Assembly (NCBI GenBank): GCA_020251025.1
Contig: JADCDI010000075.1
Coordinates: forward strand, 1-64,000
From: Rhodobacter sp.
Lineage (GTDB): Bacteria; Pseudomonadota; Alphaproteobacteria; Rhodobacterales; Rhodobacteraceae
Reading direction: 5' to 3'
DNA length: 64,000 nt
Made by a program: the position numbers and the translations under genes. Positions within the stretch are counted from its first letter, which is position 1. Every line of letters starts with the position of its first letter. The notes under the pieces are model-generated. The model was not told the origin of the DNA, searched no databases, and was given only the letters and a program-made list of their open reading frames with translations. Shown one piece after another: positions 1 to 64,000 of the stretch.

Positions 1-170
1 GAAGGCAGCGCCTCCCGGTCCCCGGCAAGTCCGGCCAGTTTGGCACAGGGATCACAGCCACAGATTGAGGCAGAGACGGCAATCGTCAGCACCTCAGGAA
101 GGTCATGGCGCGTCGCGTTCCCCGTCCGGGGGGCCGGCACATCCCGCAAGATCGTCAAGAGCGAAATCAT
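1..170 (-). CDS. ISAs1-family transposase, N-terminal part (cut by window edge)
   Basis: Open frame of 56 codons on the minus strand that continues past the left edge. The protein begins MISLLTILRDVPAPRTGN and continues with RHDLPEVLTIAVSASICGC, which is the typical opening of ISAs1-family (DDE-type) transposases: a 'DPRTGN..RHDL.EVLTIA' block and then a Cys-containing 'SICG' segment. A near-ideal Shine-Dalgarno (AGGAGGAGA) sits just upstream of the ATG at 170, which fixes the start. The catalytic DDE core lies outside the window, so I cannot say whether the element is intact. 'VPAPRTG' in place of the usual 'PDPRTG', and 'CDPCAKLAG' in place of the more usual acidic stretch, suggest a diverged copy. 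A related, deleted remnant lies at 3525-3791. Confidence 0.75.
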   Translation of the reverse strand, partial: MISLLTILRDVPAPRTGNATRHDLPEVLTIAVSASICGCDPCAKLAGLAGDREALP

Positions 171-549
171 CCCGTCTCCTCCTCAGGGAGACACCCCTGG
201 ACACCAGTTCAATCGACAAAGCGGTATCAGATCCCCCAATGCGATTCCCCCCGGGCAGTGCCTTCGCCTGTTCGGGCGGGACAAGGAAACGCGACCCGCG
301 TTTCCCCGCCCGCGCGGGACAGTTCCCAGCAGACCGGCAGGTCCGGGAAGGACAGAGGCCAGCGCCCGACCCGGCGGGGGCGACGCGCCCGCCAGGGGCG
401 GGGCGGGCGCTGGCCGGGGGCTTTGGCCCGCGGCCGGTCCTGATCCCGGCGCGGTGCCGGGCCAAAGGCGATGGTTCCGGCCCCAGCGGCGAGGGCGCCC
501 TCAAGAGCTTCCCCTTATCGTTCGGGCAACCCATGCAATCGGCACTTGT
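171..549. other. Spacer between the ISAs1 transposase start and the end of olsB
   Basis: About 380 bases with no convincing gene on either strand; the overlapping open frames are long only because of the GC content. The first 60 to 90 bases probably belong to the 5' end of the insertion sequence, whose exact terminus I could not place. The rest (from about 322) is the first copy of a GC-rich dispersed repeat that recurs inverted at 7244-7460. Confidence 0.6.
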
Positions 550-557
550 TCAGCACC
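322..557 (+). repeat. Dispersed GC-rich intergenic repeat, copy A
   Basis: Three blocks match, in order, the reverse complement of 7244-7460. Block 1 (329-365) contains AGACCGGCAGGTCCGGGA and then GGACAGAGGCCAGCGCCCG. Block 2 (394-428) contains GGGGCGGGGCGGGCGCTGGC and then CGGGGGCTTTGGCCC. Block 3 (525-556) contains GGGCAACCCATGC and then GTTCAGCACC. The spacers between blocks differ in sequence and length. The tail of copy A overlaps the last codons of olsB, so the element may have supplied that gene's stop. No coding capacity or terminal target duplication is evident. Confidence 0.65.
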
Positions 558-1374
558 CTGACAGATGCGGACGCCCGGTTTCCCGGGTCTGTCCTTCCGG
601 TGCCTGGCCCGCGGCAAGGCGCAAAAGGCGCGCGCGCGCGGGGGGGATCGTGCGGATCTCCAGTCCGGTAAAGACATGCAGTGTGTTCAGGTCACGATCC
701 ACAACGGCATGATCGCTGACCCAGCCGCCCATCAGCAGATAGGTTCTCAGCAACGGCGGCATCGCGCGCATGGCGCGCCTGGCATCAGGACGGAAAAGGC
801 GCAGCGCCCGCGCAAAACGGAAGACGTCCTGGGCCTTGACCCGGGGCAGCCAGCGCTTGGGGGCCAGATGGGCATCCTTGAGCACGGCAAAGGCATCGTA
901 ATAGGCGGCCGCCTCGGTGCCCTCGAAAGACGAGCAGCCAAACAGCATCTCGGCCCCCGTCTCGTCGACAAAGCGGGTCATGGCCCCCCAGGCAATGCGC
1001 AGGATGTCGGGGTCGCGCCGCTCGGGGTGGATGCAGAAGCGGCCCAGTTCCACCATCGGGCGATCAAACCGCGCCAAGGCCGAAAGGTTGTAATGCTGCG
1101 CCGAATAGCTGCGCCCGATCTCGGCACCGTTCATCAACGGCAGCAGGCGGTAGCAGCACACCAGCGTGCCACTGGCCATGTCTTCCACAAGCACATGGCG
1201 GCAGGCGGCGTCGAAGACATCGGCGTCCACACCCGGTGTCGCGGCCGGTTCGCGCTGTGCAGCAAGGCCCCGCGCTTGTACAAAACTGAGGTGGCGCAGC
1301 CGCCGGGCGCGCAGAAGATCGCCGTCGGACCCGGCGAGGCGCGCAATGTAGCGGCCCTTGCGCAGTGCAAGCAT
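550..1374 (-). CDS. olsB: L-ornithine N-alpha-acyltransferase (OlsB-like, GNAT fold)
   Basis: 274-residue protein of the OlsB family, which transfers a 3-hydroxyacyl chain from ACP to ornithine, the first step of ornithine-lipid synthesis at the inner membrane. Family features seen: N-terminal 'MLALRKGRYIARLAGSDGD' leading to 'RLRHLSFV'; the acceptor-site block 'VELGRFCIHPERRDPDILR' near the middle; and 'LFGCSSFEGTE', which matches the conserved GNAT-like core of this family. The start at 1374 was preferred over an upstream ATG at 1494 because homology begins there and GAGG lies 7 to 10 bases upstream. The C-terminus ends inside the dispersed repeat (322-557), so its last dozen residues (ETGRPHLSGC) may not be native. 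No olsA acyltransferase is adjacent. It is divergent from msrB with about 110 bp between starts. Confidence 0.8.
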   Translation of the reverse strand: MLALRKGRYIARLAGSDGDLLRARRLRHLSFVQARGLAAQREPAATPGVDADVFDAACRHVLVEDMASGTLVCCYRLLPLMNGAEIGRSYSAQHYNLSALARFDRPMVELGRFCIHPERRDPDILRIAWGAMTRFVDETGAEMLFGCSSFEGTEAAAYYDAFAVLKDAHLAPKRWLPRVKAQDVFRFARALRLFRPDARRAMRAMPPLLRTYLLMGGWVSDHAVVDRDLNTLHVFTGLEIRTIPPARARLLRLAAGQAPEGQTRETGRPHLSGC

Positions 1375-1486
1375 CGGTGCCTCATGATGCCTTGCGACAT
1401 GGTTGTGCGCCTCTACATAAAGGCGGGCGCAGGGAAACACCAGAAACGTGACGTCATTGCGACGCAAGCAAGGAACGCCTCTTTTG

Positions 1487-1882
1487 ATGGACAAGATCGA
1501 AAAGACCGATGCCGAATGGCGCGCGCAGCTGTCGGACCTGGCCTACAGGGTCACGCGCAGACACGGGACAGAGCGTGCGGGAAGTCACGAAGCCTTTCCG
1601 GACGTCGCCGGGAGGTACCATTGCATCTGCTGCGATGCGCCGCTGTTCGACCAGGCGGCAAAGTTCGAAAGCGGCACCGGCTGGCCCAGCTTTTTTGCGC
1701 CGCTGAACCCCGAAGCGGTGGGCGAGACGGAAGACCGCAGCTTCTTCATGCGGCGCACCGAGGTGCACTGCGCGCGCTGTGACGCGCATCTGGGCCATGT
1801 CTTTCCCGACGGCCCCCCGCCCACGGGGCTGCGCTATTGCATGAACGGTGTCGCCCTGCGGTTCAGGCCGAAGGCAGGCTGA
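1487..1882 (+). CDS. msrB: Peptide-methionine (R)-S-oxide reductase MsrB
   Basis: 131-residue MsrB, which reduces the R epimer of methionine sulfoxide in damaged proteins with thioredoxin as usual donor. Visible motifs: the structural zinc pairs C46-I-C-C49 and C95-A-R-C98; the substrate-binding 'SGTGWPSF' (residues 62-69); 'HLGHVF' (101-106); and the catalytic Cys in 'RYCMNG' (C118, usually RYCIN). Length equals a stand-alone MsrB, with no MsrA fusion. The start at 1487 (ATG with AAGGA upstream) was preferred to 1448, which would add residues unlike the family. A separate msrA is at 50807. Confidence 0.93.
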   Translation: MDKIEKTDAEWRAQLSDLAYRVTRRHGTERAGSHEAFPDVAGRYHCICCDAPLFDQAAKFESGTGWPSFFAPLNPEAVGETEDRSFFMRRTEVHCARCDAHLGHVFPDGPPPTGLRYCMNGVALRFRPKAG

Positions 1883-1926
1883 TCAGGTGCTGTGCCCGCT
1901 GCGGCAAAGGGCGGCCCCTGCTGCCC

Positions 1927-2427
1927 TCAGTTCTCACCAGGCAGCACCTGTCCGGCAGACACGCGGCCGAAGTTGCCAAGCAGCTGGCCAAGGAAGCTGA
2001 TTCCTTCGATGTTGCTGTCGGTGACGCGGCGCGACAGGGCGACAACCTGGCCATCTTCCAGGCCGAAGCGTTCGATGTTCGACACGGTCCCGCTTTCGGC
2101 GAAGCTGATGACCACAACCTGGCGGCGGACCTCTTCGGGGGCAAGGGGGCCGCGCTGTCTGTAGCGGCTTTGCACGTAATACCAGCGGGTATCGCCCAGC
2201 AGGCCCAGGGCACTGGGGCGCCCCACCGCCCTGGTCACGGTCTCGCGGTCGTCCTTTCCGACAGTCAGGACGGCAAGCTCGGCATCCGTGGGCGCAAAGC
2301 CGTGGTCGCGGTACAGCGGCGTGCATCCGGCAAGCACCAGAAATCCAAGACCGAAAAGGGCAATCGCGGCCCGCTGGAAGGCCTTCCGGAACAGGGCTGT
2401 TTCCGGCCTTCTTGCCTTGGGTCGCAT
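1927..2427 (-). CDS. bamE: Outer membrane assembly lipoprotein BamE (SmpA/OmlA family)
   Basis: 166-residue predicted lipoprotein. The N-terminus has a basic stretch, a hydrophobic segment (about 21-33) and a lipobox LAGC with the acylated Cys at position 35. The mature part carries the SmpA/OmlA signature: 'TVGKDDRETVTRAVGRPSALG', then 'DTRWYYVQSRY' and a beta-strand 'EVRRQVVVISFAESG'. BamE supports the BamA machine that inserts beta-barrels into the outer membrane. The start at 2427 has a perfect AGGAGG upstream. It is divergent from the DUF177 gene (157 bp between starts), an arrangement common in Rhodobacteraceae. Confidence 0.9.
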   Translation of the reverse strand: MRPKARRPETALFRKAFQRAAIALFGLGFLVLAGCTPLYRDHGFAPTDAELAVLTVGKDDRETVTRAVGRPSALGLLGDTRWYYVQSRYRQRGPLAPEEVRRQVVVISFAESGTVSNIERFGLEDGQVVALSRRVTDSNIEGISFLGQLLGNFGRVSAGQVLPGEN

Positions 2428-2584
2428 GCGCTGCCTCCTGTCGCCTTCCGCCGTCTCTGGTCGTCTCTTGCCGCTTGCCTTGCCGGTCGGGGCCCCTTAT
2501 CCGGCGGTGCCCCGGCTTACGACAGGTCGCACTTCTGTTCAAGAAAGGAACGCGCGGCCCCGGGCCATGCGAAAGGAGCATCCG

Positions 2585-3160
2585 ATGGCTGACCCTCTTC
2601 CCGTTTCGGTGCCGCTGCGCACGGCCACCCTTGGCGGCCGCAAGCCTGTCCGGTTCGATCTGCGACCCGACGCCGCGCAGCGCAAGGCGCTGGCGCTGCT
2701 TCTGGGGATCAGTGCCATTGCGGCACTGCGCTTCAAGGGCGAGCTGCGCCCGCTTGGACGGTCCGACCTTGTGCTGGAGGCGCGCCTTGACGCAACCGTG
2801 ATCCAGCCCTGCGTGATCAGCCTGGCCCCGGTGACGACCAGGATCGGGGCACCCGTGCTGCGCAGGTATCTGCGCGACTATGTCCAGCCCGCAGAGGACG
2901 GGGCCGAAATGCCGCAAGATGACACCGACGAACCCCTGCCCGACAGCATCGATCCCGGTGCCGTGATGACAGAGGCGCTGGCCCTGGCGCTGCCCGATTA
3001 TCCGCGCGCGCCCGGCGCGGTCTATGGCGGGGTCGCCGTGGCCCCGCCGGGGGCCATGCCGCTGGGCGATGCCGATCCCAAGCCCTTTGCAGGTCTGGCC
3101 GATCTGGCAAAGCGGCTGTCGGGGGGCAATGGCGGGGATGGCGGAGACACCGGTCCCTGA
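2585..3160 (+). CDS. DUF177 (YceD-like) protein
   Basis: 191-residue DUF177/YceD family protein; homologues are implicated in 23S rRNA accumulation and are usually encoded just upstream of rpmF. Seen here: an N-terminal domain with 'FDLRPDAAQRKALALLLGI', a central 'LEARLDATVIQPCVISLAPV' segment matching the family core (the conserved Cys is C75), and an acidic stretch (roughly 105-130). The C-terminus is Gly/Asp-rich. AAGGAG precedes the ATG at 2585. The usual downstream rpmF-plsX-fabH genes are absent; instead a 755-bp spacer with an insertion-sequence remnant follows, so the operon has been broken directly after this gene. Confidence 0.85.
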   Translation: MADPLPVSVPLRTATLGGRKPVRFDLRPDAAQRKALALLLGISAIAALRFKGELRPLGRSDLVLEARLDATVIQPCVISLAPVTTRIGAPVLRRYLRDYVQPAEDGAEMPQDDTDEPLPDSIDPGAVMTEALALALPDYPRAPGAVYGGVAVAPPGAMPLGDADPKPFAGLADLAKRLSGGNGGDGGDTGP

Positions 3161-3293
3161 GCCAAGGCAGGCGGAACCGCCCGGTGCCGGGGCAGTCGCC
3201 TGAAGGCCAATGGGCGGGCCCTGTGATAATGCCCTTGAAAGGGTCATGGTGCCCGGCGGCGATACTGCTGCGGACCTGAAGGCTTTGCTTTCC

Positions 3294-3329
3294 GACCGGG
3301 CTTCTGACCGGGCTTCGGACCGGGTTCAG
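3294..3329. repeat. 12-bp tandem repeat, three copies
   Basis: Three consecutive units, GACCGGGCTTCT, GACCGGGCTTCG and GACCGGGTTCAG, lie in the spacer after the DUF177 gene. The first two differ only at the last base; the third is more diverged. No gene uses it. Confidence 0.85.
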
Positions 3330-3524
3330 GACTATGTGCTTCATGAAGATGTGTCCTCGCCCCCAGACGCTGCGCGGGCGCATCCCTTCGTCGCGCAAGA
3401 CCGTGCAGCGCCCCCGCTGCAGGCGGTCCTTCATGCACCCGTGGCCGGCAGCGGCGGTCTTCAAACGGGCGGACCTGTGCCGCCCGGGGCCGTCAGGGAA
3501 AAGGGCCGCCTTCCCAACGATGGG

Positions 3525-3791
3525 TCACCTGTTGCCCCCGGGCGCCGAAAGACATCCCCGCCCGCGCGCCGGGAAGGACCCGGCGACCGTCAACTGCGCC
3601 CCCATCGCATCCAGAAGGAAAAGCGCGCCGGTCAGGCGGAGCCGTTCCAAAGCGCAAGCATGGCGCTGATTTCGCGGCATTCGGTCTCGCTTCGCCACCT
3701 TGCCGGGCTGACGCGGGTCAACAAATGCCGCAAACCGGTCAGGACGCAGCCGGCGGGATACCGGAAACCCTGCGCGATTGCGGTCTTTCAT
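3525..3791 (-). pseudogene. ISAs1-family transposase remnant, deleted and frameshifted
   Basis: Minus-strand pieces match consecutive ISAs1 transposase landmarks but are too close together and not all in one frame. 'RFAAFVDPRQPGKVA' (about 3734-3693) corresponds to the N-terminal 'DPR.PGKV' block. 'SETECREISAMLAL' (3691-3650) corresponds to the segment that normally reads like 'DEKSNEI.A...L', and lies in a different frame. 'LERLRLTGALFLLDAMGAQ' (from 3650) corresponds to the 'L..LTGALVTIDAMG.Q' block around a catalytic Asp. Over 100 residues between the first and second blocks are missing. No start, stop or terminal repeats can be assigned. It is non-functional and probably an old insertion. 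Confidence 0.6.
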
Positions 3792-3915
3792 GACTCACGC
3801 GGATGCCGGACCGGCAATCCCGACAGGCTTCGGGCGATTGCCCCGGGTCATCTGCCCTTGCGGGGAAACGGGCTGCGCGACAGCCCTGTGGCATCGTGAT
3901 CTGACCTTACGCGCG

Positions 3916-5175
3916 TTACGCCGCGATCATCCGCATAAGCCGGTCCTTTTCACCGCTGTCGCGCGCCGCCGATACCGCATCGGCCAGCGCCTCCAGCGAG
4001 GCGATGGAATGCCCGGCGCGGAAGCTGTCGACATGGGGCAGCATGGCGCGGATGCCGCCCGCTTTCGGCGCAAAACCATCCCAGCGCAGCAGGGGGTTGA
4101 TCCAGATCAGGCGGCGGGAAGACAGGTGCAGCCGCTCCATTTCCCGCCCCAGATCGCCGCCCTCGTCGCGGTCCAGCCCGTCGGTGATCAGCAGCACCAC
4201 CGCCCCCTGCCCCAGCACGCGCCGCGCCCAGTCGCGGTTGAAGGCATGCAGGCAGGCGGCAATCCGGGTGCCGCCCGACCAGTCCTGCGCCTCGGACCCG
4301 GCGGCGGCCAGCGCCGCATCGACATCGCGCTGGCGCAGGTGGCGGGTGACATTGGTCAGCCGGGTGCCAAAGGTAAAGGCATGAACCCGTGCCCAGCCCT
4401 GCCCCTTGCGGTTGGCAACGGCATGGATGAAGTGCAGCACCATCCGCGAATACTGCGCCATGGAGCCCGAGATGTCGCAGATCACGATCAGGTTCGGCCA
4501 GCGCTGGCGGGGGGACTTGCGCAGGATGCGCGCAACCTCTCCGCCCTGGCGCAGCGAGGCGCGCAAGGTGCCGCGCCAGTCGGGGCGTGACCCAAGGGCA
4601 TCGGCCACCGTCCGGCGCGAGGGCAAGGGGCGCACAGGCAGCGACAGACGCGCCAGCATCCGCCGCGCCCCGGCCATTTCCGCCGTGCTCATCTGTTCGA
4701 AATCCAGGGTCCGCAGGCGTTCTTCGGGCGAAAGGGTGAAGCGCGCATCGATCTCGATCTCTTCGGGGGGAAGGTCCCGGTCCCCGGCCCCGGGCACGTC
4801 GCGCAGCGCCCCGTCCAGCAGGGCCTCTGCCGCGCGCTTTTCGGCCGGGGCCGCCGCGCGGTCATCCTGCACGCCGCGCACCGCCGGAAGCATCAGGCTC
4901 ATCATCTGTTCCAGATAGCGCGGGTCGCGCCAGAACAGGCGGAAGACCTGGGCAAAGACCGGACGGTGCTCGGGGCGGCTGACAAAGCAGGCGTGCAGCG
5001 TCCAGTAGAAATCGACCCGTTCGGAAAAGCCTGCGGCCTCAACCGCGCGGATCGCGTCCAGCACCCGGCCGGGGCCAATGGGCAGGCCCGCCTTGCGCAG
5101 CGCACGGGCAAAGTGGGCGATGTTGTGAGCCAGCTTGCCGTCGGCGGGCAGATCAAGGGCGGGCGCGTCAGCCAT
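3916..5175 (-). CDS. VWA-domain protein, CoxE-like
   Basis: 419-residue CoxE-like protein. The N-terminal half is helical (DUF58/CoxE type). The von Willebrand A domain starts near residue 228 and carries the metal-binding MIDAS motif DISGS (234-238), with further MIDAS residues in 'GGTRI' and 'LLITDGLDRD'. CoxE proteins work with a MoxR-type AAA+ ATPase in metal-cofactor or complex maturation (in carboxydotrophs, of the CO dehydrogenase Mo-Cu site). It is the last gene of a three-gene minus-strand operon. Start ATG 5175 overlaps the end of the MBL gene; an alternative ATG is 6 bases upstream. No coxMSL genes are in the window, so the client is unknown. Confidence 0.82.
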   Translation of the reverse strand: MADAPALDLPADGKLAHNIAHFARALRKAGLPIGPGRVLDAIRAVEAAGFSERVDFYWTLHACFVSRPEHRPVFAQVFRLFWRDPRYLEQMMSLMLPAVRGVQDDRAAAPAEKRAAEALLDGALRDVPGAGDRDLPPEEIEIDARFTLSPEERLRTLDFEQMSTAEMAGARRMLARLSLPVRPLPSRRTVADALGSRPDWRGTLRASLRQGGEVARILRKSPRQRWPNLIVICDISGSMAQYSRMVLHFIHAVANRKGQGWARVHAFTFGTRLTNVTRHLRQRDVDAALAAAGSEAQDWSGGTRIAACLHAFNRDWARRVLGQGAVVLLITDGLDRDEGGDLGREMERLHLSSRRLIWINPLLRWDGFAPKAGGIRAMLPHVDSFRAGHSIASLEALADAVSAARDSGEKDRLMRMIAA

Positions 5176-6067
5176 GGCCATATGCCGCAAGGGTCCGGGC
5201 CACGTTCTGGCGGTGGATCGCCGCATAGGGCGCGAACCAGCGCAGCGATCCGTCGGCCAGCTGCGGGGCAATCACCTGATCCAGGGTTCTGTCCGCCAGG
5301 CCCGGCTCGGTGCGCAGCCGCATCAGCCAGCGGATATAGGCGGCGGTCGCAGGCAGAAGTGAGGCGGCGTAACCGCCCGCCGCGATAACCTCGGGCGCGC
5401 CGTGATTTGGCAGAACAGACTGCGGCACAAGTTCGGAAAGCCTATCCATATCCGACAGATGCACGCCAAAGCTCAGAGGATCTCCGACATAGGTGACGGT
5501 ATCTTCAACCGTATCGCCAGCCAGAAGGATGCCGCTGTCGGCCAGCCAGACGACGGTGACGTCATCGCTGTGGATATTGGCCTCGATCAGCCGCACCGAC
5601 CGTCGGCCGATCTGCAGGTCCAGCACGTCTTCGAACACCCATGTCGGCAGGATCAGGGGCGCAATCACGGGCGCCCCGCTCAGCATTCCGGCCTCGATCG
5701 CTGCACGGTCCCGCGTCAGATGCTGGAAGGTGCGGCGGTTGGCTATGATCTCGCAATCGGCAAAGACGCCGGTTCCGGCCACGTGGTCCAGGTGGCAATG
5801 GCTGAGCACGACCGTGAACCGGCGCACCCCCAACTCTTCCAGAGTGCGGCGGATCAGCCGGGCATGGGGCAGCGAGACATGGGTATCATAGACCAGTGCC
5901 GCCTCATCATCGACCAGCGCGTAAGACGCGATGCCCAGCGACAGCGCCCCGTCATCGACCCAGTTCGGACCTGCGGCAAACCTCTGACCCTTGATCCGGC
6001 CATCGTAGAAGGCCAAGAGGCCCGGATGCGGCTGCAGCACCCGGACATGCGCCGTCAGGCCGGTCAT
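5168..6067 (-). CDS. MBL-fold metallo-hydrolase between MoxR and VWA genes
   Basis: 299-residue metallo-beta-lactamase-fold protein. The dinuclear-metal motif HCHLDH is at residues 90-95; later ligands are plausibly in 'EANIHSDD', 'LLAGDTVED' and 'VLPNHGAPEV'. The substrate cannot be deduced. It overlaps moxR by 4 bases (ATGA) and the VWA gene by 8, so the three are almost certainly co-translated. The hydrolase probably acts in the same maturation process, for example on a cofactor precursor or small thioester, but that is inference. There is no signal peptide, so a cytoplasmic location is expected. Confidence 0.85.
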   Translation of the reverse strand: MTGLTAHVRVLQPHPGLLAFYDGRIKGQRFAAGPNWVDDGALSLGIASYALVDDEAALVYDTHVSLPHARLIRRTLEELGVRRFTVVLSHCHLDHVAGTGVFADCEIIANRRTFQHLTRDRAAIEAGMLSGAPVIAPLILPTWVFEDVLDLQIGRRSVRLIEANIHSDDVTVVWLADSGILLAGDTVEDTVTYVGDPLSFGVHLSDMDRLSELVPQSVLPNHGAPEVIAAGGYAASLLPATAAYIRWLMRLRTEPGLADRTLDQVIAPQLADGSLRWFAPYAAIHRQNVARTLAAYGHG

Positions 6068-6972
6068 GCGACGGTCATCGTCTGGCGCACCTCGTCCAGC
6101 AGGCGTTTTGCCCCGGAGCCCTGAATCTTCTGGATGTCGTCCTGATACTTGAGGATCGCGCCCAGCGTGTCGGCAATCACCTCGGGCGAAAGGGCGATCA
6201 CATCGAGCGCCAGCAGGCATTTCGCCCAGTCGATGGTTTCGGCCACACCGGGTTTCTTGAACAGGTCCTCACCGCGCAGGCGCTGCACGAAGGCCACAAC
6301 CTCGGCGCTGAGCCTGGCCGAGGTTTCAGGTGCGCGGGCCTGAAGGATCTCCATCTCCCGCGCGAAGCTGGGGTAATCGACCCAGTGGTACAGGCAGCGG
6401 CGCTTGAGCGCGTCATGCACCTCGCGCGTGCGGTTCGAGGTCAGGATGACGATGGGCGGCTCGGGGGCGACGATGGTCCCAAGCTCGGGGATCGTCACCT
6501 GGAAATCCGACAGCGCTTCCAGCAGGAAGGCCTCGAAAGGTTCATCCGTGCGGTCCAGCTCGTCAATCAGCAGAACCGGCGCGCCGCCCGCCTGCGGGCG
6601 CATCGCCTGCAGCAGGGGGCGTTCGATAAGATACTCTTCGGTGAACAGCTCTGTCTTCAGCGCGTGACGGTCCGCCCCGCCTGCCGCTTCGGCGGTGCGG
6701 ATCGCGATCATCTGCTCGGCAAAGTTCCACTCGCAGACGGCGGAAGAGGCATCAAGCCCCTCATAGCACTGCAGCCGGATCAGGCGGCGGCCAAGCGCCG
6801 CAGCCAGCGCCTTGGCGATTTCGGTCTTGCCGGTGCCCGCCTCGCCTTCCAGAAACAGCGGTCGCCCCAGCCGAAGCGCCAGAAAGACGACCGTCGCCAG
6901 CGGCCTGCCGCAGACATAGCGTTCCCCGGCCAGAAGCTGCTGGACGGCGTCGATGGATGCGATGGTTTTCAA
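6064..6972 (-). CDS. MoxR-family AAA+ ATPase (CoxD-like)
   Basis: 302-residue MoxR-type AAA+ ATPase. Walker A GEAGTGKT is at residues 43-50 and Walker B 'VLLIDELDR' follows near 133-141; sensor 1 is 'ILTSNRTRE', and the C-terminal lid contains 'TIDWAKCLLAL'. CoxD/MoxR ATPases remodel or load metal cofactors into target enzymes together with VWA partners. First gene of the moxR-MBL-VWA operon. Length and domain order are normal. The start at 6972 is followed by 'MKTIASIDAVQQLL', typical of the family. Confidence 0.88.
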   Translation of the reverse strand: MKTIASIDAVQQLLAGERYVCGRPLATVVFLALRLGRPLFLEGEAGTGKTEIAKALAAALGRRLIRLQCYEGLDASSAVCEWNFAEQMIAIRTAEAAGGADRHALKTELFTEEYLIERPLLQAMRPQAGGAPVLLIDELDRTDEPFEAFLLEALSDFQVTIPELGTIVAPEPPIVILTSNRTREVHDALKRRCLYHWVDYPSFAREMEILQARAPETSARLSAEVVAFVQRLRGEDLFKKPGVAETIDWAKCLLALDVIALSPEVIADTLGAILKYQDDIQKIQGSGAKRLLDEVRQTMTVA

Positions 6973-7650
6973 GGCGGCCCCCCCATGGGCCGATGGTGGC
7001 GATGCCGCAGCGCGGGGTCAAGCCGTGGCGCGCGGGAATGCGACCAAGGAAGGGGGCATCGGCGGGGCGGCGCAACCCGAAAAAGCGGGCCGGTGATCTG
7101 CGCGGTGCCGTAACCCTGCCCCGGACGGCGGGTCGGCGACGCGCCGGTGCTGTCCGCCGTCCGCGCCGACGGGCGGGTTCGGTGCAGGGGGCGCGCATTT
7201 GGGGCTTTGATATCATGGTTTCGATTGAACGGGATTCCGCGGGGGTGCTGAACAGCGCCGGTCGCATGGGTTGCCTGACCGGAAAGCGGGAAACTCTTGC
7301 ACCTGCCTGAGCCTTGGGCATCCTGGCAGGGGCCAACGCCCCTGCCGGTGTCAGGCTGCCCCTTGTCCCGCCGGGGGCCAAAGCCCCCGGCCAGCGCCCG
7401 CCCCGCCCACGGCGGGCGCTGGCCTCTGTCCCTCCCGGACCTGCCGGTCTGCAGGGCACCGTCGCGCACGGGCGGGGGAGATACGGCGCGTTCCCGGGTC
7501 CCGCCTGCAATACCACGCAGCCTTTCCGACCGATCAGGATGATTTTCCCCGTCGGCAAGCGGCGCGGATCCTGTCTTTGCACCCTGCGCGGCACGCCTTC
7601 GGGCACGGCGGGGCGTTGACCTTTTCCGCCTGGCCGGATAGCTGCCCCCC
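6973..7650. other. Spacer between the moxR operon and the ABC-F gene
   Basis: 678 bases, no convincing gene. It must contain the promoters of the divergent moxR operon and the ABC-F gene, but neither has a clear -35/-10. The middle (7244-7460) is the inverted copy B of the dispersed repeat. A short stretch at 7212-7231 (TGATATCATGGTTTCGATTG) resembles, imperfectly, the reverse complement of 204-229 next to the left-edge insertion sequence. Confidence 0.6.
7244..7460 (-). repeat. Dispersed GC-rich intergenic repeat, copy B
   Basis: Inverted counterpart of copy A (322-557). Matching blocks: 7421-7452 (GGACCTGCCGGTCT), 7374-7410 (GGGCCAAAGCCCCCGG then CCAGCGCCCGCCCCGCC) and 7244-7277 (GGTGCTGAACAGC, GCATGGGTTGCC). 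The spacer between blocks 2 and 3 differs and carries its own inverted repeat (GGCAGGGGC / GCCCCTGCC, 7325-7345). It lies wholly between genes. Confidence 0.65.
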
Positions 7651-9477
<1,827 letters not shown>

Positions 9478-9686
9478 CGCTGCCCTGCCGGAATGCCACA
9501 AAGGACTTGGCCAGGCGCAGGCGAGGCTCCAGACGGCGCGCATGGCGACCGGACGCATCCAGATGAGCGGCATTCCCTGCTGACATCCGTCGGGCAGGCC
9601 GGTCTTTTCGTTTCCAAACCGGAACGAAGTTGCTAAGCCCTCCCGGCACGCGCCGAACGGCACCGCTTGCGCAAGGGGACGGGACG

Positions 9687-11210
9687 ATGACAACGATCAG
9701 GCTGCACAATACCAAGACGCGCCGCAAGGAAGACTTCGTGCCCATCGACCCTGCGAATGTGCGCATGTATGTCTGCGGCCCCACCGTTTATGACCGCGCG
9801 CATCTGGGCAACGCCCGCCCGGTGGTGGTGTTCGATGTGCTCTTTCGCCTGCTGCGGCACGTCTATGGGCCGGATCATGTGACCTATGTGCGCAACATCA
9901 CGGATGTGGATGACAAGATCAACGCCGAGGCGCTGCGGCGCAAAAAGGCCGGGGCTGCGGGCACGCTCGAAGAGCTGATCCATGACCGCACCGAAGAAAC
10001 CATCGCCTGGTATCATGCCGACATGGGCGCGCTGGGTGCCCTGCCACCCACATTCGAACCGCGCGCGACGGAATACATTGAACAGATGAAGGCGATGATC
10101 GCCACGCTGATCGACAGGGGCTATGCCTATACCGTTCGCGATCCGTCGAACGATCCTCCGGCAGAGTTTGTTCTGATGGACCGGGAAAAGGCAGCGCAGG
10201 AGCATGCGCTGTTCGCTGTCGAAACTTACGGGGATTATGGCAAACTGTCCGGCCGTTCGGTTGAGGACATGATTGCAGGCGCGCGGGTCGAGGTTGCTCC
10301 TTACAAACGAAACCCGGCGGATTTCGTTCTCTGGAAGCCTTCTGACGCGAGTCTTCCGGGTTGGGACAGCCCCTGGGGCCGGGGGCGGCCCGGCTGGCAT
10401 ATCGAATGCTCGGCGATGAGCCTGGCCCTTCTGGGCGAGCAGTTTGATATTCATGGCGGGGGCATTGACCTGCAATTCCCGCACCATGAGAACGAGATCG
10501 CGCAGTCCTGCTGCGCGCTTGCCACACCGGATGATCCTCTGGGACGAAACAAGTTCGCCCGGTTCTGGCTGCACAACGAGATGCTGCAGGTCGAGGGCAA
10601 GAAGATGTCCAAGTCCTTGGGCAACTTCTTCACCGTGCGGGATTTGCTGGATCGGGGGATACCGGGCGAGGTGATAAGGTTCGTTCTGCTGGGTACGCAT
10701 TATTCGAAGCCGATGGACTGGACGGCAGAGAAGGTGCGGCAGGCACGCCAGACACTGGTCGACTGGTATTCGAAAACCGATGGCGTGGAACCTGATTACA
10801 GCCTTATAGGATACGTTGAGAGGGCGTTGAGCAATGACCTGAACACCCACGCTGCGCTTGAAGAATTGCGCACATGGTCGAACTCGAGTTCGGATCACAG
10901 CGCAGGAAGCCTGAAAGCTGGAATGTCACTTCTCGGGTTTCCTCCTGCCGAAGCGGTCGATTGGTTTCGCAAAAGCCAAAGCAGATATCCGGGAATCTCT
11001 TATAGCGGCAGCGTCGAGCCAAAGATCGACACGCTTTTCTTGCTCTTGACCAGGTTGACCGAGTTAAGAACTGAGAAGAACTACGATGCAGCCGACGCAC
11101 TGAGGAAGGGGATCGAAGCAGCCGGAGTAAAAGTCATTGTGTTTGCTGGGACCACCTTTGGTGAAGTCTTGGACGACTTCGACCCCGCCAAACTGGAGGC
11201 GCTCCAGTGA
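9687..11210 (+). CDS. cysS: Cysteinyl-tRNA synthetase
   Basis: 507-residue class I synthetase that charges tRNA-Cys. Visible: zinc/active-site '[16 protein letters not shown]' with the HIGH-type motif HLGN; zinc ligands in 'WHIECSAM' and '[10 protein letters not shown]'; and the KMSKS loop as [10 protein letters not shown]. Start ATG 9687 has AAGGGGA upstream and gives the canonical 'MTTIRLHNT'. The 5' two thirds share the strong G/C third-position bias of the neighbours. From about 10660 to the stop the codons are clearly less GC-biased (for example TTA, AGA, ATA, GGA, AAA used freely), suggesting a recombined 3' end. The frame is intact. Confidence 0.95.
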
Positions 11211-11224
11211 CCCCGGAACTCCCC

Positions 11225-11245
11225 GCCCCGGACTTGATCCGGGGC
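11225..11245. terminator. Perfect 8-bp hairpin after cysS
   Basis: GCCCCGGA, 5-base loop CTTGA, TCCGGGGC, 15 bases after the cysS stop. No T-run follows, so it may be a processing or Rho-linked hairpin rather than an intrinsic terminator. The core CCCGGACTTGATCCGGGG resembles hairpins scattered between genes in many alphaproteobacterial genomes (from memory, not checked). Confidence 0.6.
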
Positions 11246-11346
11246 GCGGTCGCCTCATTGACTCGAAACGTTAAGGCCACCCTGACGCCCCCTTGCAACC
11301 CCTTGAAATCCCTGACACCGGAATCTTGCCCAGCGTGGACACTGCC

Positions 11347-12981
11347 ATGATCCGCGAGCGACTCTTCCTTTTCGACACCACCCTGCGCGACGGGCAGCAG
11401 ACGCAAGGGGTGCAGTTCTCCACCGCCGAAAAGCGTCAGATCGCGGCGGCGCTGGATGCGCTGGGGGTCGATTACATCGAAGGCGGCTGGCCCGGGGCCA
11501 ACCCGACCGACAGTGAATTCTTTGCCGGGGCGCCCCGGACCCGTGCCACGATGACCGCCTTCGGCATGACCCGGCGCGTCGGCCGGTCGGCGGAAAACGA
11601 CGATGTTCTGGCCGCCGTGCTGGATGCGGGTACCCCTGCCGTCTGTCTGGTGGGCAAGGCGCATGATTTTCATGTGACGACCGCGCTGGGCGTCACGCTG
11701 GACGAGAATCTGGCCGCGATCCGCACCTCTTTCGCGCATCTGCGCGCCAAGGGGCGCGAGGCGATCCTGGATGCAGAACATTTCTTCGACGGTTACCGGG
11801 CCAATCCCGCCTATGCCGTGGCCTGCCTGCGCGCGGCCCTGGACGAAGGCGCGCGCTGGGTTGTTTTGTGCGATACCAACGGCGGCACCCTGCCCGCCGA
11901 GGTGGGGCGCATCACCGCCGAAGTGGTGGCGGCGGGCGTGCCCGGCGACCGGCTGGGCATCCACTGCCATGACGACACCGGCAATGCCGTGGCCAATTCG
12001 CTGGCGGCGGTGGATGCGGGCGCACGCCAGATTCAGGGCACGCTGAACGGCCTGGGCGAACGCTGCGGCAACGCGAACCTGACCACGCTGATCCCGACGC
12101 TGCTGCTGAAGGAACCCTATGCCAGCCGGTTCGAAAGCGGCGTGACGCCTGCGGCGCTGGCCGGTCTGACGCGCATCAGCCGGATGCTGGACGATGTGCT
12201 CAACCGGGTGCCGCAGCGGGCCGCGCCTTATGTCGGGGCTTCGGCCTTTGCGCACAAGGCGGGGCTGCATGCCTCGGCCATCCTGAAAGACCCGGCGACC
12301 TACGAGCATGTTGCCCCCGACCTGGTCGGCAATGCCCGCGTGATCCCGATGAGCAATCAGGCCGGGCAATCCAACCTGCGCGCGCGCCTGCTTGCCGCCG
12401 GAATCAAGGCTGATCCGAACGACCCGCGCCTGGGACGCATCCTGGAGGTGGTCAAGGAACGCGAGGATCAGGGCTATGCCTATGACGGCGCGCAGGCCAG
12501 TTTCGAACTGGTGGCGCGCGCCGAACTGGGCCTGCTGCCGACCTTCTTCGAGGTCAAGCGCTACCGCGTGACGGTGGAGCGGCGCAAGAACAAGTATGAC
12601 CGCATGGTCAGCCTGTCCGAGGCGGTGGTTGTGGTGAAGATCGGCTCCGCCAAGATGCTGTCGGTCAGCGAAAGCATGGACGAGGCAGGCACCGACCGCG
12701 GGCCGGTCAACGCGCTGGCCAAGGCGCTGGCCAAGGACCTGGGGCCTTACCAGGCGGTGATCGATGATCTGAGGCTGGTCGACTTCAAGGTGCGGATTAC
12801 CCAGGGCGGCACCGAGGCGGTGACACGGGTGATCATCGATTCCGAAGACAGCGCGGGGCGGCGCTGGTCCACCGTGGGGGTTTCGGCCAATATCGTGGAC
12901 GCCAGCTTTGAGGCGCTGCTTGATGCGATCCAGTGGAAACTGATCCGCGACGTGGGCCGGCCGGTGGAGCTGCCCGCGTGA
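11347..12981 (+). CDS. cimA: (R)-citramalate synthase
   Basis: 544-residue CimA, of the homocitrate/isopropylmalate synthase family. It condenses pyruvate with acetyl-CoA to citramalate for the threonine-independent isoleucine route. The HMGL-like TIM barrel begins 'FDTTLRDGQQTQGV' (catalytic Arg-Asp) and continues with 'YIEGGWPGANPTD' and the metal-binding 'HCHDDTGNAVANS'. 'NGLGERCGNANL' follows. The C-terminal LeuA regulatory domain (about 400-540) would sense isoleucine. Start ATG 11347 was chosen over a TTG at 11293 because homology begins at 'MIRERLFLFDTTLRDG'. It overlaps the next gene by 4 bases. cysS-cimA-squalene/phytoene synthase is a recurrent Rhodobacteraceae order. Confidence 0.92.
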   Translation: MIRERLFLFDTTLRDGQQTQGVQFSTAEKRQIAAALDALGVDYIEGGWPGANPTDSEFFAGAPRTRATMTAFGMTRRVGRSAENDDVLAAVLDAGTPAVCLVGKAHDFHVTTALGVTLDENLAAIRTSFAHLRAKGREAILDAEHFFDGYRANPAYAVACLRAALDEGARWVVLCDTNGGTLPAEVGRITAEVVAAGVPGDRLGIHCHDDTGNAVANSLAAVDAGARQIQGTLNGLGERCGNANLTTLIPTLLLKEPYASRFESGVTPAALAGLTRISRMLDDVLNRVPQRAAPYVGASAFAHKAGLHASAILKDPATYEHVAPDLVGNARVIPMSNQAGQSNLRARLLAAGIKADPNDPRLGRILEVVKEREDQGYAYDGAQASFELVARAELGLLPTFFEVKRYRVTVERRKNKYDRMVSLSEAVVVVKIGSAKMLSVSESMDEAGTDRGPVNALAKALAKDLGPYQAVIDDLRLVDFKVRITQGGTEAVTRVIIDSEDSAGRRWSTVGVSANIVDASFEALLDAIQWKLIRDVGRPVELPA

Positions 12982-13754
12982 CCGTGGCCGCCTGCGCCGC
13001 GCTGGTCGCGCGTGGCGATCCGGACCGGTTTCTTGCGGTGATGGCGGCCCCGGTGGCGGCGCGGGAACCGCTTCTTGTGCTTTATGCCTTCAACCTCGAG
13101 GTGGCCCGCGCCCCCTGGGTGACGCAAGAGGCGATGATCGCCGAGATGCGGCTGCAATGGTGGCGCGACACGGTCGCGGCCATGGCAGGGCCGGGGCCTG
13201 TGCGCGCCCATGAGGTGGCAACCCCGCTGGCCGAAGTGGTGCGCGCCCGGCGTCTGCCGCTGGCGGTCATCGACCGGTTGATCGGGGCCCGGCGCTGGGA
13301 CATCTGCCGCGACCCTTTCGAAGACCGGGCTGCCTTTGATGCCTATCTGGAGGACACCGGGGCGGGGCTGATGTGGCTGGCCGCATCCGCCCTTGGCGCC
13401 CCGGCAGAGGTCGAGCCTGCGGCCCGTGCGGCGGGCTGGGCGGCGGGTCTTGCCGCCTTCCTGCGCGCCGTGCCGGAGCTGGAGGCGCGCGGGCGGCGGC
13501 CCCTGGCCGACACGCGGCCCGATGCCGTGGCCGGACTGGCCCGGGACGGGCTGGCACGGCTGGCCGGCGCAAGGCAGGCGCGGGGGCGGGTGCCGAAGGG
13601 TGCCCGGGCGGCGTTCCTGTCCGGCTGGCAGACCGAGGCGCTGTTGCGCCAGGTGCTGGCCGACCCGCGCCGGGTGGCCGAAGGCAGGATGGGCCTGTCC
13701 GAATTTGCCCGCAGGGGCGGACTGGTCCGGGCGGCGATCACTGGCCGCTGGTAG
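12978..13754 (+). CDS. Squalene/phytoene synthase family protein
   Basis: 258-residue all-helical trans-isoprenyl-diphosphate-synthase-like protein, shorter than true phytoene synthases. Seen: 'LLVLYAFNLEVAR', 'EMRLQWWRDTV' and 'DRLIGARRWD'. The second Asp-rich motif is degenerate ('FDAYLEDTGAGLMWLAA'), and no clear pair of DxxxD diphosphate-binding motifs remains. It therefore resembles the NDUFAF6-like subgroup linked to respiratory complex I assembly more than a carotenoid enzyme. GTG start at 12978 overlaps the cimA stop (GTGA). No carotenoid genes are nearby. Confidence 0.75.
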   Translation: MTVAACAALVARGDPDRFLAVMAAPVAAREPLLVLYAFNLEVARAPWVTQEAMIAEMRLQWWRDTVAAMAGPGPVRAHEVATPLAEVVRARRLPLAVIDRLIGARRWDICRDPFEDRAAFDAYLEDTGAGLMWLAASALGAPAEVEPAARAAGWAAGLAAFLRAVPELEARGRRPLADTRPDAVAGLARDGLARLAGARQARGRVPKGARAAFLSGWQTEALLRQVLADPRRVAEGRMGLSEFARRGGLVRAAITGRW

Positions 13755-14341
13755 GCAGGGCTGCGGCGCGGGGCGCGGGCACTGATATCAGGGGGCACAC
13801 TTCCGCTGCGCGGCGGCTTGCGGACCGGGCCGTTCCCGGACGGGACAGGCCCGCAAGAACGCGCCGCGCCGGGGCCTCCGTCATCCCGGATCGTGGCTGC
13901 CCGGTCTGATGTCCTTGCCGAAGTCCGCCCTTGCGGCGGCCCCCGGACACCCCCCGAAAACACAAAGGCGCATGGGCACAGCCCTGTCCCCCGGCCCCCC
14001 CCCTTTGGCTGCAGGGTCCCTGTCGGTCGGGGCGCAGCCACTGCGCCGCCCCGACCCGGTGCAAGGAAGGGATGATTCGCGGCCTTCGAATCAGCAGTTC
14101 GCGGTGCGCCCCGGGCCTGCGGTTGCCCCCCCCGGCGTGACATGCCCAAGTTGATCGTCCGGGACCCAGGATTGTGTCCCATCCGGCCACTGGTGCAACC
14201 TTGCCACAGCGCCGCGTGTTCCGGAAATTTCGAAAGTATTAACCATGCTTGGTGTTTGAACCGCGTGCAGGGACCGACTAGGCGCGAACGCCAAGGCGGG
14301 GTGGAAACACCCGTACGGTGTCGGCCTGCTGCGGTGAGAAA
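13755..14341. other. Long leader upstream of the DUF11 protein gene
   Basis: 587 bases without a supported gene. Features: an imperfect strong hairpin at 14027-14054 (TCGGGGCGCA / TGCGCCGCCCCGA, 2-base bulge, no T-run), a locally A/T-richer patch at 14221-14260, and a TTAACCAT octamer at 14239-14246. The small plus-strand frame at 14142 has no family resemblance and was not called. Confidence 0.55.
14239..14246 (+). promoter_or_regulatory. Possible CtrA half-site (TTAACCAT)
   Basis: TTAACCAT, the half-site recognised by the cell-cycle/motility regulator CtrA in alphaproteobacteria, 96 bases upstream of the DUF11 gene and within the only A/T-rich patch of its leader. A single octamer is weak evidence; no second half-site at standard spacing was found. 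Confidence 0.3.
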
Positions 14342-17300
14342 ATGCTCCGACGTGCAATTCTTGTTGCCTCCGCGCTTGTCGGGCTGGCAACGCCTGTGCT
14401 GTCACAGGGGCTGCCCGCGCATGACTGGGTGGTCAACGTCGAGAACGAAGGGTCCAACGTCCTGCCTGCGGGCAGTCTGGCGGCGTATGTTGTCACCGTG
14501 GATAACGAGCCGGGCACTTCCGCGCCAGCCACGGTCATCAATATCCCTGTCCCCGCCACAACGACCTTTGCCGGCGCCACCGGCGCGATCACGGGCTGCG
14601 CGGTTTCGGCCGGCGTCGTAAGCTGCACGGTGCCGGCGCTGGCCCCGGCCTCGCGCGCGGGCATGGTGATCCGGTTTGCGACCGTCGAAGAGGGTGTGAT
14701 CGCGGTGACGCCGACCATTCCGGCACCCGACGCCGACCCGGTCAACAACACCGAGACGGTGACGACGACGATCACCAAAGGCGCCGACATCGGGCTGTCC
14801 ATCACCGGCCCGGACACGGCGGCGGCGGGAAGCAGGGTCAGCTATGCGATCACGGTGCAGAATTCTGGTCCCTATGATGCGGACAGCTTCGAGTTTGATT
14901 TCCCGGTTCCGACCGGACTCGGCGCGATTGCCCCGCCGCCGGGATGCACGCTGTCGGGAAGCAGCTATTTCTGCTCCGGGGTGGCGCTGGCCCCGAACCT
15001 GTCGCGCACGTTCGCCTTCAGCGGGACGCTGGGCGTTGAGTCCTTCTCGACCGTCACGCTGTCGGCCAGCCTTACAGACAGTACGCCGCTTGACCCCAAT
15101 TCCGGTAATGACAGTGCGGTCAAGAATACCGCCGTGACGGCGGGCAGCGACGTCAAGGTCACCAAATCCCGCGCCCCGTCCGGAATACTGACCGTGGGGC
15201 AGACCGTGACCTTCACGCTGACCCCAAGCTACAGCGGCGACGTGCCGAACGGCCTGACGATGGAAGACACGCTGCCGGAAAACTACGCGCTGGTCGCAGT
15301 CACACCTGCGCCCGGCAGCGGCTGGACCTGTGAAACAGCCGGGCAGACCGTCACCTGCGACAAGCCGTCGGGGTCGGTGGCGGGGCTGAATGTTCCGCTG
15401 GGGGTCGTGACGCTGGAGGCCAGGGTCGTTGCGCAAGGCACCCCCGTGAACGAGGTGGTGATCGCGTCCGCCCAGCCATTTGATCCGGATCTGACCAACA
15501 ATCGGGCGACCGATGGCGGTGCCACAATCCAGCCGCCGCTGATAGAGTCCATAGACCTTGCCATCCGCAAGACAGGCCCGAACCCGCCGCTGGTCGTCGT
15601 GGGAAACAGCTACAACTTCCAGCTCAGCGCGCAGAATCTGGGAACCGTGGGTTTCTACGGCACGGTCCAGATCGAGGAGTTGATTCCCGATGGCCTGACG
15701 GTCACCGCGATCAGCGGGGGGCCGAGCTGGACCTGCACGCCCCCCGCTGCCCTTCCGCTTGCCGGACCGGCCACAATCCCCTGCCTGCGGGTCTACACGC
15801 AGGCCAATCCGCTGGCACCGAATGCCACGACGCAGCCCGGCATCACCGTGACAGCGACGGTCACGAAAAGTGGCACCATCAACAACGGTGCGCGGGTGAC
15901 CGCCATCGGGGGCAATCTGCCGGACCTTGTTCCGGAGAATGACGAGACCCAGTTCGGTGTCGGTGGCAGCAATCCGGGGGACGCGGCTGATATCACTGTC
16001 CTGAAGACGGCGCGGAATGCGACCGTGAATGCGGGTGAAGAGCAGGTCTATGACCTGCAGATCGTCAACAGCGGCCCAAGCGCCTCTGCCTCGGTGACGT
16101 TGATCGATGATCTGACCAGACTGATCAACACCAATACCTCCGGGCCGAATGCCGGCTATGTCTCAACGGTGGTCACGCCGGGACAGGCCTTGGGGATGAC
16201 CTGTTCCGTCGCTCCGGTCGGGCAGGCGGTGCGGCAAACCTGCAACATCGCCACCCTGCCGGTCTGCACGGTGAACGTCGATTGCCCCACCCTGGCGATC
16301 ACGGTCAGACCGGGGGGCAATGGCGGATCCCGGACGAACACCGCCACCGTGGATTCTTCCGTTACGGCCGACCCCATCCGGACGAACAACTCTGCCACAG
16401 CCAGTTTCACAGTCATCCCGCGCGCGGATGTGACGGTGGAAAAGACCGCCACGCCCTCACCCGTTCGCGCCGGGCAGAACCTGATCTATGTGATCACCGC
16501 CAAGAACAAGGCGAACGGGCTGAGTGCTGCCGGCAATGTCACGATCACGGACATCCTTGCGGACGATCTGACGTTCCTGTCCGCCGTTGCCTCTCAGGGC
16601 GGGCCCTGTACCCGCACGCCGACACCCGGCAGCGTGACCGGTGCGGCCACAAACAACAACCGCATCGAATGCAATCTGGGCAACCTCAACAACGGCACCC
16701 AGCAAACCGTGACCGTCACGCTGCGGCCAAACCAGAGTTTCCGCGGCACCAGCCTGACAAACACGGTTGACGTGACCACCTCGACCACCGAGACGGATAC
16801 GCTGAACAACCGTGCCTCTGTCACGACCCCGGTCATCGACCCGCGCTTTGATCTTCTGGTCGGCAAGACCGACAGTGTGGACCCTGTCACCGTGGGCGAT
16901 GACACCGTCTATACCATTCGGGTCCAGAACCGCGGCCCATCCGCAGCCGAAGGTGTTTCGGTCGTTGATACACTTCCGGCAGCTTTGCTGAGCTTTCAAT
17001 CCCTGACGGAACCGCCCGGAGCGACCTGCGTGGTTGCCGCGACAAGCGGTGAGGTCGGCGGAACGCTGAGCTGTTCCTTTCCCTTTCTTGCGGCGGACGA
17101 GATCCGGGATATCGCGGTGACGATGCGCGGTGTGGCGCGGGGCGTTGCGGTCAACGCTGTCGAGGTTTCTGCCGACGGGTCTGACGAGTTCGACATCCAG
17201 CCGCTCAACAACACGGCCAGTCAGAATACCACCGTCCGCAGCCGCGTGGATGTGGAGGTGACAGGCAAGGTGCCCAGCACGCCCGCCCCGGTGATCGGCG

Positions 17301-19405
17301 AGACCTTTACCTTTACGATCCGCGTGACCAATCTTGCGGGGCCGATGCTGTCCGAGGCGGACAATGTCGTGCTTGGCGATACCTTGCCCGCCGGCATGGT
17401 CATGGCGGGCGTGCCCGGTGCCACGGTGGTGAACGGGACAACCACCGCGCTGGGCTGCGCGGTGACGGGGGCTGACGCCGGTTTCACCTGCAATTTCGGG
17501 ACGATGTCGGCGGGCGGGATCGTGGACGTGGTGGTGCCGGTTCGGGTGCAGGCCGTCACCTCCAGCCCGCAGAGCTTTGTCAACACGGCTGCGGTCACGA
17601 CAACATCGGGTGACCAGAACCTGGCCAACAACAGCGCCTCGGGGACGGTCACCGTAACACAGAACGCCCCCCCGGCGATTGCGCTGGTCAAGACCGTCAG
17701 CACTGCGGGGCTGTCAACGCCCGCGCAGGCGGGCGAGGTGCTGACCTATGCCTTCAGCGTCACCAACACCGGCGGGCTGACGCTGCGCGATGTGACGCTG
17801 GCCGACAGCCTGCCGGGCATGGTGATTTCGGGCGGGCCGATTGCAAGCCTTGCCCCCGGCGCGGTGGATTCCACCACCTTTACCGGGGCCTATGCCCTGA
17901 CCCAGGCCGATCTGGACCTGGGCCGGGTCAGCAATTCGGCCAAGATCACGGGCACCTTTACCACCCCCACCGGCGGGGCGGACACGGTAACGGACACCTC
18001 GGGCACCGCCGTGGACAATGACGACCCGACCGAGGTCGGTCTGCCGTCCGCTGCGGCCATTGCCGTGGTCAAGACGGCGGACATCAGCCAGATGACGACG
18101 CCGACGCAGCCGGGCGACGTCATCATCTACCGCTTTGCCGTGACCAACACCGGCAATGTCACACTGACGGATGTGACGCTGGCCGATCCGCTGCCGGGCC
18201 TGACCCTGACCGGCGGGCCGATCGCGGCCCTGGCCCCCGGCGTCACCGATACCACCACCTTTACCGGCACCTATGCCGTAACCCAGGCCGATATTCAGGC
18301 CGAACAGGTGGTGAACCAGGCTACGGTCACAGGCAACCCGCCGACCGGCCCGCCGGTGACCGGCCTGTCAGGCACCAGCCTGACCAACAACAGCCCGACC
18401 GTGGTGCCGCTGACCTACGCCCCCGACGTGACCGCCACCAAGACCGCCAGCACCGACCGCGTGATCATCGGCGACCGGGTGACCTACACGCTGACCTTTG
18501 CCTCCAACAGCCTCGGCACGCTGCGCAATGTCACGGTGATCGACGTGCTGCCCCCGGGCCTTGTCTATACCCCCGGAACCGCCACGGTGGACGGCCTGGC
18601 GATGGAGCCGCAGGTGACCGGGCGGACCCTGCGCTGGGCCGGCCAGACCATCGGCCCGAAACAGTCGCTGACCGTCAGGCTGGGCGTGCGCGTGACCGGG
18701 GCCGCGCCCTGGGGCAGGCTGGAAAACCGGACCTGGCTGGAAGGCAGCAGCGGCGCGCGGTTTTCCAACACCGCCACCGCAACCATTGTGCGCGAGCCGG
18801 AAGCGGTCTTTGACTGTGCCGATATTATCGGCAAGGTCTTTGACGACCGCAACCGCAACGGCACCCAGGATGCGCCGGACGGATCAGGGGCGACAGAGCC
18901 CGGCCTGCCGGCGGTGCGCGTGGTGACAACGCGCGGTTATGTCATCACCACCGATGAATTCGGACGCTTCCACGTGCCCTGCGCCGAGCTGCCGCGTGAG
19001 ATGGGGTCGAATTTCACCCTCAAGCTGGACACGCGGTCCTTGCCCGCGGGCTACCGGCTGACCACCGAAAACCCGCGCACGGTCCGCGTGACACCGGGCA
19101 AGATGGCCAAGGTGAATTTCGGCGTCAGCCTGTCACGCGTGGTGCGCATCGATCTGTCGGCCCCGGCCTTTACCGCCGAAGGGCAGCCGACGGCGGCGCT
19201 TCAGCAGGGCATCGCGGGCCTGGTCGCACAGCTTCAGGCAGAGCCTTCGGTGCTGCGGCTGAACTACCGACTTTCCGGGGAAAGCGATGCCGTCGCGCTG
19301 AGGCGGCTGGACCGGGTCGAGGCGCTGGTGCGCAGCGCCTGGCAGGATCAGGGCACGCGGCTGCGGGTTGAACGCACATTGCAGCGCAGCGGGGACGCGC
19401 CATGA
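14342..19405 (+). CDS. Giant secreted DUF11-repeat protein with SdrD-B-like and OmpA-like C-terminal parts
   Basis: 1687 residues. A signal peptide (about 1-22, 'RRAILVASALVGLATPVLSQ') is followed by about eleven tandem Ig-like DUF11 repeats of 110 to 150 residues (about 24-1480). Each opens with a 'D[IV].V.KT' strand, then 'G..V.YTI.V.N.G', 'DTLP.G', and closes with 'N..A.V....D....NN.A'. Repeats 9 and 10 are especially alike. Around 1490-1595 lies one SdrD-B/carboxypeptidase-regulatory-like domain ('VFDDRNRNGTQD' ... 'TTDEFGRFHVPC'). The last 90 residues (from 'RVVRIDLSAPAF') look like a small OmpA-like periplasmic domain. Such proteins are usually long surface stalks or adhesins. Start ATG 14342 gives the signal peptide; an upstream start at 14318 would spoil it. 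Translationally coupled to the barrel gene. Confidence 0.8.
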   Translation: MLRRAILVASALVGLATPVLSQGLPAHDWVVNVENEGSNVLPAGSLAAYVVTVDNEPGTSAPATVINIPVPATTTFAGATGAITGCAVSAGVVSCTVPALAPASRAGMVIRFATVEEGVIAVTPTIPAPDADPVNNTETVTTTITKGADIGLSITGPDTAAAGSRVSYAITVQNSGPYDADSFEFDFPVPTGLGAIAPPPGCTLSGSSYFCSGVALAPNLSRTFAFSGTLGVESFSTVTLSASLTDSTPLDPNSGNDSAVKNTAVTAGSDVKVTKSRAPSGILTVGQTVTFTLTPSYSGDVPNGLTMEDTLPENYALVAVTPAPGSGWTCETAGQTVTCDKPSGSVAGLNVPLGVVTLEARVVAQGTPVNEVVIASAQPFDPDLTNNRATDGGATIQPPLIESIDLAIRKTGPNPPLVVVGNSYNFQLSAQNLGTVGFYGTVQIEELIPDGLTVTAISGGPSWTCTPPAALPLAGPATIPCLRVYTQANPLAPNATTQPGITVTATVTKSGTINNGARVTAIGGNLPDLVPENDETQFGVGGSNPGDAADITVLKTARNATVNAGEEQVYDLQIVNSGPSASASVTLIDDLTRLINTNTSGPNAGYVSTVVTPGQALGMTCSVAPVGQAVRQTCNIATLPVCTVNVDCPTLAITVRPGGNGGSRTNTATVDSSVTADPIRTNNSATASFTVIPRADVTVEKTATPSPVRAGQNLIYVITAKNKANGLSAAGNVTITDILADDLTFLSAVASQGGPCTRTPTPGSVTGAATNNNRIECNLGNLNNGTQQTVTVTLRPNQSFRGTSLTNTVDVTTSTTETDTLNNRASVTTPVIDPRFDLLVGKTDSVDPVTVGDDTVYTIRVQNRGPSAAEGVSVVDTLPAALLSFQSLTEPPGATCVVAATSGEVGGTLSCSFPFLAADEIRDIAVTMRGVARGVAVNAVEVSADGSDEFDIQPLNNTASQNTTVRSRVDVEVTGKVPSTPAPVIGETFTFTIRVTNLAGPMLSEADNVVLGDTLPAGMVMAGVPGATVVNGTTTALGCAVTGADAGFTCNFGTMSAGGIVDVVVPVRVQAVTSSPQSFVNTAAVTTTSGDQNLANNSASGTVTVTQNAPPAIALVKTVSTAGLSTPAQAGEVLTYAFSVTNTGGLTLRDVTLADSLPGMVISGGPIASLAPGAVDSTTFTGAYALTQADLDLGRVSNSAKITGTFTTPTGGADTVTDTSGTAVDNDDPTEVGLPSAAAIAVVKTADISQMTTPTQPGDVIIYRFAVTNTGNVTLTDVTLADPLPGLTLTGGPIAALAPGVTDTTTFTGTYAVTQADIQAEQVVNQATVTGNPPTGPPVTGLSGTSLTNNSPTVVPLTYAPDVTATKTASTDRVIIGDRVTYTLTFASNSLGTLRNVTVIDVLPPGLVYTPGTATVDGLAMEPQVTGRTLRWAGQTIGPKQSLTVRLGVRVTGAAPWGRLENRTWLEGSSGARFSNTATATIVREPEAVFDCADIIGKVFDDRNRNGTQDAPDGSGATEPGLPAVRVVTTRGYVITTDEFGRFHVPCAELPREMGSNFTLKLDTRSLPAGYRLTTENPRTVRVTPGKMAKVNFGVSLSRVVRIDLSAPAFTAEGQPTAALQQGIAGLVAQLQAEPSVLRLNYRLSGESDAVALRRLDRVEALVRSAWQDQGTRLRVERTLQRSGDAP

Positions 19406-22400
19406 CGCGCCGCCCATCCCCCGCAGGCGGGGCGGCCCGCCTTGCCGCGCTGGCCTGTTCGGCGCTGGCGCTGGCCGCAGGGCAATCCGCCGCGCAGGAC
19501 TGTGTGGCGATGTCCAACTGCGTGCTGACGGTGGATGCCGGGGCGAATAGCGAAGGCATCACCAGCCTTCCGCCCGATCCCATGGGTGGCCCCGGCTTTT
19601 CGATCAGCATCGAAGGTGAGCCGCTGCAGGGCGCACCCGGCTTTGCCGACCGGCAGCGGCAGGCAGACATCGCCCTGGGCGAGGACGATGTTGACCTGCG
19701 CTTTGACGGGCTGGGCATCAGGCCCCGTCTGGATGTGCAGACGCTGGGCGAGGGGCCCTTTGCCCCCGGCCAGAGGGTGACCTTCCGCAGCCGGATGAAT
19801 TACCCCGCCTTTGTGACCGGGGGCGAGCTGCGCATCCTGGACCTGGACGCGCCGGGCGGGGCCAGAACGCTGTCCGTGCTGCCGCTTGCCCCGAATGCCG
19901 AGGTGACGGCGACCCTGCCGCAGGGGCGCACGCTGGCCTATGTTTACCGTGTCATGGACCGGAACCGGCGCTTTGATGAAACGCGCCCCGTGCTGCTGGG
20001 CACCTCGCAGGACCGGGGACTGACCGATCTGGCCAGCGAAGAACAGGGCACGGACGCGGCCGCGATCCGGCGTATCCCGGTGCGGGGCGGGGCGGTCACG
20101 GTCTTTGTGCAGAACCTGGCACCGGGAAGCAGGGTAGAGACGCTGGGCACCGTGGTAACGGCAGATCCGTCCGGCAAGGCCGTGATCCAGCGCGTTCTGC
20201 CGCCCGGCGCGCGCGGGATCGACGTGCGCGTGGTGCGTCCAGACGGGTCGGGGCAGACCATCCGCCGCGCCGTGACCATTCCCGCATCCGAATGGTTCTA
20301 TGTCGGTGTGGCCGACCTGGCCTTTGGGCGCAAGACCAATGGCGGGGACAACGGCGGGGGCGACAGCTATGGCACCGGGCGGCTGTCGGGCTATGCCAAG
20401 GGCACGACCGCATCCGGGGCGACGGTCACGCTGCAGGCCGACAGCGGCGAAGACGATCTTGATGATCTTTTCAGCAACATCCTGAACAAGGACCCGGATT
20501 CGATCCTGGACCGGCTGGACCCCGATCTGTCCTATCCGACCTATGGCGACGATTCCACGCTGGTCATCGACGCCCCGACTTCGGGCGGGTTCTATCTGAA
20601 GGTGGAAAAGGACGGCAATTTCGGCCTGTGGGGCGATTTCAAGTCGGTCACGCCGGGCACGGACCTTCTGCGCAACGAACGCACGCTGTACGGGGCGCAG
20701 ACCGTGCTGCAGACCGCAGGCGTGAACGGCGATGGCGCGCCGCGCCTGCGTTTCGAAGGCTATGCGGCCCAGCCCGACCAGCTTCCCCAGCGCGACGTGC
20801 TGCGCGGCACCGGCGGGTCTGTCTATTTCCTGTCGCGCCAGGACATCCTGCCGGGGTCGGAAACGCTGGCGGTTGAATTGCGCGATGCCGATACCCGGCG
20901 GGTGATTTCGCGCACCACCCTGGTTCAGGGCAAGGATTACGACATCAACTACACGCAAGGTGTCGTCACCCTTTACAGCCCGCTGTCGGGCTATGGCACC
21001 GGGGGGGGGCTGTTGTCGTCCAACCCCAACGGCGACGAGACGCTGAGCCTGGTCGCGCAGTATGAATGGCGCCCCGTTCTGGGCGATATCGAGGGCTATG
21101 CCTATGGCGCGCGGCTGACCTCGGGGATTGCCGACAACCTGCAGATCGGCGCAACCGCACAAAGCGACGATTCCGGCACCGCAGATCAGACGGCCTATGG
21201 GGTGGATCTGGCCTGGACGAAAAGCGACCGCACCTTTCTGAAGGCCGAGGTCGCGCGCACGGACGGACCGGGCTTTGGCTATGTCACCTCTTTGAACGGC
21301 GGCCTGACCGGCAATGAAACCGCCCCGCCGGATGGCAGCGGCACGGCCTATTCGCTGACCGCACAGGCCGCGCTGGACGAACTCTGGGCCGGGGGCGCCG
21401 GGACGGTCGGGGTCTATGTGCAAAGATTTGGGGCGGGGTTCTCCTCGCTTGACCGGCAGGTGACGGAACCGCAAACCCTGTGGGGCCTCAGCGCGGAGGT
21501 GCCCCTGTCGGCGGCCACCGGCCTGACGCTGAGCTATGACCATTCCGATCAGGACCCGGATGCGGCGCAGGACCGGGCGCAGATTCTGCTCGACCACCGG
21601 ATCAATGACCGGGTGGCGGTTGAGCTGGGCTACGGCCGTATCGACAGCACCGACCCCGGCGATACGGACGGCACCGGCACGCGGGACGATCTGGCGGCAC
21701 GGCTGATCCTGACCCCTTCGGAGATGTCCGAATGGTACGTCTTCGGCCAGGGGTCGCTGAACGTGACCGGCGATCTGGAAAGGGCCGACCGCGCCGGGAT
21801 CGGGGGCGAGGTCCTGCTTGACGGGTCGTGGTCGATCCGGGGCGAAGTGTCGGACGGGGCCACCGGCCCCGGCGGGCGCCTGCTGCTGGGACAGGACAGG
21901 GACGAGCAATCCAATGTCTATTTCGGCTATACGCTGGACCCCGACCGCACCGTTGACGACGTGGTGCTGACGGGGCGCGACCGTGGGCAGTTCGTGGCGG
22001 GCGGGCGGCGGCGCTACAGCGACAAGGTCACGGCCTTTGCCGAGAATACCTATGATCTGTTCGGGCAACAGCGGTCGCTGACATCGGCCTATGGCATCGA
22101 ATATGCCCGGTCACAGCGCATGGTCTACAGCGGGGCCATCGAATCCGGCGTCGTCAGCGGTGCGCCGGACGGGGATGTGGAACGCACCGCCCTGTCGCTG
22201 GGCCTGCGCTATGACGACGGGGAAGCGGTGAACACCCGGGCGCGCATCGAAGTCATCAATGACGACGGCCCCGACGGCAGGGTCAACACACTGCTGTTGT
22301 CGGGTCTTCTGCGCTATGAATTCAGCGATCAGTCCCGGATCGTGGCCGATCTGGACGCGATGTTCAACGATGCCGGGTCCGAGGCGCTGCCAAAAGGCGA

Positions 22401-22911
22401 CTACAGCGATCTTGTCATCGGCTATGCGTTCCGGCCCATCCTGGATGATCAGGTGAACCTTCTGGTGCGGTATCAGTATCTGGATGACATGTTCGGCCAG
22501 GCGGTGGATGGCGACCTTGGCGCAGGTCCGCTTCAGCGCAGCCACGTCTTCAGCCTTGATGCCGAATTCGATGTCTCGCCGCGCTGGACGCTGGGGGCAA
22601 AGCTGGGGGGACGGCTGACGCAAAGCGCTGTGGATGCGGACAACCCCTTCGCGTCGAATGATGCCTGGCTGGCGGTTGCCACGGCGCGCTATCACATCGT
22701 CAATGAATGGGACATGCTGCTGGAAGCCCGGAATCTGACGGCAATTCAGGCCGATACCGCAAACTTCGGGGCTTTGGTCGGCGTCTACAGGCAGGTGGGA
22801 CAAGCGGTGATGATTGGCGGGTCCTATAACTTCGGCAGTTTCTCGGATGATCTGACGGATCTTGTCGCCGATGATCGGGGGGCCGAGATCAACCTGATCG
22901 CAAGGTTCTGA
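19402..22911 (+). CDS. Outer-membrane beta-barrel protein partnered with the DUF11 protein
   Basis: 1169 residues with signal peptide 1-31 (cut likely after 'SAAQ'). An N-terminal beta-rich region (about 50-330) is followed by a plug-like stretch with 'VEKDGNFGLWGDF' and 'GKDYDINYTQGVVTL', a motif seen in proteins that accompany DUF11 adhesins. From about 530 to the end, alternating hydrophobic strands with short turns form a predicted large barrel, ending 'INLIARF'; the terminal Phe is the usual Bam recognition signal. An Asp/Asn-rich loop (about 310-318, 'NGGDNGGGD') may bind calcium. ATG overlaps the preceding stop (ATGA). Likely role: anchor or export pore for the DUF11 protein, by inference only; it does not look like a classical TonB receptor because I see no TonB box. 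Confidence 0.7.
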   Translation: MTRRPSPAGGAARLAALACSALALAAGQSAAQDCVAMSNCVLTVDAGANSEGITSLPPDPMGGPGFSISIEGEPLQGAPGFADRQRQADIALGEDDVDLRFDGLGIRPRLDVQTLGEGPFAPGQRVTFRSRMNYPAFVTGGELRILDLDAPGGARTLSVLPLAPNAEVTATLPQGRTLAYVYRVMDRNRRFDETRPVLLGTSQDRGLTDLASEEQGTDAAAIRRIPVRGGAVTVFVQNLAPGSRVETLGTVVTADPSGKAVIQRVLPPGARGIDVRVVRPDGSGQTIRRAVTIPASEWFYVGVADLAFGRKTNGGDNGGGDSYGTGRLSGYAKGTTASGATVTLQADSGEDDLDDLFSNILNKDPDSILDRLDPDLSYPTYGDDSTLVIDAPTSGGFYLKVEKDGNFGLWGDFKSVTPGTDLLRNERTLYGAQTVLQTAGVNGDGAPRLRFEGYAAQPDQLPQRDVLRGTGGSVYFLSRQDILPGSETLAVELRDADTRRVISRTTLVQGKDYDINYTQGVVTLYSPLSGYGTGGGLLSSNPNGDETLSLVAQYEWRPVLGDIEGYAYGARLTSGIADNLQIGATAQSDDSGTADQTAYGVDLAWTKSDRTFLKAEVARTDGPGFGYVTSLNGGLTGNETAPPDGSGTAYSLTAQAALDELWAGGAGTVGVYVQRFGAGFSSLDRQVTEPQTLWGLSAEVPLSAATGLTLSYDHSDQDPDAAQDRAQILLDHRINDRVAVELGYGRIDSTDPGDTDGTGTRDDLAARLILTPSEMSEWYVFGQGSLNVTGDLERADRAGIGGEVLLDGSWSIRGEVSDGATGPGGRLLLGQDRDEQSNVYFGYTLDPDRTVDDVVLTGRDRGQFVAGGRRRYSDKVTAFAENTYDLFGQQRSLTSAYGIEYARSQRMVYSGAIESGVVSGAPDGDVERTALSLGLRYDDGEAVNTRARIEVINDDGPDGRVNTLLLSGLLRYEFSDQSRIVADLDAMFNDAGSEALPKGDYSDLVIGYAFRPILDDQVNLLVRYQYLDDMFGQAVDGDLGAGPLQRSHVFSLDAEFDVSPRWTLGAKLGGRLTQSAVDADNPFASNDAWLAVATARYHIVNEWDMLLEARNLTAIQADTANFGALVGVYRQVGQAVMIGGSYNFGSFSDDLTDLVADDRGAEINLIARF

Positions 22912-23188
22912 TCCGGGGTTCGCCCGGCACTGTCCGGGGCTGCGCCTGCGGCCCGGGTCAGCGGCGGGAAACCGCAAGATGCGGCATATCTCCGGCACCC
23001 CCCGTCACGGTCCCCGGACAGGCGGGCCCGGACCGGGCGTTTGCGCCGCAGGCTGGCCCCGGGTGCCAGAGCGGTGGGAAATGCCTTGCCGCCGGGTGCA
23101 ATTCCCCCGCCGGGCCGTCTTGGCAACAGGCGCAAAGAAGGTAGGGTGGCCCGAAAGGACAGTGCCGCACCGGACGGGGGAAAGGGCC

Positions 23189-23968
23189 ATGGATTCGGGC
23201 AACGACGCCTACAAGCCCGCGCAGATCGCGGACCTGATTGAAACGGTCGGTGTCGCCAAGGCCGCCCTGCCCCTGGGGCAGATGCTGGCGCTGGCGATTC
23301 TGGCGGGGGCTTTCATTGGCTTCGGGGCCGCAGCCTATACCATGGTCATGACCGGGGCTGATTTGGCCTTTGGCCCGGCGCGCCTCTTGGGCGGGGTGGT
23401 GTTTTCGCTGGGCCTGATCCTTGTGCTGGTGGGCGGGGCAGAGCTCTTCACCGGCAATGCCCTGATGACGATGGCTTTTGTTGACGGCAAGATCACCCTT
23501 GCCGCGCTGTTGCGCAACTGGACGGCGGTCTATCTGGGCAACCTGATCGGGGCCGTGGCACTGGCCGTGGCCTTTGCCCTGTCGGGCCTGCTGGATGCGC
23601 CCTTCGGGACGACCGCCCAGAGGATTGCCCAGGGCAAGGTCGCCCTTGGGCCGGCCGAGGCTGTGGTCCGCGGGGCGCTGTGCAATGCGCTGGTCTGTCT
23701 TGCGGTCTGGCTCAGCTTTTCCGCGCGGTCCACGACGGACCGGATCCTTGCCCTGCTCTGGCCGGTTTCCGCCTTTGTGCTGCTGGGGTTGGAACACAGT
23801 GTCGCCAATATGTATCTGCTGCCCGCCGGTATTCTGGCCGGTGCCGACATCGGCGGCGCTGCGGTTGCGCGGAACCTGATCTGGGTCAGCCTTGGCAATA
23901 TCGTCGGCGGGGCGGGCGGGGTGGCCCTGGCCTATCGCTATGCCTTCCTGTTCCGCCGCGCCGCCTGA
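23189..23968 (+). CDS. Formate/nitrite transporter (FNT) family channel
   Basis: 259 residues with six hydrophobic segments, the FNT fold of FocA/NirC. Seen: N-terminal 'YKPAQIADLIETVGVAKA', first helix 'ALAILAGAFIGFGA', the re-entrant region 'LVGGAELFTGNALMT', the second-half 'GALCNALVCLAVWL' with the conserved Asn, and 'LGLEHSVANMYLLPAG', whose central His is the conserved channel His. The pentameric inner-membrane channel would pass formate, nitrite or similar anions; the substrate cannot be told from sequence. Start ATG 23189 follows GGAAAGG. It stands alone: no formate dehydrogenase or nitrite reductase gene is near. It converges with cobF. Confidence 0.88.
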   Translation: MDSGNDAYKPAQIADLIETVGVAKAALPLGQMLALAILAGAFIGFGAAAYTMVMTGADLAFGPARLLGGVVFSLGLILVLVGGAELFTGNALMTMAFVDGKITLAALLRNWTAVYLGNLIGAVALAVAFALSGLLDAPFGTTAQRIAQGKVALGPAEAVVRGALCNALVCLAVWLSFSARSTTDRILALLWPVSAFVLLGLEHSVANMYLLPAGILAGADIGGAAVARNLIWVSLGNIVGGAGGVALAYRYAFLFRRAA

Positions 23969-24046
23969 CGGCTGCGGGGGCGCATCGCCGCAGGCACCGC
24001 CACAGCACAGGCCGCGCGGCGCGGCGCGGCAGAGTTTGCGCTTGCG

Positions 24047-24811
24047 TCAGTCACCGTCCGGTTCGCGCCGCAACAGATAGATGTCCATGATCCAGCCGTG
24101 CCGCGCCCGCGCCGCCGCCCTGTCGTGCAGGATGCGCGGGCCGGTTTGCAACAGCGGGCCTGCATGCAGAATCTGGTGGGGCATCCCGAGGTAGGCCGCC
24201 CAGTAGATGGTTATGCCCTGCGGGTTGACAGCATCAAAGGCCCCGCCGCTGTCCAGCATGACAGCGACCGATTCCGCCCCGGCAGGCCAGCCCTTTTCGC
24301 GCAGATTGCGGCCCGTGGTGATCACGGCCGGGGCTCCCGGCTGGGTAAGGGGAATGGCGTGAACAGCCGTCAGAAGCTGCAGGCTGGTCAGGCCGGGGAT
24401 GACGGTAATGCCAAGGTCGATACCGCCCGATTGGACCCGCGCGGCGATGCGCAGGCTGGAATCATACAGCGACGGATCGCCCCAGACCAAAAGCGCCGCA
24501 CGCCCGCCCTGCGGCAGGTGGCGCAGCAAAAGGCCGGTCCACAAGGTGGCAATGGCATTATGCCAGGCATTCACACCGTCCAGATAGGCCGGGGTGGCGG
24601 CGTCCCTGACCGGCAGATCAAATTCGACGATCTGCGTTGCGGCACCGGCATGGCGGTTGCAGATCTGCCGCCGCAACTCTGCCAGGTCGCTTTTGTCCGC
24701 GCCCTTGCGCGGCAGCAGCACAAGGTCGCAGGTCTGCAAAACGCTGACCGCCTGCAACGTCAGATGATCGGGATTGCCCGTCCCGATCCCGATCAGGGCA
24801 AGGTCAATCAT
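24047..24811 (-). CDS. cobF: Precorrin-6A synthase (deacetylating) CobF
   Basis: 254-residue SAM-dependent methyltransferase of the aerobic corrin pathway. CobF methylates C-1 of precorrin-5 and releases acetate, giving precorrin-6A. N-terminal 'LALIGIGTGNPDHLTLQAV' is the canonical opening of the family, with 'VLLPRKGADKSDLAELRR' and 'ALLVWGDPSLYDSSLRI' (the SAM-binding GDPxxY-type motif) following. It lies downstream of the CbiM-like gene (68-bp gap), apart from the main cob operon, and is therefore likely under the riboswitch at 25632-25792. Confidence 0.92.
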   Translation of the reverse strand: MIDLALIGIGTGNPDHLTLQAVSVLQTCDLVLLPRKGADKSDLAELRRQICNRHAGAATQIVEFDLPVRDAATPAYLDGVNAWHNAIATLWTGLLLRHLPQGGRAALLVWGDPSLYDSSLRIAARVQSGGIDLGITVIPGLTSLQLLTAVHAIPLTQPGAPAVITTGRNLREKGWPAGAESVAVMLDSGGAFDAVNPQGITIYWAAYLGMPHQILHAGPLLQTGPRILHDRAAARARHGWIMDIYLLRREPDGD

Positions 24812-24879
24812 ATTGGGTCAGGGCCGCCGGTGGGGCGCGCCCGGCAGGGGCACGCCCGGCGGTGGGTTCTGTTCAAGGA

Positions 24880-25554
24880 TCAGGCGTAAAGGCGGCGGGT
24901 GGCAAGCAGCGCCGTTCCCGGACGCCCGCGCAGGGCCTTGGCCCCGGCCAGAACGGCCATGTCGATCAACGGCTCCAGCAGCAGGACCGTCATATAGGCC
25001 GCGCCAAAGGTTGCGACCGACTGCAGCGTCGCTGCGGAAAGACCCTGGCCATAGATTGTCCAGAACGCGACCCAGGATACGATAGACCCCTGGAACACCA
25101 GCGACAGCCTGAAGACATGCGCATAGGACAGATCGACATAGGCAAGGTCCGCCGGAATGACGCGCCGCGCCACTTCCCGCATCGCGAACAGGGCGGCCAG
25201 CAGCGTGGTCACATTCATGCCAAGCTGTGGCAGGTCGGCAGGCGATACGAAAAACGACTGGATCATCAGGCCCGCGACCAGGCCGATTGCCGTCGGTGCC
25301 GCCCCGAAGATCAGGAAAAGCGACGAGCCGAGGATCAGGTGCACCTCGGACACGCCGACGGGCACGTGCGGAAAAACCTCGAAGAAGACAAAGACCAGAA
25401 CCGTGGCAATGGCACCGCGCAGGATCAGCGACGGCAGGCCATCGACGCGGACATGCTCAAAGGCCAGTTTGGCCGCAAAGGCGGCACCGGTCGCGGCCGT
25501 GGCATAGGACAGAACGATCTTGGTGCTGTCGACCAATCCTGGTTCGATGTGCAT
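24880..25554 (-). CDS. CbiM-like cobalt transporter membrane component
   Basis: 224 residues with about six to seven hydrophobic segments. The N-terminus MHIEPG has the His at position 2 that in CbiM/NikM helps bind the metal, and 'VGVSEVHLILGSSLFLIFG' is the CbiM core. Energy-coupling-factor transporters usually also need CbiN, CbiQ and CbiO; none is in the window. Start ATG 25554 (AAGGAG upstream) was chosen because the MHI end is functional in this family; upstream in-frame codons run into the riboswitch. First gene after the riboswitch, followed by cobF. Role: probable Co2+ uptake for corrin synthesis. Confidence 0.82.
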   Translation of the reverse strand: MHIEPGLVDSTKIVLSYATAATGAAFAAKLAFEHVRVDGLPSLILRGAIATVLVFVFFEVFPHVPVGVSEVHLILGSSLFLIFGAAPTAIGLVAGLMIQSFFVSPADLPQLGMNVTTLLAALFAMREVARRVIPADLAYVDLSYAHVFRLSLVFQGSIVSWVAFWTIYGQGLSAATLQSVATFGAAYMTVLLLEPLIDMAVLAGAKALRGRPGTALLATRRLYA

Positions 25555-25607
25555 GTCAGCGTCTCCTTGCACCGCATACACCCCGTGCAGCGGCATGGAT
25601 GAAAGGT

Positions 25608-25621
25608 GGGGCAGAGGCCCC
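25608..25621 (-). promoter_or_regulatory. Candidate expression-platform hairpin of riboswitch 1
   Basis: Reading on the minus strand: GGGGC, loop CTCT, GCCCC, then ACCTTTC. It lies between the aptamer and the Shine-Dalgarno of the CbiM-like gene, and could act as terminator stem or sequestering element. Confidence 0.45.
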
Positions 25622-25631
25622 GGTTGCCGTT

Positions 25632-25792
25632 CTCGGGCCGGTCTCCGGGCTTGCGAGCGGGATGGTCCCGGGCCGCCCCGCCTTCCCGCGCATGGCCGCG
25701 CAGTGGCACGATGGGGGGCCTTCACTCGCCTACCGTTGCGGGGGCAGCGCCGGATTTGATGCCCCAGGCACCGGACCGGCTTCCCGTTTCAT
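25632..25792 (-). promoter_or_regulatory. Cobalamin riboswitch 1 (upstream of CbiM-like gene and cobF)
   Basis: Minus-strand RNA carries the conserved elements in order: GGGAAGCCGG; AATCCGGCGCTGCCCCCGC; AACGGTAGGCGAG; the B12-box-type GCCACTG (25701-25707); CGGGAAGGCGGGG; and CGCAAGCCCGGAGACCGGCC. This is a textbook adenosylcobalamin aptamer. It should lower expression of cobalt uptake and cobF when cobalamin is plentiful. Confidence 0.93.
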
Positions 25793-25865
25793 CCCCCGGG
25801 ATCAGCCGGGGGACACCGTCGAACCCCTTCTTGTTAACATGCTGCGGCAAGGCGTCAATCGCGGT

Positions 25866-26594
25866 TCACGACATTTCGCCATCTGCCAGCGGCCCGTAGA
25901 GGATCAGCGCCGGCGCGGCCGAGGCCTGCGCAGCCAGGACTGCCGCAAGGCCGCCGATGGTGTCGCGGCTCAGGCGCTGGTCGGGGTGGCTGACGTTTTC
26001 CGCCAGAAGGCAGGGCGTCCCGGCCGGCAGGCCATGGGCGATCAGGGCCGCCACCAGGGCCGGGAAGGTGCGCTTGGGCATGAAGACTGCGGTCGTGGCA
26101 AGGGGGTCTGCCAGGGCCGTCAGGTTCAGATCGGCCGGCAGCGCGCCGGTCACGTCATGGCCGGTGACGAACTGCAGCCGCCGTGCGGTCAGCCGGCGCG
26201 TCAGCGGAATCAGGGCGGCGGCGGCGGCGGCGGTGGCCGAGGTGACGCCGGGGATCACCTCGAACGGAATGGCGGCGGTGCGCAGGGCTGTCATCTCTTC
26301 CTCCAGCCGCCCGAAGATGGCCGGGTCCCCGGATTTCAGCCGCACCACCCGGGCACCGGCCTTGGCATAGTCCACCAGAAGGCGGCTGACATGATCCTGC
26401 CGGGGCGAGGGGCGGCCTGCGCGCTTGCCCACCGCCACCAGATCTGCCCCGGCGCGGGCATGTTCCAGGATCGGGCCGGACGACAGATCGTCATAAAGCA
26501 CCGCATCCGCCGCCTTGAGGCGGTTCACCGCCTTCAGCGTCAGAAGTTCGGGGTCCCCCGGACCCGAGCCGACGAAAGAGACAAAGCCGGTCAT
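25866..26594 (-). CDS. cobA: Uroporphyrinogen-III C-methyltransferase CobA
   Basis: 242-residue SUMT: two SAM-dependent methylations (C-2, C-7) turn uroporphyrinogen III into precorrin-2, the entry to cobalamin and siroheme. Seen: 'FVGSGPGDPELLTLKA' (SAM-binding loop), 'VLYDDLSSG', 'VRLKSGDPAIFGR', 'VIPGVTSATAAAA' and 'RRLQFVTGHDVTG'. No CysG-like dehydrogenase/ferrochelatase half. Last gene of the long minus-strand operon; its ATG overlaps the cobB stop (ATGA). Its 3' end lies about 70 bases from the start of riboswitch 1. Confidence 0.94.
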   Translation of the reverse strand: MTGFVSFVGSGPGDPELLTLKAVNRLKAADAVLYDDLSSGPILEHARAGADLVAVGKRAGRPSPRQDHVSRLLVDYAKAGARVVRLKSGDPAIFGRLEEEMTALRTAAIPFEVIPGVTSATAAAAAALIPLTRRLTARRLQFVTGHDVTGALPADLNLTALADPLATTAVFMPKRTFPALVAALIAHGLPAGTPCLLAENVSHPDQRLSRDTIGGLAAVLAAQASAAPALILYGPLADGEMS

Positions 26595-27904
26595 GGCGCC
26601 TCTGCGATGAGGTGAAAGAAGGTGCCGCTGACCTGGCCGCGATGCGATCCGGTCTCGGGCACCGGGGCGCCGTCGGCATCGGTCACGCGGGCAAGGGGGG
26701 CATCGGGCTGCTCCAGGATCGTGGAATAGTGAAACTCATGCCCGCGCAGCGCAGTGCCCGCCGCCGCGCCGGGAAGCGCTGACAGCAGCTCGGCGCGCCG
26801 GTAGCCCAGGTGCATCCGCCGCGTCTGGTAGCTGGTCACCAGCCCCAAAAGCCCCGCCATCCGGTGCCGCCTGCCGTCCTTGTCGATCAGCGCCTGTCCC
26901 AGCGCCATGTAGCCGCCGCATTCGCCGTGTACGGGTCGCGTTTCGGCAAAGCGGCGCAGCCCCTGGCGAAACCGGTCGGCGGCAGCCAGGGTGCCCGCGT
27001 GCAGTTCGGGGTATCCGCCCGGCAGCCAGCACAGCTCTGCCGACGGATCGGGGGCCTGATCTGCCAGGGGCGAGAAGGGCAGAATGGCCGCCCCGCCCGC
27101 GCGCCATCCGGCCAGCAGATGCGGATAGGTGAAGGAAAACGCGGCATCCTGCGCCAGCGCGATGCGCTGCGCGGGCGGGCGCGGCAGGGGGCCGGGCAGC
27201 ACAGGGCGCGTGGCCCCGGCACAGCCGCGCAGCGCCGCCAGATCGACATGCGTGCGCAAAAAGGCGGCATAGGCCGTGATCGCCGTTTCAAGATCGGGGT
27301 GTTCGGCCGCCTGCACCAGGCCCAGGTGGCGTTCGGGCAGGGTCAGGTCGCCGCGACGCGGCAGCGCCCCCAGAAGGGTGATGCCCGCCGCCTCCATCCC
27401 CAGCCGCGCCAGCCGTTCATGCCGGGCGCTGGCGACCCGGTTCAGGATCACGCCGGCAAAGGGCACGTCGGGCCGGTAGCGCGCAAATCCCAGCGCCACG
27501 GCGGCAGCCGATTGCGCCTGCCCGCCCGCGTCAATCACCAGCACCACGGGCCAGCCCATCCGTGCCGCCACTTCGGCGCTGGCCCCGGTGCCGCTGGCCC
27601 CGCGCAGGGCCACGCCGTCGTAAAGCCCCATCGACCCTTCGGCGATGCAGATGTCCGCCCCCCGTGCCCCGGCCGCAATCGCATCGAGGAGACCCCCGTC
27701 CATCGCCCAGGTGTCCAGGTTGAAGCTGGCGCGCCCGGCGGCCGCGCGGTGAAAGGCGGGGTCGATGTAATCCGGCCCGCTTTTGAACGGCTGCACGGCC
27801 AGACCATCCTCGGACAGGGCCCGCAGCAGCCCCAGCATGACCGTGGTCTTTCCCGTGCCCGAGGCCGGGGCCGAGATCATAAGGCCGGGCGGCAGATCAG
27901 CCAT
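26591..27904 (-). CDS. cobB: Hydrogenobyrinic acid a,c-diamide synthase CobB
   Basis: 437-residue glutamine-dependent amidase. N-terminal dethiobiotin-synthetase-like domain: P-loop '[12 protein letters not shown]' (about 12-23), '[12 protein letters not shown]' and 'EGSMGLYDG'. C-terminal class I glutamine amidotransferase domain: nucleophile region '[11 protein letters not shown]' and the final His in 'HEFHYSTI'. It amidates the a and c side chains using ATP and Gln. It overlaps cobM (start 27904 within the cobM 3' end) and cobA, so it is tightly coupled. Confidence 0.93.
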
Positions 27905-28673
27905 CGGCGCGTCCGCGCGCGCCCCCGGGGCGGAACCGCCGGTCGTAGCCGGTGGAATAAAGGCGGCTTTCTTCGAAACCCTCGGCAGCAAGCGCAGGGC
28001 CGACCAGGATCAGCGCGGTGCGCTCCACCCCCTCGCCCATGGCGGCCGCGATGGTGGACAGCGTGGCGCACACGATCCGCTGATCCGGCCAGCTGGCGCG
28101 GTAAACCACCGCCACCGGGCAGTCCGCACCATAATCGGGGGTCAGGTCGGCCACCACCTGTGCCAGGTTGTGGATCGACAGATGCACGGCCAGCGTGGCC
28201 CCGGTGCGGGCGAAATTGGCCAGCGTTTCGCCCGCAGGCATGGCAGAGGCGCGCCCCGGCGTGCGCGTCAGCACCACCGATTGCGCCAGTCCCGGCAGGG
28301 TGAGTTCCGTCTGCAGCGCGGCAGCGGCGGCGGCAAAAGACGGAACACCCGGCGTCACCGTAAAGGCAATGCCCAGGGCGCGCAGGCGGCGCAACTGTTC
28401 GCCCATCGCCGACCAGACCGACAGATCCCCCGAATGCAGCCGTGCCACATCCTGACCCGCCCGATGGGCGGCCAGAATCTCGGCCATGATCGCGTCAAGG
28501 TCCATCGGGGCGGTGTTGATGATGCGTGCCCCGGGCGGGCAGTGGCCCAGAACCTCTTGCGGCACCAGAGAGCCTGCATAAAGGCAGACCGGGCTTTGCG
28601 CGATCAGGTCGCGTCCGCGCAGCGTCAGAAGATCTGGCGCGCCGGGACCGGCGCCGATGAAGTGAACGGTCAT
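27897..28673 (-). CDS. cobM: Precorrin-4 C(11)-methyltransferase CobM
   Basis: 258 residues, TP_methylase fold. '[18 protein letters not shown]' is the SAM-binding start; '[12 protein letters not shown]', '[17 protein letters not shown]', '[15 protein letters not shown]' and '[10 protein letters not shown]' are CobM/CbiF hallmarks. It methylates C-11 of precorrin-4 to give precorrin-5, the CobF substrate. Start ATG 28673 overlaps the cobE stop by 4 bases; the 3' end overlaps the cobB start by 8 bases. Confidence 0.94.
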
Positions 28674-29038
28674 GGAACGGTCCTTGTCGCAAGCGCGCAG
28701 GCAGCCATACGGTCGTCCGAGATGGCGCGCGGCCCCAGAAGCGACGCGCCCGGTCCGGCGGCGACCAGGGCTGCGGCTTCGGCCAGGCTGCCGCTGCCGT
28801 GCAGGGCGCGGACCCTGGCAGACCGGGTGGGGGTTTCGGTCACCGCCAGCGCCTCGGGCGCTATCGCATCGCCCGGAAGGCCCAGGCGGGCTGCCAATGC
28901 TTGAAAGACGGGTGCCTGGGCCTTGTCTTCGGCGGTGGCAAGACGGGACGGCATCTGCGTGCCCCGCGCCTTGTCCAGCGCATCCAGCAGCGACTCGACC
29001 GTTGCGGCCTGACGAAAGCCGAAACCGGCGACGATCAT
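28670..29038 (-). CDS. cobE: CobE / CbiG C-terminal-domain protein
   Basis: 122-residue CobE, equivalent to the C-terminal domain of CbiG. Seen: '[20 protein letters not shown]', then '[21 protein letters not shown]' and '[21 protein letters not shown]', which match the family. CobE is required for the aerobic pathway but its reaction is not settled; a role around ring contraction is often suggested. The real start is ATG 29038; the frame extends far upstream (to 29476) only as antisense-like noise over cobL. ATGA overlaps with both cobL (stop) and cobM (start). Confidence 0.85.
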
Positions 29039-30237
29039 CGCAGAACACTCCATTGCACAACCGGATAGGACGATTTCCAGCCGCGTTTGCTGCCCAGCGG
29101 CGCGGCCTCGGCCAGTTCGATGCGCAGCAGGCTGCCGCCATGGGTCGCCTGCGCCTGCGTCAGCACTGCCTCGGATTCCAGCGTGACGGCATTGGCGACC
29201 AGGCGGCATCCGGGCGGCAAGACCGGCCACAGGGCCGAAAGCAGGGCGGCGCACAGCCCGCCGCCGATGAAGACGGCATCGGGTGCAGGAAGCCCGGCCA
29301 AAGCCCCGGGCGCGCGGCCGCGCACCAGCCCCAGCCGGTCCATCCCCAGCCGGTCGGCATTGGCGCGCAGCCGGTCGGCCCGGCCTGCGTCCGCCTCGAT
29401 GGCAACGGCCTGACAGGCGGGATGCGCCAGCAGCCATTCGATGGCGACGGAACCGGACCCCGCGCCAATGTCCCACAGCCGCTCACCGGGGCGCGGGGCC
29501 AGCGCCGACAGGGTCAGGGCGCGCAGGGGGCGTTTGGTGATCTGCCCGTCATGGTCGAACAGGCTGTCGGGCTGCCCCGAGGCGCGGTGCGGCACCGCCG
29601 CGGTGCCGGCCGGTTCCAGGGCGACCGCCACGGGATGGGCGATGTCCGTCAGGGCGAATCCGTCTGCCCGCGTCACCCGGACCCGTTCGCGCGGGCCGCC
29701 CAAAGCCTCCATCACTGTCATCCGCGTGGCCCCGGCGCCTTGCGCCACAAGACAGGTGGCAAGCTCGGACACCGCCGCACCATCGCGCAAAAGGACGATC
29801 AGGCGCATGCCGGGGTCAAGATGCGGGCGCAGCCGGGTCAGGGGCGCGGCATGCAGCCCCAGGCAAAGGGTGTCTTCCAGCGGCCAGCCCAGCCGGGCGG
29901 CGGCGCGCGAAAAGGTCGAAGGCGCGGGCAGGGCACGCCATTCGCCCGGCGCAAGGTGGCGCGTCACCGATGTGCCCGCGCCGAACCAGAACGGATCGCC
30001 CGAGGTCAGCATCACCACCCGCCGCCCGCGCAGCGCCAGAAGCCGGGGAAGGCCATCGGCAAAGGGCACGGGCCATTCGATGCACTCTGCGGTCAGTCCG
30101 GGCAGCAGGGCCAGGTGCCGTGGGGCCCCCATCACCACCTCTGCCGCCGCCAGCGCGGCATGGCTTGCGGGCGGCAGGCCATCCGGTCCATCCTCGCCCA
30201 GCCCGAGGATCGTCAGCCAGGGGGGGGCTTCAGACAT
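29035..30237 (-). CDS. cobL: Precorrin-6Y C(5,15)-methyltransferase (decarboxylating) CobL
   Basis: 400-residue fusion of CbiE-like (about 1-205) and CbiT-like (about 215-400) domains. CbiE part: '[15 protein letters not shown]', '[15 protein letters not shown]', '[14 protein letters not shown]'. CbiT part: '[17 protein letters not shown]' and the SAM motif '[16 protein letters not shown]', then 'AVAIEADA'. It methylates C-5 and C-15 and removes the acetate carboxyl at C-12. Its start codon overlaps that of cobK on the other strand (30235-30238, CATG). Confidence 0.94.
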
Positions 30238-30988
30238 GCGCAAGATCCTGATCCTGGGCGGCACCACCGAGGCGGGCATCCTTGCGGCCAGACTGGCCGA
30301 ACGTCGTGAAACCGCCGTGCTGTCCTATGCCGGGCGGGTGGAAGACCCCAAGCCGCAGCCGGTGGAAACCCGGGTCGGCGGCTTTGGCGGCGCGGCGGGG
30401 CTGGCGGACTACATCCGTGTGAACAACGTCACGCATCTTGTTGACGCCACACATCCTTTTGCCGCGCAGATCAGCGGGAACGCCGTTCTTGCGGCGCAAA
30501 CCACCGGCACGCCTCTGATCGCGCTCAGCCGTGCCCCCTGGCACCCTGTGCCCGGCGACGACTGGCGGTTCGTGCCCGACATTCCGGCTGCGGTTGCGGC
30601 ACTGGCCGGCCCGGCCCGGCGGATCTTCCTGGCGCTGGGCCGCCTGCATCTTGCCGCCTTCGCAGCCCGGCCGCAGCACCATTACATCCTGCGTCTTGTT
30701 GATGCGCCGACCTTGGCCCCGCCCCTGCCGCATCACACGGTCATCGTGGCACGCGGCCCCTTCGATCCGGCGGGCGACAGGGCGCTGCTGAAGGCGCATC
30801 GCGCCGATCTGGTGGTTGCAAAGAACGCCGGCGGCACGGGTGCCTCGGCCAAGCTGGCCGCCGCCCGCGGGCTTGGTCTGCCCGTGCTGATGATCGACCG
30901 CCCCCCCCTGCCGCCCCGGCCCGAGGTGCAGACGGTGGCCCAGGTGATTGACTGGCTGGATCACGGCAGCACCGAACGCGGCGTGTAG
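30236..30988 (+). CDS. cobK: Precorrin-6A reductase CobK
   Basis: 250 residues, Rossmann-like NADPH-dependent reductase that gives precorrin-6B (6Y), the CobL substrate. Seen: 'ILILGGTTEAGILAARLAE', 'VDATHPFAAQISGNA', 'RAPWHPVPGDDW', 'FLALGR' and 'VAKNAGGTGASAKLAAARGL'. It is the only gene inverted inside the minus-strand cob operon: its ATG overlaps the cobL start head-to-head, and its 3' end overlaps the cobJ 3' end by 28 bases. Its promoter must lie within the 5' part of cobL. Confidence 0.93.
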   Translation: MRKILILGGTTEAGILAARLAERRETAVLSYAGRVEDPKPQPVETRVGGFGGAAGLADYIRVNNVTHLVDATHPFAAQISGNAVLAAQTTGTPLIALSRAPWHPVPGDDWRFVPDIPAAVAALAGPARRIFLALGRLHLAAFAARPQHHYILRLVDAPTLAPPLPHHTVIVARGPFDPAGDRALLKAHRADLVVAKNAGGTGASAKLAAARGLGLPVLMIDRPPLPPRPEVQTVAQVIDWLDHGSTERGV

Positions 30989-31755
30989 ACGATCGGCGCG
31001 CCGTCGCGCGCGATGATCCGCGTCCGGCTGGACCCGACAAGGACGACCGTGCGCATGTCGGCCATGTCCGGCGTCGCTTGCGTCAGCGGCACGACGCGGA
31101 TCGTCTCGTCAGGCAGCGAGACGTTGCGCGCAAAGATCACCGGCCGGGCATCGCCGCAGGCGTCTTTCAGCACTGCCAGCGTGCGGGCAAAGCCATCGGG
31201 CCGCGAGCGGGAGCGCGGGTTGTAGAAAGCCATGGCGAAATCCGCCTGCGCCGCCAGCCGCAGGCGGCGTTCGATCAGGCTCCAGGGCTTCAGGTTGTCG
31301 CTGAGGTTGATGGCGCAGAAGTCGTGGCCCAGGGGTGCCCCGGCCCGCGCGGCGGCGGCCAGCATGGCGGTGATGCCGGGCAGAACCCGGATCTCTGTGC
31401 CGCGCCGGTCTGCGGGTTCGGCCTCCAGCGCCTCGAACAGGGCGGCGGCCATGGCGAAGACACCGGGATCGCCGGACGACACCACCACCACGCGGCCCCC
31501 GGCGCGGGCCATGTCAAGCGCGTGGCGGGCGCGGTCCATCTCGACCCGGTTGTCGCTGGGATGCAGCGTCAGCCCGGCGCGCGGGGCGACGCGGGCGACA
31601 TATGGGCTGTATCCGACGACGTCGGTCGCCGCCGCCAGGGCCGCCGTCACCTCGGGCGTGATCAGCGCGGCCGACCCCGGCCCAAGACCGGCCACCGCCA
31701 CCCAGCCGCCCGGTGCCCCGGCCTGCGTTCCGGCTTGCGTCATGGCCTGCGTCAT
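30961..31755 (-). CDS. cobJ: Precorrin-3B C(17)-methyltransferase CobJ
   Basis: 264 residues, TP_methylase fold. 'VAVAGLGPGSAALITPEV', 'VVGYSPYV', 'VVVVSSGDPGVFAMAAALFE', 'VLPGITAMLAAAARAGAPLG' and 'FYNPRSRSRP' are CobJ/CbiH signatures. It methylates C-17 with ring contraction. A short Thr/Gln/Ala repeat at the N-terminus (MTQAMTQAGTQAG) means the start could be 31755 or 31743; 31755 overlaps the cobI stop by 4 bases and was preferred. Converges with and overlaps cobK. Confidence 0.93.
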   Translation of the reverse strand: MTQAMTQAGTQAGAPGGWVAVAGLGPGSAALITPEVTAALAAATDVVGYSPYVARVAPRAGLTLHPSDNRVEMDRARHALDMARAGGRVVVVSSGDPGVFAMAAALFEALEAEPADRRGTEIRVLPGITAMLAAAARAGAPLGHDFCAINLSDNLKPWSLIERRLRLAAQADFAMAFYNPRSRSRPDGFARTLAVLKDACGDARPVIFARNVSLPDETIRVVPLTQATPDMADMRTVVLVGSSRTRIIARDGAPIVYTPRSVLP

Positions 31756-32480
31756 GGCCGACGTCCCTGGCCATGCACCAGCACGATCGAGAAATAGGGC
31801 GTGATGCGCCCCTCGACCTCGGCCAGTCGCATCACCTTCTGGCAAGGCATGGTCGCGTATTCCACCAGCCAGGCCCGGTCCATCCGCCCTGCGGTTTCCA
31901 GCGCACGGCGGACCTTGTCGATGTTGCGGCCGATCTTCATGACCACCAGCGCATCGCTGTCGGCCATGTGACGGGCGAGGTCCGCCTCGGGCAGGGTGCC
32001 CGTCAGCACGGTCAGCACATCATCGCCCCAGGTGATCGGCAGGCCGGTGGCCGTCCAGGCCCCCGACATGCCTGTGATCGCGGGGACGACCTGGACCGGG
32101 TGGGTGTCGCGCAGGCGGGCATAAAGATGCATGAACGATCCGTAGAAGAACGGATCCCCCTCGCACAGCACGACCACGTCGCAGCCCCGGTCCGACATCC
32201 CGGCCAGATGGCGGGCACAGGCGGTGTAGAACGGGCCAAGCGCGTTGTTATAGGCGGGGTCATCCAGCGGAATTTCGGTGGTGACCGGGTATTCCATGGG
32301 ATATTCGACGACATCCTCGGCCAGCATCCCCGCCACGATCTGCCGCGCCTGCCCCGGTTTGCCCGCCTTGCGGAAATAGGCGATGTGCCGGGCGTGCCGC
32401 AGCAGGCGGTCGGCGCGCACGCTCATCAGGTCCGGCTCGCCCGGGCCAAGGCCAAGGCCGAAGATCGTGCCTTTGGTCAT
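31752..32480 (-). CDS. cobI: Precorrin-2 C(20)-methyltransferase CobI
   Basis: 242 residues. 'IFGLGLGPGEPDLMSVRAD' is the SAM-binding opening, then 'IAYFRKAG' and 'EYPVTTEIPLDDPAYN'. 'VVVLCEGDPFFYGSFMHLY' and 'VPAITGMSGAWTATG' complete the CobI/CbiL pattern. It methylates C-20 of precorrin-2 to precorrin-3A, the CobG substrate. ATGA overlaps on both sides (cobH and cobJ). Confidence 0.95.
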   Translation of the reverse strand: MTKGTIFGLGLGPGEPDLMSVRADRLLRHARHIAYFRKAGKPGQARQIVAGMLAEDVVEYPMEYPVTTEIPLDDPAYNNALGPFYTACARHLAGMSDRGCDVVVLCEGDPFFYGSFMHLYARLRDTHPVQVVPAITGMSGAWTATGLPITWGDDVLTVLTGTLPEADLARHMADSDALVVMKIGRNIDKVRRALETAGRMDRAWLVEYATMPCQKVMRLAEVEGRITPYFSIVLVHGQGRRP

Positions 32481-33103
32481 TCGGTCCGGCTCGCGATCGC
32501 GTTGACGGCGGCGACCGTGATGGCACTGCCGCCCAGCCGCCCGGCGACGATGCAGGCGGGCACCGGTTGGTCGGCCCACAGCGCCTCTTTGGATTCGGCC
32601 GCCCCGACGAAGCCGACCGGACAGCCGATGATCGCGGCGGGGCGCGGGCAGGCCGGGTCTTGCAGCATGTTCAACAAATGGAACAGCGCGGTCGGCGCAT
32701 TGCCGATGGCCACCACCGCACCGGCCAGATGCGGGCGCCACAGCTCCAGCGCCGCTGCCGACCGGGTGTTGCCCATGGCGTGGGCAAGCCCGGGCACCGC
32801 CGGGTCGTGCAGCGTGCACAACACGTCATTGCCCGCAGGCAGGCGGTGCCGGGTGATGCCTTCGCTGACCATGCGCGCATCGCACAGGATCGGCGCGCCC
32901 GCCTCCAGCGCGCTGCGGGCGGCCGGGACGAAACCGGGCGAGAAGCGCAGATGCGCCTCCAGCCCGACCATGCCGGCGGCATGGATCATGCGCACGGCCA
33001 GCGGTTCCTCGTCGGGGTCAAAGCGGGCCAGATCGGCCTCGGCGCGGATCATGGCGAAGGACTGGCGATAGATCGCGGCACCATCGGTTTCATACCGGTG
33101 CAT
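32477..33103 (-). CDS. cobH: Precorrin-8X methylmutase CobH
   Basis: 208 residues. CobH moves the C-11 methyl group to C-12, giving hydrogenobyrinate. Family landmarks: 'YRQSFAMIRAEADLARF', 'AVRMIHAAGMV' (the His is the conserved general acid), 'CDARMVSEGITRHRLP', 'VAIGNAPTALFHLLNML' and 'IIGCPVGFVGAAESKEAL'. Start 33103 shares its ATG region with the cobG stop; the stop overlaps cobI. Confidence 0.95.
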   Translation of the reverse strand: MHRYETDGAAIYRQSFAMIRAEADLARFDPDEEPLAVRMIHAAGMVGLEAHLRFSPGFVPAARSALEAGAPILCDARMVSEGITRHRLPAGNDVLCTLHDPAVPGLAHAMGNTRSAAALELWRPHLAGAVVAIGNAPTALFHLLNMLQDPACPRPAAIIGCPVGFVGAAESKEALWADQPVPACIVAGRLGGSAITVAAVNAIASRTE

Positions 33104-34242
33104 CAGAGTGCTCCAAGAACGTCGGGCAGGCGGGCGGGCGCAAGGCCGGCAACGGTGGGGGCATCCCACGCGGTACCGCCGCGCACAAGATCGAATGCGC
33201 CATCGCGCCCGGTCAGCGTGACATCGGCCGCCCCCGCGCGGGCGCAGCCCTTGGCACAGCCCGAGACATGCAGGCTGCCCCTGACCAGTGGCGCCAGCCG
33301 CCGGGCAAGGTCGCGGGTTTCCACGGTGGCCGAGGTGCAGAACGGTGCCCCCGGGCAGGCATCGGCGCGCAGCAAGGGGTCATCTGGCCCTGTGATGAAA
33401 TCCCCGGCGGGAACGGGCGTGCCCCCTTCAAGAACAAAGCTGCGGGCCGGGGTGACCCGCAGCGCCCCGGCACCGCTGCCGGATATCAGCCGCGCCAGCG
33501 CGCCCGCGTCGATCCGGCCAAAGGCCGCGCCATAGACCGGGCCGGGCAGCCTGTCGCCGGGGCGGGGCAGGGTGCCGGGTGCTGCGGGCGGTTCGGCGGG
33601 GCGGAAGGCATCGGGGACCGCGTGGTCGGCCAGATGCCGCGCCATGCGGCCCGCTTCGGCCCCCCCGGTTTCGGCAAACCACCGCGCCAGCGCGAGGATC
33701 GCCCCGGCGGCTTCGTTTGCGGTCGTGGCGCAGCCCAGATCAGACCCGTCCGCCCGCAGGATCAGCCCGCCCGACACCCCGCGTTCCACCCGGAGATCGG
33801 CGGGCGCGCGGCCCAGGACCGGTGCCGGTCCGGCGTCGATGGCGAAGCCGAACTTGGCGGGCAGGGGCGGCAGGTCTGCCAGCCGGGCGACAAGGGCGGC
33901 CGCAATCCGCTGCGTGTCGTCGCCGTCCTGCCAGCACGGGTCGACCAGAATGTTGCGCCGCCCTTCCAGGGCCGGATCTGCATCGAGAAGCCCCAGTGCC
34001 CAAAGATCGCCTGTCAGCGCCTGATGGCTGTCCGCGCCGACGCCGCGCAGTTGCAGGTTCGCCCGGCTGGTCAGATCGATCAGGCCAGACCCATGGGCGC
34101 ACGCCGCCGCGCACAGCCCCAGCGCCTGGTCAGCCGTCAGCCGCGCCAGCAGCGGGCGCACCCGCACGATCAGCCCGTCGCCCGATGCCATCGGGCGGTA
34201 GGCGCCGGGGCACCAGCCCCGGGCGGCGGGGCGCCGGGTCAT
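33103..34242 (-). CDS. cobG: Precorrin-3B synthase CobG
   Basis: 379-residue member of the nitrite/sulfite reductase ferredoxin-like family. CobG uses O2 and an Fe-S cluster to oxidise precorrin-3A to 3B, marking the aerobic pathway. Two ferredoxin-like half domains are visible ('GDGLIVRVRPLLARLTADQA' and 'GLIDLTSRANLQLRGV'). The 4Fe-4S/siroheme-type Cys set is 'CPGAPFC' and later 'HVSGCAKGCARAG'. Start ATG 34242 overlaps the cobN stop. The length is at the short end of the family. Confidence 0.9.
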   Translation of the reverse strand: MTRRPAARGWCPGAYRPMASGDGLIVRVRPLLARLTADQALGLCAAACAHGSGLIDLTSRANLQLRGVGADSHQALTGDLWALGLLDADPALEGRRNILVDPCWQDGDDTQRIAAALVARLADLPPLPAKFGFAIDAGPAPVLGRAPADLRVERGVSGGLILRADGSDLGCATTANEAAGAILALARWFAETGGAEAGRMARHLADHAVPDAFRPAEPPAAPGTLPRPGDRLPGPVYGAAFGRIDAGALARLISGSGAGALRVTPARSFVLEGGTPVPAGDFITGPDDPLLRADACPGAPFCTSATVETRDLARRLAPLVRGSLHVSGCAKGCARAGAADVTLTGRDGAFDLVRGGTAWDAPTVAGLAPARLPDVLGAL

Positions 34243-37200
34243 GCCCGTGCCCCCAAGGTGGCAAGGATGGAATTGCGCCGTGTCTGCCACAGACCTGCCG
34301 CATTCAGGGCTGCGAAGCGGTCTTGCATGGCGGCCAGCGCGCCGGGATTCTCGCGGGCCAGAAAGGCACGCACGGCGTCGTCGCCCAGGGTTGCATCATG
34401 ATAAAGGTCGAACAGGTGCGGCTCCACCACACCGGCCAGATGGGCAAAGGCCGCCAGATGATCCAGCGTTGCCGCAATTTCCGCCCCGCCGCGGAAGCCG
34501 TGGCGCATCATGCCGGCCAGCCAGCCGGGATTGGCGGCGCGCCCGCGCACGACGCGGGCGATCTCTTCGCGCAAGGTGCGGGCGCGGGGGCGGGCGGGGT
34601 CGGTGACGTCAAGGTGATAAAGCGCGGCCTGCCCGCCGGTCACCGCCCGCGCGGCCGCAAATCCCGCCTCATGCGCGGCGTAGTCGGCGGCCAGCAGCAG
34701 ATCGGTTTCCGGCAGGTCCTGCAGATGGACAAAGCTGTCGGCGGCGGCGACGCGGGCCGCGATGCCGGCCCGGTCCTGCACCGGCTCGGCCCCGTCCAGC
34801 GCCCAGGCGCTGGCGGCCAGCCAGGCGGCACCGGCCCTGTCGCGGCCCCCTTCGCTGTAGTCTTCCGCCCCGGCACCCAGGCCCAGACCATAGGTTCCCG
34901 GTTCCGGTCCATAGACGCGCGCCGCCGCCGCCTGCCCGGCGTAGGGGTTCCAGTCGGCAGCCTCGTCCCGCGCGGCCAGCGCGCGCACCGCCTGGCCGAA
35001 CAGGGTGCACAGGCCGGGAAAAACATCGCGGAACAGGCCGGAGACGCGCAGCGTCACGTCGATCCGGGGGCGCTCCATCAGGGCCAGGGGCAGGATTTCC
35101 ACCCCCGACACCCGGTCTGATCCGTCGTCCCAGACCGGTTTTGCCCCCAGAAGATGCAGGGCCATGGCAAATTCCTCGCCCGCCGTGCGCATCGTGGCCG
35201 ATCCCCACAGGTCAACCACCAGACCGCGCGGCCAGTCGCCCTGGTCCTGCAGATGCCGGCGCACCAGCTCTTCGGCCAGCGTCACGCCCTGGGCATGGGC
35301 GGCGCGCGATGGCACTGCACGCGGGTCGGTGGAAAAAAGGTTGCGCCCCGTCGGCAGCACATCCCCGCGTCCGCGATAGGGCGACCCCGAGGGGCCGGGG
35401 GCAATGCGCCGCCCGGCCAGGGCATCCAGCAGGCCGGCGCGTTCGGCATGGGCGCTGGCCACGGCCTGGGGCGTGGCGCAGGGCGGCACCCGCCCGAAGA
35501 TGTGCAGCCCGTCGCCGAACTGGCTTTCCTTCACATCGCAGACGAAGCGGTCGATCCGGGTGATCGCCTCGGCCAGGGAAAGGGCCGTATCCAGCCCCAG
35601 ATCGGCCTCTACCCCCGCCGCCGCCGCCTCGGCGCGGATATCGCCCTGCAGGCGGTCGCGGCGGCGCGGATCAAGACCGTCGGCGTTGGAAAACTCGTCG
35701 AGCAGCCCTTCCAGCCGCGCCAGCCGTTCGGGCGTGCCCCCCTGGCGCAGGGCGGGCGGGATATGGCCCAGCGTCAGCGCCCCGATCCGGCGCTTGGCCT
35801 GCGCGGCCTCGCCGGGATCGTTGACGATGAAGGGGTAGATGACCGGCAAATCGCGCGTCAGCGCCTCGGGCCAGCAGGCATCGGACAGCGCCACCGCCTT
35901 GCCCGGCAGCCATTCCAGCGTGCCATGCGCACCGATATGCACCAGCGCCTGCGCGCCGGATTGCTGCCGCAGCCACAGGTAAAAGGCAATGTAACCATGG
36001 CGCGGGGTGCGGGAAAGGTCGTGATAGGTGCTGTCGCGGTCCGCGACCTGCCCGCGTTCGGGTTGCAGTGCGACCAGAACATTGCCGCGCCGCAGGGCGG
36101 CAAAGCGGAACCTGTCGCCCCCCGTCACGGCGGGATCGTCTTGCGGTTCCCCCCAGACGGTCTGCACCGCCTCGCGCAGCGATGCCGGAAGGGTCTGCAG
36201 GGCGGCGTGATAAGCGGCCAGCGGCCAGTCCAGCGTCTCTTGCATCAGGGCTGCGGCCAGCGGCCTGCCCGGCATCACCCGATATCCGGCATCTTTCAGA
36301 TCGCCCAGCATCGCCTCGGCAGAGGCCAGCGCATCCAGCCCCACGGCATGGGCCATCTGATGCGCCGTGCCGGGATAGGTGGACAGCACCAGCGCCACCC
36401 GCCTGTCTGCCGCCGCCGTCGCCCCCAGCCGGACCCAGCCTGCGACCCGGTCTGCGATGGCGGACACGCGGGCCGCATCGGCCCGGTGGGCAAAGCGCGC
36501 GAATTGCAGCGCCGGGTCCGCAGTGCCGGGTTCCTTGAACGAGGCGACGCCGGCAAAGAGCCGCCCGTCCACCTCGGGCAGGACGACATGCATGGCCAGG
36601 TCCGACGGCGACAGGCCGCGCGCCGCCCCGTCCCAGGCCTGCCGCGTGGCGGTGGACAGCGCCACCTGAAACACCGGAACCCCGGCCCCGTCCAGCGGTG
36701 TCTGCCCGTTGTCCCCCCGGGCCGAGAAGGCGGTGGCATTCACAATCGCCGCCGGGTGCAGCGCCTTGACCCAGCGCGCCACCCAGCGCGCCGCCCCCTG
36801 TGCCTTCAGCGACGGGGCAAACAGCCCCAGCACGTCAAAGCCCCGGTCCCGCAGCGCCGTGACCAGCGCCTGAACCGGGTCCAGATCATGCGCCGTCAGC
36901 CAGGCGCGGTAGAAGATGACCAGCACGCGGGGCCGCGTGGCGGTGGCGGCAAAGGCCGCCGGGCAGGTCAGCCCGTCCTGCGGCGTCCAGCCGCCGACCT
37001 CGGGCAGGGCCTTGGCCCCCGCCACCGGCCCGGCGTAAAGCCCGGCCGCCAGTGCCATCTGCGCCAGCGCCGCCTGGGCCGCCACCGCCCCGCCGGTATC
37101 GCAAAGCTGCGCCAGCCGCCTTAATGTCGAGGCGGGCAGGGTCGAGACGGCATCCAGCCGCGCATCGGCCCGCCCGTCTGCCGGCAGGACCGCCAGGGCG

Positions 37201-37526
37201 ATGCCCCTGGCCCGCGCCAGCGCCTCGACCTGGGCCAGACCGTAGGACCAATAGGGCACCCCGCCGATCAGCCGGATCAGGATGCCCTTTGCCCCCGACA
37301 GGGTGCGATCCAGATAGGTATCGACCGAAAGCGGATGTTTCAGGGCCGCCAGATTGGCCAGCCGCAGGCCGGGCAGGCTGCCCCCGGCCCGGTGCCACCC
37401 CGCCGCGAAGGCGCCAAGGTCACTGTCCGAAAACGACAGCACCACCAGATCGGCCGGGCTTTGGCCCAGGTCGGTCGGGGTGGCCGTCTCGTCCAGCCCG
37501 TGGCTTTCGCGGAAGATGACATGCAT
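34239..37526 (-). CDS. cobN: Cobaltochelatase large subunit CobN
   Basis: 1095-residue CobN, of the magnesium-chelatase H/CobN family. With CobS and CobT (not in the window) it inserts Co2+ into hydrogenobyrinic acid a,c-diamide at the expense of ATP. Seen: N-terminal 'MHVIFRESHGLDETATP'; 'LIGGVPYWSYGL'; 'LVIFYRAWLTAHDLDPV'; 'YIAFYLWLRQQSGAQALVHIGAHGTLEWLPGK'-type core (35885-35990), including the conserved HIGAHGTLEWLPG; 'GRNLFSTDPRAVP'; and 'LVVDLWGSATMRTAGEE'. All are CobN landmarks. Six bases separate it from cobW. Confidence 0.95.
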   Translation of the reverse strand: MHVIFRESHGLDETATPTDLGQSPADLVVLSFSDSDLGAFAAGWHRAGGSLPGLRLANLAALKHPLSVDTYLDRTLSGAKGILIRLIGGVPYWSYGLAQVEALARARGIALAVLPADGRADARLDAVSTLPASTLRRLAQLCDTGGAVAAQAALAQMALAAGLYAGPVAGAKALPEVGGWTPQDGLTCPAAFAATATRPRVLVIFYRAWLTAHDLDPVQALVTALRDRGFDVLGLFAPSLKAQGAARWVARWVKALHPAAIVNATAFSARGDNGQTPLDGAGVPVFQVALSTATRQAWDGAARGLSPSDLAMHVVLPEVDGRLFAGVASFKEPGTADPALQFARFAHRADAARVSAIADRVAGWVRLGATAAADRRVALVLSTYPGTAHQMAHAVGLDALASAEAMLGDLKDAGYRVMPGRPLAAALMQETLDWPLAAYHAALQTLPASLREAVQTVWGEPQDDPAVTGGDRFRFAALRRGNVLVALQPERGQVADRDSTYHDLSRTPRHGYIAFYLWLRQQSGAQALVHIGAHGTLEWLPGKAVALSDACWPEALTRDLPVIYPFIVNDPGEAAQAKRRIGALTLGHIPPALRQGGTPERLARLEGLLDEFSNADGLDPRRRDRLQGDIRAEAAAAGVEADLGLDTALSLAEAITRIDRFVCDVKESQFGDGLHIFGRVPPCATPQAVASAHAERAGLLDALAGRRIAPGPSGSPYRGRGDVLPTGRNLFSTDPRAVPSRAAHAQGVTLAEELVRRHLQDQGDWPRGLVVDLWGSATMRTAGEEFAMALHLLGAKPVWDDGSDRVSGVEILPLALMERPRIDVTLRVSGLFRDVFPGLCTLFGQAVRALAARDEAADWNPYAGQAAAARVYGPEPGTYGLGLGAGAEDYSEGGRDRAGAAWLAASAWALDGAEPVQDRAGIAARVAAADSFVHLQDLPETDLLLAADYAAHEAGFAAARAVTGGQAALYHLDVTDPARPRARTLREEIARVVRGRAANPGWLAGMMRHGFRGGAEIAATLDHLAAFAHLAGVVEPHLFDLYHDATLGDDAVRAFLARENPGALAAMQDRFAALNAAGLWQTRRNSILATLGARA

Positions 37527-37532
37527 CCGCGA

Positions 37533-38570
37533 TTATCCGCCAAGCGCCAGGCGGATCTGGTCCGCGTCGATGTCGTCATGTTCCGCGATGACGACAAGGC
37601 GGCCCTGGCGCAGCTCGTCCGCGCCCCAGGGCCGGTCGTATTGCACCCTGACCCGTGCGCCCACGGCCTGAACCAGCAGGCGCATCGGCTTGCCCGCCAC
37701 GGCGGCATAGCCCTTGACCCGCAGGATGTGCCGGTCATGGGCCAGCGCCCCGATCCGGGCGGCCAGCGCCTGGGGATCGGTCTGTTCGCCAATGTCGATG
37801 ACGACCGAAGCGAAATCTTCGTGGTCGTGGTCTTCGCCGCTGTCGTGGTGCGACGGGCGGGCGGCGATGTCATCTTCCGCCGCCGCACCCAGGCCCAGGA
37901 TGACGCGCGGATCGACGACGCCTTCCAGAACCTCGATCACCGGCAGCGGGCGCGGGGATTCGGCCGCAATCACGGCACGGGCGGCTGCGACGCCGCCGGC
38001 CCCGGCAAGGTCGGATTTGCTCAGCAGCACAAGGTCGGCACAGGCGATCTGATCCTCGAACACCTCGGACAGGGGTGTTTCGTGATCGATGCTGTCATCG
38101 GCCTGTCTTTGCGCCTGAAGCCGCGCCGGATCGGGGGCAAACCGCCCGGCCGCCACCGCTTCGGCATCCGCCACGGCAATGACGCCGTCCACAGTGATGC
38201 GCGAGCGGATGTCGGGCCAGTCGAAGGCCTTCAGCAAAGGTTTCGGCAGGGCCAGACCGGAGGTTTCGATCAGGATATGGTCGGGGCGCGGCACCAGCGC
38301 CATCAGCGCCCCGATGGTGGGGATGAAATCATCGGCGACCGTGCAGCAGATGCAGCCGTTGGCCAGTTCGATGATGTTTTCGGCAGGGCAGCCGGGCAGG
38401 GCGCAGGACCGCAGGATCTCGCCGTCCACCCCGACATCGCCGAATTCGTTCACGATCACGGCCAGCCGCTTGCCTTGCGGGTTCTGCAACAGGTGGCGCA
38501 CCAGCGTGGTCTTGCCCGCGCCCAGAAAGCCGGTGATCACGGTGACGGGAATCTTGACAAGTTCAGACAT
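37533..38570 (-). CDS. cobW: CobW-type GTPase metallochaperone
   Basis: 345 residues. G3E GTPase: Walker A GFLGAGKTT (about 14-22), metal-binding CxCC motif in 'NGCICC' (about 71-76), base recognition 'SKSD', and a His-rich patch (HHDSGEDHDHED, about 242-253) before the C-terminal CobW_C domain. Metal-loaded CobW proteins are thought to deliver Co2+ to CobN. It is placed directly upstream of cobN and overlaps the DUF1636 gene by 8 bases. Confidence 0.93.
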   Translation of the reverse strand: MSELVKIPVTVITGFLGAGKTTLVRHLLQNPQGKRLAVIVNEFGDVGVDGEILRSCALPGCPAENIIELANGCICCTVADDFIPTIGALMALVPRPDHILIETSGLALPKPLLKAFDWPDIRSRITVDGVIAVADAEAVAAGRFAPDPARLQAQRQADDSIDHETPLSEVFEDQIACADLVLLSKSDLAGAGGVAAARAVIAAESPRPLPVIEVLEGVVDPRVILGLGAAAEDDIAARPSHHDSGEDHDHEDFASVVIDIGEQTDPQALAARIGALAHDRHILRVKGYAAVAGKPMRLLVQAVGARVRVQYDRPWGADELRQGRLVVIAEHDDIDADQIRLALGG

Positions 38571-38967
38571 AAGAAGCCTCCAGCGGCGGAATGCGGGCGA
38601 TACAGTTCTTGCGCAAATGGTCGGGCCGCTCGCGCCAGGGCACCAGACCGTCCGGCGCGGCGGCAAAGCGGGCAGCCCCGTCGATCAGCGTGTCCAGGTG
38701 CAGGGCGGGGTCCAGATTTCCGTAGACATAGGTCCAGCGGCCGGGGCCGCGCAGGGCAACCGTACAGCCCCGCGTGCAGTTGGACAGACATTCCACCGGC
38801 ACAAGGCGCAGGCTTTGCGGCAGACCGGCCGCGCCAAGCAGCTCCAGCAGCCGCGCCCCGGCCCGCAGCGTTCCCCCGGCCGCGGGCGGCAGGTCCGCCC
38901 CAGCGCTGCGGCAGGTGGTGCAGACCAGAAGATCGACCGGGCCCGGGCAGGGGCCGGCGCCGTCCAT
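38563..38967 (-). CDS. DUF1636 ferredoxin-like protein at the head of the cob operon
   Basis: 134 residues (from ATG 38967). 'LLVCTTCRSAG' and 'VECLSNCTRGCTVAL' give four Cys with thioredoxin-like [2Fe-2S] ferredoxin spacing; then 'GRWTYVYGNLDP' and 'DGLVPWRERPDHLRK', typical of DUF1636, which is repeatedly found in cobalamin loci. Its function is unknown; electron donation to CobG or metal handling are possibilities. A GTG at 39063 in the same frame would add 32 residues including another Cys and start almost at the riboswitch; ATG 38967 has GGAG upstream and agrees with where homology begins. First gene under riboswitch 2. Confidence 0.75.
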   Translation of the reverse strand: MDGAGPCPGPVDLLVCTTCRSAGADLPPAAGGTLRAGARLLELLGAAGLPQSLRLVPVECLSNCTRGCTVALRGPGRWTYVYGNLDPALHLDTLIDGAARFAAAPDGLVPWRERPDHLRKNCIARIPPLEASYV

Positions 38968-39097
38968 CACCGCAGTCTCCGAAAAACCGTCACGCTTCAC
39001 GCCGCGCAATCCTTCTGTGGTCAGCGGGGATCGGGCGAAGGGGCATGTCTGCCCATCCGTCACCGGAACACCCCGTCCGGTTCAGTCGTCGTCCTGC

Positions 39098-39262
39098 TGG
39101 CAGGTCTCCCGGCTTGCGGATTTCGGGGCAAGGCCCCGTCGGCGGCCCGCCTTCCCGCGCCCCAGGCGGGGCCAGTGGCATCGGGCAACCTTTCCGGTCA
39201 CGGTCGCGGGGGCGGCTGCGCTTCGGACCCTTGCCCTAGCGCATTCCCTTTTCACCTGTCAT
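39098..39262 (-). promoter_or_regulatory. Cobalamin riboswitch 2 (upstream of DUF1636-cobW-cobN operon)
   Basis: Minus-strand elements in order: GGTGAAAAGGGAAT; GTCCGAAGCGCAGCCGCCCC; CGCGACCGTGACCGG; the B12-box-type GCCACTG (39172-39178); GCGGGAAGGCGGG; and CCGCAAGCCGGGAGACC. The set matches the cobalamin aptamer, with a variable stem GACGGGGCCTTGCCCCG. It probably shuts down the whole 13-gene biosynthetic operon when cobalamin is abundant. Confidence 0.93.
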
Positions 39263-39304
39263 AGACAGGCACCAGCCCCCAAGCCCTGCGCGAATGCGGG
39301 CGTT

Positions 39305-39334
39305 AAGTCAAGCGGCGCAAAGTCAAGCGGCGCA
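39305..39334 (+). repeat. 15-bp tandem repeat upstream of cobO
   Basis: Two exact head-to-tail copies of AAGTCAAGCGGCGCA (39305-39319, 39320-39334), ending about 36 bases before the cobO ATG. This lies in the about 108-bp region shared with the divergent riboswitch-2 transcript, so it may be an operator pair or simply a slippage duplication. Confidence 0.85.
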
Positions 39335-39370
39335 AGGGATCACACCGCCCCCGGGGCAAAAGGACCGGCC

Positions 39371-39979
39371 ATGACCGAAGAAGAAGACCGCCACCGCGCC
39401 AGGATGACCGCCATCAAGGCCGCGCGCGACCGGATGATGGAACAGAAGACCGGCGAGAAGGGCCTGATCATCGTTCACACCGGCCCCGGAAAGGGCAAAT
39501 CCTCGTCCGGGTTCGGGATGATCCTGCGCTGTATCGGCCACGGCATGCCCTGCGCGGTCGTGCAGTTCATCAAGGGTGCCTGGTCCACCGGGGAACGGAC
39601 GCTGCTGGAAACCCGGTTCCGTGACGAGTGCCGCTTTGTTGTGGCCGGCGAGGGCTTCACCTGGGAAACCCGCGACCTGCAGCGCGACCGGGCGGCGGCG
39701 GCGGAGGGCTGGGCGCAGGCCAGGGCGCTGATCCGCGATCCTGCGATCCGCTTCGTGCTGCTGGATGAAATCAACATCGCGCTGCGCTATGACTATCTGG
39801 ACATTGCCGAGGTTGTGGCCTTTCTGCGCGACGAAAAGCCGCCCATGACCCATGTCTGCCTGACCGGGCGCAATGCAAAGCCGGAACTGCTGGAGCTTGC
39901 CGATCTAGTCACCGAGATGACGGCGGTGAAGCATCCGTTCAAGGCCGGGATCAAGGCCCAGGCGGGCGTGGAGTTTTGA
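39371..39979 (+). CDS. cobO: Cob(I)yrinic acid a,c-diamide adenosyltransferase CobO
   Basis: 202 residues. CobA/CobO/BtuR family: P-loop '[16 protein letters not shown]', with '[14 protein letters not shown]', '[14 protein letters not shown]', '[15 protein letters not shown]' and '[24 protein letters not shown]'. It transfers adenosyl from ATP to Co(I), making the Co-C bond. Start ATG 39371; AAGGA upstream. On the plus strand, divergent from the riboswitch-2 operon and followed by a terminator-like hairpin before cobQ. Confidence 0.95.
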
Positions 39980-40024
39980 ACATGCCCGCGCGCGCCGTCC
40001 TGGCTTCTTTTCGGCCCGGATACC

Positions 40025-40056
40025 CCCGCCGCAGGCGGGATTTTTCGCAGAAAAAT
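40025..40056 (+). terminator. Probable intrinsic terminator between cobO and cobQ
   Basis: CCCGCC-GCA-GGCGGG (40025-40039) followed by ATTTTT, which itself forms a second hairpin ATTTTTC-GCA-GAAAAAT (40040-40056). The GC stem plus T-run fits Rho-independent termination after cobO. The nested AT hairpin could serve the opposite strand. Confidence 0.7.
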
Positions 40057-40079
40057 CGTTCTTTTGCGATGGGTCAGCG

Positions 40080-41531
40080 ATGCGCGCGGTGATGATCCAG
40101 GGGACGGGGTCCAATGTCGGCAAATCGCTTCTGGTGGCCGGACTGTGCCGGGCGCTGCTGCGGCGCGGGCTGGCGGTGCGCCCCTTCAAGCCGCAGAACA
40201 TGTCCAACAATGCCGCCGTGACCGAAGACGGCGGCGAGATCGGCCGCGCGCAGGCCCTGCAGGCCCTGGCCTGCGGCGTGGCCCCGCTGACCGACATGAA
40301 TCCCGTGCTGCTGAAACCGGAATCAGAGACCGGGTCGCAGATCATCGTGCAGGGGCGGCGCTGGGGCAGCGCCAGGGCGCGTGACTATGCCGCGATCAAG
40401 CCGCAGCTTATGGCACCGGTGCTGGACAGCTTCCAGCGCCTTGCCGCGCGGTGCGACATCGTGCTGGTCGAAGGGGCCGGAAGCCCGGCAGAGGTCAACC
40501 TGCGCGTCAATGATATTGCCAACATGGGCTTTGCCCGTGCGGCGGGCGTTCCCGTTGTGCTGGCGGGGGATATCGACCGGGGCGGGGTCATTGCGCAGAT
40601 CGCCGGCACCCGGGCGGTGCTGGACCCCGACGATGCCGCGATGATCCGGGGCTTTGTGATCAACAGGTTCCGCGGTGATGTGCGCCTGTTCGACGACGGT
40701 TACGCGCTGATTGCACGGCTTACGGGCTGGCGCGGGCTGGGCGTGGTGCCCTGGTTTGCGGGCGCGCACCGCCTGCCTGCGGAAGACGCGCTTGATATCG
40801 CCGACACGCGGCACCGGGGCGGGCTGAGGATTGTCTGCCTGCAATTCCCGCGCATTGCCAATTTCGATGACCTTGATCCGCTGGCGGCAGAGCCGGGTGT
40901 TGCGCTGACCATGCTGCGCGCGGGCGAGGTGCTGCCGGGGGATGCCGGTCTGGTGATCCTGCCCGGGTCAAAGGCGACGCGCGCCGATCTGGCCTTTCTG
41001 CGGGCACAGGGCTGGGACATCGACCTTCTGGCCCACCACCGGCGCGGCGGGCGCATCCTTGGGCTGTGCGGCGGCTACCAGATGCTGGGCCGCACGATTT
41101 CCGACCCCGGCGGGATCGAGGGGCCGCCCGGCACCACGCCGGGGCTGGGCCTGCTGGATATCGACACCACGATGACCGCCGACAAACGCCTGACCCGTGT
41201 GCAGGGCACCCATGCCGCGACCGGCTGCGCCATCTCGGGCTATGAGATTCATCTGGGCCGCAGCGACGGCCCGGCCCGCGCCCGCCCCTTTGCCAGCATC
41301 GGGGGCACGCAGGAAGGGGCGGTATCGGCCGACGGGCGGGTCATGGGCACCTATCTGCACGGGCTGTTTTGCGAAGACCGCTTTCGGGCCGCATTTCTGG
41401 CGGGCCTTGGCCTTGCCCCGTCCGGGCTGGGCTATGGGGCTTTGGTGCAGGGCACGCTGGATGAACTGGCCGACCATCTGGAACAGCATCTTGATATCGA
41501 TGCGCTTCTGGCCCTTTCCGCCCGCCTGTGA
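40080..41531 (+). CDS. cobQ: Cobyric acid synthase CobQ
   Basis: 483-residue glutamine-dependent amidase that amidates side chains b, d, e and g of adenosylcobyrinic a,c-diamide. Seen: dethiobiotin-synthetase-like start '[19 protein letters not shown]', '[15 protein letters not shown]', '[10 protein letters not shown]' and '[13 protein letters not shown]'. The C-terminal glutaminase carries '[15 protein letters not shown]' with the nucleophile Cys, and '[10 protein letters not shown]' with the catalytic His. Start ATG 40080. Compared with CobB it has the longer CobQ-specific middle region. Confidence 0.95.
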
Positions 41532-41884
41532 GTCCCGCCCGGGCCGGGGACCCGCATGTGGGGACCGCAATGGCGCGACACCCGGCAACGGAATGGCGCA
41601 AGGACAGGGTGCGCCGGGCAAGGCTTTGGGGAAAGGCCGCGCCGGAAACCGCAGGGCCAGCGACCCGCAAAACCCGGTGATTGCGCGAAAGCCTGCCCTG
41701 AGCCGGCCTTGACATGCCGGGCCGAACACGCGGGCCTGCGGCAGATGCAGCCGCGGGGAGTCGTCCGGCACCTGCGCAAGACCTGTCGTCAACCTCGTGC
41801 GACAGGTCCTTCCCGCCTGCTGCTGCCGCTTGTCTTGGGGGCCCGTTTGGCTAAACCGGTAGCCGGCAGCGCGGAGAGGCAGCG
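41532..41884. other. Spacer between cobQ and the VIT-like gene
   Basis: 353 bases without a supported gene. Right after the cobQ stop is an inverted repeat GTCCC...GGGAC with a GCCCGGGC centre (41533-41552) but no T-run. A perfect 9-bp hairpin at 41780-41808 precedes the next gene. Nothing else recognisable. Confidence 0.6.
41780..41808. promoter_or_regulatory. Perfect 9-bp hairpin upstream of the VIT-like gene
   Basis: GACCTGTCG, 11-base loop, CGACAGGTC; ends 76 bases before the ATG at 41885. It could be a 5'-UTR structure or a dyad operator. Function unknown. Confidence 0.5.
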
Positions 41885-42538
41885 ATGAGCACACAGACAG
41901 ACCGCTGGCCGCTTGACCCGATCGACCGGCAGTCCGAGGTGATGTTCGGCCTGCTGATGACGCTGACCTTCACCGGCACGATGAGCGTGGCGCTGGGGGC
42001 CGGTGCGACGGTGCGCGACATCCTGTTGGCGGCGCTGGGCTGCAACATCGCCTGGGGCATCGTGGATGCCGCCGTCTATCTGCTGACCACGGCGACCGAA
42101 CGCGCGCGGGGCCGCGCGCAGTCCTGGGCGATCCGCAACGCCCCGGACCCCGAGGCAAAGGCGCAGTTGCGTGCGCTTTTGCCCGGACATTCGGGCGTGG
42201 CGATGACCGACGAGCAGGCGGGAACGATCCTTGCCTGGATGCGGGACAACCCGCCCGCGCAGGACGCGGGGCCGGTGCTGCGGCAAGCGGATTTCCGGGC
42301 GGCCTTTCAGGTGTTCCTGCTGGTGACGGGTGCCACCTTTCCCCCGGTCCTGCCCTTTGTTCTGGTCGAATCGGTGCCTCTGGCGATGCGGCTTTCGAAT
42401 GCGGTTGCGCTGGGCATGCTGATTGTCATCGGCTGGCGGCTGGATCAGCAGATGCAGGGTGAGCGGCCCCTGATGCGCTGGATCATTCCGTTGATGGGGT
42501 CGGCGCTGGTGGCTGTGACGGTGGCGCTGGGGGGGTAG
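41885..42538 (+). CDS. Membrane protein, VIT1/CCC1-like
   Basis: 217 residues. Hydrophobic segments near 20-40, 43-65, 139-165, 170-185 and 195-215, with a charged loop in the middle (about 75-130). 'DPIDRQSEVMFGLLMTLTFTGTMSVA' opens like VIT-family (Ccc1-type) proteins, and the segment 'RDILLAALGCNIAWGIVDAAVYLL' follows. The Fe/Mn-transport residues of classical Ccc1 proteins are not evident, so substrate and even transport activity are uncertain. ATG 41885 follows GGAGAGG. Six bases separate it from the downstream Gfo/Idh gene, which may be accidental. Confidence 0.6.
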   Translation: MSTQTDRWPLDPIDRQSEVMFGLLMTLTFTGTMSVALGAGATVRDILLAALGCNIAWGIVDAAVYLLTTATERARGRAQSWAIRNAPDPEAKAQLRALLPGHSGVAMTDEQAGTILAWMRDNPPAQDAGPVLRQADFRAAFQVFLLVTGATFPPVLPFVLVESVPLAMRLSNAVALGMLIVIGWRLDQQMQGERPLMRWIIPLMGSALVAVTVALGG

Positions 42539-42543
42539 GGGCC

Positions 42544-43473
42544 ATGGATATTCCGGTCATCGGCGCGGGGTCTGCCGGGCGGCGGCACCACGAAAACCTG
42601 TGCAGGCTGGGCGTGCGCAGCGATCTTCTGTCCTGGCGCGGATTTGATGCCGACGCCTTCCGCGCGCGGCGGGCCGATGCCGTGGTCATCGCCACCGCAA
42701 CGCCGGTCCGGCTGCAACTGGTGCAGCTGTGCCGCGATCTTGGCCTGCCGTTCTACATCGAAAAGCCGCTGTCGCCGGACGTCGCGACCCTGGACCGCAT
42801 TCTGGATGTGGCCGGCCCGCTGGCGTCACGATCCATGGTGGGGTTCATGATGCGCTACCATCCGGCGTTCCGCACGCTGGCCCAGCGCGATCTGTCGGGC
42901 GTTTACGATGCGGCCTTCGGCATCGGCCATGACGTGCGCCAGTGGCGCCGGAACTGGAGTTTCGCCGCAAGCTATGCCGCGCAGCCGCAGGGCGGGGGCG
43001 TTCTTTTGGATCTGTGCCACGAGCTGGACATGGCCTGCACGCTTCTGCCCGGCCTGGAGCTGGGCGAAGTGGCCAGCCTGGGCCATGCCGCCTTTCCGGG
43101 CGTGGATTTCGCCACCCGAATCGCTCTGGCCGGGGCGGGGCAGCTTGGCACGGTGGCGATGGATTACCTGTCGCCCGTCAGCTTCCGCCGGATCGTGCTG
43201 CGCGGCACAGGGATGGTCGCGGACTTTGATCTGATTGCGGGGCGCTACGCGCTGCACGGCGGGCGGGGGGCGCAGGATCTGTCTTTTCCCTTCGAACGCA
43301 ACGAGATGTTCCTTGCCGCGATGCGCGATTTTCTGCATCTGGTTGCGGGGCGCCCTGTGTCGGATGTCGAGCATCTGCCAAGGCTTGATCTTGTGGCAGG
43401 CAACTGCCGCACCATCGCCCGCGCGTGGGGCGCGCGGCGGTTCACGGGGCAGATCGAGGGGGATTATGCATGA
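42544..43473 (+). CDS. Gfo/Idh/MocA-family oxidoreductase
   Basis: 309 residues. N-terminal Rossmann domain with 'VIGAGSAGRRHHENLCRLG' (3-22) and 'AVVIATATP', then the family-defining 'FYIEKPLS' (EKP motif, catalytic Lys near 77). The C-terminal domain carries 'GGGVLLDLCHELDMA' with the usual Asp/His catalytic pair. It would oxidise or reduce a sugar (or nucleotide sugar) with NAD(P). First of three overlapping plus-strand genes (ATGA with the cytidylyltransferase), so it likely makes or modifies the sugar that is then CMP-activated. Exact substrate unknown. Confidence 0.82.
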   Translation: MDIPVIGAGSAGRRHHENLCRLGVRSDLLSWRGFDADAFRARRADAVVIATATPVRLQLVQLCRDLGLPFYIEKPLSPDVATLDRILDVAGPLASRSMVGFMMRYHPAFRTLAQRDLSGVYDAAFGIGHDVRQWRRNWSFAASYAAQPQGGGVLLDLCHELDMACTLLPGLELGEVASLGHAAFPGVDFATRIALAGAGQLGTVAMDYLSPVSFRRIVLRGTGMVADFDLIAGRYALHGGRGAQDLSFPFERNEMFLAAMRDFLHLVAGRPVSDVEHLPRLDLVAGNCRTIARAWGARRFTGQIEGDYA

Positions 43474-44177
43474 TCATCGGCCATATCGGGGTACGAAAGG
43501 GGTCAAAAGGGGTTCCCGGCAAGAACTTCCGGCCCATCTGCGGCAAGCCACTGATCGACTGGTCACTGGACCAGCTTTTCGCCAGCCCGATGATCGACGC
43601 TGTCGTGGTGTCGACCGATGACGAGCAGATCTACGCCCATGCGCTGGCGCGCGGTGCGCTGCCCATCGGGCTGCGTCCGGCGCATCTGGCCACCGACACG
43701 GCGGGCAAGTGGGGGGTCTGGCAGCATGCCCTTGCGGCGGCCGTGCAGATCACCGGCCCCGCCACCGCCTTTGTGGACCTGGACTGCACCTCGCCGCTGC
43801 GCCTGCCCGAGGATATCGAGAACGCGCTGATCCTGTTCGCCGAAGCACAGCCCGACATGGTCATGTCCTGCTGCGAGGCGCGCAAGAACCCCTATTTCAA
43901 TCTGGTGGAACCCGATGCCACCGGTGCCTTGCACCTGTCCAAGCCGCTGCCGGGCGGCGTTGTGGCCCGTCAGCAGGCCCCGGTGGTTTATGAACATGCG
44001 GCCTCGACCTATGTGGTGGCCCCCGATTACCTGCGGCGGGCGGGCGGGCTGTGGGAGGGGCGGGTGATTCCCTATCTGATGCCGCCCGAACGCTGCGTGG
44101 ATATCGACAGCCCCTTCGATTTCACGCTTGTGGAGTTTCTGATGCGGCAACGGCTTGAGGAGCAGGCGCATGTCTGA
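43470..44177 (+). CDS. CMP-sugar (acylneuraminate-type) cytidylyltransferase
   Basis: 235 residues. N-terminal 'IGVRKGSKGVPGKNFRPICGKPLIDW' region (8-33) is the CTP-binding motif of NeuA/LegF/PseF enzymes ('R.GSKG.P.KN'). 'VVVSTDDEQIYAHA', 'FVDLDCTSPLR' and 'YEHAASTYVVAPDYLR' follow. It makes CMP-activated nonulosonic acids. The 'RPAHLATDTAGKW' block is closer to legionaminate/neuraminate synthetases than to KdsB. It overlaps both neighbours. A neuC homologue lies at 47552 but no neuB homologue is in the window. Confidence 0.85.
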   Translation: MIIGHIGVRKGSKGVPGKNFRPICGKPLIDWSLDQLFASPMIDAVVVSTDDEQIYAHALARGALPIGLRPAHLATDTAGKWGVWQHALAAAVQITGPATAFVDLDCTSPLRLPEDIENALILFAEAQPDMVMSCCEARKNPYFNLVEPDATGALHLSKPLPGGVVARQQAPVVYEHAASTYVVAPDYLRRAGGLWEGRVIPYLMPPERCVDIDSPFDFTLVEFLMRQRLEEQAHV

Positions 44178-44961
44178 CCAACTGGCGGGGCGGACCGTTT
44201 TCATCACCGGATCGGGCGGCGTTCTGGGGTCTGCCTATGTGCGGCGCATGCTGGCCGCAGGGGCGCGGGTGATTGCGTCGGATCTGCCCGGGCATCGGGC
44301 CGATGCGCTGATGGCCGCACATGGGGGCAACCCGAACTTTCGCTTCTATAGCCTTGATGTGGCAGAGGAATCGCAAGTTGAAACCATCTTTTCCCGGATC
44401 ATCGCCGATGGCTGGCACCCCAATGTCGTGCTGAACAACGCCGCCATTACCGGAGAGTTGCTGATGGGGGCGGGCAAGCCCTTTCCCGATTTCGCCAATA
44501 CCTCGGTCAGCGACTGGGAGCGGACCTTGCGCACCAACCTGACGGGGGCTTTCATGATCGCCCGCCAGATGGACCGCGACATTGTCGGGCGCTGGCCCGC
44601 CACGCTGGTCAACGTGGCCTCGATGTATGCGCTGAACGGCCCGCACCACGAGATTTACCAGGGGATGCCGTTCAGGTCCTTCTCGGCCTATTCGACCACC
44701 AAGGCGGGCATCCACGGGCTGACGCTGTGGCTGGCGGGGTATTGGGCCAAACGGCAGGCGACGGTGAACACCATTGCGCCGGGGGCGGTGTTCAACGGCC
44801 ATTCCGACGAATTCCAGCGCCGGGTGGGGGCGCTGATCATGGCGGGCCGCATGGCGCAGCCCGATGAGATTGCCGATGCCATGCTGTTCCTGTGTTCCGC
44901 GCAGGCCGGTTACATGACGGGCCAACTGGTCAGCGTCGATGGCGGTTTCAGCGGCTGGTAA
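44170..44961 (+). CDS. Short-chain dehydrogenase/reductase (PtmA-like)
   Basis: 263 residues, classical SDR: cofactor motif 'TGSGGVLGSAY' (about 14-24), 'NNAA', catalytic Ser in 'NVASMYALNGP' and the Tyr-Lys pair in 'SAYSTTKAG', C-terminal 'MTGQLVSVDGGFSGW'. Its place behind a CMP-nonulosonate synthetase recalls the PtmA genes of flagellin/LPS glycosylation loci. Start ATG 44170 lies inside the cytidylyltransferase end. Its last 14 bases overlap the end of waaA on the opposite strand. Confidence 0.85.
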   Translation: MSDQLAGRTVFITGSGGVLGSAYVRRMLAAGARVIASDLPGHRADALMAAHGGNPNFRFYSLDVAEESQVETIFSRIIADGWHPNVVLNNAAITGELLMGAGKPFPDFANTSVSDWERTLRTNLTGAFMIARQMDRDIVGRWPATLVNVASMYALNGPHHEIYQGMPFRSFSAYSTTKAGIHGLTLWLAGYWAKRQATVNTIAPGAVFNGHSDEFQRRVGALIMAGRMAQPDEIADAMLFLCSAQAGYMTGQLVSVDGGFSGW

Positions 44962-46291
44962 GGCGGCGGTCCAGCGCGGCAAGGGTCTTTGCCACCGCGC
45001 CGCAATGCAGGGCAAAGAAGGTGGCGATCCGGTCGGCTGGCGGGTCTGGCGGATGATCGGGTGCAAGGGCGGCCCTGAGCGCCGCCTCGTCCTTCAGGCG
45101 GGTCAGCACGCCTGCTGCCAGCGCCTCTGTCGCCGGATACTCGATGGTGTGGATGTCCGGCCCGGTCATCACCGCCTTGCCCAGCGACAGCGCCTCGGAG
45201 ATGTTGTGCGATCCCTTGGGGGTAAATCCGCCGCCCACCACCACCCGGTCGGACAGGGCCAGATAGGCGTACATCTCGCCCAGGGAATCGCCCAAAAGCA
45301 CATCCAGCGGGCGGGGCGGCATCCCGACCGGGGCAAAGCCCGCATCGAACCCGTCCGTGCGGCGCAGGGTGGCCAGCCCCGCCTGTGCCAGCAGCCGCGC
45401 GACGTCGCCGAAACGTTCCGGCGCGCGCGGGATATAGACAAACAGCGGCGGCGCCAGCCCCGCCGCTTCATAAGCGGCCCGCGCCGCGCCGATGGCCGCG
45501 ATGAACAGGGCGTCCTCACCCTCGACAACGCTGGCCAGCGCCACCACCGGGCGGGCCGCAGCACCCAGCCAGGCCCGCGCGCACCGGCCCGCCAGAAGCT
45601 GGGCTTGGGGGACCGGCTGATCAAAGCGCAGCTCGCCCGTCACCTCGATGGCCGGCACGCCCACCCCGGCAAAGCGCGCCGCCTGCAGGTCCGACTTCAC
45701 GAAAGCCCCGGCAAAGCCCGTCATCAGTTCGGCCCGGACCGGCGCGCGGGCGCGGTCCCGTTCCAGGCTTTTCAGCGGATACTGCGCGTTGCACATGAAC
45801 AGCGGCACGCCCCGGCGACGGGCCGAGGCGATCATGCGCGGCCAGATCTCGATTTCCATCACAAGCCCGCAAATCGGGCGGAAGGCGCGGAAGAACCGGC
45901 GGTAAACCCAGTCAAATTCCAGCGGCACCCAGACCGGGCACAGCCGGCCCGCGGCAATGTCACCGGCAAAAACCGCCATCGCCTCGCGCCGGCCCGCCGG
46001 GGTGAAATGCGTGGTGACGACGCGGTCGCCCCGGTCCAAGAGCGCCCGGATCAGCGGGACGGCAGAACGCATCTCGCCCAGCGAGACGGCATGCACCCAG
46101 ACAGCGCCCGGCAAGGGGTGGCTGGCGTAGAACCCAAAGCGTTCGCCCAGGTGCTGCGCGTAAAGCCGGTCGCGCCGCCCGCGCCACCACAGATAGGCCA
46201 GCACCAGCGGCAGGGCCACCGCCCAAAGCAGCCCATAGCCCAGCAGGAACAGCCGCACCCGGCGTGTCGGAAAGCGGCCGGTGCCTGTCAT
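44948..46291 (-). CDS. waaA: 3-deoxy-D-manno-octulosonic acid (Kdo) transferase WaaA
   Basis: 447 residues. An N-terminal membrane anchor (about 12-36) is followed by the Kdo-transferase N domain with the catalytic Glu in 'LGERFGF', then 'VWVHAVSLGEMRSAVPL', 'THFTPAGRREA' and 'LVMEIEIWPRM'. The GT-B C domain includes 'VVVGGGFTPKGSHNISEALSLGKAVMTGP'-type sequence (45160-45235). It transfers Kdo from CMP-Kdo to lipid IVA on the cytoplasmic face. Last gene of a minus-strand group; it overlaps the start of the paralogue upstream by 4 bases. Confidence 0.92.
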   Translation of the reverse strand: MTGTGRFPTRRVRLFLLGYGLLWAVALPLVLAYLWWRGRRDRLYAQHLGERFGFYASHPLPGAVWVHAVSLGEMRSAVPLIRALLDRGDRVVTTHFTPAGRREAMAVFAGDIAAGRLCPVWVPLEFDWVYRRFFRAFRPICGLVMEIEIWPRMIASARRRGVPLFMCNAQYPLKSLERDRARAPVRAELMTGFAGAFVKSDLQAARFAGVGVPAIEVTGELRFDQPVPQAQLLAGRCARAWLGAAARPVVALASVVEGEDALFIAAIGAARAAYEAAGLAPPLFVYIPRAPERFGDVARLLAQAGLATLRRTDGFDAGFAPVGMPPRPLDVLLGDSLGEMYAYLALSDRVVVGGGFTPKGSHNISEALSLGKAVMTGPDIHTIEYPATEALAAGVLTRLKDEAALRAALAPDHPPDPPADRIATFFALHCGAVAKTLAALDRRLTSR

Positions 46292-47559
46292 GCCCGCAGA
46301 AGCGCCAGCAGACGGTCGCGCAGGTCGCGGATCCCCTGGCGCGACCGGGCCTGGACCTTCTGCGCGCGTGCCGCCATTTCCCGCAATCCGGGCGCCGTCA
46401 GCGCCGCATTCAGGGCCCCGGCGGAAGAAATGTCCTGCGCCGCTTCGGCCAGCGCCAGGGCGGCATAATCATCACCGAAATTCGCCGTCCTTGGTCCGTG
46501 CAGTATGGCCGACCCCAGACTGGCCGCTTCCCAGGGGTTATGCCCGCCGGTGTCGCCGAACGACCCGCCGATGACCGACACGGGGCACAGCCGGTACCAC
46601 AGGCCCATTTCCCCATAGCTGTCGGCAATCCAAACGGCATCCGCCGGGCCGGGCACATCCCCGGCGGACCGCAGGACAGACCGCAGGCCAAGCCGGGCGC
46701 ACTGGGCCGCAATCCCGTCGCGCCGGTCCGGCAGGCGCGGGGCCAGAACAAGCAGAGACGCCGGGTCTTCGGCAAACCGCTGCGCCTGTGCGGCCAGCAC
46801 CACCGCCTCGTCCGCCGGGTGGGTGGACGCGGCACACCACAGGCGGCGCCCGGCCAGCGCCACGGCCAGCCGCCTGCGGTCCGCACCATCCGCCAGCGGG
46901 GCACAGGCGGCCTTGAGCGACCCCGTCACCGCGACCGCAGCCGCAGGGGCCAGCAGCCGCATGTTGCGCGCCGTCGCCGCATCCTGCGCCGCCAGCAGGG
47001 CAAAGCGCGCATAAAGATCGCCATACAATCGCCCCGCCCTGCGGCGGGAGGCCAGGGCGCGGTCATTCATCCGCGCATTGATCATCGCCAGCGGAATGCC
47101 CCTTGCATGGCTTTCCACCACGAATCGCGGCCACAGGTCCTGTTCCGCCCAGACCGACAGGTCCGGCCGCCAATGGTTCAGGAACCGTGTCACGAAGCGG
47201 CCCGCATCCAGGGGCAGGTATTGGTGCAGGGTTCGGGGGGGCCGGTTGCGGTCAAACACCTCGCCCGAGGCGCGGGCCGAAGATGTGACCAGAAACTGCA
47301 GGTCCGCGCGCGCGCCCAGCATCTCTTCAATCAGGCCGCGCAGCGCCAGCACTTCGCCCAGGCCCACGGCATGCATCCACACCAGCGGGCCACCGGGACG
47401 GGGATGGGATGCTTCGCCCAGCTTTTCCCGCCAGCGGTCGGGGTTTTCCTTGCCCCGCGCCAGACGGGCCTGCAGGTGGCGCTGTGCCAGCGGGGCGGAC
47501 CATGCCGTTGCCGCCAGATAGGCGCGCAGCACCGCGCCGGTCGGGGCCGGGTCAGCCAT
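46288..47559 (-). CDS. Second Kdo-transferase-like glycosyltransferase
   Basis: 423 residues, WaaA family but clearly diverged from the adjacent waaA. Retained: Glu in 'REKLGEAS', 'VWMHAVGLGEVLALRGLIEEM', 'VTSSARASGEV', 'WAEQDLWPRFVVESHARGIPLAMINARM' region (47095-47160), 'WCAASTHPADE' and 'VIGGSFGDTGGHNPWEAASLG'. It lacks a clear N-terminal membrane helix. Such paralogues may add a second Kdo or a different ulosonic acid. Start ATG 47559 overlaps the neuC end by 8 bases; the stop overlaps the waaA start, so neuC, this gene and waaA are coupled. Confidence 0.82.
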   Translation of the reverse strand: MADPAPTGAVLRAYLAATAWSAPLAQRHLQARLARGKENPDRWREKLGEASHPRPGGPLVWMHAVGLGEVLALRGLIEEMLGARADLQFLVTSSARASGEVFDRNRPPRTLHQYLPLDAGRFVTRFLNHWRPDLSVWAEQDLWPRFVVESHARGIPLAMINARMNDRALASRRRAGRLYGDLYARFALLAAQDAATARNMRLLAPAAAVAVTGSLKAACAPLADGADRRRLAVALAGRRLWCAASTHPADEAVVLAAQAQRFAEDPASLLVLAPRLPDRRDGIAAQCARLGLRSVLRSAGDVPGPADAVWIADSYGEMGLWYRLCPVSVIGGSFGDTGGHNPWEAASLGSAILHGPRTANFGDDYAALALAEAAQDISSAGALNAALTAPGLREMAARAQKVQARSRQGIRDLRDRLLALLRA

Positions 47560-48673
47560 GATCGGAAAACTGCTTTTGCAGGTCGCGCGCCCAGAAGGCG
47601 GGGTCGCGCAGCACCGCGACAAACCGGTCAGCCGCACGCCCTTCGCCAAAGGCCCTGTGGCTGGCATGCACCCGGCCCCACTGGTTGCGCAGAAAAGCGT
47701 CGATGGCCTGCCGGTCCCCGGCGGCTGCGGTGAACAGGGACGGTGCCCTGGCCCGGTTGGTCTGCCGCGTGCCGATATCCAGCGACGGCAGGCCAAGGAA
47801 GGGGGCCTCGCGCACGCCGGCACTGGAATTGCCCACCATCACGGCGGCTGATTTCATCAGTTCCGAGAAATGCGAAAACCGCATCGACGGGATCAGGCGG
47901 AACCGGGCCTTGGGCAGCGCCCTGATGGCGCGGAATATGGCATCGGACCCCGGATCATTGTTCGGGGCGATCACCACGAAGTTGCGCCCCGATGCGTCCA
48001 GCGCCCCGAACAGCGCCCGCGCCTGAACGCCCATCATCGTGGCTTCCGATGTTACCGGATGAAAGATGCAGATACCGAAATCGTCAAAGGCGATGCCATA
48101 GCGCGCCTTCACCTCGCCGATGTCCACACCCGAGGGCTGTGAATGGAAATCCAGCTCGGGCGATCCGATGACATGGACCGACCCCTTCGGTTCGCCCAGG
48201 GCCATGACGCGGTTTGCCGCCTCGGCCGAGCTTACGAAGTGATGCGTGGCCAGCTTGGAATTGCAGTGGCGGAACACCTCGTCGATCGTGCCCGAAACCT
48301 CGCCGCCTTCGACATGGGCAGAGCGGACATAATTGGTGGCGCAGACCAGTGCGCAGGCCAGCGCCTCGATCCGGTCGCCATGCACCACCGCCAGGTCGGG
48401 GCGGTGTTCGGTCAGGAAATCGGAAAAACCCATGATGGTCTTGGCCAGGATCATGTCCTGGGGATCACCCTCGCGCTGGTTCTGGAATTCGAAGATATCG
48501 GCACCGGCAAAGCGGCCCACCTCCAGCTTGGTGCGCCCGTAGCGGTCCATCAGGTGCATGCCGGTGACAAAGAAGGTCACGGCCATGCCCGCGTCGCGCA
48601 CGGCGGCCGCAAGCGGTTCAAGCTTGCCGAAATCCGCCCTTGTGCCGGTCACGAATAGAATGCGTCTGCTCAT
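47552..48673 (-). CDS. neuC: UDP-N-acetylglucosamine 2-epimerase (hydrolysing), NeuC-like
   Basis: 373 residues, GT-B-like epimerase. 'ILFVTGTRADFGKLEPL' is the typical start; 'VHGDRIEALACALVC' and 'AHVEGGEVSGTIDEVFRH' carry the catalytic Asp/Glu/His set, and 'HPVTSEAT' plus 'VGNSSAGVREAPFLGLPSLDIGTRQ' (47755-47830) are the nucleotide-binding end. NeuC/LegG enzymes make ManNAc-type sugars feeding NeuB-type synthases. Start ATG 48673. It sits between an msbA-like flippase gene and two Kdo-transferase genes rather than beside neuB. Confidence 0.88.
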   Translation of the reverse strand: MSRRILFVTGTRADFGKLEPLAAAVRDAGMAVTFFVTGMHLMDRYGRTKLEVGRFAGADIFEFQNQREGDPQDMILAKTIMGFSDFLTEHRPDLAVVHGDRIEALACALVCATNYVRSAHVEGGEVSGTIDEVFRHCNSKLATHHFVSSAEAANRVMALGEPKGSVHVIGSPELDFHSQPSGVDIGEVKARYGIAFDDFGICIFHPVTSEATMMGVQARALFGALDASGRNFVVIAPNNDPGSDAIFRAIRALPKARFRLIPSMRFSHFSELMKSAAVMVGNSSAGVREAPFLGLPSLDIGTRQTNRARAPSLFTAAAGDRQAIDAFLRNQWGRVHASHRAFGEGRAADRFVAVLRDPAFWARDLQKQFSDHG

Positions 48674-48755
48674 CGGGCCTGCGTTTCGTTTTGCCCCAAG
48701 ACTATCCTTCGCCTGCATCGTGCCGCAAGACATTGCGCAGCGGGCAGGCCGGCGT

Positions 48756-50555
48756 TCAGGCCGTATTGCGGGCCTGTGCCGCCCCGAACTGCTGATCGTA
48801 AAGGCTGCGGAAGGCCCCGCCCCGGGCAAGCAGCGCCTTGGCGCTGCCTTCTTCCGCCAGCCTGCCGGCTTCGATCACGCAGATCTTGTCGGCGCCCAGC
48901 ACGGTGGACAGCCGGTGGGCGATGACGATGGTCGTGCGGCCCTTCGTCAGGCGCTGAAGCGCTTCCTGAACCAGGGCCTCGGACCGGCTGTCCAGGGCGC
49001 TTGTCGCCTCGTCCAGCAGCAGGATCGGGGCATCGCGCAGGATGGCGCGCGCAATGGCCAGCCGCTGTTTCTGACCGCCCGACAGAAAGGCCCCGTTCTC
49101 GCCGACCTGGGTGTGATAGCCCTGCGGCAGGTGTTCGATGAACTCATGCGCATTTGCCGCCTTGCAGGCCGCGATCACCGCATCTTCGGACGCCGAGGGG
49201 GATCCGAACCGGATATTGTCCGACACGCTTGCCGAAAACAGGAAGGTATCCTGTCCGACAAAGGAAATCCGGTCCCGCAGGGTGGCGAAACTGGCCATGC
49301 GGATGTCCTGACCGTCGATCGTCACGGTGCCCTCGCCGGGGTCATAAAGCCGCAGGATCAGGTTCAGGATCGTGGATTTTCCGCCCCCCGACGGGCCGAC
49401 CAGCGCCGTCGTCTTGCCCGCTTCGAAGACAAGCGACAGATCGCTGATCACCGGCCTGCCGGTGCCGTAGCCGAAATGCACCCTGTCGAACACGATCCGG
49501 CCCGGACCCTTCGGCATGGCGACGGGATCGGGATGTTCGGCCAGCGTGTCGGGCTGGTCCAGCAGCGTGAACATCATCCTTACGCCCACCATTCCCGATT
49601 CAATCGTGATGCGCATGCGTGACAGGCGCTTGGCCGGTTCATAGGCCATCAGAAGCGCTGTCACAAAGGACATCAGCTGCCCCGGCGTGGTGCCCTGCAC
49701 CCCGAATATCTGCAGGGCGCTTAACGCGACCACCGCCGAAATGGCAAAACCTGACAGCGTGTCCATCAGCGGGCTGGTGATCGCTTCCAGACGCGAAATG
49801 GCATTCGACCGTTTTTCCACTTCGCGCACGGCCTTTACCATGCGGCTTGACATGCGTTCTTCCAGCGCAAAGGCCTTGATAATCCGGATGCCGGTCGAGG
49901 TTTCCTGGATCACCTTGATGATCTCGGCCAGCGAGGCCATCTCCATCTCCATGATCTTGCGCACCTTGCGCAGCAGAACCCGGATACCGAAGATCGCCGC
50001 AGGACCGATCAGCAGCGATATGGCAGACAGGACCGGCTGCTGGTAGAACATCACGATCACAAGGCCGATCAGGGTCAGAAGGTCGCGGACAAAAGAGGTG
50101 ACGATCATGTCAATGATCATCCGCGCCATCTGGGCCGATTGCGTGACGCGCATCAGCAGGTCTGACGATTCGGTCAGGTTGAAAAAGGAAACCCCCTGCC
50201 GCAGCAGCTTGTCATACAGCCGGACCTGCTGGGTCGCGACAATCCGGTTGCCGGCGCGGGTCAAGGAGACGACCTGGACATAGGTGGCCATCCCCTTGAT
50301 CGTGAAGATCAGCGCGACAGCCGCCGCCACGATGAAGACCATGCCCTGATTGTCGGGGATCGTCATCGCATCCACGATATAGCGCATGACCAAAGCGACC
50401 GAGGATGTCATTGCGGCAACGACGATCATCGCAAGGATGGACACCGCATAAAGCTTGCGCTGCTCGTGCAAATTCTCCCGAAGCAGCCGCCAGAGCAGTT
50501 TTTCCTTCAGTGCGGGAAAGGCCGCTTCAAGTCTTGATCGGATGAACGACAACAT
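48756..50555 (-). CDS. msbA: MsbA-like ABC exporter (permease-ATPase)
   Basis: 599 residues: six-helix type I exporter domain (about 30-320), then an ABC domain with Walker A GPSGGGKST, Q-loop 'FVGQDTFLFSASVSDNI', signature LSGGQKQRLA, Walker B 'ILLLDEATSALD' and H-loop 'IAHRLST'. MsbA flips lipid A-core across the inner membrane; the LPS neighbours support this, though related exporters carry other lipids. ATG 50555 ('MLSFIRSRLEA') was chosen; an ATG 24 bases upstream is possible. 82 bases separate it from neuC, so co-transcription is plausible. Divergent from msrA. Confidence 0.85.
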   Translation of the reverse strand: MLSFIRSRLEAAFPALKEKLLWRLLRENLHEQRKLYAVSILAMIVVAAMTSSVALVMRYIVDAMTIPDNQGMVFIVAAAVALIFTIKGMATYVQVVSLTRAGNRIVATQQVRLYDKLLRQGVSFFNLTESSDLLMRVTQSAQMARMIIDMIVTSFVRDLLTLIGLVIVMFYQQPVLSAISLLIGPAAIFGIRVLLRKVRKIMEMEMASLAEIIKVIQETSTGIRIIKAFALEERMSSRMVKAVREVEKRSNAISRLEAITSPLMDTLSGFAISAVVALSALQIFGVQGTTPGQLMSFVTALLMAYEPAKRLSRMRITIESGMVGVRMMFTLLDQPDTLAEHPDPVAMPKGPGRIVFDRVHFGYGTGRPVISDLSLVFEAGKTTALVGPSGGGKSTILNLILRLYDPGEGTVTIDGQDIRMASFATLRDRISFVGQDTFLFSASVSDNIRFGSPSASEDAVIAACKAANAHEFIEHLPQGYHTQVGENGAFLSGGQKQRLAIARAILRDAPILLLDEATSALDSRSEALVQEALQRLTKGRTTIVIAHRLSTVLGADKICVIEAGRLAEEGSAKALLARGGAFRSLYDQQFGAAQARNTA

Positions 50556-50806
50556 TCCGGACGGCAAACCTCGTCTCATGCACTTCGGACGGGGCAGGCA
50601 CGCGCGGCCCCGCGCGGCCCCGTATCCGCGTCAGCGGTCTACATAGTGGATTGTCCGCAAACAAACCACCCGCCTTGCCGCTGCGATGCCCCGGCGATGC
50701 GGATTTGCCGCGCGGATGCCAAAGGGCGTAAAGGCTTTTGCTGCCAGGCATTGGACATTTGCGGGCAGCCCCGCCATGTTAGCCGGAGACGGACAGGGAG
50801 AGGGTC

Positions 50807-51325
50807 ATGGCAGACAGGCATGAGACGGCGATTCTGGCGGGCGGCTGCTTTTGGGGCATGCAGGATCTGATCCGGCGCTTGCCGGGCGTGGTGAAGACCC
50901 GCGTCGGCTACACCGGCGGCGATGTTGCCAACGCGACCTACCGCAATCACGGCACCCATGCGGAGGGCATCGAGATCATCTTTGATCCCGCGCGCATCAG
51001 CTACCGCGACCTGCTGGAGTTCTTTTTCCAGATTCATGATCCGACCACCCTTAACAGGCAGGGCAACGACCGAGGCCTGTCCTACCGTTCTGCCATCTAT
51101 TTCCTGTCGCAGGAACAGAAGGCCGAAGCGGAACGGACCATCGCCGATGTCAATGCGTCGGGCCTGTGGCCGGGAAGGGTTGTCACCGAAGTGGCCCCGG
51201 CGGGCCCCTTCTGGGAGGCGGAGCCGGAACATCAGGATTATCTGGAACGCTTTCCCAACGGCTACACCTGCCACTTCGCGCGCCCGGGCTGGAAACTGCC
51301 ACGGCGGGCGACGGACGCCGCCTGA
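50807..51325 (+). CDS. msrA: Peptide-methionine (S)-S-oxide reductase MsrA
   Basis: 172 residues. Nucleophile Cys14 in '[11 protein letters not shown]'; '[27 protein letters not shown]' region (50905-50985) with the conserved Glu/Tyr substrate pocket; '[19 protein letters not shown]' and 'YRSAIYF'. It reduces the S epimer of methionine sulfoxide. No extra C-terminal resolving Cys pair, so a short (single-Cys type) variant. Start ATG 50807, GAGAGG upstream. 22 bases before selO and probably co-transcribed. Confidence 0.93.
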
Positions 51326-51347
51326 ACCCGTCTGAAGGGGTCATCCC

Positions 51348-52847
51348 ATGCCGGACGGACGATCGGAAGGGGGCAGCGGACCGCGCTTTGGCTTTGACCA
51401 CAGCTATGCGCGCGACCTGCCCGGGTTTTCGGTGGATTGGGCGGCGGCGCGGGTGCCCGCGCCGCGCCTGTTCCGGCTGAACCGCGCGCTGGCCCTGGAT
51501 CTGGGTCTGGACGCCGACCTGCTGGACGGCGCGCCGGGTGCCGGGATTTTCAGCGGCAACCTTATGCCGGCGGATGCCCGGCCGGTGGCGCAGGCCTATG
51601 CGGGGCACCAGTTCGGCGGATTTTCTCCGCAGCTTGGCGACGGCCGCGCCCTGCTGCTTGGCGAGGTCACCGACCGCGACGGCCTGCGGCGCGACATTGC
51701 GCTGAAAGGGTCCGGACAGACGCCGTTTTCCCGGCGGGGCGACGGCAAGGCCACCCTGGGCCCCGTGCTGCGGGAATACCTGATCGGCGAGGCCATGCAC
51801 GCGCTGGGCATCCCCACCACGCGCGCGCTTGCCGCCGTGACCACGGGCGAGACGGTGCAGCGTGAGACGGCCCTGCCGGGGGCGGTGCTTGCCCGCGTCG
51901 CCGCCAGTCACATCCGCGTCGGCACCTTCCAGTTCTTCGCGGCGCGGGGCGATGTGGACCGCCTGCGCCTGCTGACCGGCTATACCCTGGCGCGGCACTA
52001 CCCGCATCTGGCAGATGACCCAAACCCGGCGCTTGCCCTGCTGGACGCCGTGGTCGGGGCGCAGGCCGCGCTGATTGCCGGATGGATGAGCGTGGGGTTC
52101 ATTCATGGCGTGATGAACACCGACAACATGACGCTGTCCGGCGAGACCATCGATTACGGGCCCTGCGCCTTCATGGATGCCTGTGCGCCGGACACCGTGT
52201 TCAGTTCCATCGACCAGACGGGGCGGTATGCCTATGGCAACCAGCCTGCCATCGGGCAGTGGAATCTGGCGCGGCTGGCGGAAACCCTGGTGCCGCTGAT
52301 CGACAGCGATGCGGACAGGGCGATTGCGGCGGCAACCGAGGTGCTGCGCAGCTACGCACCCAGGTACGAGGCGCGGTTTCAATCCATCCTGCGGGCAAAG
52401 CTTGGCCTTGTGCGCGATGACCGGGAAGATGCCCTGCTGGTGCAGCGCCTTCTGGCGCTGATGGAGGCGCAGGCGGCGGACTGGACCCTGACCTTCCGGC
52501 GGCTGTCAGATGCCCTGCGCGGGGTGCCAGGGGCGGTGCGCGCGCAGTTCTCGCAACCCCAAGCCCTTGACGGCTGGCTGGCAGACTGGCGCGCCCGCGT
52601 TGAAAGCGGGCCGGGCACGCCTGCGCAACGGGCAGCCGCGATGGACAGCGTCAACCCGGCTGTCATCCCGCGCAACCACAGCGTCGAAGCGGCCCTGGAC
52701 GCGGCGGTTGCCGGCGATGCGGCCCCCTTCGTGGCGCTGCTGTCAGCCCTGTCGGCCCCCTTTGCCGGGGCGCCGGGGCAGGAACACCTTGCCCTGCCGC
52801 CGCCGCCTGCGTTCAGCAAAGGCTTCCGCACCTTCTGCGGCACATGA
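51348..52847 (+). CDS. selO: Protein adenylyltransferase SelO (YdiU)
   Basis: 499-residue SelO pseudokinase, which transfers AMP from ATP to protein Ser/Thr/Tyr under oxidative conditions. Seen: 'AYAGHQFGGFSPQLGDGRALLLGE', then 'DIALKGSGQTPFSRRGDGKA', 'HIRVGTFQFFA', 'GFIHGVMNTDNMTLSGETIDYGP' region (52095-52160) with the kinase-like His-Asn-Asp residues, and 'IPRNHSVE'. It ends 'FRTFCGT', keeping the near-terminal Cys that replaces selenocysteine of some homologues. Coupled to msrA, another redox-repair gene. Confidence 0.92.
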   Translation: MPDGRSEGGSGPRFGFDHSYARDLPGFSVDWAAARVPAPRLFRLNRALALDLGLDADLLDGAPGAGIFSGNLMPADARPVAQAYAGHQFGGFSPQLGDGRALLLGEVTDRDGLRRDIALKGSGQTPFSRRGDGKATLGPVLREYLIGEAMHALGIPTTRALAAVTTGETVQRETALPGAVLARVAASHIRVGTFQFFAARGDVDRLRLLTGYTLARHYPHLADDPNPALALLDAVVGAQAALIAGWMSVGFIHGVMNTDNMTLSGETIDYGPCAFMDACAPDTVFSSIDQTGRYAYGNQPAIGQWNLARLAETLVPLIDSDADRAIAAATEVLRSYAPRYEARFQSILRAKLGLVRDDREDALLVQRLLALMEAQAADWTLTFRRLSDALRGVPGAVRAQFSQPQALDGWLADWRARVESGPGTPAQRAAAMDSVNPAVIPRNHSVEAALDAAVAGDAAPFVALLSALSAPFAGAPGQEHLALPPPPAFSKGFRTFCGT

Positions 52848-52859
52848 CATCGGCCGCAG

Positions 52860-52887
52860 CCCGGGACGCCCCCTGACCCGGGTTTTT
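52860..52887 (+). terminator. Intrinsic terminator after selO
   Basis: CCCGGG, 11-base loop, CCCGGG followed directly by TTTTT (52883-52887), starting 13 bases after the selO stop. Good stem-plus-T-run for ending the msrA-selO transcript before clpP. Confidence 0.75.
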
Positions 52888-53088
52888 CCGTGACGCCGGG
52901 GCGGCCTTTTGCGGAATGGGCGAAGGGGTCATCCTTGTTTAACCAAAGCCGCAATAGTCTGCGCGCGACGCAGGCGGGCAAGGCGGCTGTCCGGGGCGGG
53001 GGGGCAGCCCCTTGCGGCCCCCTGCGGGCACAACTAAGAGTCGGGCAAGACGGCGACGGCACAGATCAGGGACGCGAGGCAGGCCAAG

Positions 53089-53724
53089 ATGAGAGATCCG
53101 ATCGACACCTATATGAACATGCTTGTCCCGATGGTGGTCGAACAGACCAGCCGCGGCGAGCGCGCCTATGACATCTATTCGCGCATGCTCAAGGAACGGA
53201 TCATCTTCCTGTCCGGTCCTGTGCATGACGGCATGTCGTCGCTGATCTGTGCGCAGCTTCTGTTCCTGGAATCGGAAAATCCGTCAAAAGAGATTTCGAT
53301 GTACATCAACTCGCCCGGCGGCGTTGTCACCAGTGGCCTGTCGATCTACGACACGATGCAGTATATCAAGCCGAAGGTGTCGACGCTGGTGATCGGGCAG
53401 GCGGCCTCGATGGGCTCTCTTTTGCTGACGGCCGGGCATCCGGGCATGCGCTTTTCCCTGCCCAACAGCCGCGTCATGGTCCACCAGCCGTCCGGCGGCT
53501 ATCAGGGACAGGCGACGGACATCATGATCCACGCGCGCGAGACGCAGAAGCTGAAGGACCGCCTGAACGAAATCTATGTCCGCCATACCGGGCAGCCCAT
53601 CGAAGCGGTCGAGGCCGCGCTGGAGCGGGACAACTTCATGTCCGCCGAAGATGCCAGGGCCTGGGGCCTGATCGACGATATTCTGGAAAGCCGCGGCAAG
53701 GCGGATGATGCTTCGAAAGGGTGA
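53089..53724 (+). CDS. clpP: ATP-dependent Clp protease proteolytic subunit ClpP
   Basis: 211 residues. Catalytic Ser107 in '[11 protein letters not shown]', His132 in 'VMVHQPSGG' and Asp181 in 'LERDNFMS'. N-terminal '[22 protein letters not shown]' region is standard, with no long propeptide. The tetradecamer degrades substrates unfolded by ClpX (next gene) or ClpA. The 125-base gap to clpX contains a CCGCCC/GGGCGG hairpin (about 53729-53751), so clpX may also have its own promoter. Upstream, TTTAACCA at 52938-52945 is a possible regulator site, weakly supported. Confidence 0.97.
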
Positions 53725-53849
53725 ATGCCGCCCGCCCCGTAAATGGGCGGTGCATGATTTGACATTGTGAAGGCGAAGGGTCTGCCCTAAGCTTTCCCGC
53801 AAGGCGCATGTGGCCCGTCGGCCCGATACGAAAGATGGCAGAGGTTACG

Positions 53850-55118
53850 ATGGCGAACAACTCGGGCAGCGACAGCAAGAATACCCTTTACTGCTCGTTC
53901 TGCGGCAAAAGCCAGCACGAGGTGCGCAAGCTGATTGCGGGTCCGACCGTGTTCATCTGCGACGAATGTGTCGAGCTTTGCATGGACATCATCCGCGAGG
54001 AAACGAAAACCTCGGGCCTGAAATCTTCGGACGGGGTGCCGACCCCGCGCGAGATCTGCAAGGTTCTGGATGACTATGTGATCGGCCAGATCCATGCCAA
54101 GCGCGTGCTGTCGGTGGCGGTGCACAACCATTACAAACGCCTGAACCATTCGTCCAAGACCGATATCGAACTGTCGAAATCCAACATCCTGCTGATCGGC
54201 CCGACCGGCTGCGGCAAGACGCTGCTTGCCCAGACGCTGGCGCGGATTCTGGATGTTCCCTTCACCATGGCCGATGCCACCACCCTGACCGAAGCCGGTT
54301 ACGTGGGGGAAGATGTTGAAAACATCATCCTCAAGCTTTTGCAGGCCAGCGAATACAATGTCGAACGCGCACAGCGCGGCATCGTCTATATTGACGAGGT
54401 CGACAAGATTACCCGCAAGTCCGACAACCCGTCGATCACCCGCGATGTGTCGGGCGAAGGCGTGCAGCAGGCGCTTTTGAAGATCATGGAAGGCACCATC
54501 GCCTCGGTGCCGCCGCAGGGCGGGCGCAAGCATCCGCAGCAGGAATTCCTGCAGGTGGATACGACCAATATCCTGTTCATCTGCGGCGGTGCCTTTGCCG
54601 GGCTGGAAAAGATCATCGCACAGCGCAACAAGGGCTCCGGCATCGGCTTTGGTGCCGATGTGAAGGACCCCGATGCGCGGGGGGCGGGCGAGCTGTTCAT
54701 GGAACTGGAACCGGAAGATCTGCTGAAATTCGGCCTGATCCCCGAATTCGTCGGCCGCCTGCCGGTGATCGCGACGCTGACCGACCTTGATGAGGCGGCC
54801 CTGGTGACGATCCTGACCGAGCCGAAGAATGCCCTGGTCAAACAGTACCAGCGCCTGTTCGAGATCGAGGGTGTCAAGCTGACCTTCACTGCCGATGCCC
54901 TTATCGCCATCGCCAAGCGCGCGATCAAGCGCAAGACAGGCGCGCGGGGCCTGCGGTCGATCATGGAGGATATCCTGCTGGACACCATGTTCGAACTGCC
55001 CGGACGGGACGGCGTGGAAGAGGTGGTCGTGAACGAAGAAGCCGTCAAAAGCGGGGTGAAGCCGCTGCTGATTTTCACCGAAACGTCGAAAAGCAAGGAA
55101 AAAGCCTCGGCAAGATGA
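53850..55118 (+). CDS. clpX: Clp protease ATP-binding subunit ClpX
   Basis: 422 residues. N-terminal zinc-binding domain with C15-x2-C18 and C37-x2-C40 for adaptor and substrate binding. AAA+ module with Walker A GPTGCGKT (117-124), pore loop 'AGYVGEDVE', Walker B '[10 protein letters not shown]', the ClpP-binding IGF loop ('[10 protein letters not shown]'), and arginine finger 'EFVGRLPV'. Start ATG 53850 (AGAGG upstream) gives the family N-terminus; an upstream ATG at 53808 adds unconserved residues. It unfolds tagged proteins for ClpP. Confidence 0.97.
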
Positions 55119-55303
55119 TCTGTCCGGGGTTTGTGCGCGATCAGGACATCGGCCATCTGCCGGGGTCGCGCCGCAGGCCGGTCCGGGACTGTGCCCTGGC
55201 GAAACACCGACAGACCGGGCCTTGCGCCGCCAGTGCCGGTTCTTCCCCCTAGACCTTGCCACCGCCTTCGGCCATATCAGGGCAAACATCCGGAGACCGC
55301 GCC

Positions 55304-55678
55304 ATGTCCTTTCTCAAACGCCTGCTGACATGGTGGAACAGCCAGACGCTGGGCACCCAGATTTTCACGGCGCGTCGCGGCGTGAAGGTGGGCGAAGACG
55401 CGCAGGGCAACATCTATTACCGGACGTCAGACGACAGGAAGCGCTGGGTCATCTACAACGGTGAAATGGAAGCAAGCCGCGTCAGCGCCGATTGGCATGG
55501 CTGGCTGCACTTCACCCGGGATCAGACACCTGTCGAAGCGCCGCCGAAAAAGAAGGCCTGGGAAAAGCCCCATCAGGAAAATCTGACCGGAACGGTGGCC
55601 GCCTATGCGCCCCCCGGTTCGATCCGCAGGCCCGATCCGGTGGCGCGGCGCGATTACGAGGCATGGCAACCGGAATAA
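55304..55678 (+). CDS. NADH:ubiquinone oxidoreductase NDUFA12-type subunit
   Basis: 124 residues, NDUFA12/B17.2 family, an accessory subunit of complex I shared by alphaproteobacteria and mitochondria. Seen: '[18 protein letters not shown]', '[12 protein letters not shown]', '[15 protein letters not shown]'-type core ('[20 protein letters not shown]', 55440-55498), '[11 protein letters not shown]' and 'HQENLTGT'. It sits on the matrix/cytoplasmic side of the complex. Encoded away from the nuo operon, as usual. Its TAA overlaps the ATG of mlaD (TAATG). Confidence 0.93.
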
Positions 55679-56145
55679 TGGCCGAGAATCTGTCAGAAGT
55701 CATTGCAGGCGCTGCGGTTCTGGCCGCAGCCGCCGGTTTTCTGGTTTATGCCGGGCAAAGCACCGGCTTTACCGGCAATGCCGCCAGTTATCCGCTGGTC
55801 GCCAGCTTCCGTTCGGTCGATGGGGTGATGGTGGGCACCGATGTGCGTCTTGCCGGCGTCAAGGTGGGCACCGTGACGGCGCTGGAGCTTAATCCGCAAA
55901 CCTTCTTTGCCGATGCCACGATTTCGGTGCGCAATGACGTGCTGATCCCCGATGACAGCACCGTTCTGGTCTCGTCCGAGGGTTTGCTGGGGGGCAGCTT
56001 TATCGAATTGCAGCCGGGCGGGTCCCTGGAAAACCTTGGTCCGGGCGACGAGATCGAGGACACGCAAGGGGCCGTCAGCGTGATTGCCCTGCTGATGAAA
56101 TTCGTCGGCGGATCAGGGTCGCAAACCCCCGCACCCGCCGAATGA
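55678..56145 (+). CDS. mlaD: Phospholipid-transport substrate-binding protein MlaD
   Basis: 155 residues with an N-terminal membrane anchor (about 8-26) and one MCE/MlaD domain: 'YPLVASFRSVDGVMVGTDVRLAGVKVGTVTALEL', spanning 55785-55890, then 'ISVRNDVLIPDDSTVLVSSEGLLGGSFIELQPGG' region (55920-56025). MlaD hexamers form the periplasmic shuttle of the MlaFEDB ABC system that keeps the outer membrane asymmetric. The other mla genes are not here. Start 55678 (TAATG) was chosen over ATG 55663, which would add five residues. Its stop overlaps the DUF2155 start by 4 bases. Confidence 0.9.
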   Translation: MAENLSEVIAGAAVLAAAAGFLVYAGQSTGFTGNAASYPLVASFRSVDGVMVGTDVRLAGVKVGTVTALELNPQTFFADATISVRNDVLIPDDSTVLVSSEGLLGGSFIELQPGGSLENLGPGDEIEDTQGAVSVIALLMKFVGGSGSQTPAPAE

Positions 56146-56519
56146 CGCGCCTTGCCCTTTTGCTGTGCGTTCTGGCCCAGCCGGCCCTCGCGCAGACAAC
56201 GGCCATTGCCCAGGCCCCGGGCGGTGTTGTGCGCTGGCTTGACAAGGTGTCGGGCGATCTGGCGGACATCGACCTGGCCCGGGGTCAAAGCGTGGTCAAG
56301 GGCAGGCTGACCATCCAGCTTGACGAATGCCGCTATCCCTATGACGACCCGGCATCGAATGCCTATGCCCATCTGACCGTGGTTGACAGCCTGAACCAGA
56401 ACACGCCCGTCTTTTCCGGCTGGATGATTGCCAGCAGTCCGGCGCTGAGCGCGATGGACCATCCGCGCTATGACGTGTGGATATTGCGCTGCGATACCGA
56501 TACGGCCGTGGGCGAATAG
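56142..56519 (+). CDS. DUF2155 periplasmic protein
   Basis: 125 residues with signal peptide (1-17, 'LLLCVLAQPALAQ'). DUF2155 core: 'VRWLDKVSGDLADIDLARGQ', 'LTIQLDECRYPYDDPASNAYAHLTV' (56310-56385), 'FSGWMIASSPALSAMDHPRYDVWILRC'-type end. It contains two Cys likely forming a disulfide. Function unknown; it is regularly found next to NDUFA12, mlaD, aat and acc genes in alphaproteobacteria. Its last 52 bases overlap the 3' end of aat on the opposite strand. Confidence 0.85.
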   Translation: MTRLALLLCVLAQPALAQTTAIAQAPGGVVRWLDKVSGDLADIDLARGQSVVKGRLTIQLDECRYPYDDPASNAYAHLTVVDSLNQNTPVFSGWMIASSPALSAMDHPRYDVWILRCDTDTAVGE

Positions 56520-57112
56520 CCGGGCGGATCAAAGGTTGCCGTCTGGCGCAGCGCCGCAGCCAAAAGGGTGCGGTATTCGGCGCGGCTGATCTCGACCGCG
56601 CCAAGGGATGCCAGATGCGCGGTCAGGAACTGCGTGTCAAACAGCATGAAGCCGCCCGCGCGCAACCGGTCCACCAGCCAGGCAAGGGCCAGTTTTGACG
56701 CATCCCTGCGGCGCGAGAACATGCTTTCACCGAAAAATGCGGCACCCAGCGCCACGCCGTAGACGCCGCCGATCAGCGCATCCGCGTCCCAGACCTCCAG
56801 CGAATGGGCATAACCGGCCCTGTGCAGGGCAAGGTAAAGCGAAAAGATGTCGTCGTTGATCCAGGTTTCGTCCCGCCCGGCACAGCCCTGAACCACGCCG
56901 GCAAAGTCGCTGTCGGTCCGGATTGCATAATCCGCACGCAGCAGGCGACGCCGCAGGGACCGGGAAATGTGGAACCGGTCCAGGGGAATGACGCCGCGCC
57001 GCTTCGGGTCGATCCAGCGGATCGACGGATCGTCGCGGCTTTCCGCCATGGGAAAGATGCCGGCCGCATAGGCCCGCAGCAGGATATCGGGCGTGATCGC
57101 CGGGCCTGTCAT
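56468..57112 (-). CDS. aat: Leucyl/phenylalanyl-tRNA-protein transferase
   Basis: 214 residues. 'ITPDILLRAYAAGIFPMAESRDDPSIRWIDPKRRGVIPLD' region (57100-56985) is the family opening; 'FHISRSLRRRL', 'ETWINDDIFSLYLALHRAGYAHSLEVWD' region (56870-56785), 'GGVYGVALGAAFFGESMFSRRRDASKLAL' (56775-56690) and 'LFDTQFLTAHLASLG' complete it. It adds Leu/Phe to N-terminal Lys/Arg, marking proteins for ClpAP degradation (N-end rule). Start ATG 57112. Downstream of accC with a 49-base gap. Confidence 0.95.
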   Translation of the reverse strand: MTGPAITPDILLRAYAAGIFPMAESRDDPSIRWIDPKRRGVIPLDRFHISRSLRRRLLRADYAIRTDSDFAGVVQGCAGRDETWINDDIFSLYLALHRAGYAHSLEVWDADALIGGVYGVALGAAFFGESMFSRRRDASKLALAWLVDRLRAGGFMLFDTQFLTAHLASLGAVEISRAEYRTLLAAALRQTATFDPPGYSPTAVSVSQRNIHTS

Positions 57113-57161
57113 GCCGGGGGGCGGCCCGGTCCGGACCGCCCGGCGATGATGCCCGTCCCGG

Positions 57162-58508
57162 TCAGCCAAGCTGCCTTGCCAGCCATTTTTCCAGCCAGTG
57201 GATGTTGTAATCCCCGTTCTGGATGTCCGGCTCTGCCAGCAGGGCATGGAACAGCGGCACCGTGGTTTCGACACCGTCCACGATCAGCTCGCCCAGCGCC
57301 CGGCGCAACCGTGCCAGCGCTTCGGGCCGGTCGCGCCCGTGGACAATCAGCTTGCCGATCAGGCTGTCGTAATAGGGCGGAATCGAATAGCCGCCGTAGA
57401 GTGCCGAATCCATCCGCACCCCCAGGCCCCCCGGTGCGTGAAACACCTTCACCCTGCCGGGACAGGGCGCGAAGTTCGGCAGCTTTTCGGCGTTGATCCG
57501 CACTTCTATGGCATGGCCGCTGATTTCCAGTTCGTCTTGCGTGAACGACATCGGCAGGCCTGCGGCGACACGGATCTGCTCGCGCACCAGATCAACGCCA
57601 AAGACCGCCTCTGTCACCGGATGCTCGACCTGCAGGCGCGTGTTCATCTCGATGAAGTAGAACTGGCCATCCTCGAACAGGAATTCGACAGTGCCCGCCC
57701 CGATGTAGTTGATCCGGGCGACCGCATCGGCACAGACCTTGCCGATCCGCGCGCGCATCGCACCGGTGATCGCCGGCCCCGGCGCTTCTTCGAACACCTT
57801 CTGGTGGCGGCGCTGCAGGGAACAGTCGCGCTCGCCCAGGTGCACCGCATTTCCCTTGCCGTCGCCGAAGACCTGGATCTCGATGTGACGCGGGCGCTGC
57901 AGGTATTTCTCGATATAGACCTCGTCATTGCCAAAGGCCGCCTTGGCTTCGGACCGGGCGGTGCGGAAGGCAATTTCCAGATCTGACGCCGTCTGCGCCA
58001 CCTTCATGCCGCGCCCGCCGCCGCCCGCCGTGGCCTTGATGATCACCGGATAGCCGATGGACGCCGCAATCGCGCTGGCACTTTCGAAATCCGCAACCCC
58101 GCCGTCCGATCCCGGCACGACCGGAATGCCAAGGGCCTTTGCGGTCTCCTTGGCGGTGATCTTGTCGCCCATGATGCGGATATGTTCGGCCGAGGGGCCG
58201 ATGAAGACGATGTCATGATCTTCCAGCGCCTGGGCGAAGGCCGCGTTTTCGCTCAGAAAGCCATATCCCGGATGGACCGCGTCCGCCCCGGTGATCTCGC
58301 AGGCGGAAATGATTGCGGCCTTGTTCAGATAGCTTTCTGCGGAAGGGGCAGGTCCGATACACACGCTTTCGTCAGCCATACGCACATGCATGGCATCGGC
58401 ATCGGCCGTGGAATGCACCGCGACCGAGGTGATGCCCATTTCGCGGCAGGCACGGATCACGCGCAGCGCGATCTCGCCGCGATTGGCGATCAGGATCTTG
58501 TCGAACAT
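57162..58508 (-). CDS. accC: Acetyl-CoA carboxylase biotin carboxylase subunit AccC
   Basis: 448 residues. N-terminal '[19 protein letters not shown]'; ATP-grasp domain with '[13 protein letters not shown]' glycine-rich loop, '[17 protein letters not shown]', '[15 protein letters not shown]' and '[16 protein letters not shown]' (catalytic Glu/Arg). It carboxylates biotin on AccB, the first step of fatty-acid synthesis. ATG 58508 was chosen (AAGGA at good spacing and canonical MFDK); an ATG at 58535 overlapping the accB stop would add nine residues. Operon accB-accC-aat. Confidence 0.97.
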
Positions 58509-58531
58509 CGGGGCCCTGTCCTTTGCCGCGC

Positions 58532-59041
58532 TCATTCGATGATCATCAGCGGGGCGCCGTATTCCACAGGGCTGCCATCCTCGACGACGATGCGGCGCAC
58601 CGTTCCCGCGCGTGGCGCCGGGATATGATTCATGGTCTTCATCGCCTCGATGATCAGAACCGTCTGGCCTTCGCTTACCTGCGTGCCAATGGCCACAAAG
58701 GGCGTCGCCCCCGGTTCGGCAGACAGATAGACCGTGCCCACCATCGGCGAGGTGACGGCACCCGGATGCTGTGCCGGATCATCGGTTCCGGGCGCAGCGG
58801 GGGCCGCCGCCGGCCCGGGGGCATATGGCGCGGGTGCATGGGGCGCGGGTGCCTGGGGCAGCGGGGCATGGGCGGCCGAATGGGTGGCGACGATATTCGC
58901 CTGCTTGACCACCCGGACATCAAGGCTGTCATCCTCGCCATATTCGCGCTTTACCGAAAGCTCGGTCAGACCGTTCTTGTTCAGCAACTCGGCAAGCGCC
59001 TGGATAAAGGCGACGTCCGCGTCGGTGGATTGTTTGCTCAT
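58532..59041 (-). CDS. accB: Acetyl-CoA carboxylase biotin carboxyl carrier protein AccB
   Basis: 169 residues. An N-terminal helical segment (1-50) and an Ala/Pro-rich flexible linker (about 56-92) lead to the biotinyl domain with '[15 protein letters not shown]' (thumb region) and biotin-accepting Lys135 in EAMKTMN. It carries the carboxyl group between AccC and the carboxyltransferase AccAD (not in the window). Start ATG 59041 with AGAGGA upstream. First gene of the minus-strand operon, divergent from preT. Confidence 0.96.
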
Positions 59042-59316
59042 GCCGTCCTCTGAGGGGTTCTTTTGCTGGCTTTCGGTGTTTGGTCCTGCACGGTCCCCGC
59101 AGGCAGGGCGAAGCCATGGATGGCAAGCTTATACGCGACGGCGTCCGGGGTGAAAAGCGCCAGTTGCAGGGCGGCCGAAGGGGGGAAACTGCCTGAATCC
59201 CGGGCAGATCCCATCAAAAGCGGGGGCACCCCCGGCTGCGGAAAATTTACCGTTTGATAAAAAAACCTGCCTGTGGCAGCCTTTCGGGCAAAGGCCATTG
59301 CCATTGGGGGTGCATC

Positions 59317-60657
59317 TTGTCCAACAGCCCGCTTACGCCCGGCGTGGTGCCGGGGCGCCTGCCCGCCGCAAGCTACCGCGCAAACTTCGCCGACAAGGAG
59401 CCTGCCCTTGACCGGCATGAGGCCCATGTTGCGGCGGACCGCTGCTATTTCTGCCATGATGCGCCCTGCATCACGGCCTGTCCCACCTCGATCGACATTC
59501 CCTTGTTCATCCGCCAGATCGCCACGGGCACGCCCGAGGCGGCGGCGCGCACGATCTTCGCGCAGAATATCCTGGGCGGCATGTGCGCCCGCGTCTGTCC
59601 GACGGAACAGCTTTGCGAAGAAGCCTGCGTGCGCGAGGCCGCCGAAGGCAAGCCTGTGGAAATCGGCCGGTTGCAGCGCTTTGCCACCGACAGTCTGATG
59701 GCTCAGGGCGTGCACCCCTTTGCCCGCAGCGCCCCCACCGGCAAGCGGGTGGCCGTTGTCGGTGCGGGCCCGGCCGGTCTTTCTGCGGCCCACCGGCTGG
59801 CCCTGCATGGCCATGAGGTCACGCTTTATGACGCCCGGCCAAAGGCGGGCGGGCTGAACGAATATGGCATCGCCGCCTACAAGTCCCCCGACGGCTTTGC
59901 CCAGGCCGAGGTGAACTGGCTTTTGTCCATCGGGGGCATCCGCGTGGAAACCGGCCGCGCGCTGGGGCACGACCTGACGCTGGATGATCTGCGGGCGTCT
60001 TTCGACGCGGTGTTTCTGGGCATCGGCCTTGCGGGCGTCAATGCCCTGCGCGCCGAAGGCGAAGACCGCAGCCATGTTCAGGACGCCGTCGATTTCATCG
60101 CCACCCTGCGCCAGTGCGAAGACAAGGCCAGCCTGCCCATCGGCCGTGACGTGGTGGTGATCGGCGGCGGCATGACGGCGGTTGACGCGGCGGTGCAGTC
60201 AAAGCTTCTGGGGGCCGAGACGGTGACGATCGTCTATCGCCGCGGGCAGGATCAGATGAGCGCGTCGGGGCATGAGCAATCCCATGCCACCTCAAGGGGC
60301 GTGCGGATCATCACCGGGGCGGCACCGCTGCGGGTGCTGGGCAACGGCGCGGTGACGGGCGTGGAATTCGCCTATACCGCCGATGGCCCCGATGGCCTGC
60401 GCCTGACGCCTGAGACCTTTGTGCTCAAGGCCGATCAGGTCTTCAAGGCGATTGGCCAGACCCTGCGCGGCGCGCCGGCGGCGCTGCGGCTGGACGGCGG
60501 CAAGATCGCCGTCACCGGGGCCGGGCGGACAACGCTGCCCGGCGTCTGGGCGGGTGGGGACTGTGCGGCGGGCGGCAATGACCTGACCGTGACGGCCGTT
60601 GCCGAAGGCCGCGATGCGGCGGAAGATATCCATGCAGCGCTGATGGACGCACCATGA
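59317..60657 (+). CDS. preT: NAD(P)-dependent dihydropyrimidine dehydrogenase, flavoprotein subunit PreT
   Basis: 446 residues. An N-terminal domain with Cys clusters for two 4Fe-4S centres ('CYFCHDAPCITACPTS' and 'CARVCPTEQLCEEACV') precedes an FAD domain ('VVGAGPAGLSAAHRL') and an NAD(P) domain ('VVIGGGMTAVDAAVQ'). It passes electrons to PreA, which reduces uracil/thymine. No ATG fits the N-terminus: in frame only TTG codons at 59254 and 59317 are available before conserved sequence. TTG 59317 is preferred because GGGGG lies just upstream. A weaker A/T-rich stretch (59241-59266) is the likely promoter zone. Confidence 0.9.
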   Translation: MSNSPLTPGVVPGRLPAASYRANFADKEPALDRHEAHVAADRCYFCHDAPCITACPTSIDIPLFIRQIATGTPEAAARTIFAQNILGGMCARVCPTEQLCEEACVREAAEGKPVEIGRLQRFATDSLMAQGVHPFARSAPTGKRVAVVGAGPAGLSAAHRLALHGHEVTLYDARPKAGGLNEYGIAAYKSPDGFAQAEVNWLLSIGGIRVETGRALGHDLTLDDLRASFDAVFLGIGLAGVNALRAEGEDRSHVQDAVDFIATLRQCEDKASLPIGRDVVVIGGGMTAVDAAVQSKLLGAETVTIVYRRGQDQMSASGHEQSHATSRGVRIITGAAPLRVLGNGAVTGVEFAYTADGPDGLRLTPETFVLKADQVFKAIGQTLRGAPAALRLDGGKIAVTGAGRTTLPGVWAGGDCAAGGNDLTVTAVAEGRDAAEDIHAALMDAP

Positions 60658-60723
60658 CCGCAGCCGCTTGCAGCTTTGCCGCAGGGCCGCTAGGCAGCGG
60701 GGTGTCATCGCCAGGGTCATTGC

Positions 60724-61260
60724 ATGGACGCGCTCATCGACCGATTGATCGGGTTTCTCGAAGCCAACCGGGACTGGGCCTTCTGGATCGCCCTGGTCTT
60801 TGCGGCGGCAGAGAATACCGCCTTTCTGTCCATCGCCATTCCTTCAACCGCCATTCTGGTGGGCGTAGGCGCGCTGGTGGCCACGGGCGCGCTTGGCTTT
60901 GCCCCGATCTTCCTCGGGGCGGCGCTTGGTGCGGTCATCGGCTCTACCTTCTCGTGGTGGCTGGGCCTGCGCTATGGCGACCGTATCCTGTCGCTCTGGC
61001 CGCTGCGCGATCATCCCGATCTGGTGGAACGCGGTCGGGACAGTTTTGCGAAATGGGGTCCCCTGGCGATCATCATCGGGCATTTCTTCGGCCCGCTGCG
61101 CCCCGTGGTCTTTCTGATGTGCGGCATGGCCGCGATGCCGTTCTGGTGGTTCCAGCTTTTCAACGTGACCGGGTCCGTGGCCTGGGCCTTCATCGTGCCG
61201 AAAACCGGCGAGGTGGGCGGCCTGATCATCGGCTGGATCTGGTCGCTGTTCGGCGCCTGA
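60724..61260 (+). CDS. DedA-family membrane protein
   Basis: 178 residues with about four to five hydrophobic segments. DedA/SNARE-associated domain: 'FAAAENTAFLSIAIPSTAILVGVG' (Glu early, as in family), 'GAALGAVIGSTFSWWLGLRYGDR' and 'FFGPLRPVVFLMCGMAAMPFWWFQLFNVTG' (61085-61170), with the conserved 'GHF.GP.R' Arg. Family members are thought to be flippases or transporters linked to membrane potential and undecaprenyl-phosphate recycling. It lies between preT (66-bp gap) and preA (86-bp gap), an unexpected place with no obvious link to pyrimidine breakdown. Confidence 0.88.
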   Translation: MDALIDRLIGFLEANRDWAFWIALVFAAAENTAFLSIAIPSTAILVGVGALVATGALGFAPIFLGAALGAVIGSTFSWWLGLRYGDRILSLWPLRDHPDLVERGRDSFAKWGPLAIIIGHFFGPLRPVVFLMCGMAAMPFWWFQLFNVTGSVAWAFIVPKTGEVGGLIIGWIWSLFGA

Positions 61261-61346
61261 CACCCCCGTCTTGCCTGTCTGCATCCCCGATCCGCACCTG
61301 CGCCGCCCCCCGGCGGCGCGCGCGTCGCCTGTCATAGGAGGCTTCC

Positions 61347-62648
61347 ATGGCCGATCTGCGTTCCGACTTCATTGGCATCAAATCCCCCAACCCCTTCTGG
61401 CTGGCCTCGGCCCCGCCGACGGACAAGGAATACAACGTCCGCCGTGCGTTCGAGGCCGGCTGGGGCGGCGTGGTTTGGAAAACGCTTGGCTCCGCAGGCC
61501 CGCCCATCGTCAACGTCAACGGGCCGCGCTATGGCGCTGTCTGGGGGGCCGACCGCCGCCTGCTGGGCCTGAACAACATCGAACTGATCACCGACCGCCC
61601 GCTGGAGGTGAACCTGCGCGAGATCAAGGCGGTCAAGCGCGACTGGCCCGACCGTGCGATGATCATCAGCCTGATGGTGCCCTGCGACGAGGAGTCGTGG
61701 AAAGACATCCTGACGCGCATCGAAGATACCGGGGCCGACGGAGTGGAGCTGAACTTTGGCTGCCCGCACGGCATGGCCGAACGCGGCATGGGGTCTGCCG
61801 TGGGGCAGGTGCCCGAATACATCGAAATGGTGACGCGCTGGGTCAAGCAGTATTCCCGCATGCCCTGCATTGTAAAGCTGACGCCCAACGTCACCTCGAT
61901 CCTGCCGCCGGCCATGGCGGCGCATCGCGGCGGGGCCGATGCCGTGTCGCTGATCAACACGGTCAAGTCGATCACCAATGTCGATCTTGATGCCTTCTCG
62001 CCCTTCCCGATGATCGACGGCAAGGGCAGCCACGGCGGCTATTGCGGCCCGGCGGTGAAGCCCATCGCGCTGAACATGGTGGCCGAGATTGCCCGCAACC
62101 CGGAAACCCGCGCCCTGCCCATTTCCGGCATCGGCGGCGTCACGACCTGGCGCGATGCGGCGGAATTCCTGGCGCTGGGGGCGGGCAATGTGCAGGTCTG
62201 CACGGCGGCAATGACCTATGGCTTCAAGATCGTGCAGGAAATGATTTCCGGCCTGTCGCAGTACCTGGATGAAAAGGACATGGCCCTGTCCGACCTGATC
62301 GGGCGCGCGGTGCCGAATTTCGTCGAATGGCAGGATCTGAACCTGAACTACGTGACCAAGGCGCGGATCGATCCCGATGCCTGCATCGGCTGCGGCCGCT
62401 GCTATGCTGCCTGCGAAGACACCAGCCACCAGGCCATCGCCATGAAGCCGGGCCGCGTGTTCGAGGTGATCGATGCCGAATGCGTGGCCTGCAACCTGTG
62501 CGTCAACGTCTGCCCGGTGGAGGGTTGCATCACCATGGAAGAACTGCCGCTGGGCGCGCTGGACCCGCGCACGGGGCGCAAGGTGACAGGGTACGGAAAC
62601 TGGACGGAACATCCGAACAATCCCGCTGCGGTGAAGGCGGCGGAATAG
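61347..62648 (+). CDS. preA: NAD-dependent dihydropyrimidine dehydrogenase subunit PreA
   Basis: 433 residues. FMN-binding TIM barrel of dihydroorotate-dehydrogenase type: 'PFWLASAPPTDKEYN', 'VWKTLGSAGPP', 'ELNFGCPHGMAERGMG' (substrate Asn/Cys loop), 'CIVKLTPNVT' and 'GIGGVTTWRDAAEFLALGA'. C-terminal ferredoxin domain with two 4Fe-4S motifs: 'CIGCGRCYAAC' and 'CVACNLCVNVC'. With PreT it reduces uracil/thymine to the dihydro forms. Start ATG 61347 has a perfect AGGAGG. No phd/dht hydrolase genes appear in the window. Confidence 0.96.
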   Translation: MADLRSDFIGIKSPNPFWLASAPPTDKEYNVRRAFEAGWGGVVWKTLGSAGPPIVNVNGPRYGAVWGADRRLLGLNNIELITDRPLEVNLREIKAVKRDWPDRAMIISLMVPCDEESWKDILTRIEDTGADGVELNFGCPHGMAERGMGSAVGQVPEYIEMVTRWVKQYSRMPCIVKLTPNVTSILPPAMAAHRGGADAVSLINTVKSITNVDLDAFSPFPMIDGKGSHGGYCGPAVKPIALNMVAEIARNPETRALPISGIGGVTTWRDAAEFLALGAGNVQVCTAAMTYGFKIVQEMISGLSQYLDEKDMALSDLIGRAVPNFVEWQDLNLNYVTKARIDPDACIGCGRCYAACEDTSHQAIAMKPGRVFEVIDAECVACNLCVNVCPVEGCITMEELPLGALDPRTGRKVTGYGNWTEHPNNPAAVKAAE

Positions 62649-62998
62649 GGATTGTCTGCGGTACGGCCTGTGGATCACCCGCCCTGTTGCAGAGGCCTGA
62701 CAGGGTGCTGACATGCAGTCCGGCCGCCTTCCGGGCCGGAGGATCTCCGCATTGCGGCAAAAGGGCTTGCCGTTTTCTGCGGGCCGGGCAGCGGCCCGCC
62801 TTTTCCGGCCCGGTTCACCGCAGGTCAGGGACCACCGCCGCATGGGGGCCGGTCCCCCAGCGCCGGAACGGTGGCCCCGGCCTGACCGTGCGGCGCGTGC
62901 GGACGGGGTTCCTGCCTTCCGTTCCGGCAGCCCGGGCACTTGGCACTTCCTGCGCCGCTTGTTAGACCCCTTGCGGCAGCCCAACAGCGGACAGTCCC
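62649..62998. other. Spacer between preA and the MFS gene
   Basis: 350 bases without a supported gene. It contains an inverted repeat TCCGGCC/GGCCGGA (62719-62740) and a strong terminator-like hairpin (62779-62806). CTGACAGGGTGCTGACA (62698-62714) faintly resembles the tail of the dispersed repeat. The promoter of the MFS gene should lie in the last 150 bases. Confidence 0.55.
62779..62806 (+). terminator. Intrinsic terminator downstream of preA
   Basis: GCGGGCCG, loop GGCAG, CGGCCCGC followed by CTTTTCC. Perfect 8-bp GC stem with a short T-run, about 130 bases after the preA stop. Confidence 0.65.
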
Positions 62999-64000
62999 AT
63001 GCAGGCCCCGGCCCCGTCCCGTCATGCGGTGACCTTCGTTCTGATCACCGTGCTTTTGGACATGGTGGGCTTCGGCCTGATCATGCCCGTGCTGCCCGGG
63101 CTGATCGAAGAGGTGCAGGGCGTGGGCCTGGCGGATGCCGCCGTGATCGGCGGCTGGATGCTTTTCGCCTTTTCCATCATGCAATTTGCCTTCAGCCCGC
63201 TGATGGGCAACCTGAGCGACCGGTTCGGGCGCCGGCCCCTGCTGCTGCTGTCGATTTTCGGGCTGTTTGTGGATTACCTGTTTTCCGCCTTTGCCCCGTC
63301 GGTCTTCTGGCTGTTCGTCGGGCGGGTCGTGGCGGGGCTGTTCGGGTCATCCTATGTCATTGCCAATGCCTATATCGCCGATGTGACGCCGCCCGAGGGG
63401 CGGGCAAAGGCCTATGGGCTGATGGGGGCGGCCTTTGGCGTGGGGTTCGTCCTTGGTCCGGCGATCGGCGGGCTTCTGGGCGAATTCGGCACGCGGGTGC
63501 CGTTCTTCGTCGCCGCCGGACTGGCCGCCTGCAACCTTGCCTATGGCTGGTTCGTGCTGCCGGAAACGCTTGCCCCGCACAAGCGCCGCGCCTTTGAGTG
63601 GCGCCGCGCCAACCCCTTCGGCACGCTGGCCGTGTTCCGCCGCTATAACGGTGTGCTGCCGCTGTGCGGGGTGCTGTTCATCTACTTCTTCGCCAGCTCG
63701 GTCTATCCGGCGATCTGGCCCTTCTGGGGCATGGCGAAATTCGACTGGAGCGTGGCCATGGTGGGGGTGTCGCTGGCGGCCTTTGGCCTGATCACCGCGT
63801 TCTTCCAGGGCGTGCTGACCGGCCCGCTGGTGGCCCGCTTTGGCGAGTACCGCGTGGCGCTGTTCGGGCTGATCATCGCGGCGGTCTCGGCGGCGGGCTA
63901 CGGGCTGGTGGGCACGCTGGCCGGGGTGCTGATCCTGCTGGTGATCCATGGGCCGGAAGGATTTGTGCATCCGATGCTGACCGCCATGCTGTCCAGGGCC
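62999..64000 (+). CDS. MFS transporter, TetA (DHA1) type, 3' end outside window
   Basis: At least 334 residues, open at the right edge. Hydrophobic segments alternate with short loops from residue 10 on, as in 12-helix drug:proton antiporters. '[26 protein letters not shown]' (helix 1, motif D1 like TetA), '[16 protein letters not shown]' (motif A between helices 2 and 3) and '[19 protein letters not shown]' (motif C, antiporter signature) are visible. Likely an efflux pump; the substrate is not predictable. Start ATG 62999. Expected full length is about 400 residues, so roughly the last two helices are missing. Confidence 0.88.

Follow-up and report, generated by a model that had tools for sequence, protein, structure and literature searches.

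A giant DUF11/CLIPPER stalk and a co-inherited outer-membrane barrel as a probable surface-display pair of Pseudomonadota

In a 64,000-nucleotide stretch of a Rhodobacter sp. genome (GenBank assembly GCA_020251025.1, contig JADCDI010000075.1, positions 1 to 64,000; hereafter the window), two overlapping genes encode a giant protein of tandem DUF11 repeats, here called the stalk, and a predicted outer-membrane β-barrel. The genes are co-inherited in many Pseudomonadota, in some cases as a fusion, and therefore probably constitute a single machine by which the stalk is mounted on the cell surface. Giant surface proteins of the DUF11/CLIPPER stalk type are widespread, and the co-inherited barrel is a concrete candidate for their exporter across the Gram-negative outer membrane, or for their anchor. 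The barrel family has no Pfam or NCBIfam model and is often annotated as “TonB-dependent receptor” or “hypothetical”; a barrel of about 30–40 strands, if this estimate is true, would rank among the largest known. No description of the barrel family or of the stalk/barrel pair was found in the open-licence literature searched.

The two genes and their products

Reading-frame calls placed both genes, with their 4-nt overlap, exactly where the original prediction had them (Table 1). An alternative GTG start at position 14318, upstream of the stalk ATG, would give a stalk of 1695 residues. The flanking genes are ordinary, and the pair stands alone: an ABC-F-like ATPase, a cysteinyl-tRNA synthetase, a LeuA/CimA-type enzyme and a squalene/phytoene synthase are encoded upstream, and a formate/nitrite transporter and corrin methylases downstream. 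A 906-residue frame antisense to the barrel gene (window 19348–22068, minus strand) is probably a by-product of the high G+C content.

Table 1. Features of the stalk and barrel genes in the window.
Feature	Position	Strand	Basis
Stalk gene	14342–19405	+	Reading frame of 1687 residues from ATG; Pfam DUF11 ×11, DUF7507 ×4
Stalk signal peptide, Sec-type	14342–14407	+	Residues 1–22, judged by eye from the sequence
Eleven tandem DUF11/DUF7507 (CLIPPER) Ig-like repeats	14459–18745	+	Pfam; one domain fits 9ifr
SdrD-B-like domain	18812–19123	+	Alignment A4; PF17210 match in fused relative L119
Stalk tail, predicted β-α-β-α-β, weakly OmpA-like	19124–19402	+	Alignment, prediction, profile comparison
ATGA, barrel start within stalk stop, 4-nt overlap	19402–19405	+	Reading-frame coordinates
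Barrel gene	19402–22911	+	Reading frame of 1169 residues ending in LIARF; 30-member family A5
Barrel protein signal peptide	19402–19497	+	Residues ~1–32, by eye from the sequence
Pre-barrel β-sandwich (Ig-like) region, presumably periplasmic	19699–20280	+	Model strands; Glucodextran_B in 5 of 30 relatives
Probable first barrel strands, about six	20374–20772	+	Suggested by hydrophobic alternation
Inserted β domain (GTGGSVYFL...GSE..VELRD...GKDYDINYTQGVVTL)	20779–20991	+	High conservation; plug-like by position alone
Main barrel, about 33 predicted strands, terminal Phe	21043–22908	+	Model, OMP_b-brl in relatives, alternation

The stalk was assigned using Pfam, which detected 11 DUF11 stretches (E = 7.5e-112; 368 bits, the cut-off being 24.6), as many as had been proposed from the sequence, together with 4 DUF7507 stretches (161 bits, cut-off 27). 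Its tandem PF01345/PF24346 domains, all above the curated cut-off, make it a DUF11/CLIPPER stalk protein, and all DUF11 matches of the source genome are located in this one gene. DUF11 and DUF7507 have been renamed CLIPPER and CLIPPER_2, and they build the isopeptide-bonded stalks of fibrillar adhesins (PMC12617251). A Lys...Asp/Glu...Asn isopeptide pattern can be read from the alignment alone in repeats 3–11, and Cys pairs are present in repeats 1–8. One Ig domain in a model of the stalk C-terminal part fits the CLIPPER structure 9ifr (Z 13.1, rmsd 2.6, 117 residues); for the stalk tail, the VIA comparison effectively covered only residues 1–357 of the model. A phmmer search of the PDB with a single DUF11 repeat gave no match.

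The best-conserved portion of the stalk in alignment A4 is the SdrD-B-like domain. Pfam does not call SdrD_B on the window protein; the label nevertheless proved right by homology, as the same segment is called SdrD_B in the fused relative L119 (PF17210, 4.7e-8). The OmpA-like character of the tail is weak. It shows no PF00691 match in Pfam and no GHTD motif in the alignment, and hhalign gave a probability of 27.6% over 34 columns against the OmpA profile, while a β-α-β-α-β pattern was predicted with moderate confidence; any OmpA-like fold in the tail would be a degenerate one. No adhesive tip was recognisable by Pfam on the window stalk.

The window barrel protein by itself gave no significant match in Pfam, including OMP_b-brl, in NCBIfam or in the PDB. 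OMP_b-brl was matched by 13 of its 30 relatives (alignment A5, best 1.7e-9), and most full-length relatives end in an aromatic residue, as the window protein does in Phe. Judged by these two features, a barrel-domain match in relatives and a C-terminal aromatic, the product is an outer-membrane barrel. Hydrophobic alternation agrees with this, being 1.02 in predicted strands versus 0.64 between them. The structure prediction of the barrel proposed as a check was run on the full protein with AF2 (9 sequences); strands were drawn, but the model is poor (pLDDT 47). It contains 33 strands of at least 8 residues plus one short strand between residues 548 and 1167. Foldseek and VIA matched this model to the barrels MtrB, LptD, BtuB and FhuA in the PDB, which, because of the low pLDDT, would mean “β-barrel-like” and nothing more specific. 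The C-terminal barrel of the original prediction is supported by the domain matches, the alternation, the terminal aromatics and these PDB barrels taken together.

Strands were also counted from hydrophobic alternation, using FhuA, BtuB, LptD and FimD for calibration. This gave about 30–32 strands for residues 546–1169 and 39–41 for residues 325–1169, a rough and mainly length-driven count, as shuffled sequences yield about 70–80% of the raw number. Alternation also suggests about six further strands at residues 325–457, ahead of the conserved insert. The barrel is therefore large, with perhaps 30–40 strands and possibly in the size class of SprA. The insert itself (residues ~460–530) ranks among the best-conserved stretches of the protein and recurs in a more distant family, A6. 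It is plug-like in position only, and the plug-like region of the original prediction is not a TonB plug, since none of the 30 members matches Plug or TonB_dep_Rec.

Co-inheritance, fusion and absence of the pair

Among close relatives, a stalk end was found immediately upstream of every barrel examined. The survey was extended over the phylum by searching 398 evenly sampled Pseudomonadota genomes with profiles of the barrel and of the stalk end. Of these genomes, 58 matched the barrel, 55 the stalk end and 53 both (Fisher 1.7e-57, kinship not being corrected for). Among the barrels without a stalk match, those of G564, G593 and G654 belong to fused-type proteins whose open frames are short, that of G609 is a short interrupted fragment and that of G580 a marginal match. 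When only strong barrels were considered (E < 1e-100), the stalk C-terminal module was present in all 22 genomes carrying one, and of their 23 loci, 21 have the stalk end directly upstream, one (G567) has it directly downstream, and one (L119, in G627) is a fusion. Such pairing was also observed on plasmids. Of 72,556 plasmid records, 23 contained the barrel, 23 the stalk end and 22 both, and in each of these 22 the two genes are neighbours on the same strand, the stalk gene coming first. Among the carriers are Roseovarius, Roseivivax, Sulfitobacter, Loktanella, Sinorhizobium meliloti, Phyllobacterium, Devosia and Eleftheria terrae. Homologues routinely occurring apart, for which both genomes and plasmids were examined, were not the pattern, and the pairing stood.

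Weak stalk-end and barrel matches lie side by side on two cyanobacterial plasmids (NZ_CP083583.1 and AP017960.1), so that the family may extend past Pseudomonadota. On plasmid p4 of Acinetobacter haemolyticus, DUF11 genes stand in a row, two of them separated by an OmpA-family gene, and no barrel match was found there (L182:4455-16820).

For 17 of 17 linked pairs, the start codon of the barrel gene was located between −31 and +32 nt of the stalk stop, and the N-termini are signal-like. The stalk frames range from about 740 to 4360 residues, and the barrel region is near-constant. Stalks have up to 35 Ig domains. Fusion occurs at two levels. One full-length case was found within the close family, namely L119, in which a short linker joins the stalk tail to the pre-barrel region in a single frame. 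The distant family A6 (18 members), whose profile matches that of A5 over 801 columns (E = 4e-93), has a stalk-like part and a barrel in one reading frame in most members. Proteins of related layout include a 4548-residue frame with an SdrD-B-like part and a barrel, lacking a Pfam match over most of its length (L054:10-13653), and one-frame proteins of about 1900 residues with a stalk-like part and a barrel (L097:6745-12384 and similar), which are very common in one group of small draft genomes, family f188. Three genomes (G141, G246 and G334) have an unlinked barrel; in each of them two stalks, a long one and a short one, are encoded at other places. This indicates that adjacency is not required and that co-presence is kept, and since the two stalks lie apart from the barrel, stalk and barrel may act in trans. 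A dedicated pair, as originally proposed, is strongly supported by this co-occurrence and synteny, by the stop/start coupling, by the fusion and by the single barrels with two unlinked stalks.

The pair is dispensable and probably niche-related, because three of six same-genus relatives lack a barrel match (among them a genome of just 83% completeness) and the barrel gene of G001 is interrupted. A same-genus relative has the barrel gene in three frames beside an intact stalk end (L011:1667-5172), and a Lake Pavin metagenome-assembled genome has the stalk gene in two overlapping frames, perhaps by frameshift or assembly error (L012:2-3282).

A proposed display unit and its alternatives

We consider it somewhat probable that the pair is one outer-membrane surface-display unit, working in the manner of two-partner secretion or of a split autotransporter. 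This reading is supported by the co-occurrence, the stop/start coupling, the L119 fusion, the one-frame A6 proteins, the single barrels with two stalks, and stalks that vary in length beside a near-constant barrel. The barrel would export or anchor the stalk. In the proposed sequence of events, Sec would carry both proteins into the periplasm, and the C-terminal aromatic signature would direct the barrel protein into the outer membrane. The SdrD-B domain and tail of the stalk would dock on the periplasmic pre-barrel domains and remain there, and the Ig chain, presumably stabilised by isopeptide bonds and disulfides, would thread outward through the wide barrel, finally projecting as a possibly adhesive fibre of tens of nanometres. 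The pore size is uncertain, as the barrel model is poor.

The orientation is suggested by the relatives. Some beta- and gammaproteobacterial barrel proteins bear OmpA peptidoglycan-binding domains at the N-terminus, ahead of the barrel, which places this end in the periplasm; in fused forms the stalk end likewise precedes the barrel, so that the stalk C-terminus is most likely at the periplasmic side. The same OmpA domains, and the stalk end adjoining the pre-barrel region in the fused form, would suit a periplasmic scaffold, in which the DUF11 chain, barrel and OmpA-type domains tie the outer membrane to peptidoglycan without export. We regard this as rather improbable: stalks of up to 35 Ig domains far exceed the periplasm width and are too long to stand upright there, for which outward passage of the repeats is the simplest account, and CLIPPER repeats typically build surface fibres (PMC12617251). 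The barrel could instead only keep the stalk in the outer membrane, with export by another route. Co-inheritance by itself would fit such anchoring no less than export, and CdrA is held by its C-terminus, which is retained in the CdrB pore (PMC7616799). No other dedicated exporter is encoded next to the pair, however, and the sole secretin found in the source genome (L181:41-2028), lipoprotein-like and PilN-type beside a small secreted gene, looks by eye like the type IVb pilus kind and not the GspD kind, which makes passage through the barrel the simplest route; anchoring alone is accordingly a minor possibility.

A barrel acting as a TonB-dependent nutrient receptor with the stalk as its capture arm would agree with several plasmid annotations, and fragments of the model align to TonB receptors, as they do to other barrels. 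Neither the barrel protein of the window nor any of the 30 relatives matches Plug or TonB_dep_Rec, and this reading is very unlikely. Two unrelated envelope genes that merely share an operon is the least credible account: the pairing is known from sequence, yet the L119 fusion, the swapped gene order in G567, the co-presence without linkage and the near-perfect co-occurrence all speak against it.

Returning to the display unit, an unnamed secretion/display system of Pseudomonadota can be sketched more boldly, in which Ig stalks locked by isopeptide bonds and reaching several thousand residues would be exported, and then held, by a giant barrel of about 30–40 strands, one barrel being able to serve several stalks. 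This wider proposal is tentative and, on balance, doubtful.

Comparison with known systems

Membership in the TonB receptor, Omp85/TPS, autotransporter, T11SS or SprA families was unsupported in searches of Pfam, NCBIfam and the PDB, and so was the annotation of the barrel as “TonB-dependent receptor”. The original statement that the pair stands outside the classical type V and TonB systems is supported by the absence of their defining domains. Among the 48 members of the two families, no autotransporter model was matched, and YadA_anchor was matched weakly in 4 (best 6.6e-4). The fused relatives resemble type Va autotransporters in having signal, passenger and C-terminal barrel in one chain, whereas their barrel region of 600–850 residues is far above the 12-strand autotransporter unit. 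The Acinetobacter fibrillar adhesin B9T28_05395 similarly has a DUF11/CLIPPER stalk followed by a C-terminal region, which there is an OmpA-like anchor; a partner barrel is not described for it (PMC12617251), and the window stalk tail is at best weakly OmpA-like. 

T11SS (Slam, DUF560) shares two components and genomic co-occurrence with its cargo, but its outer-membrane proteins have about 480 residues (PMC12282271), and no Slam/DUF560 Pfam match occurred in the window protein or the 30 members. SprA, the T9SS translocon of 36 strands (PMC7463736), is possibly of similar giant size, the present barrel being placed at about 30–41 strands by rough estimates and a poor model. No sequence match to solved structures in the PDB was obtained, the NCBIfam SprA model TIGR04189 gave nothing above noise (a single match, E = 0.078, in family A6), and the present pair, unlike SprA, belongs to Pseudomonadota. 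In the type Vb system CdrA/CdrB, the barrel is accompanied by features missed here: the 30 barrel members gave no significant Omp85 or POTRA match (one Omp85 match at E = 0.089), and the N-terminal TPS domain was absent from the Pfam matches of the window stalk and the other stalks scanned. The likeness lies in the layout, in which one operon encodes both a long fibre exported by Sec and an outer-membrane barrel dedicated to it; by this analogy, the pair would work like a two-partner system.
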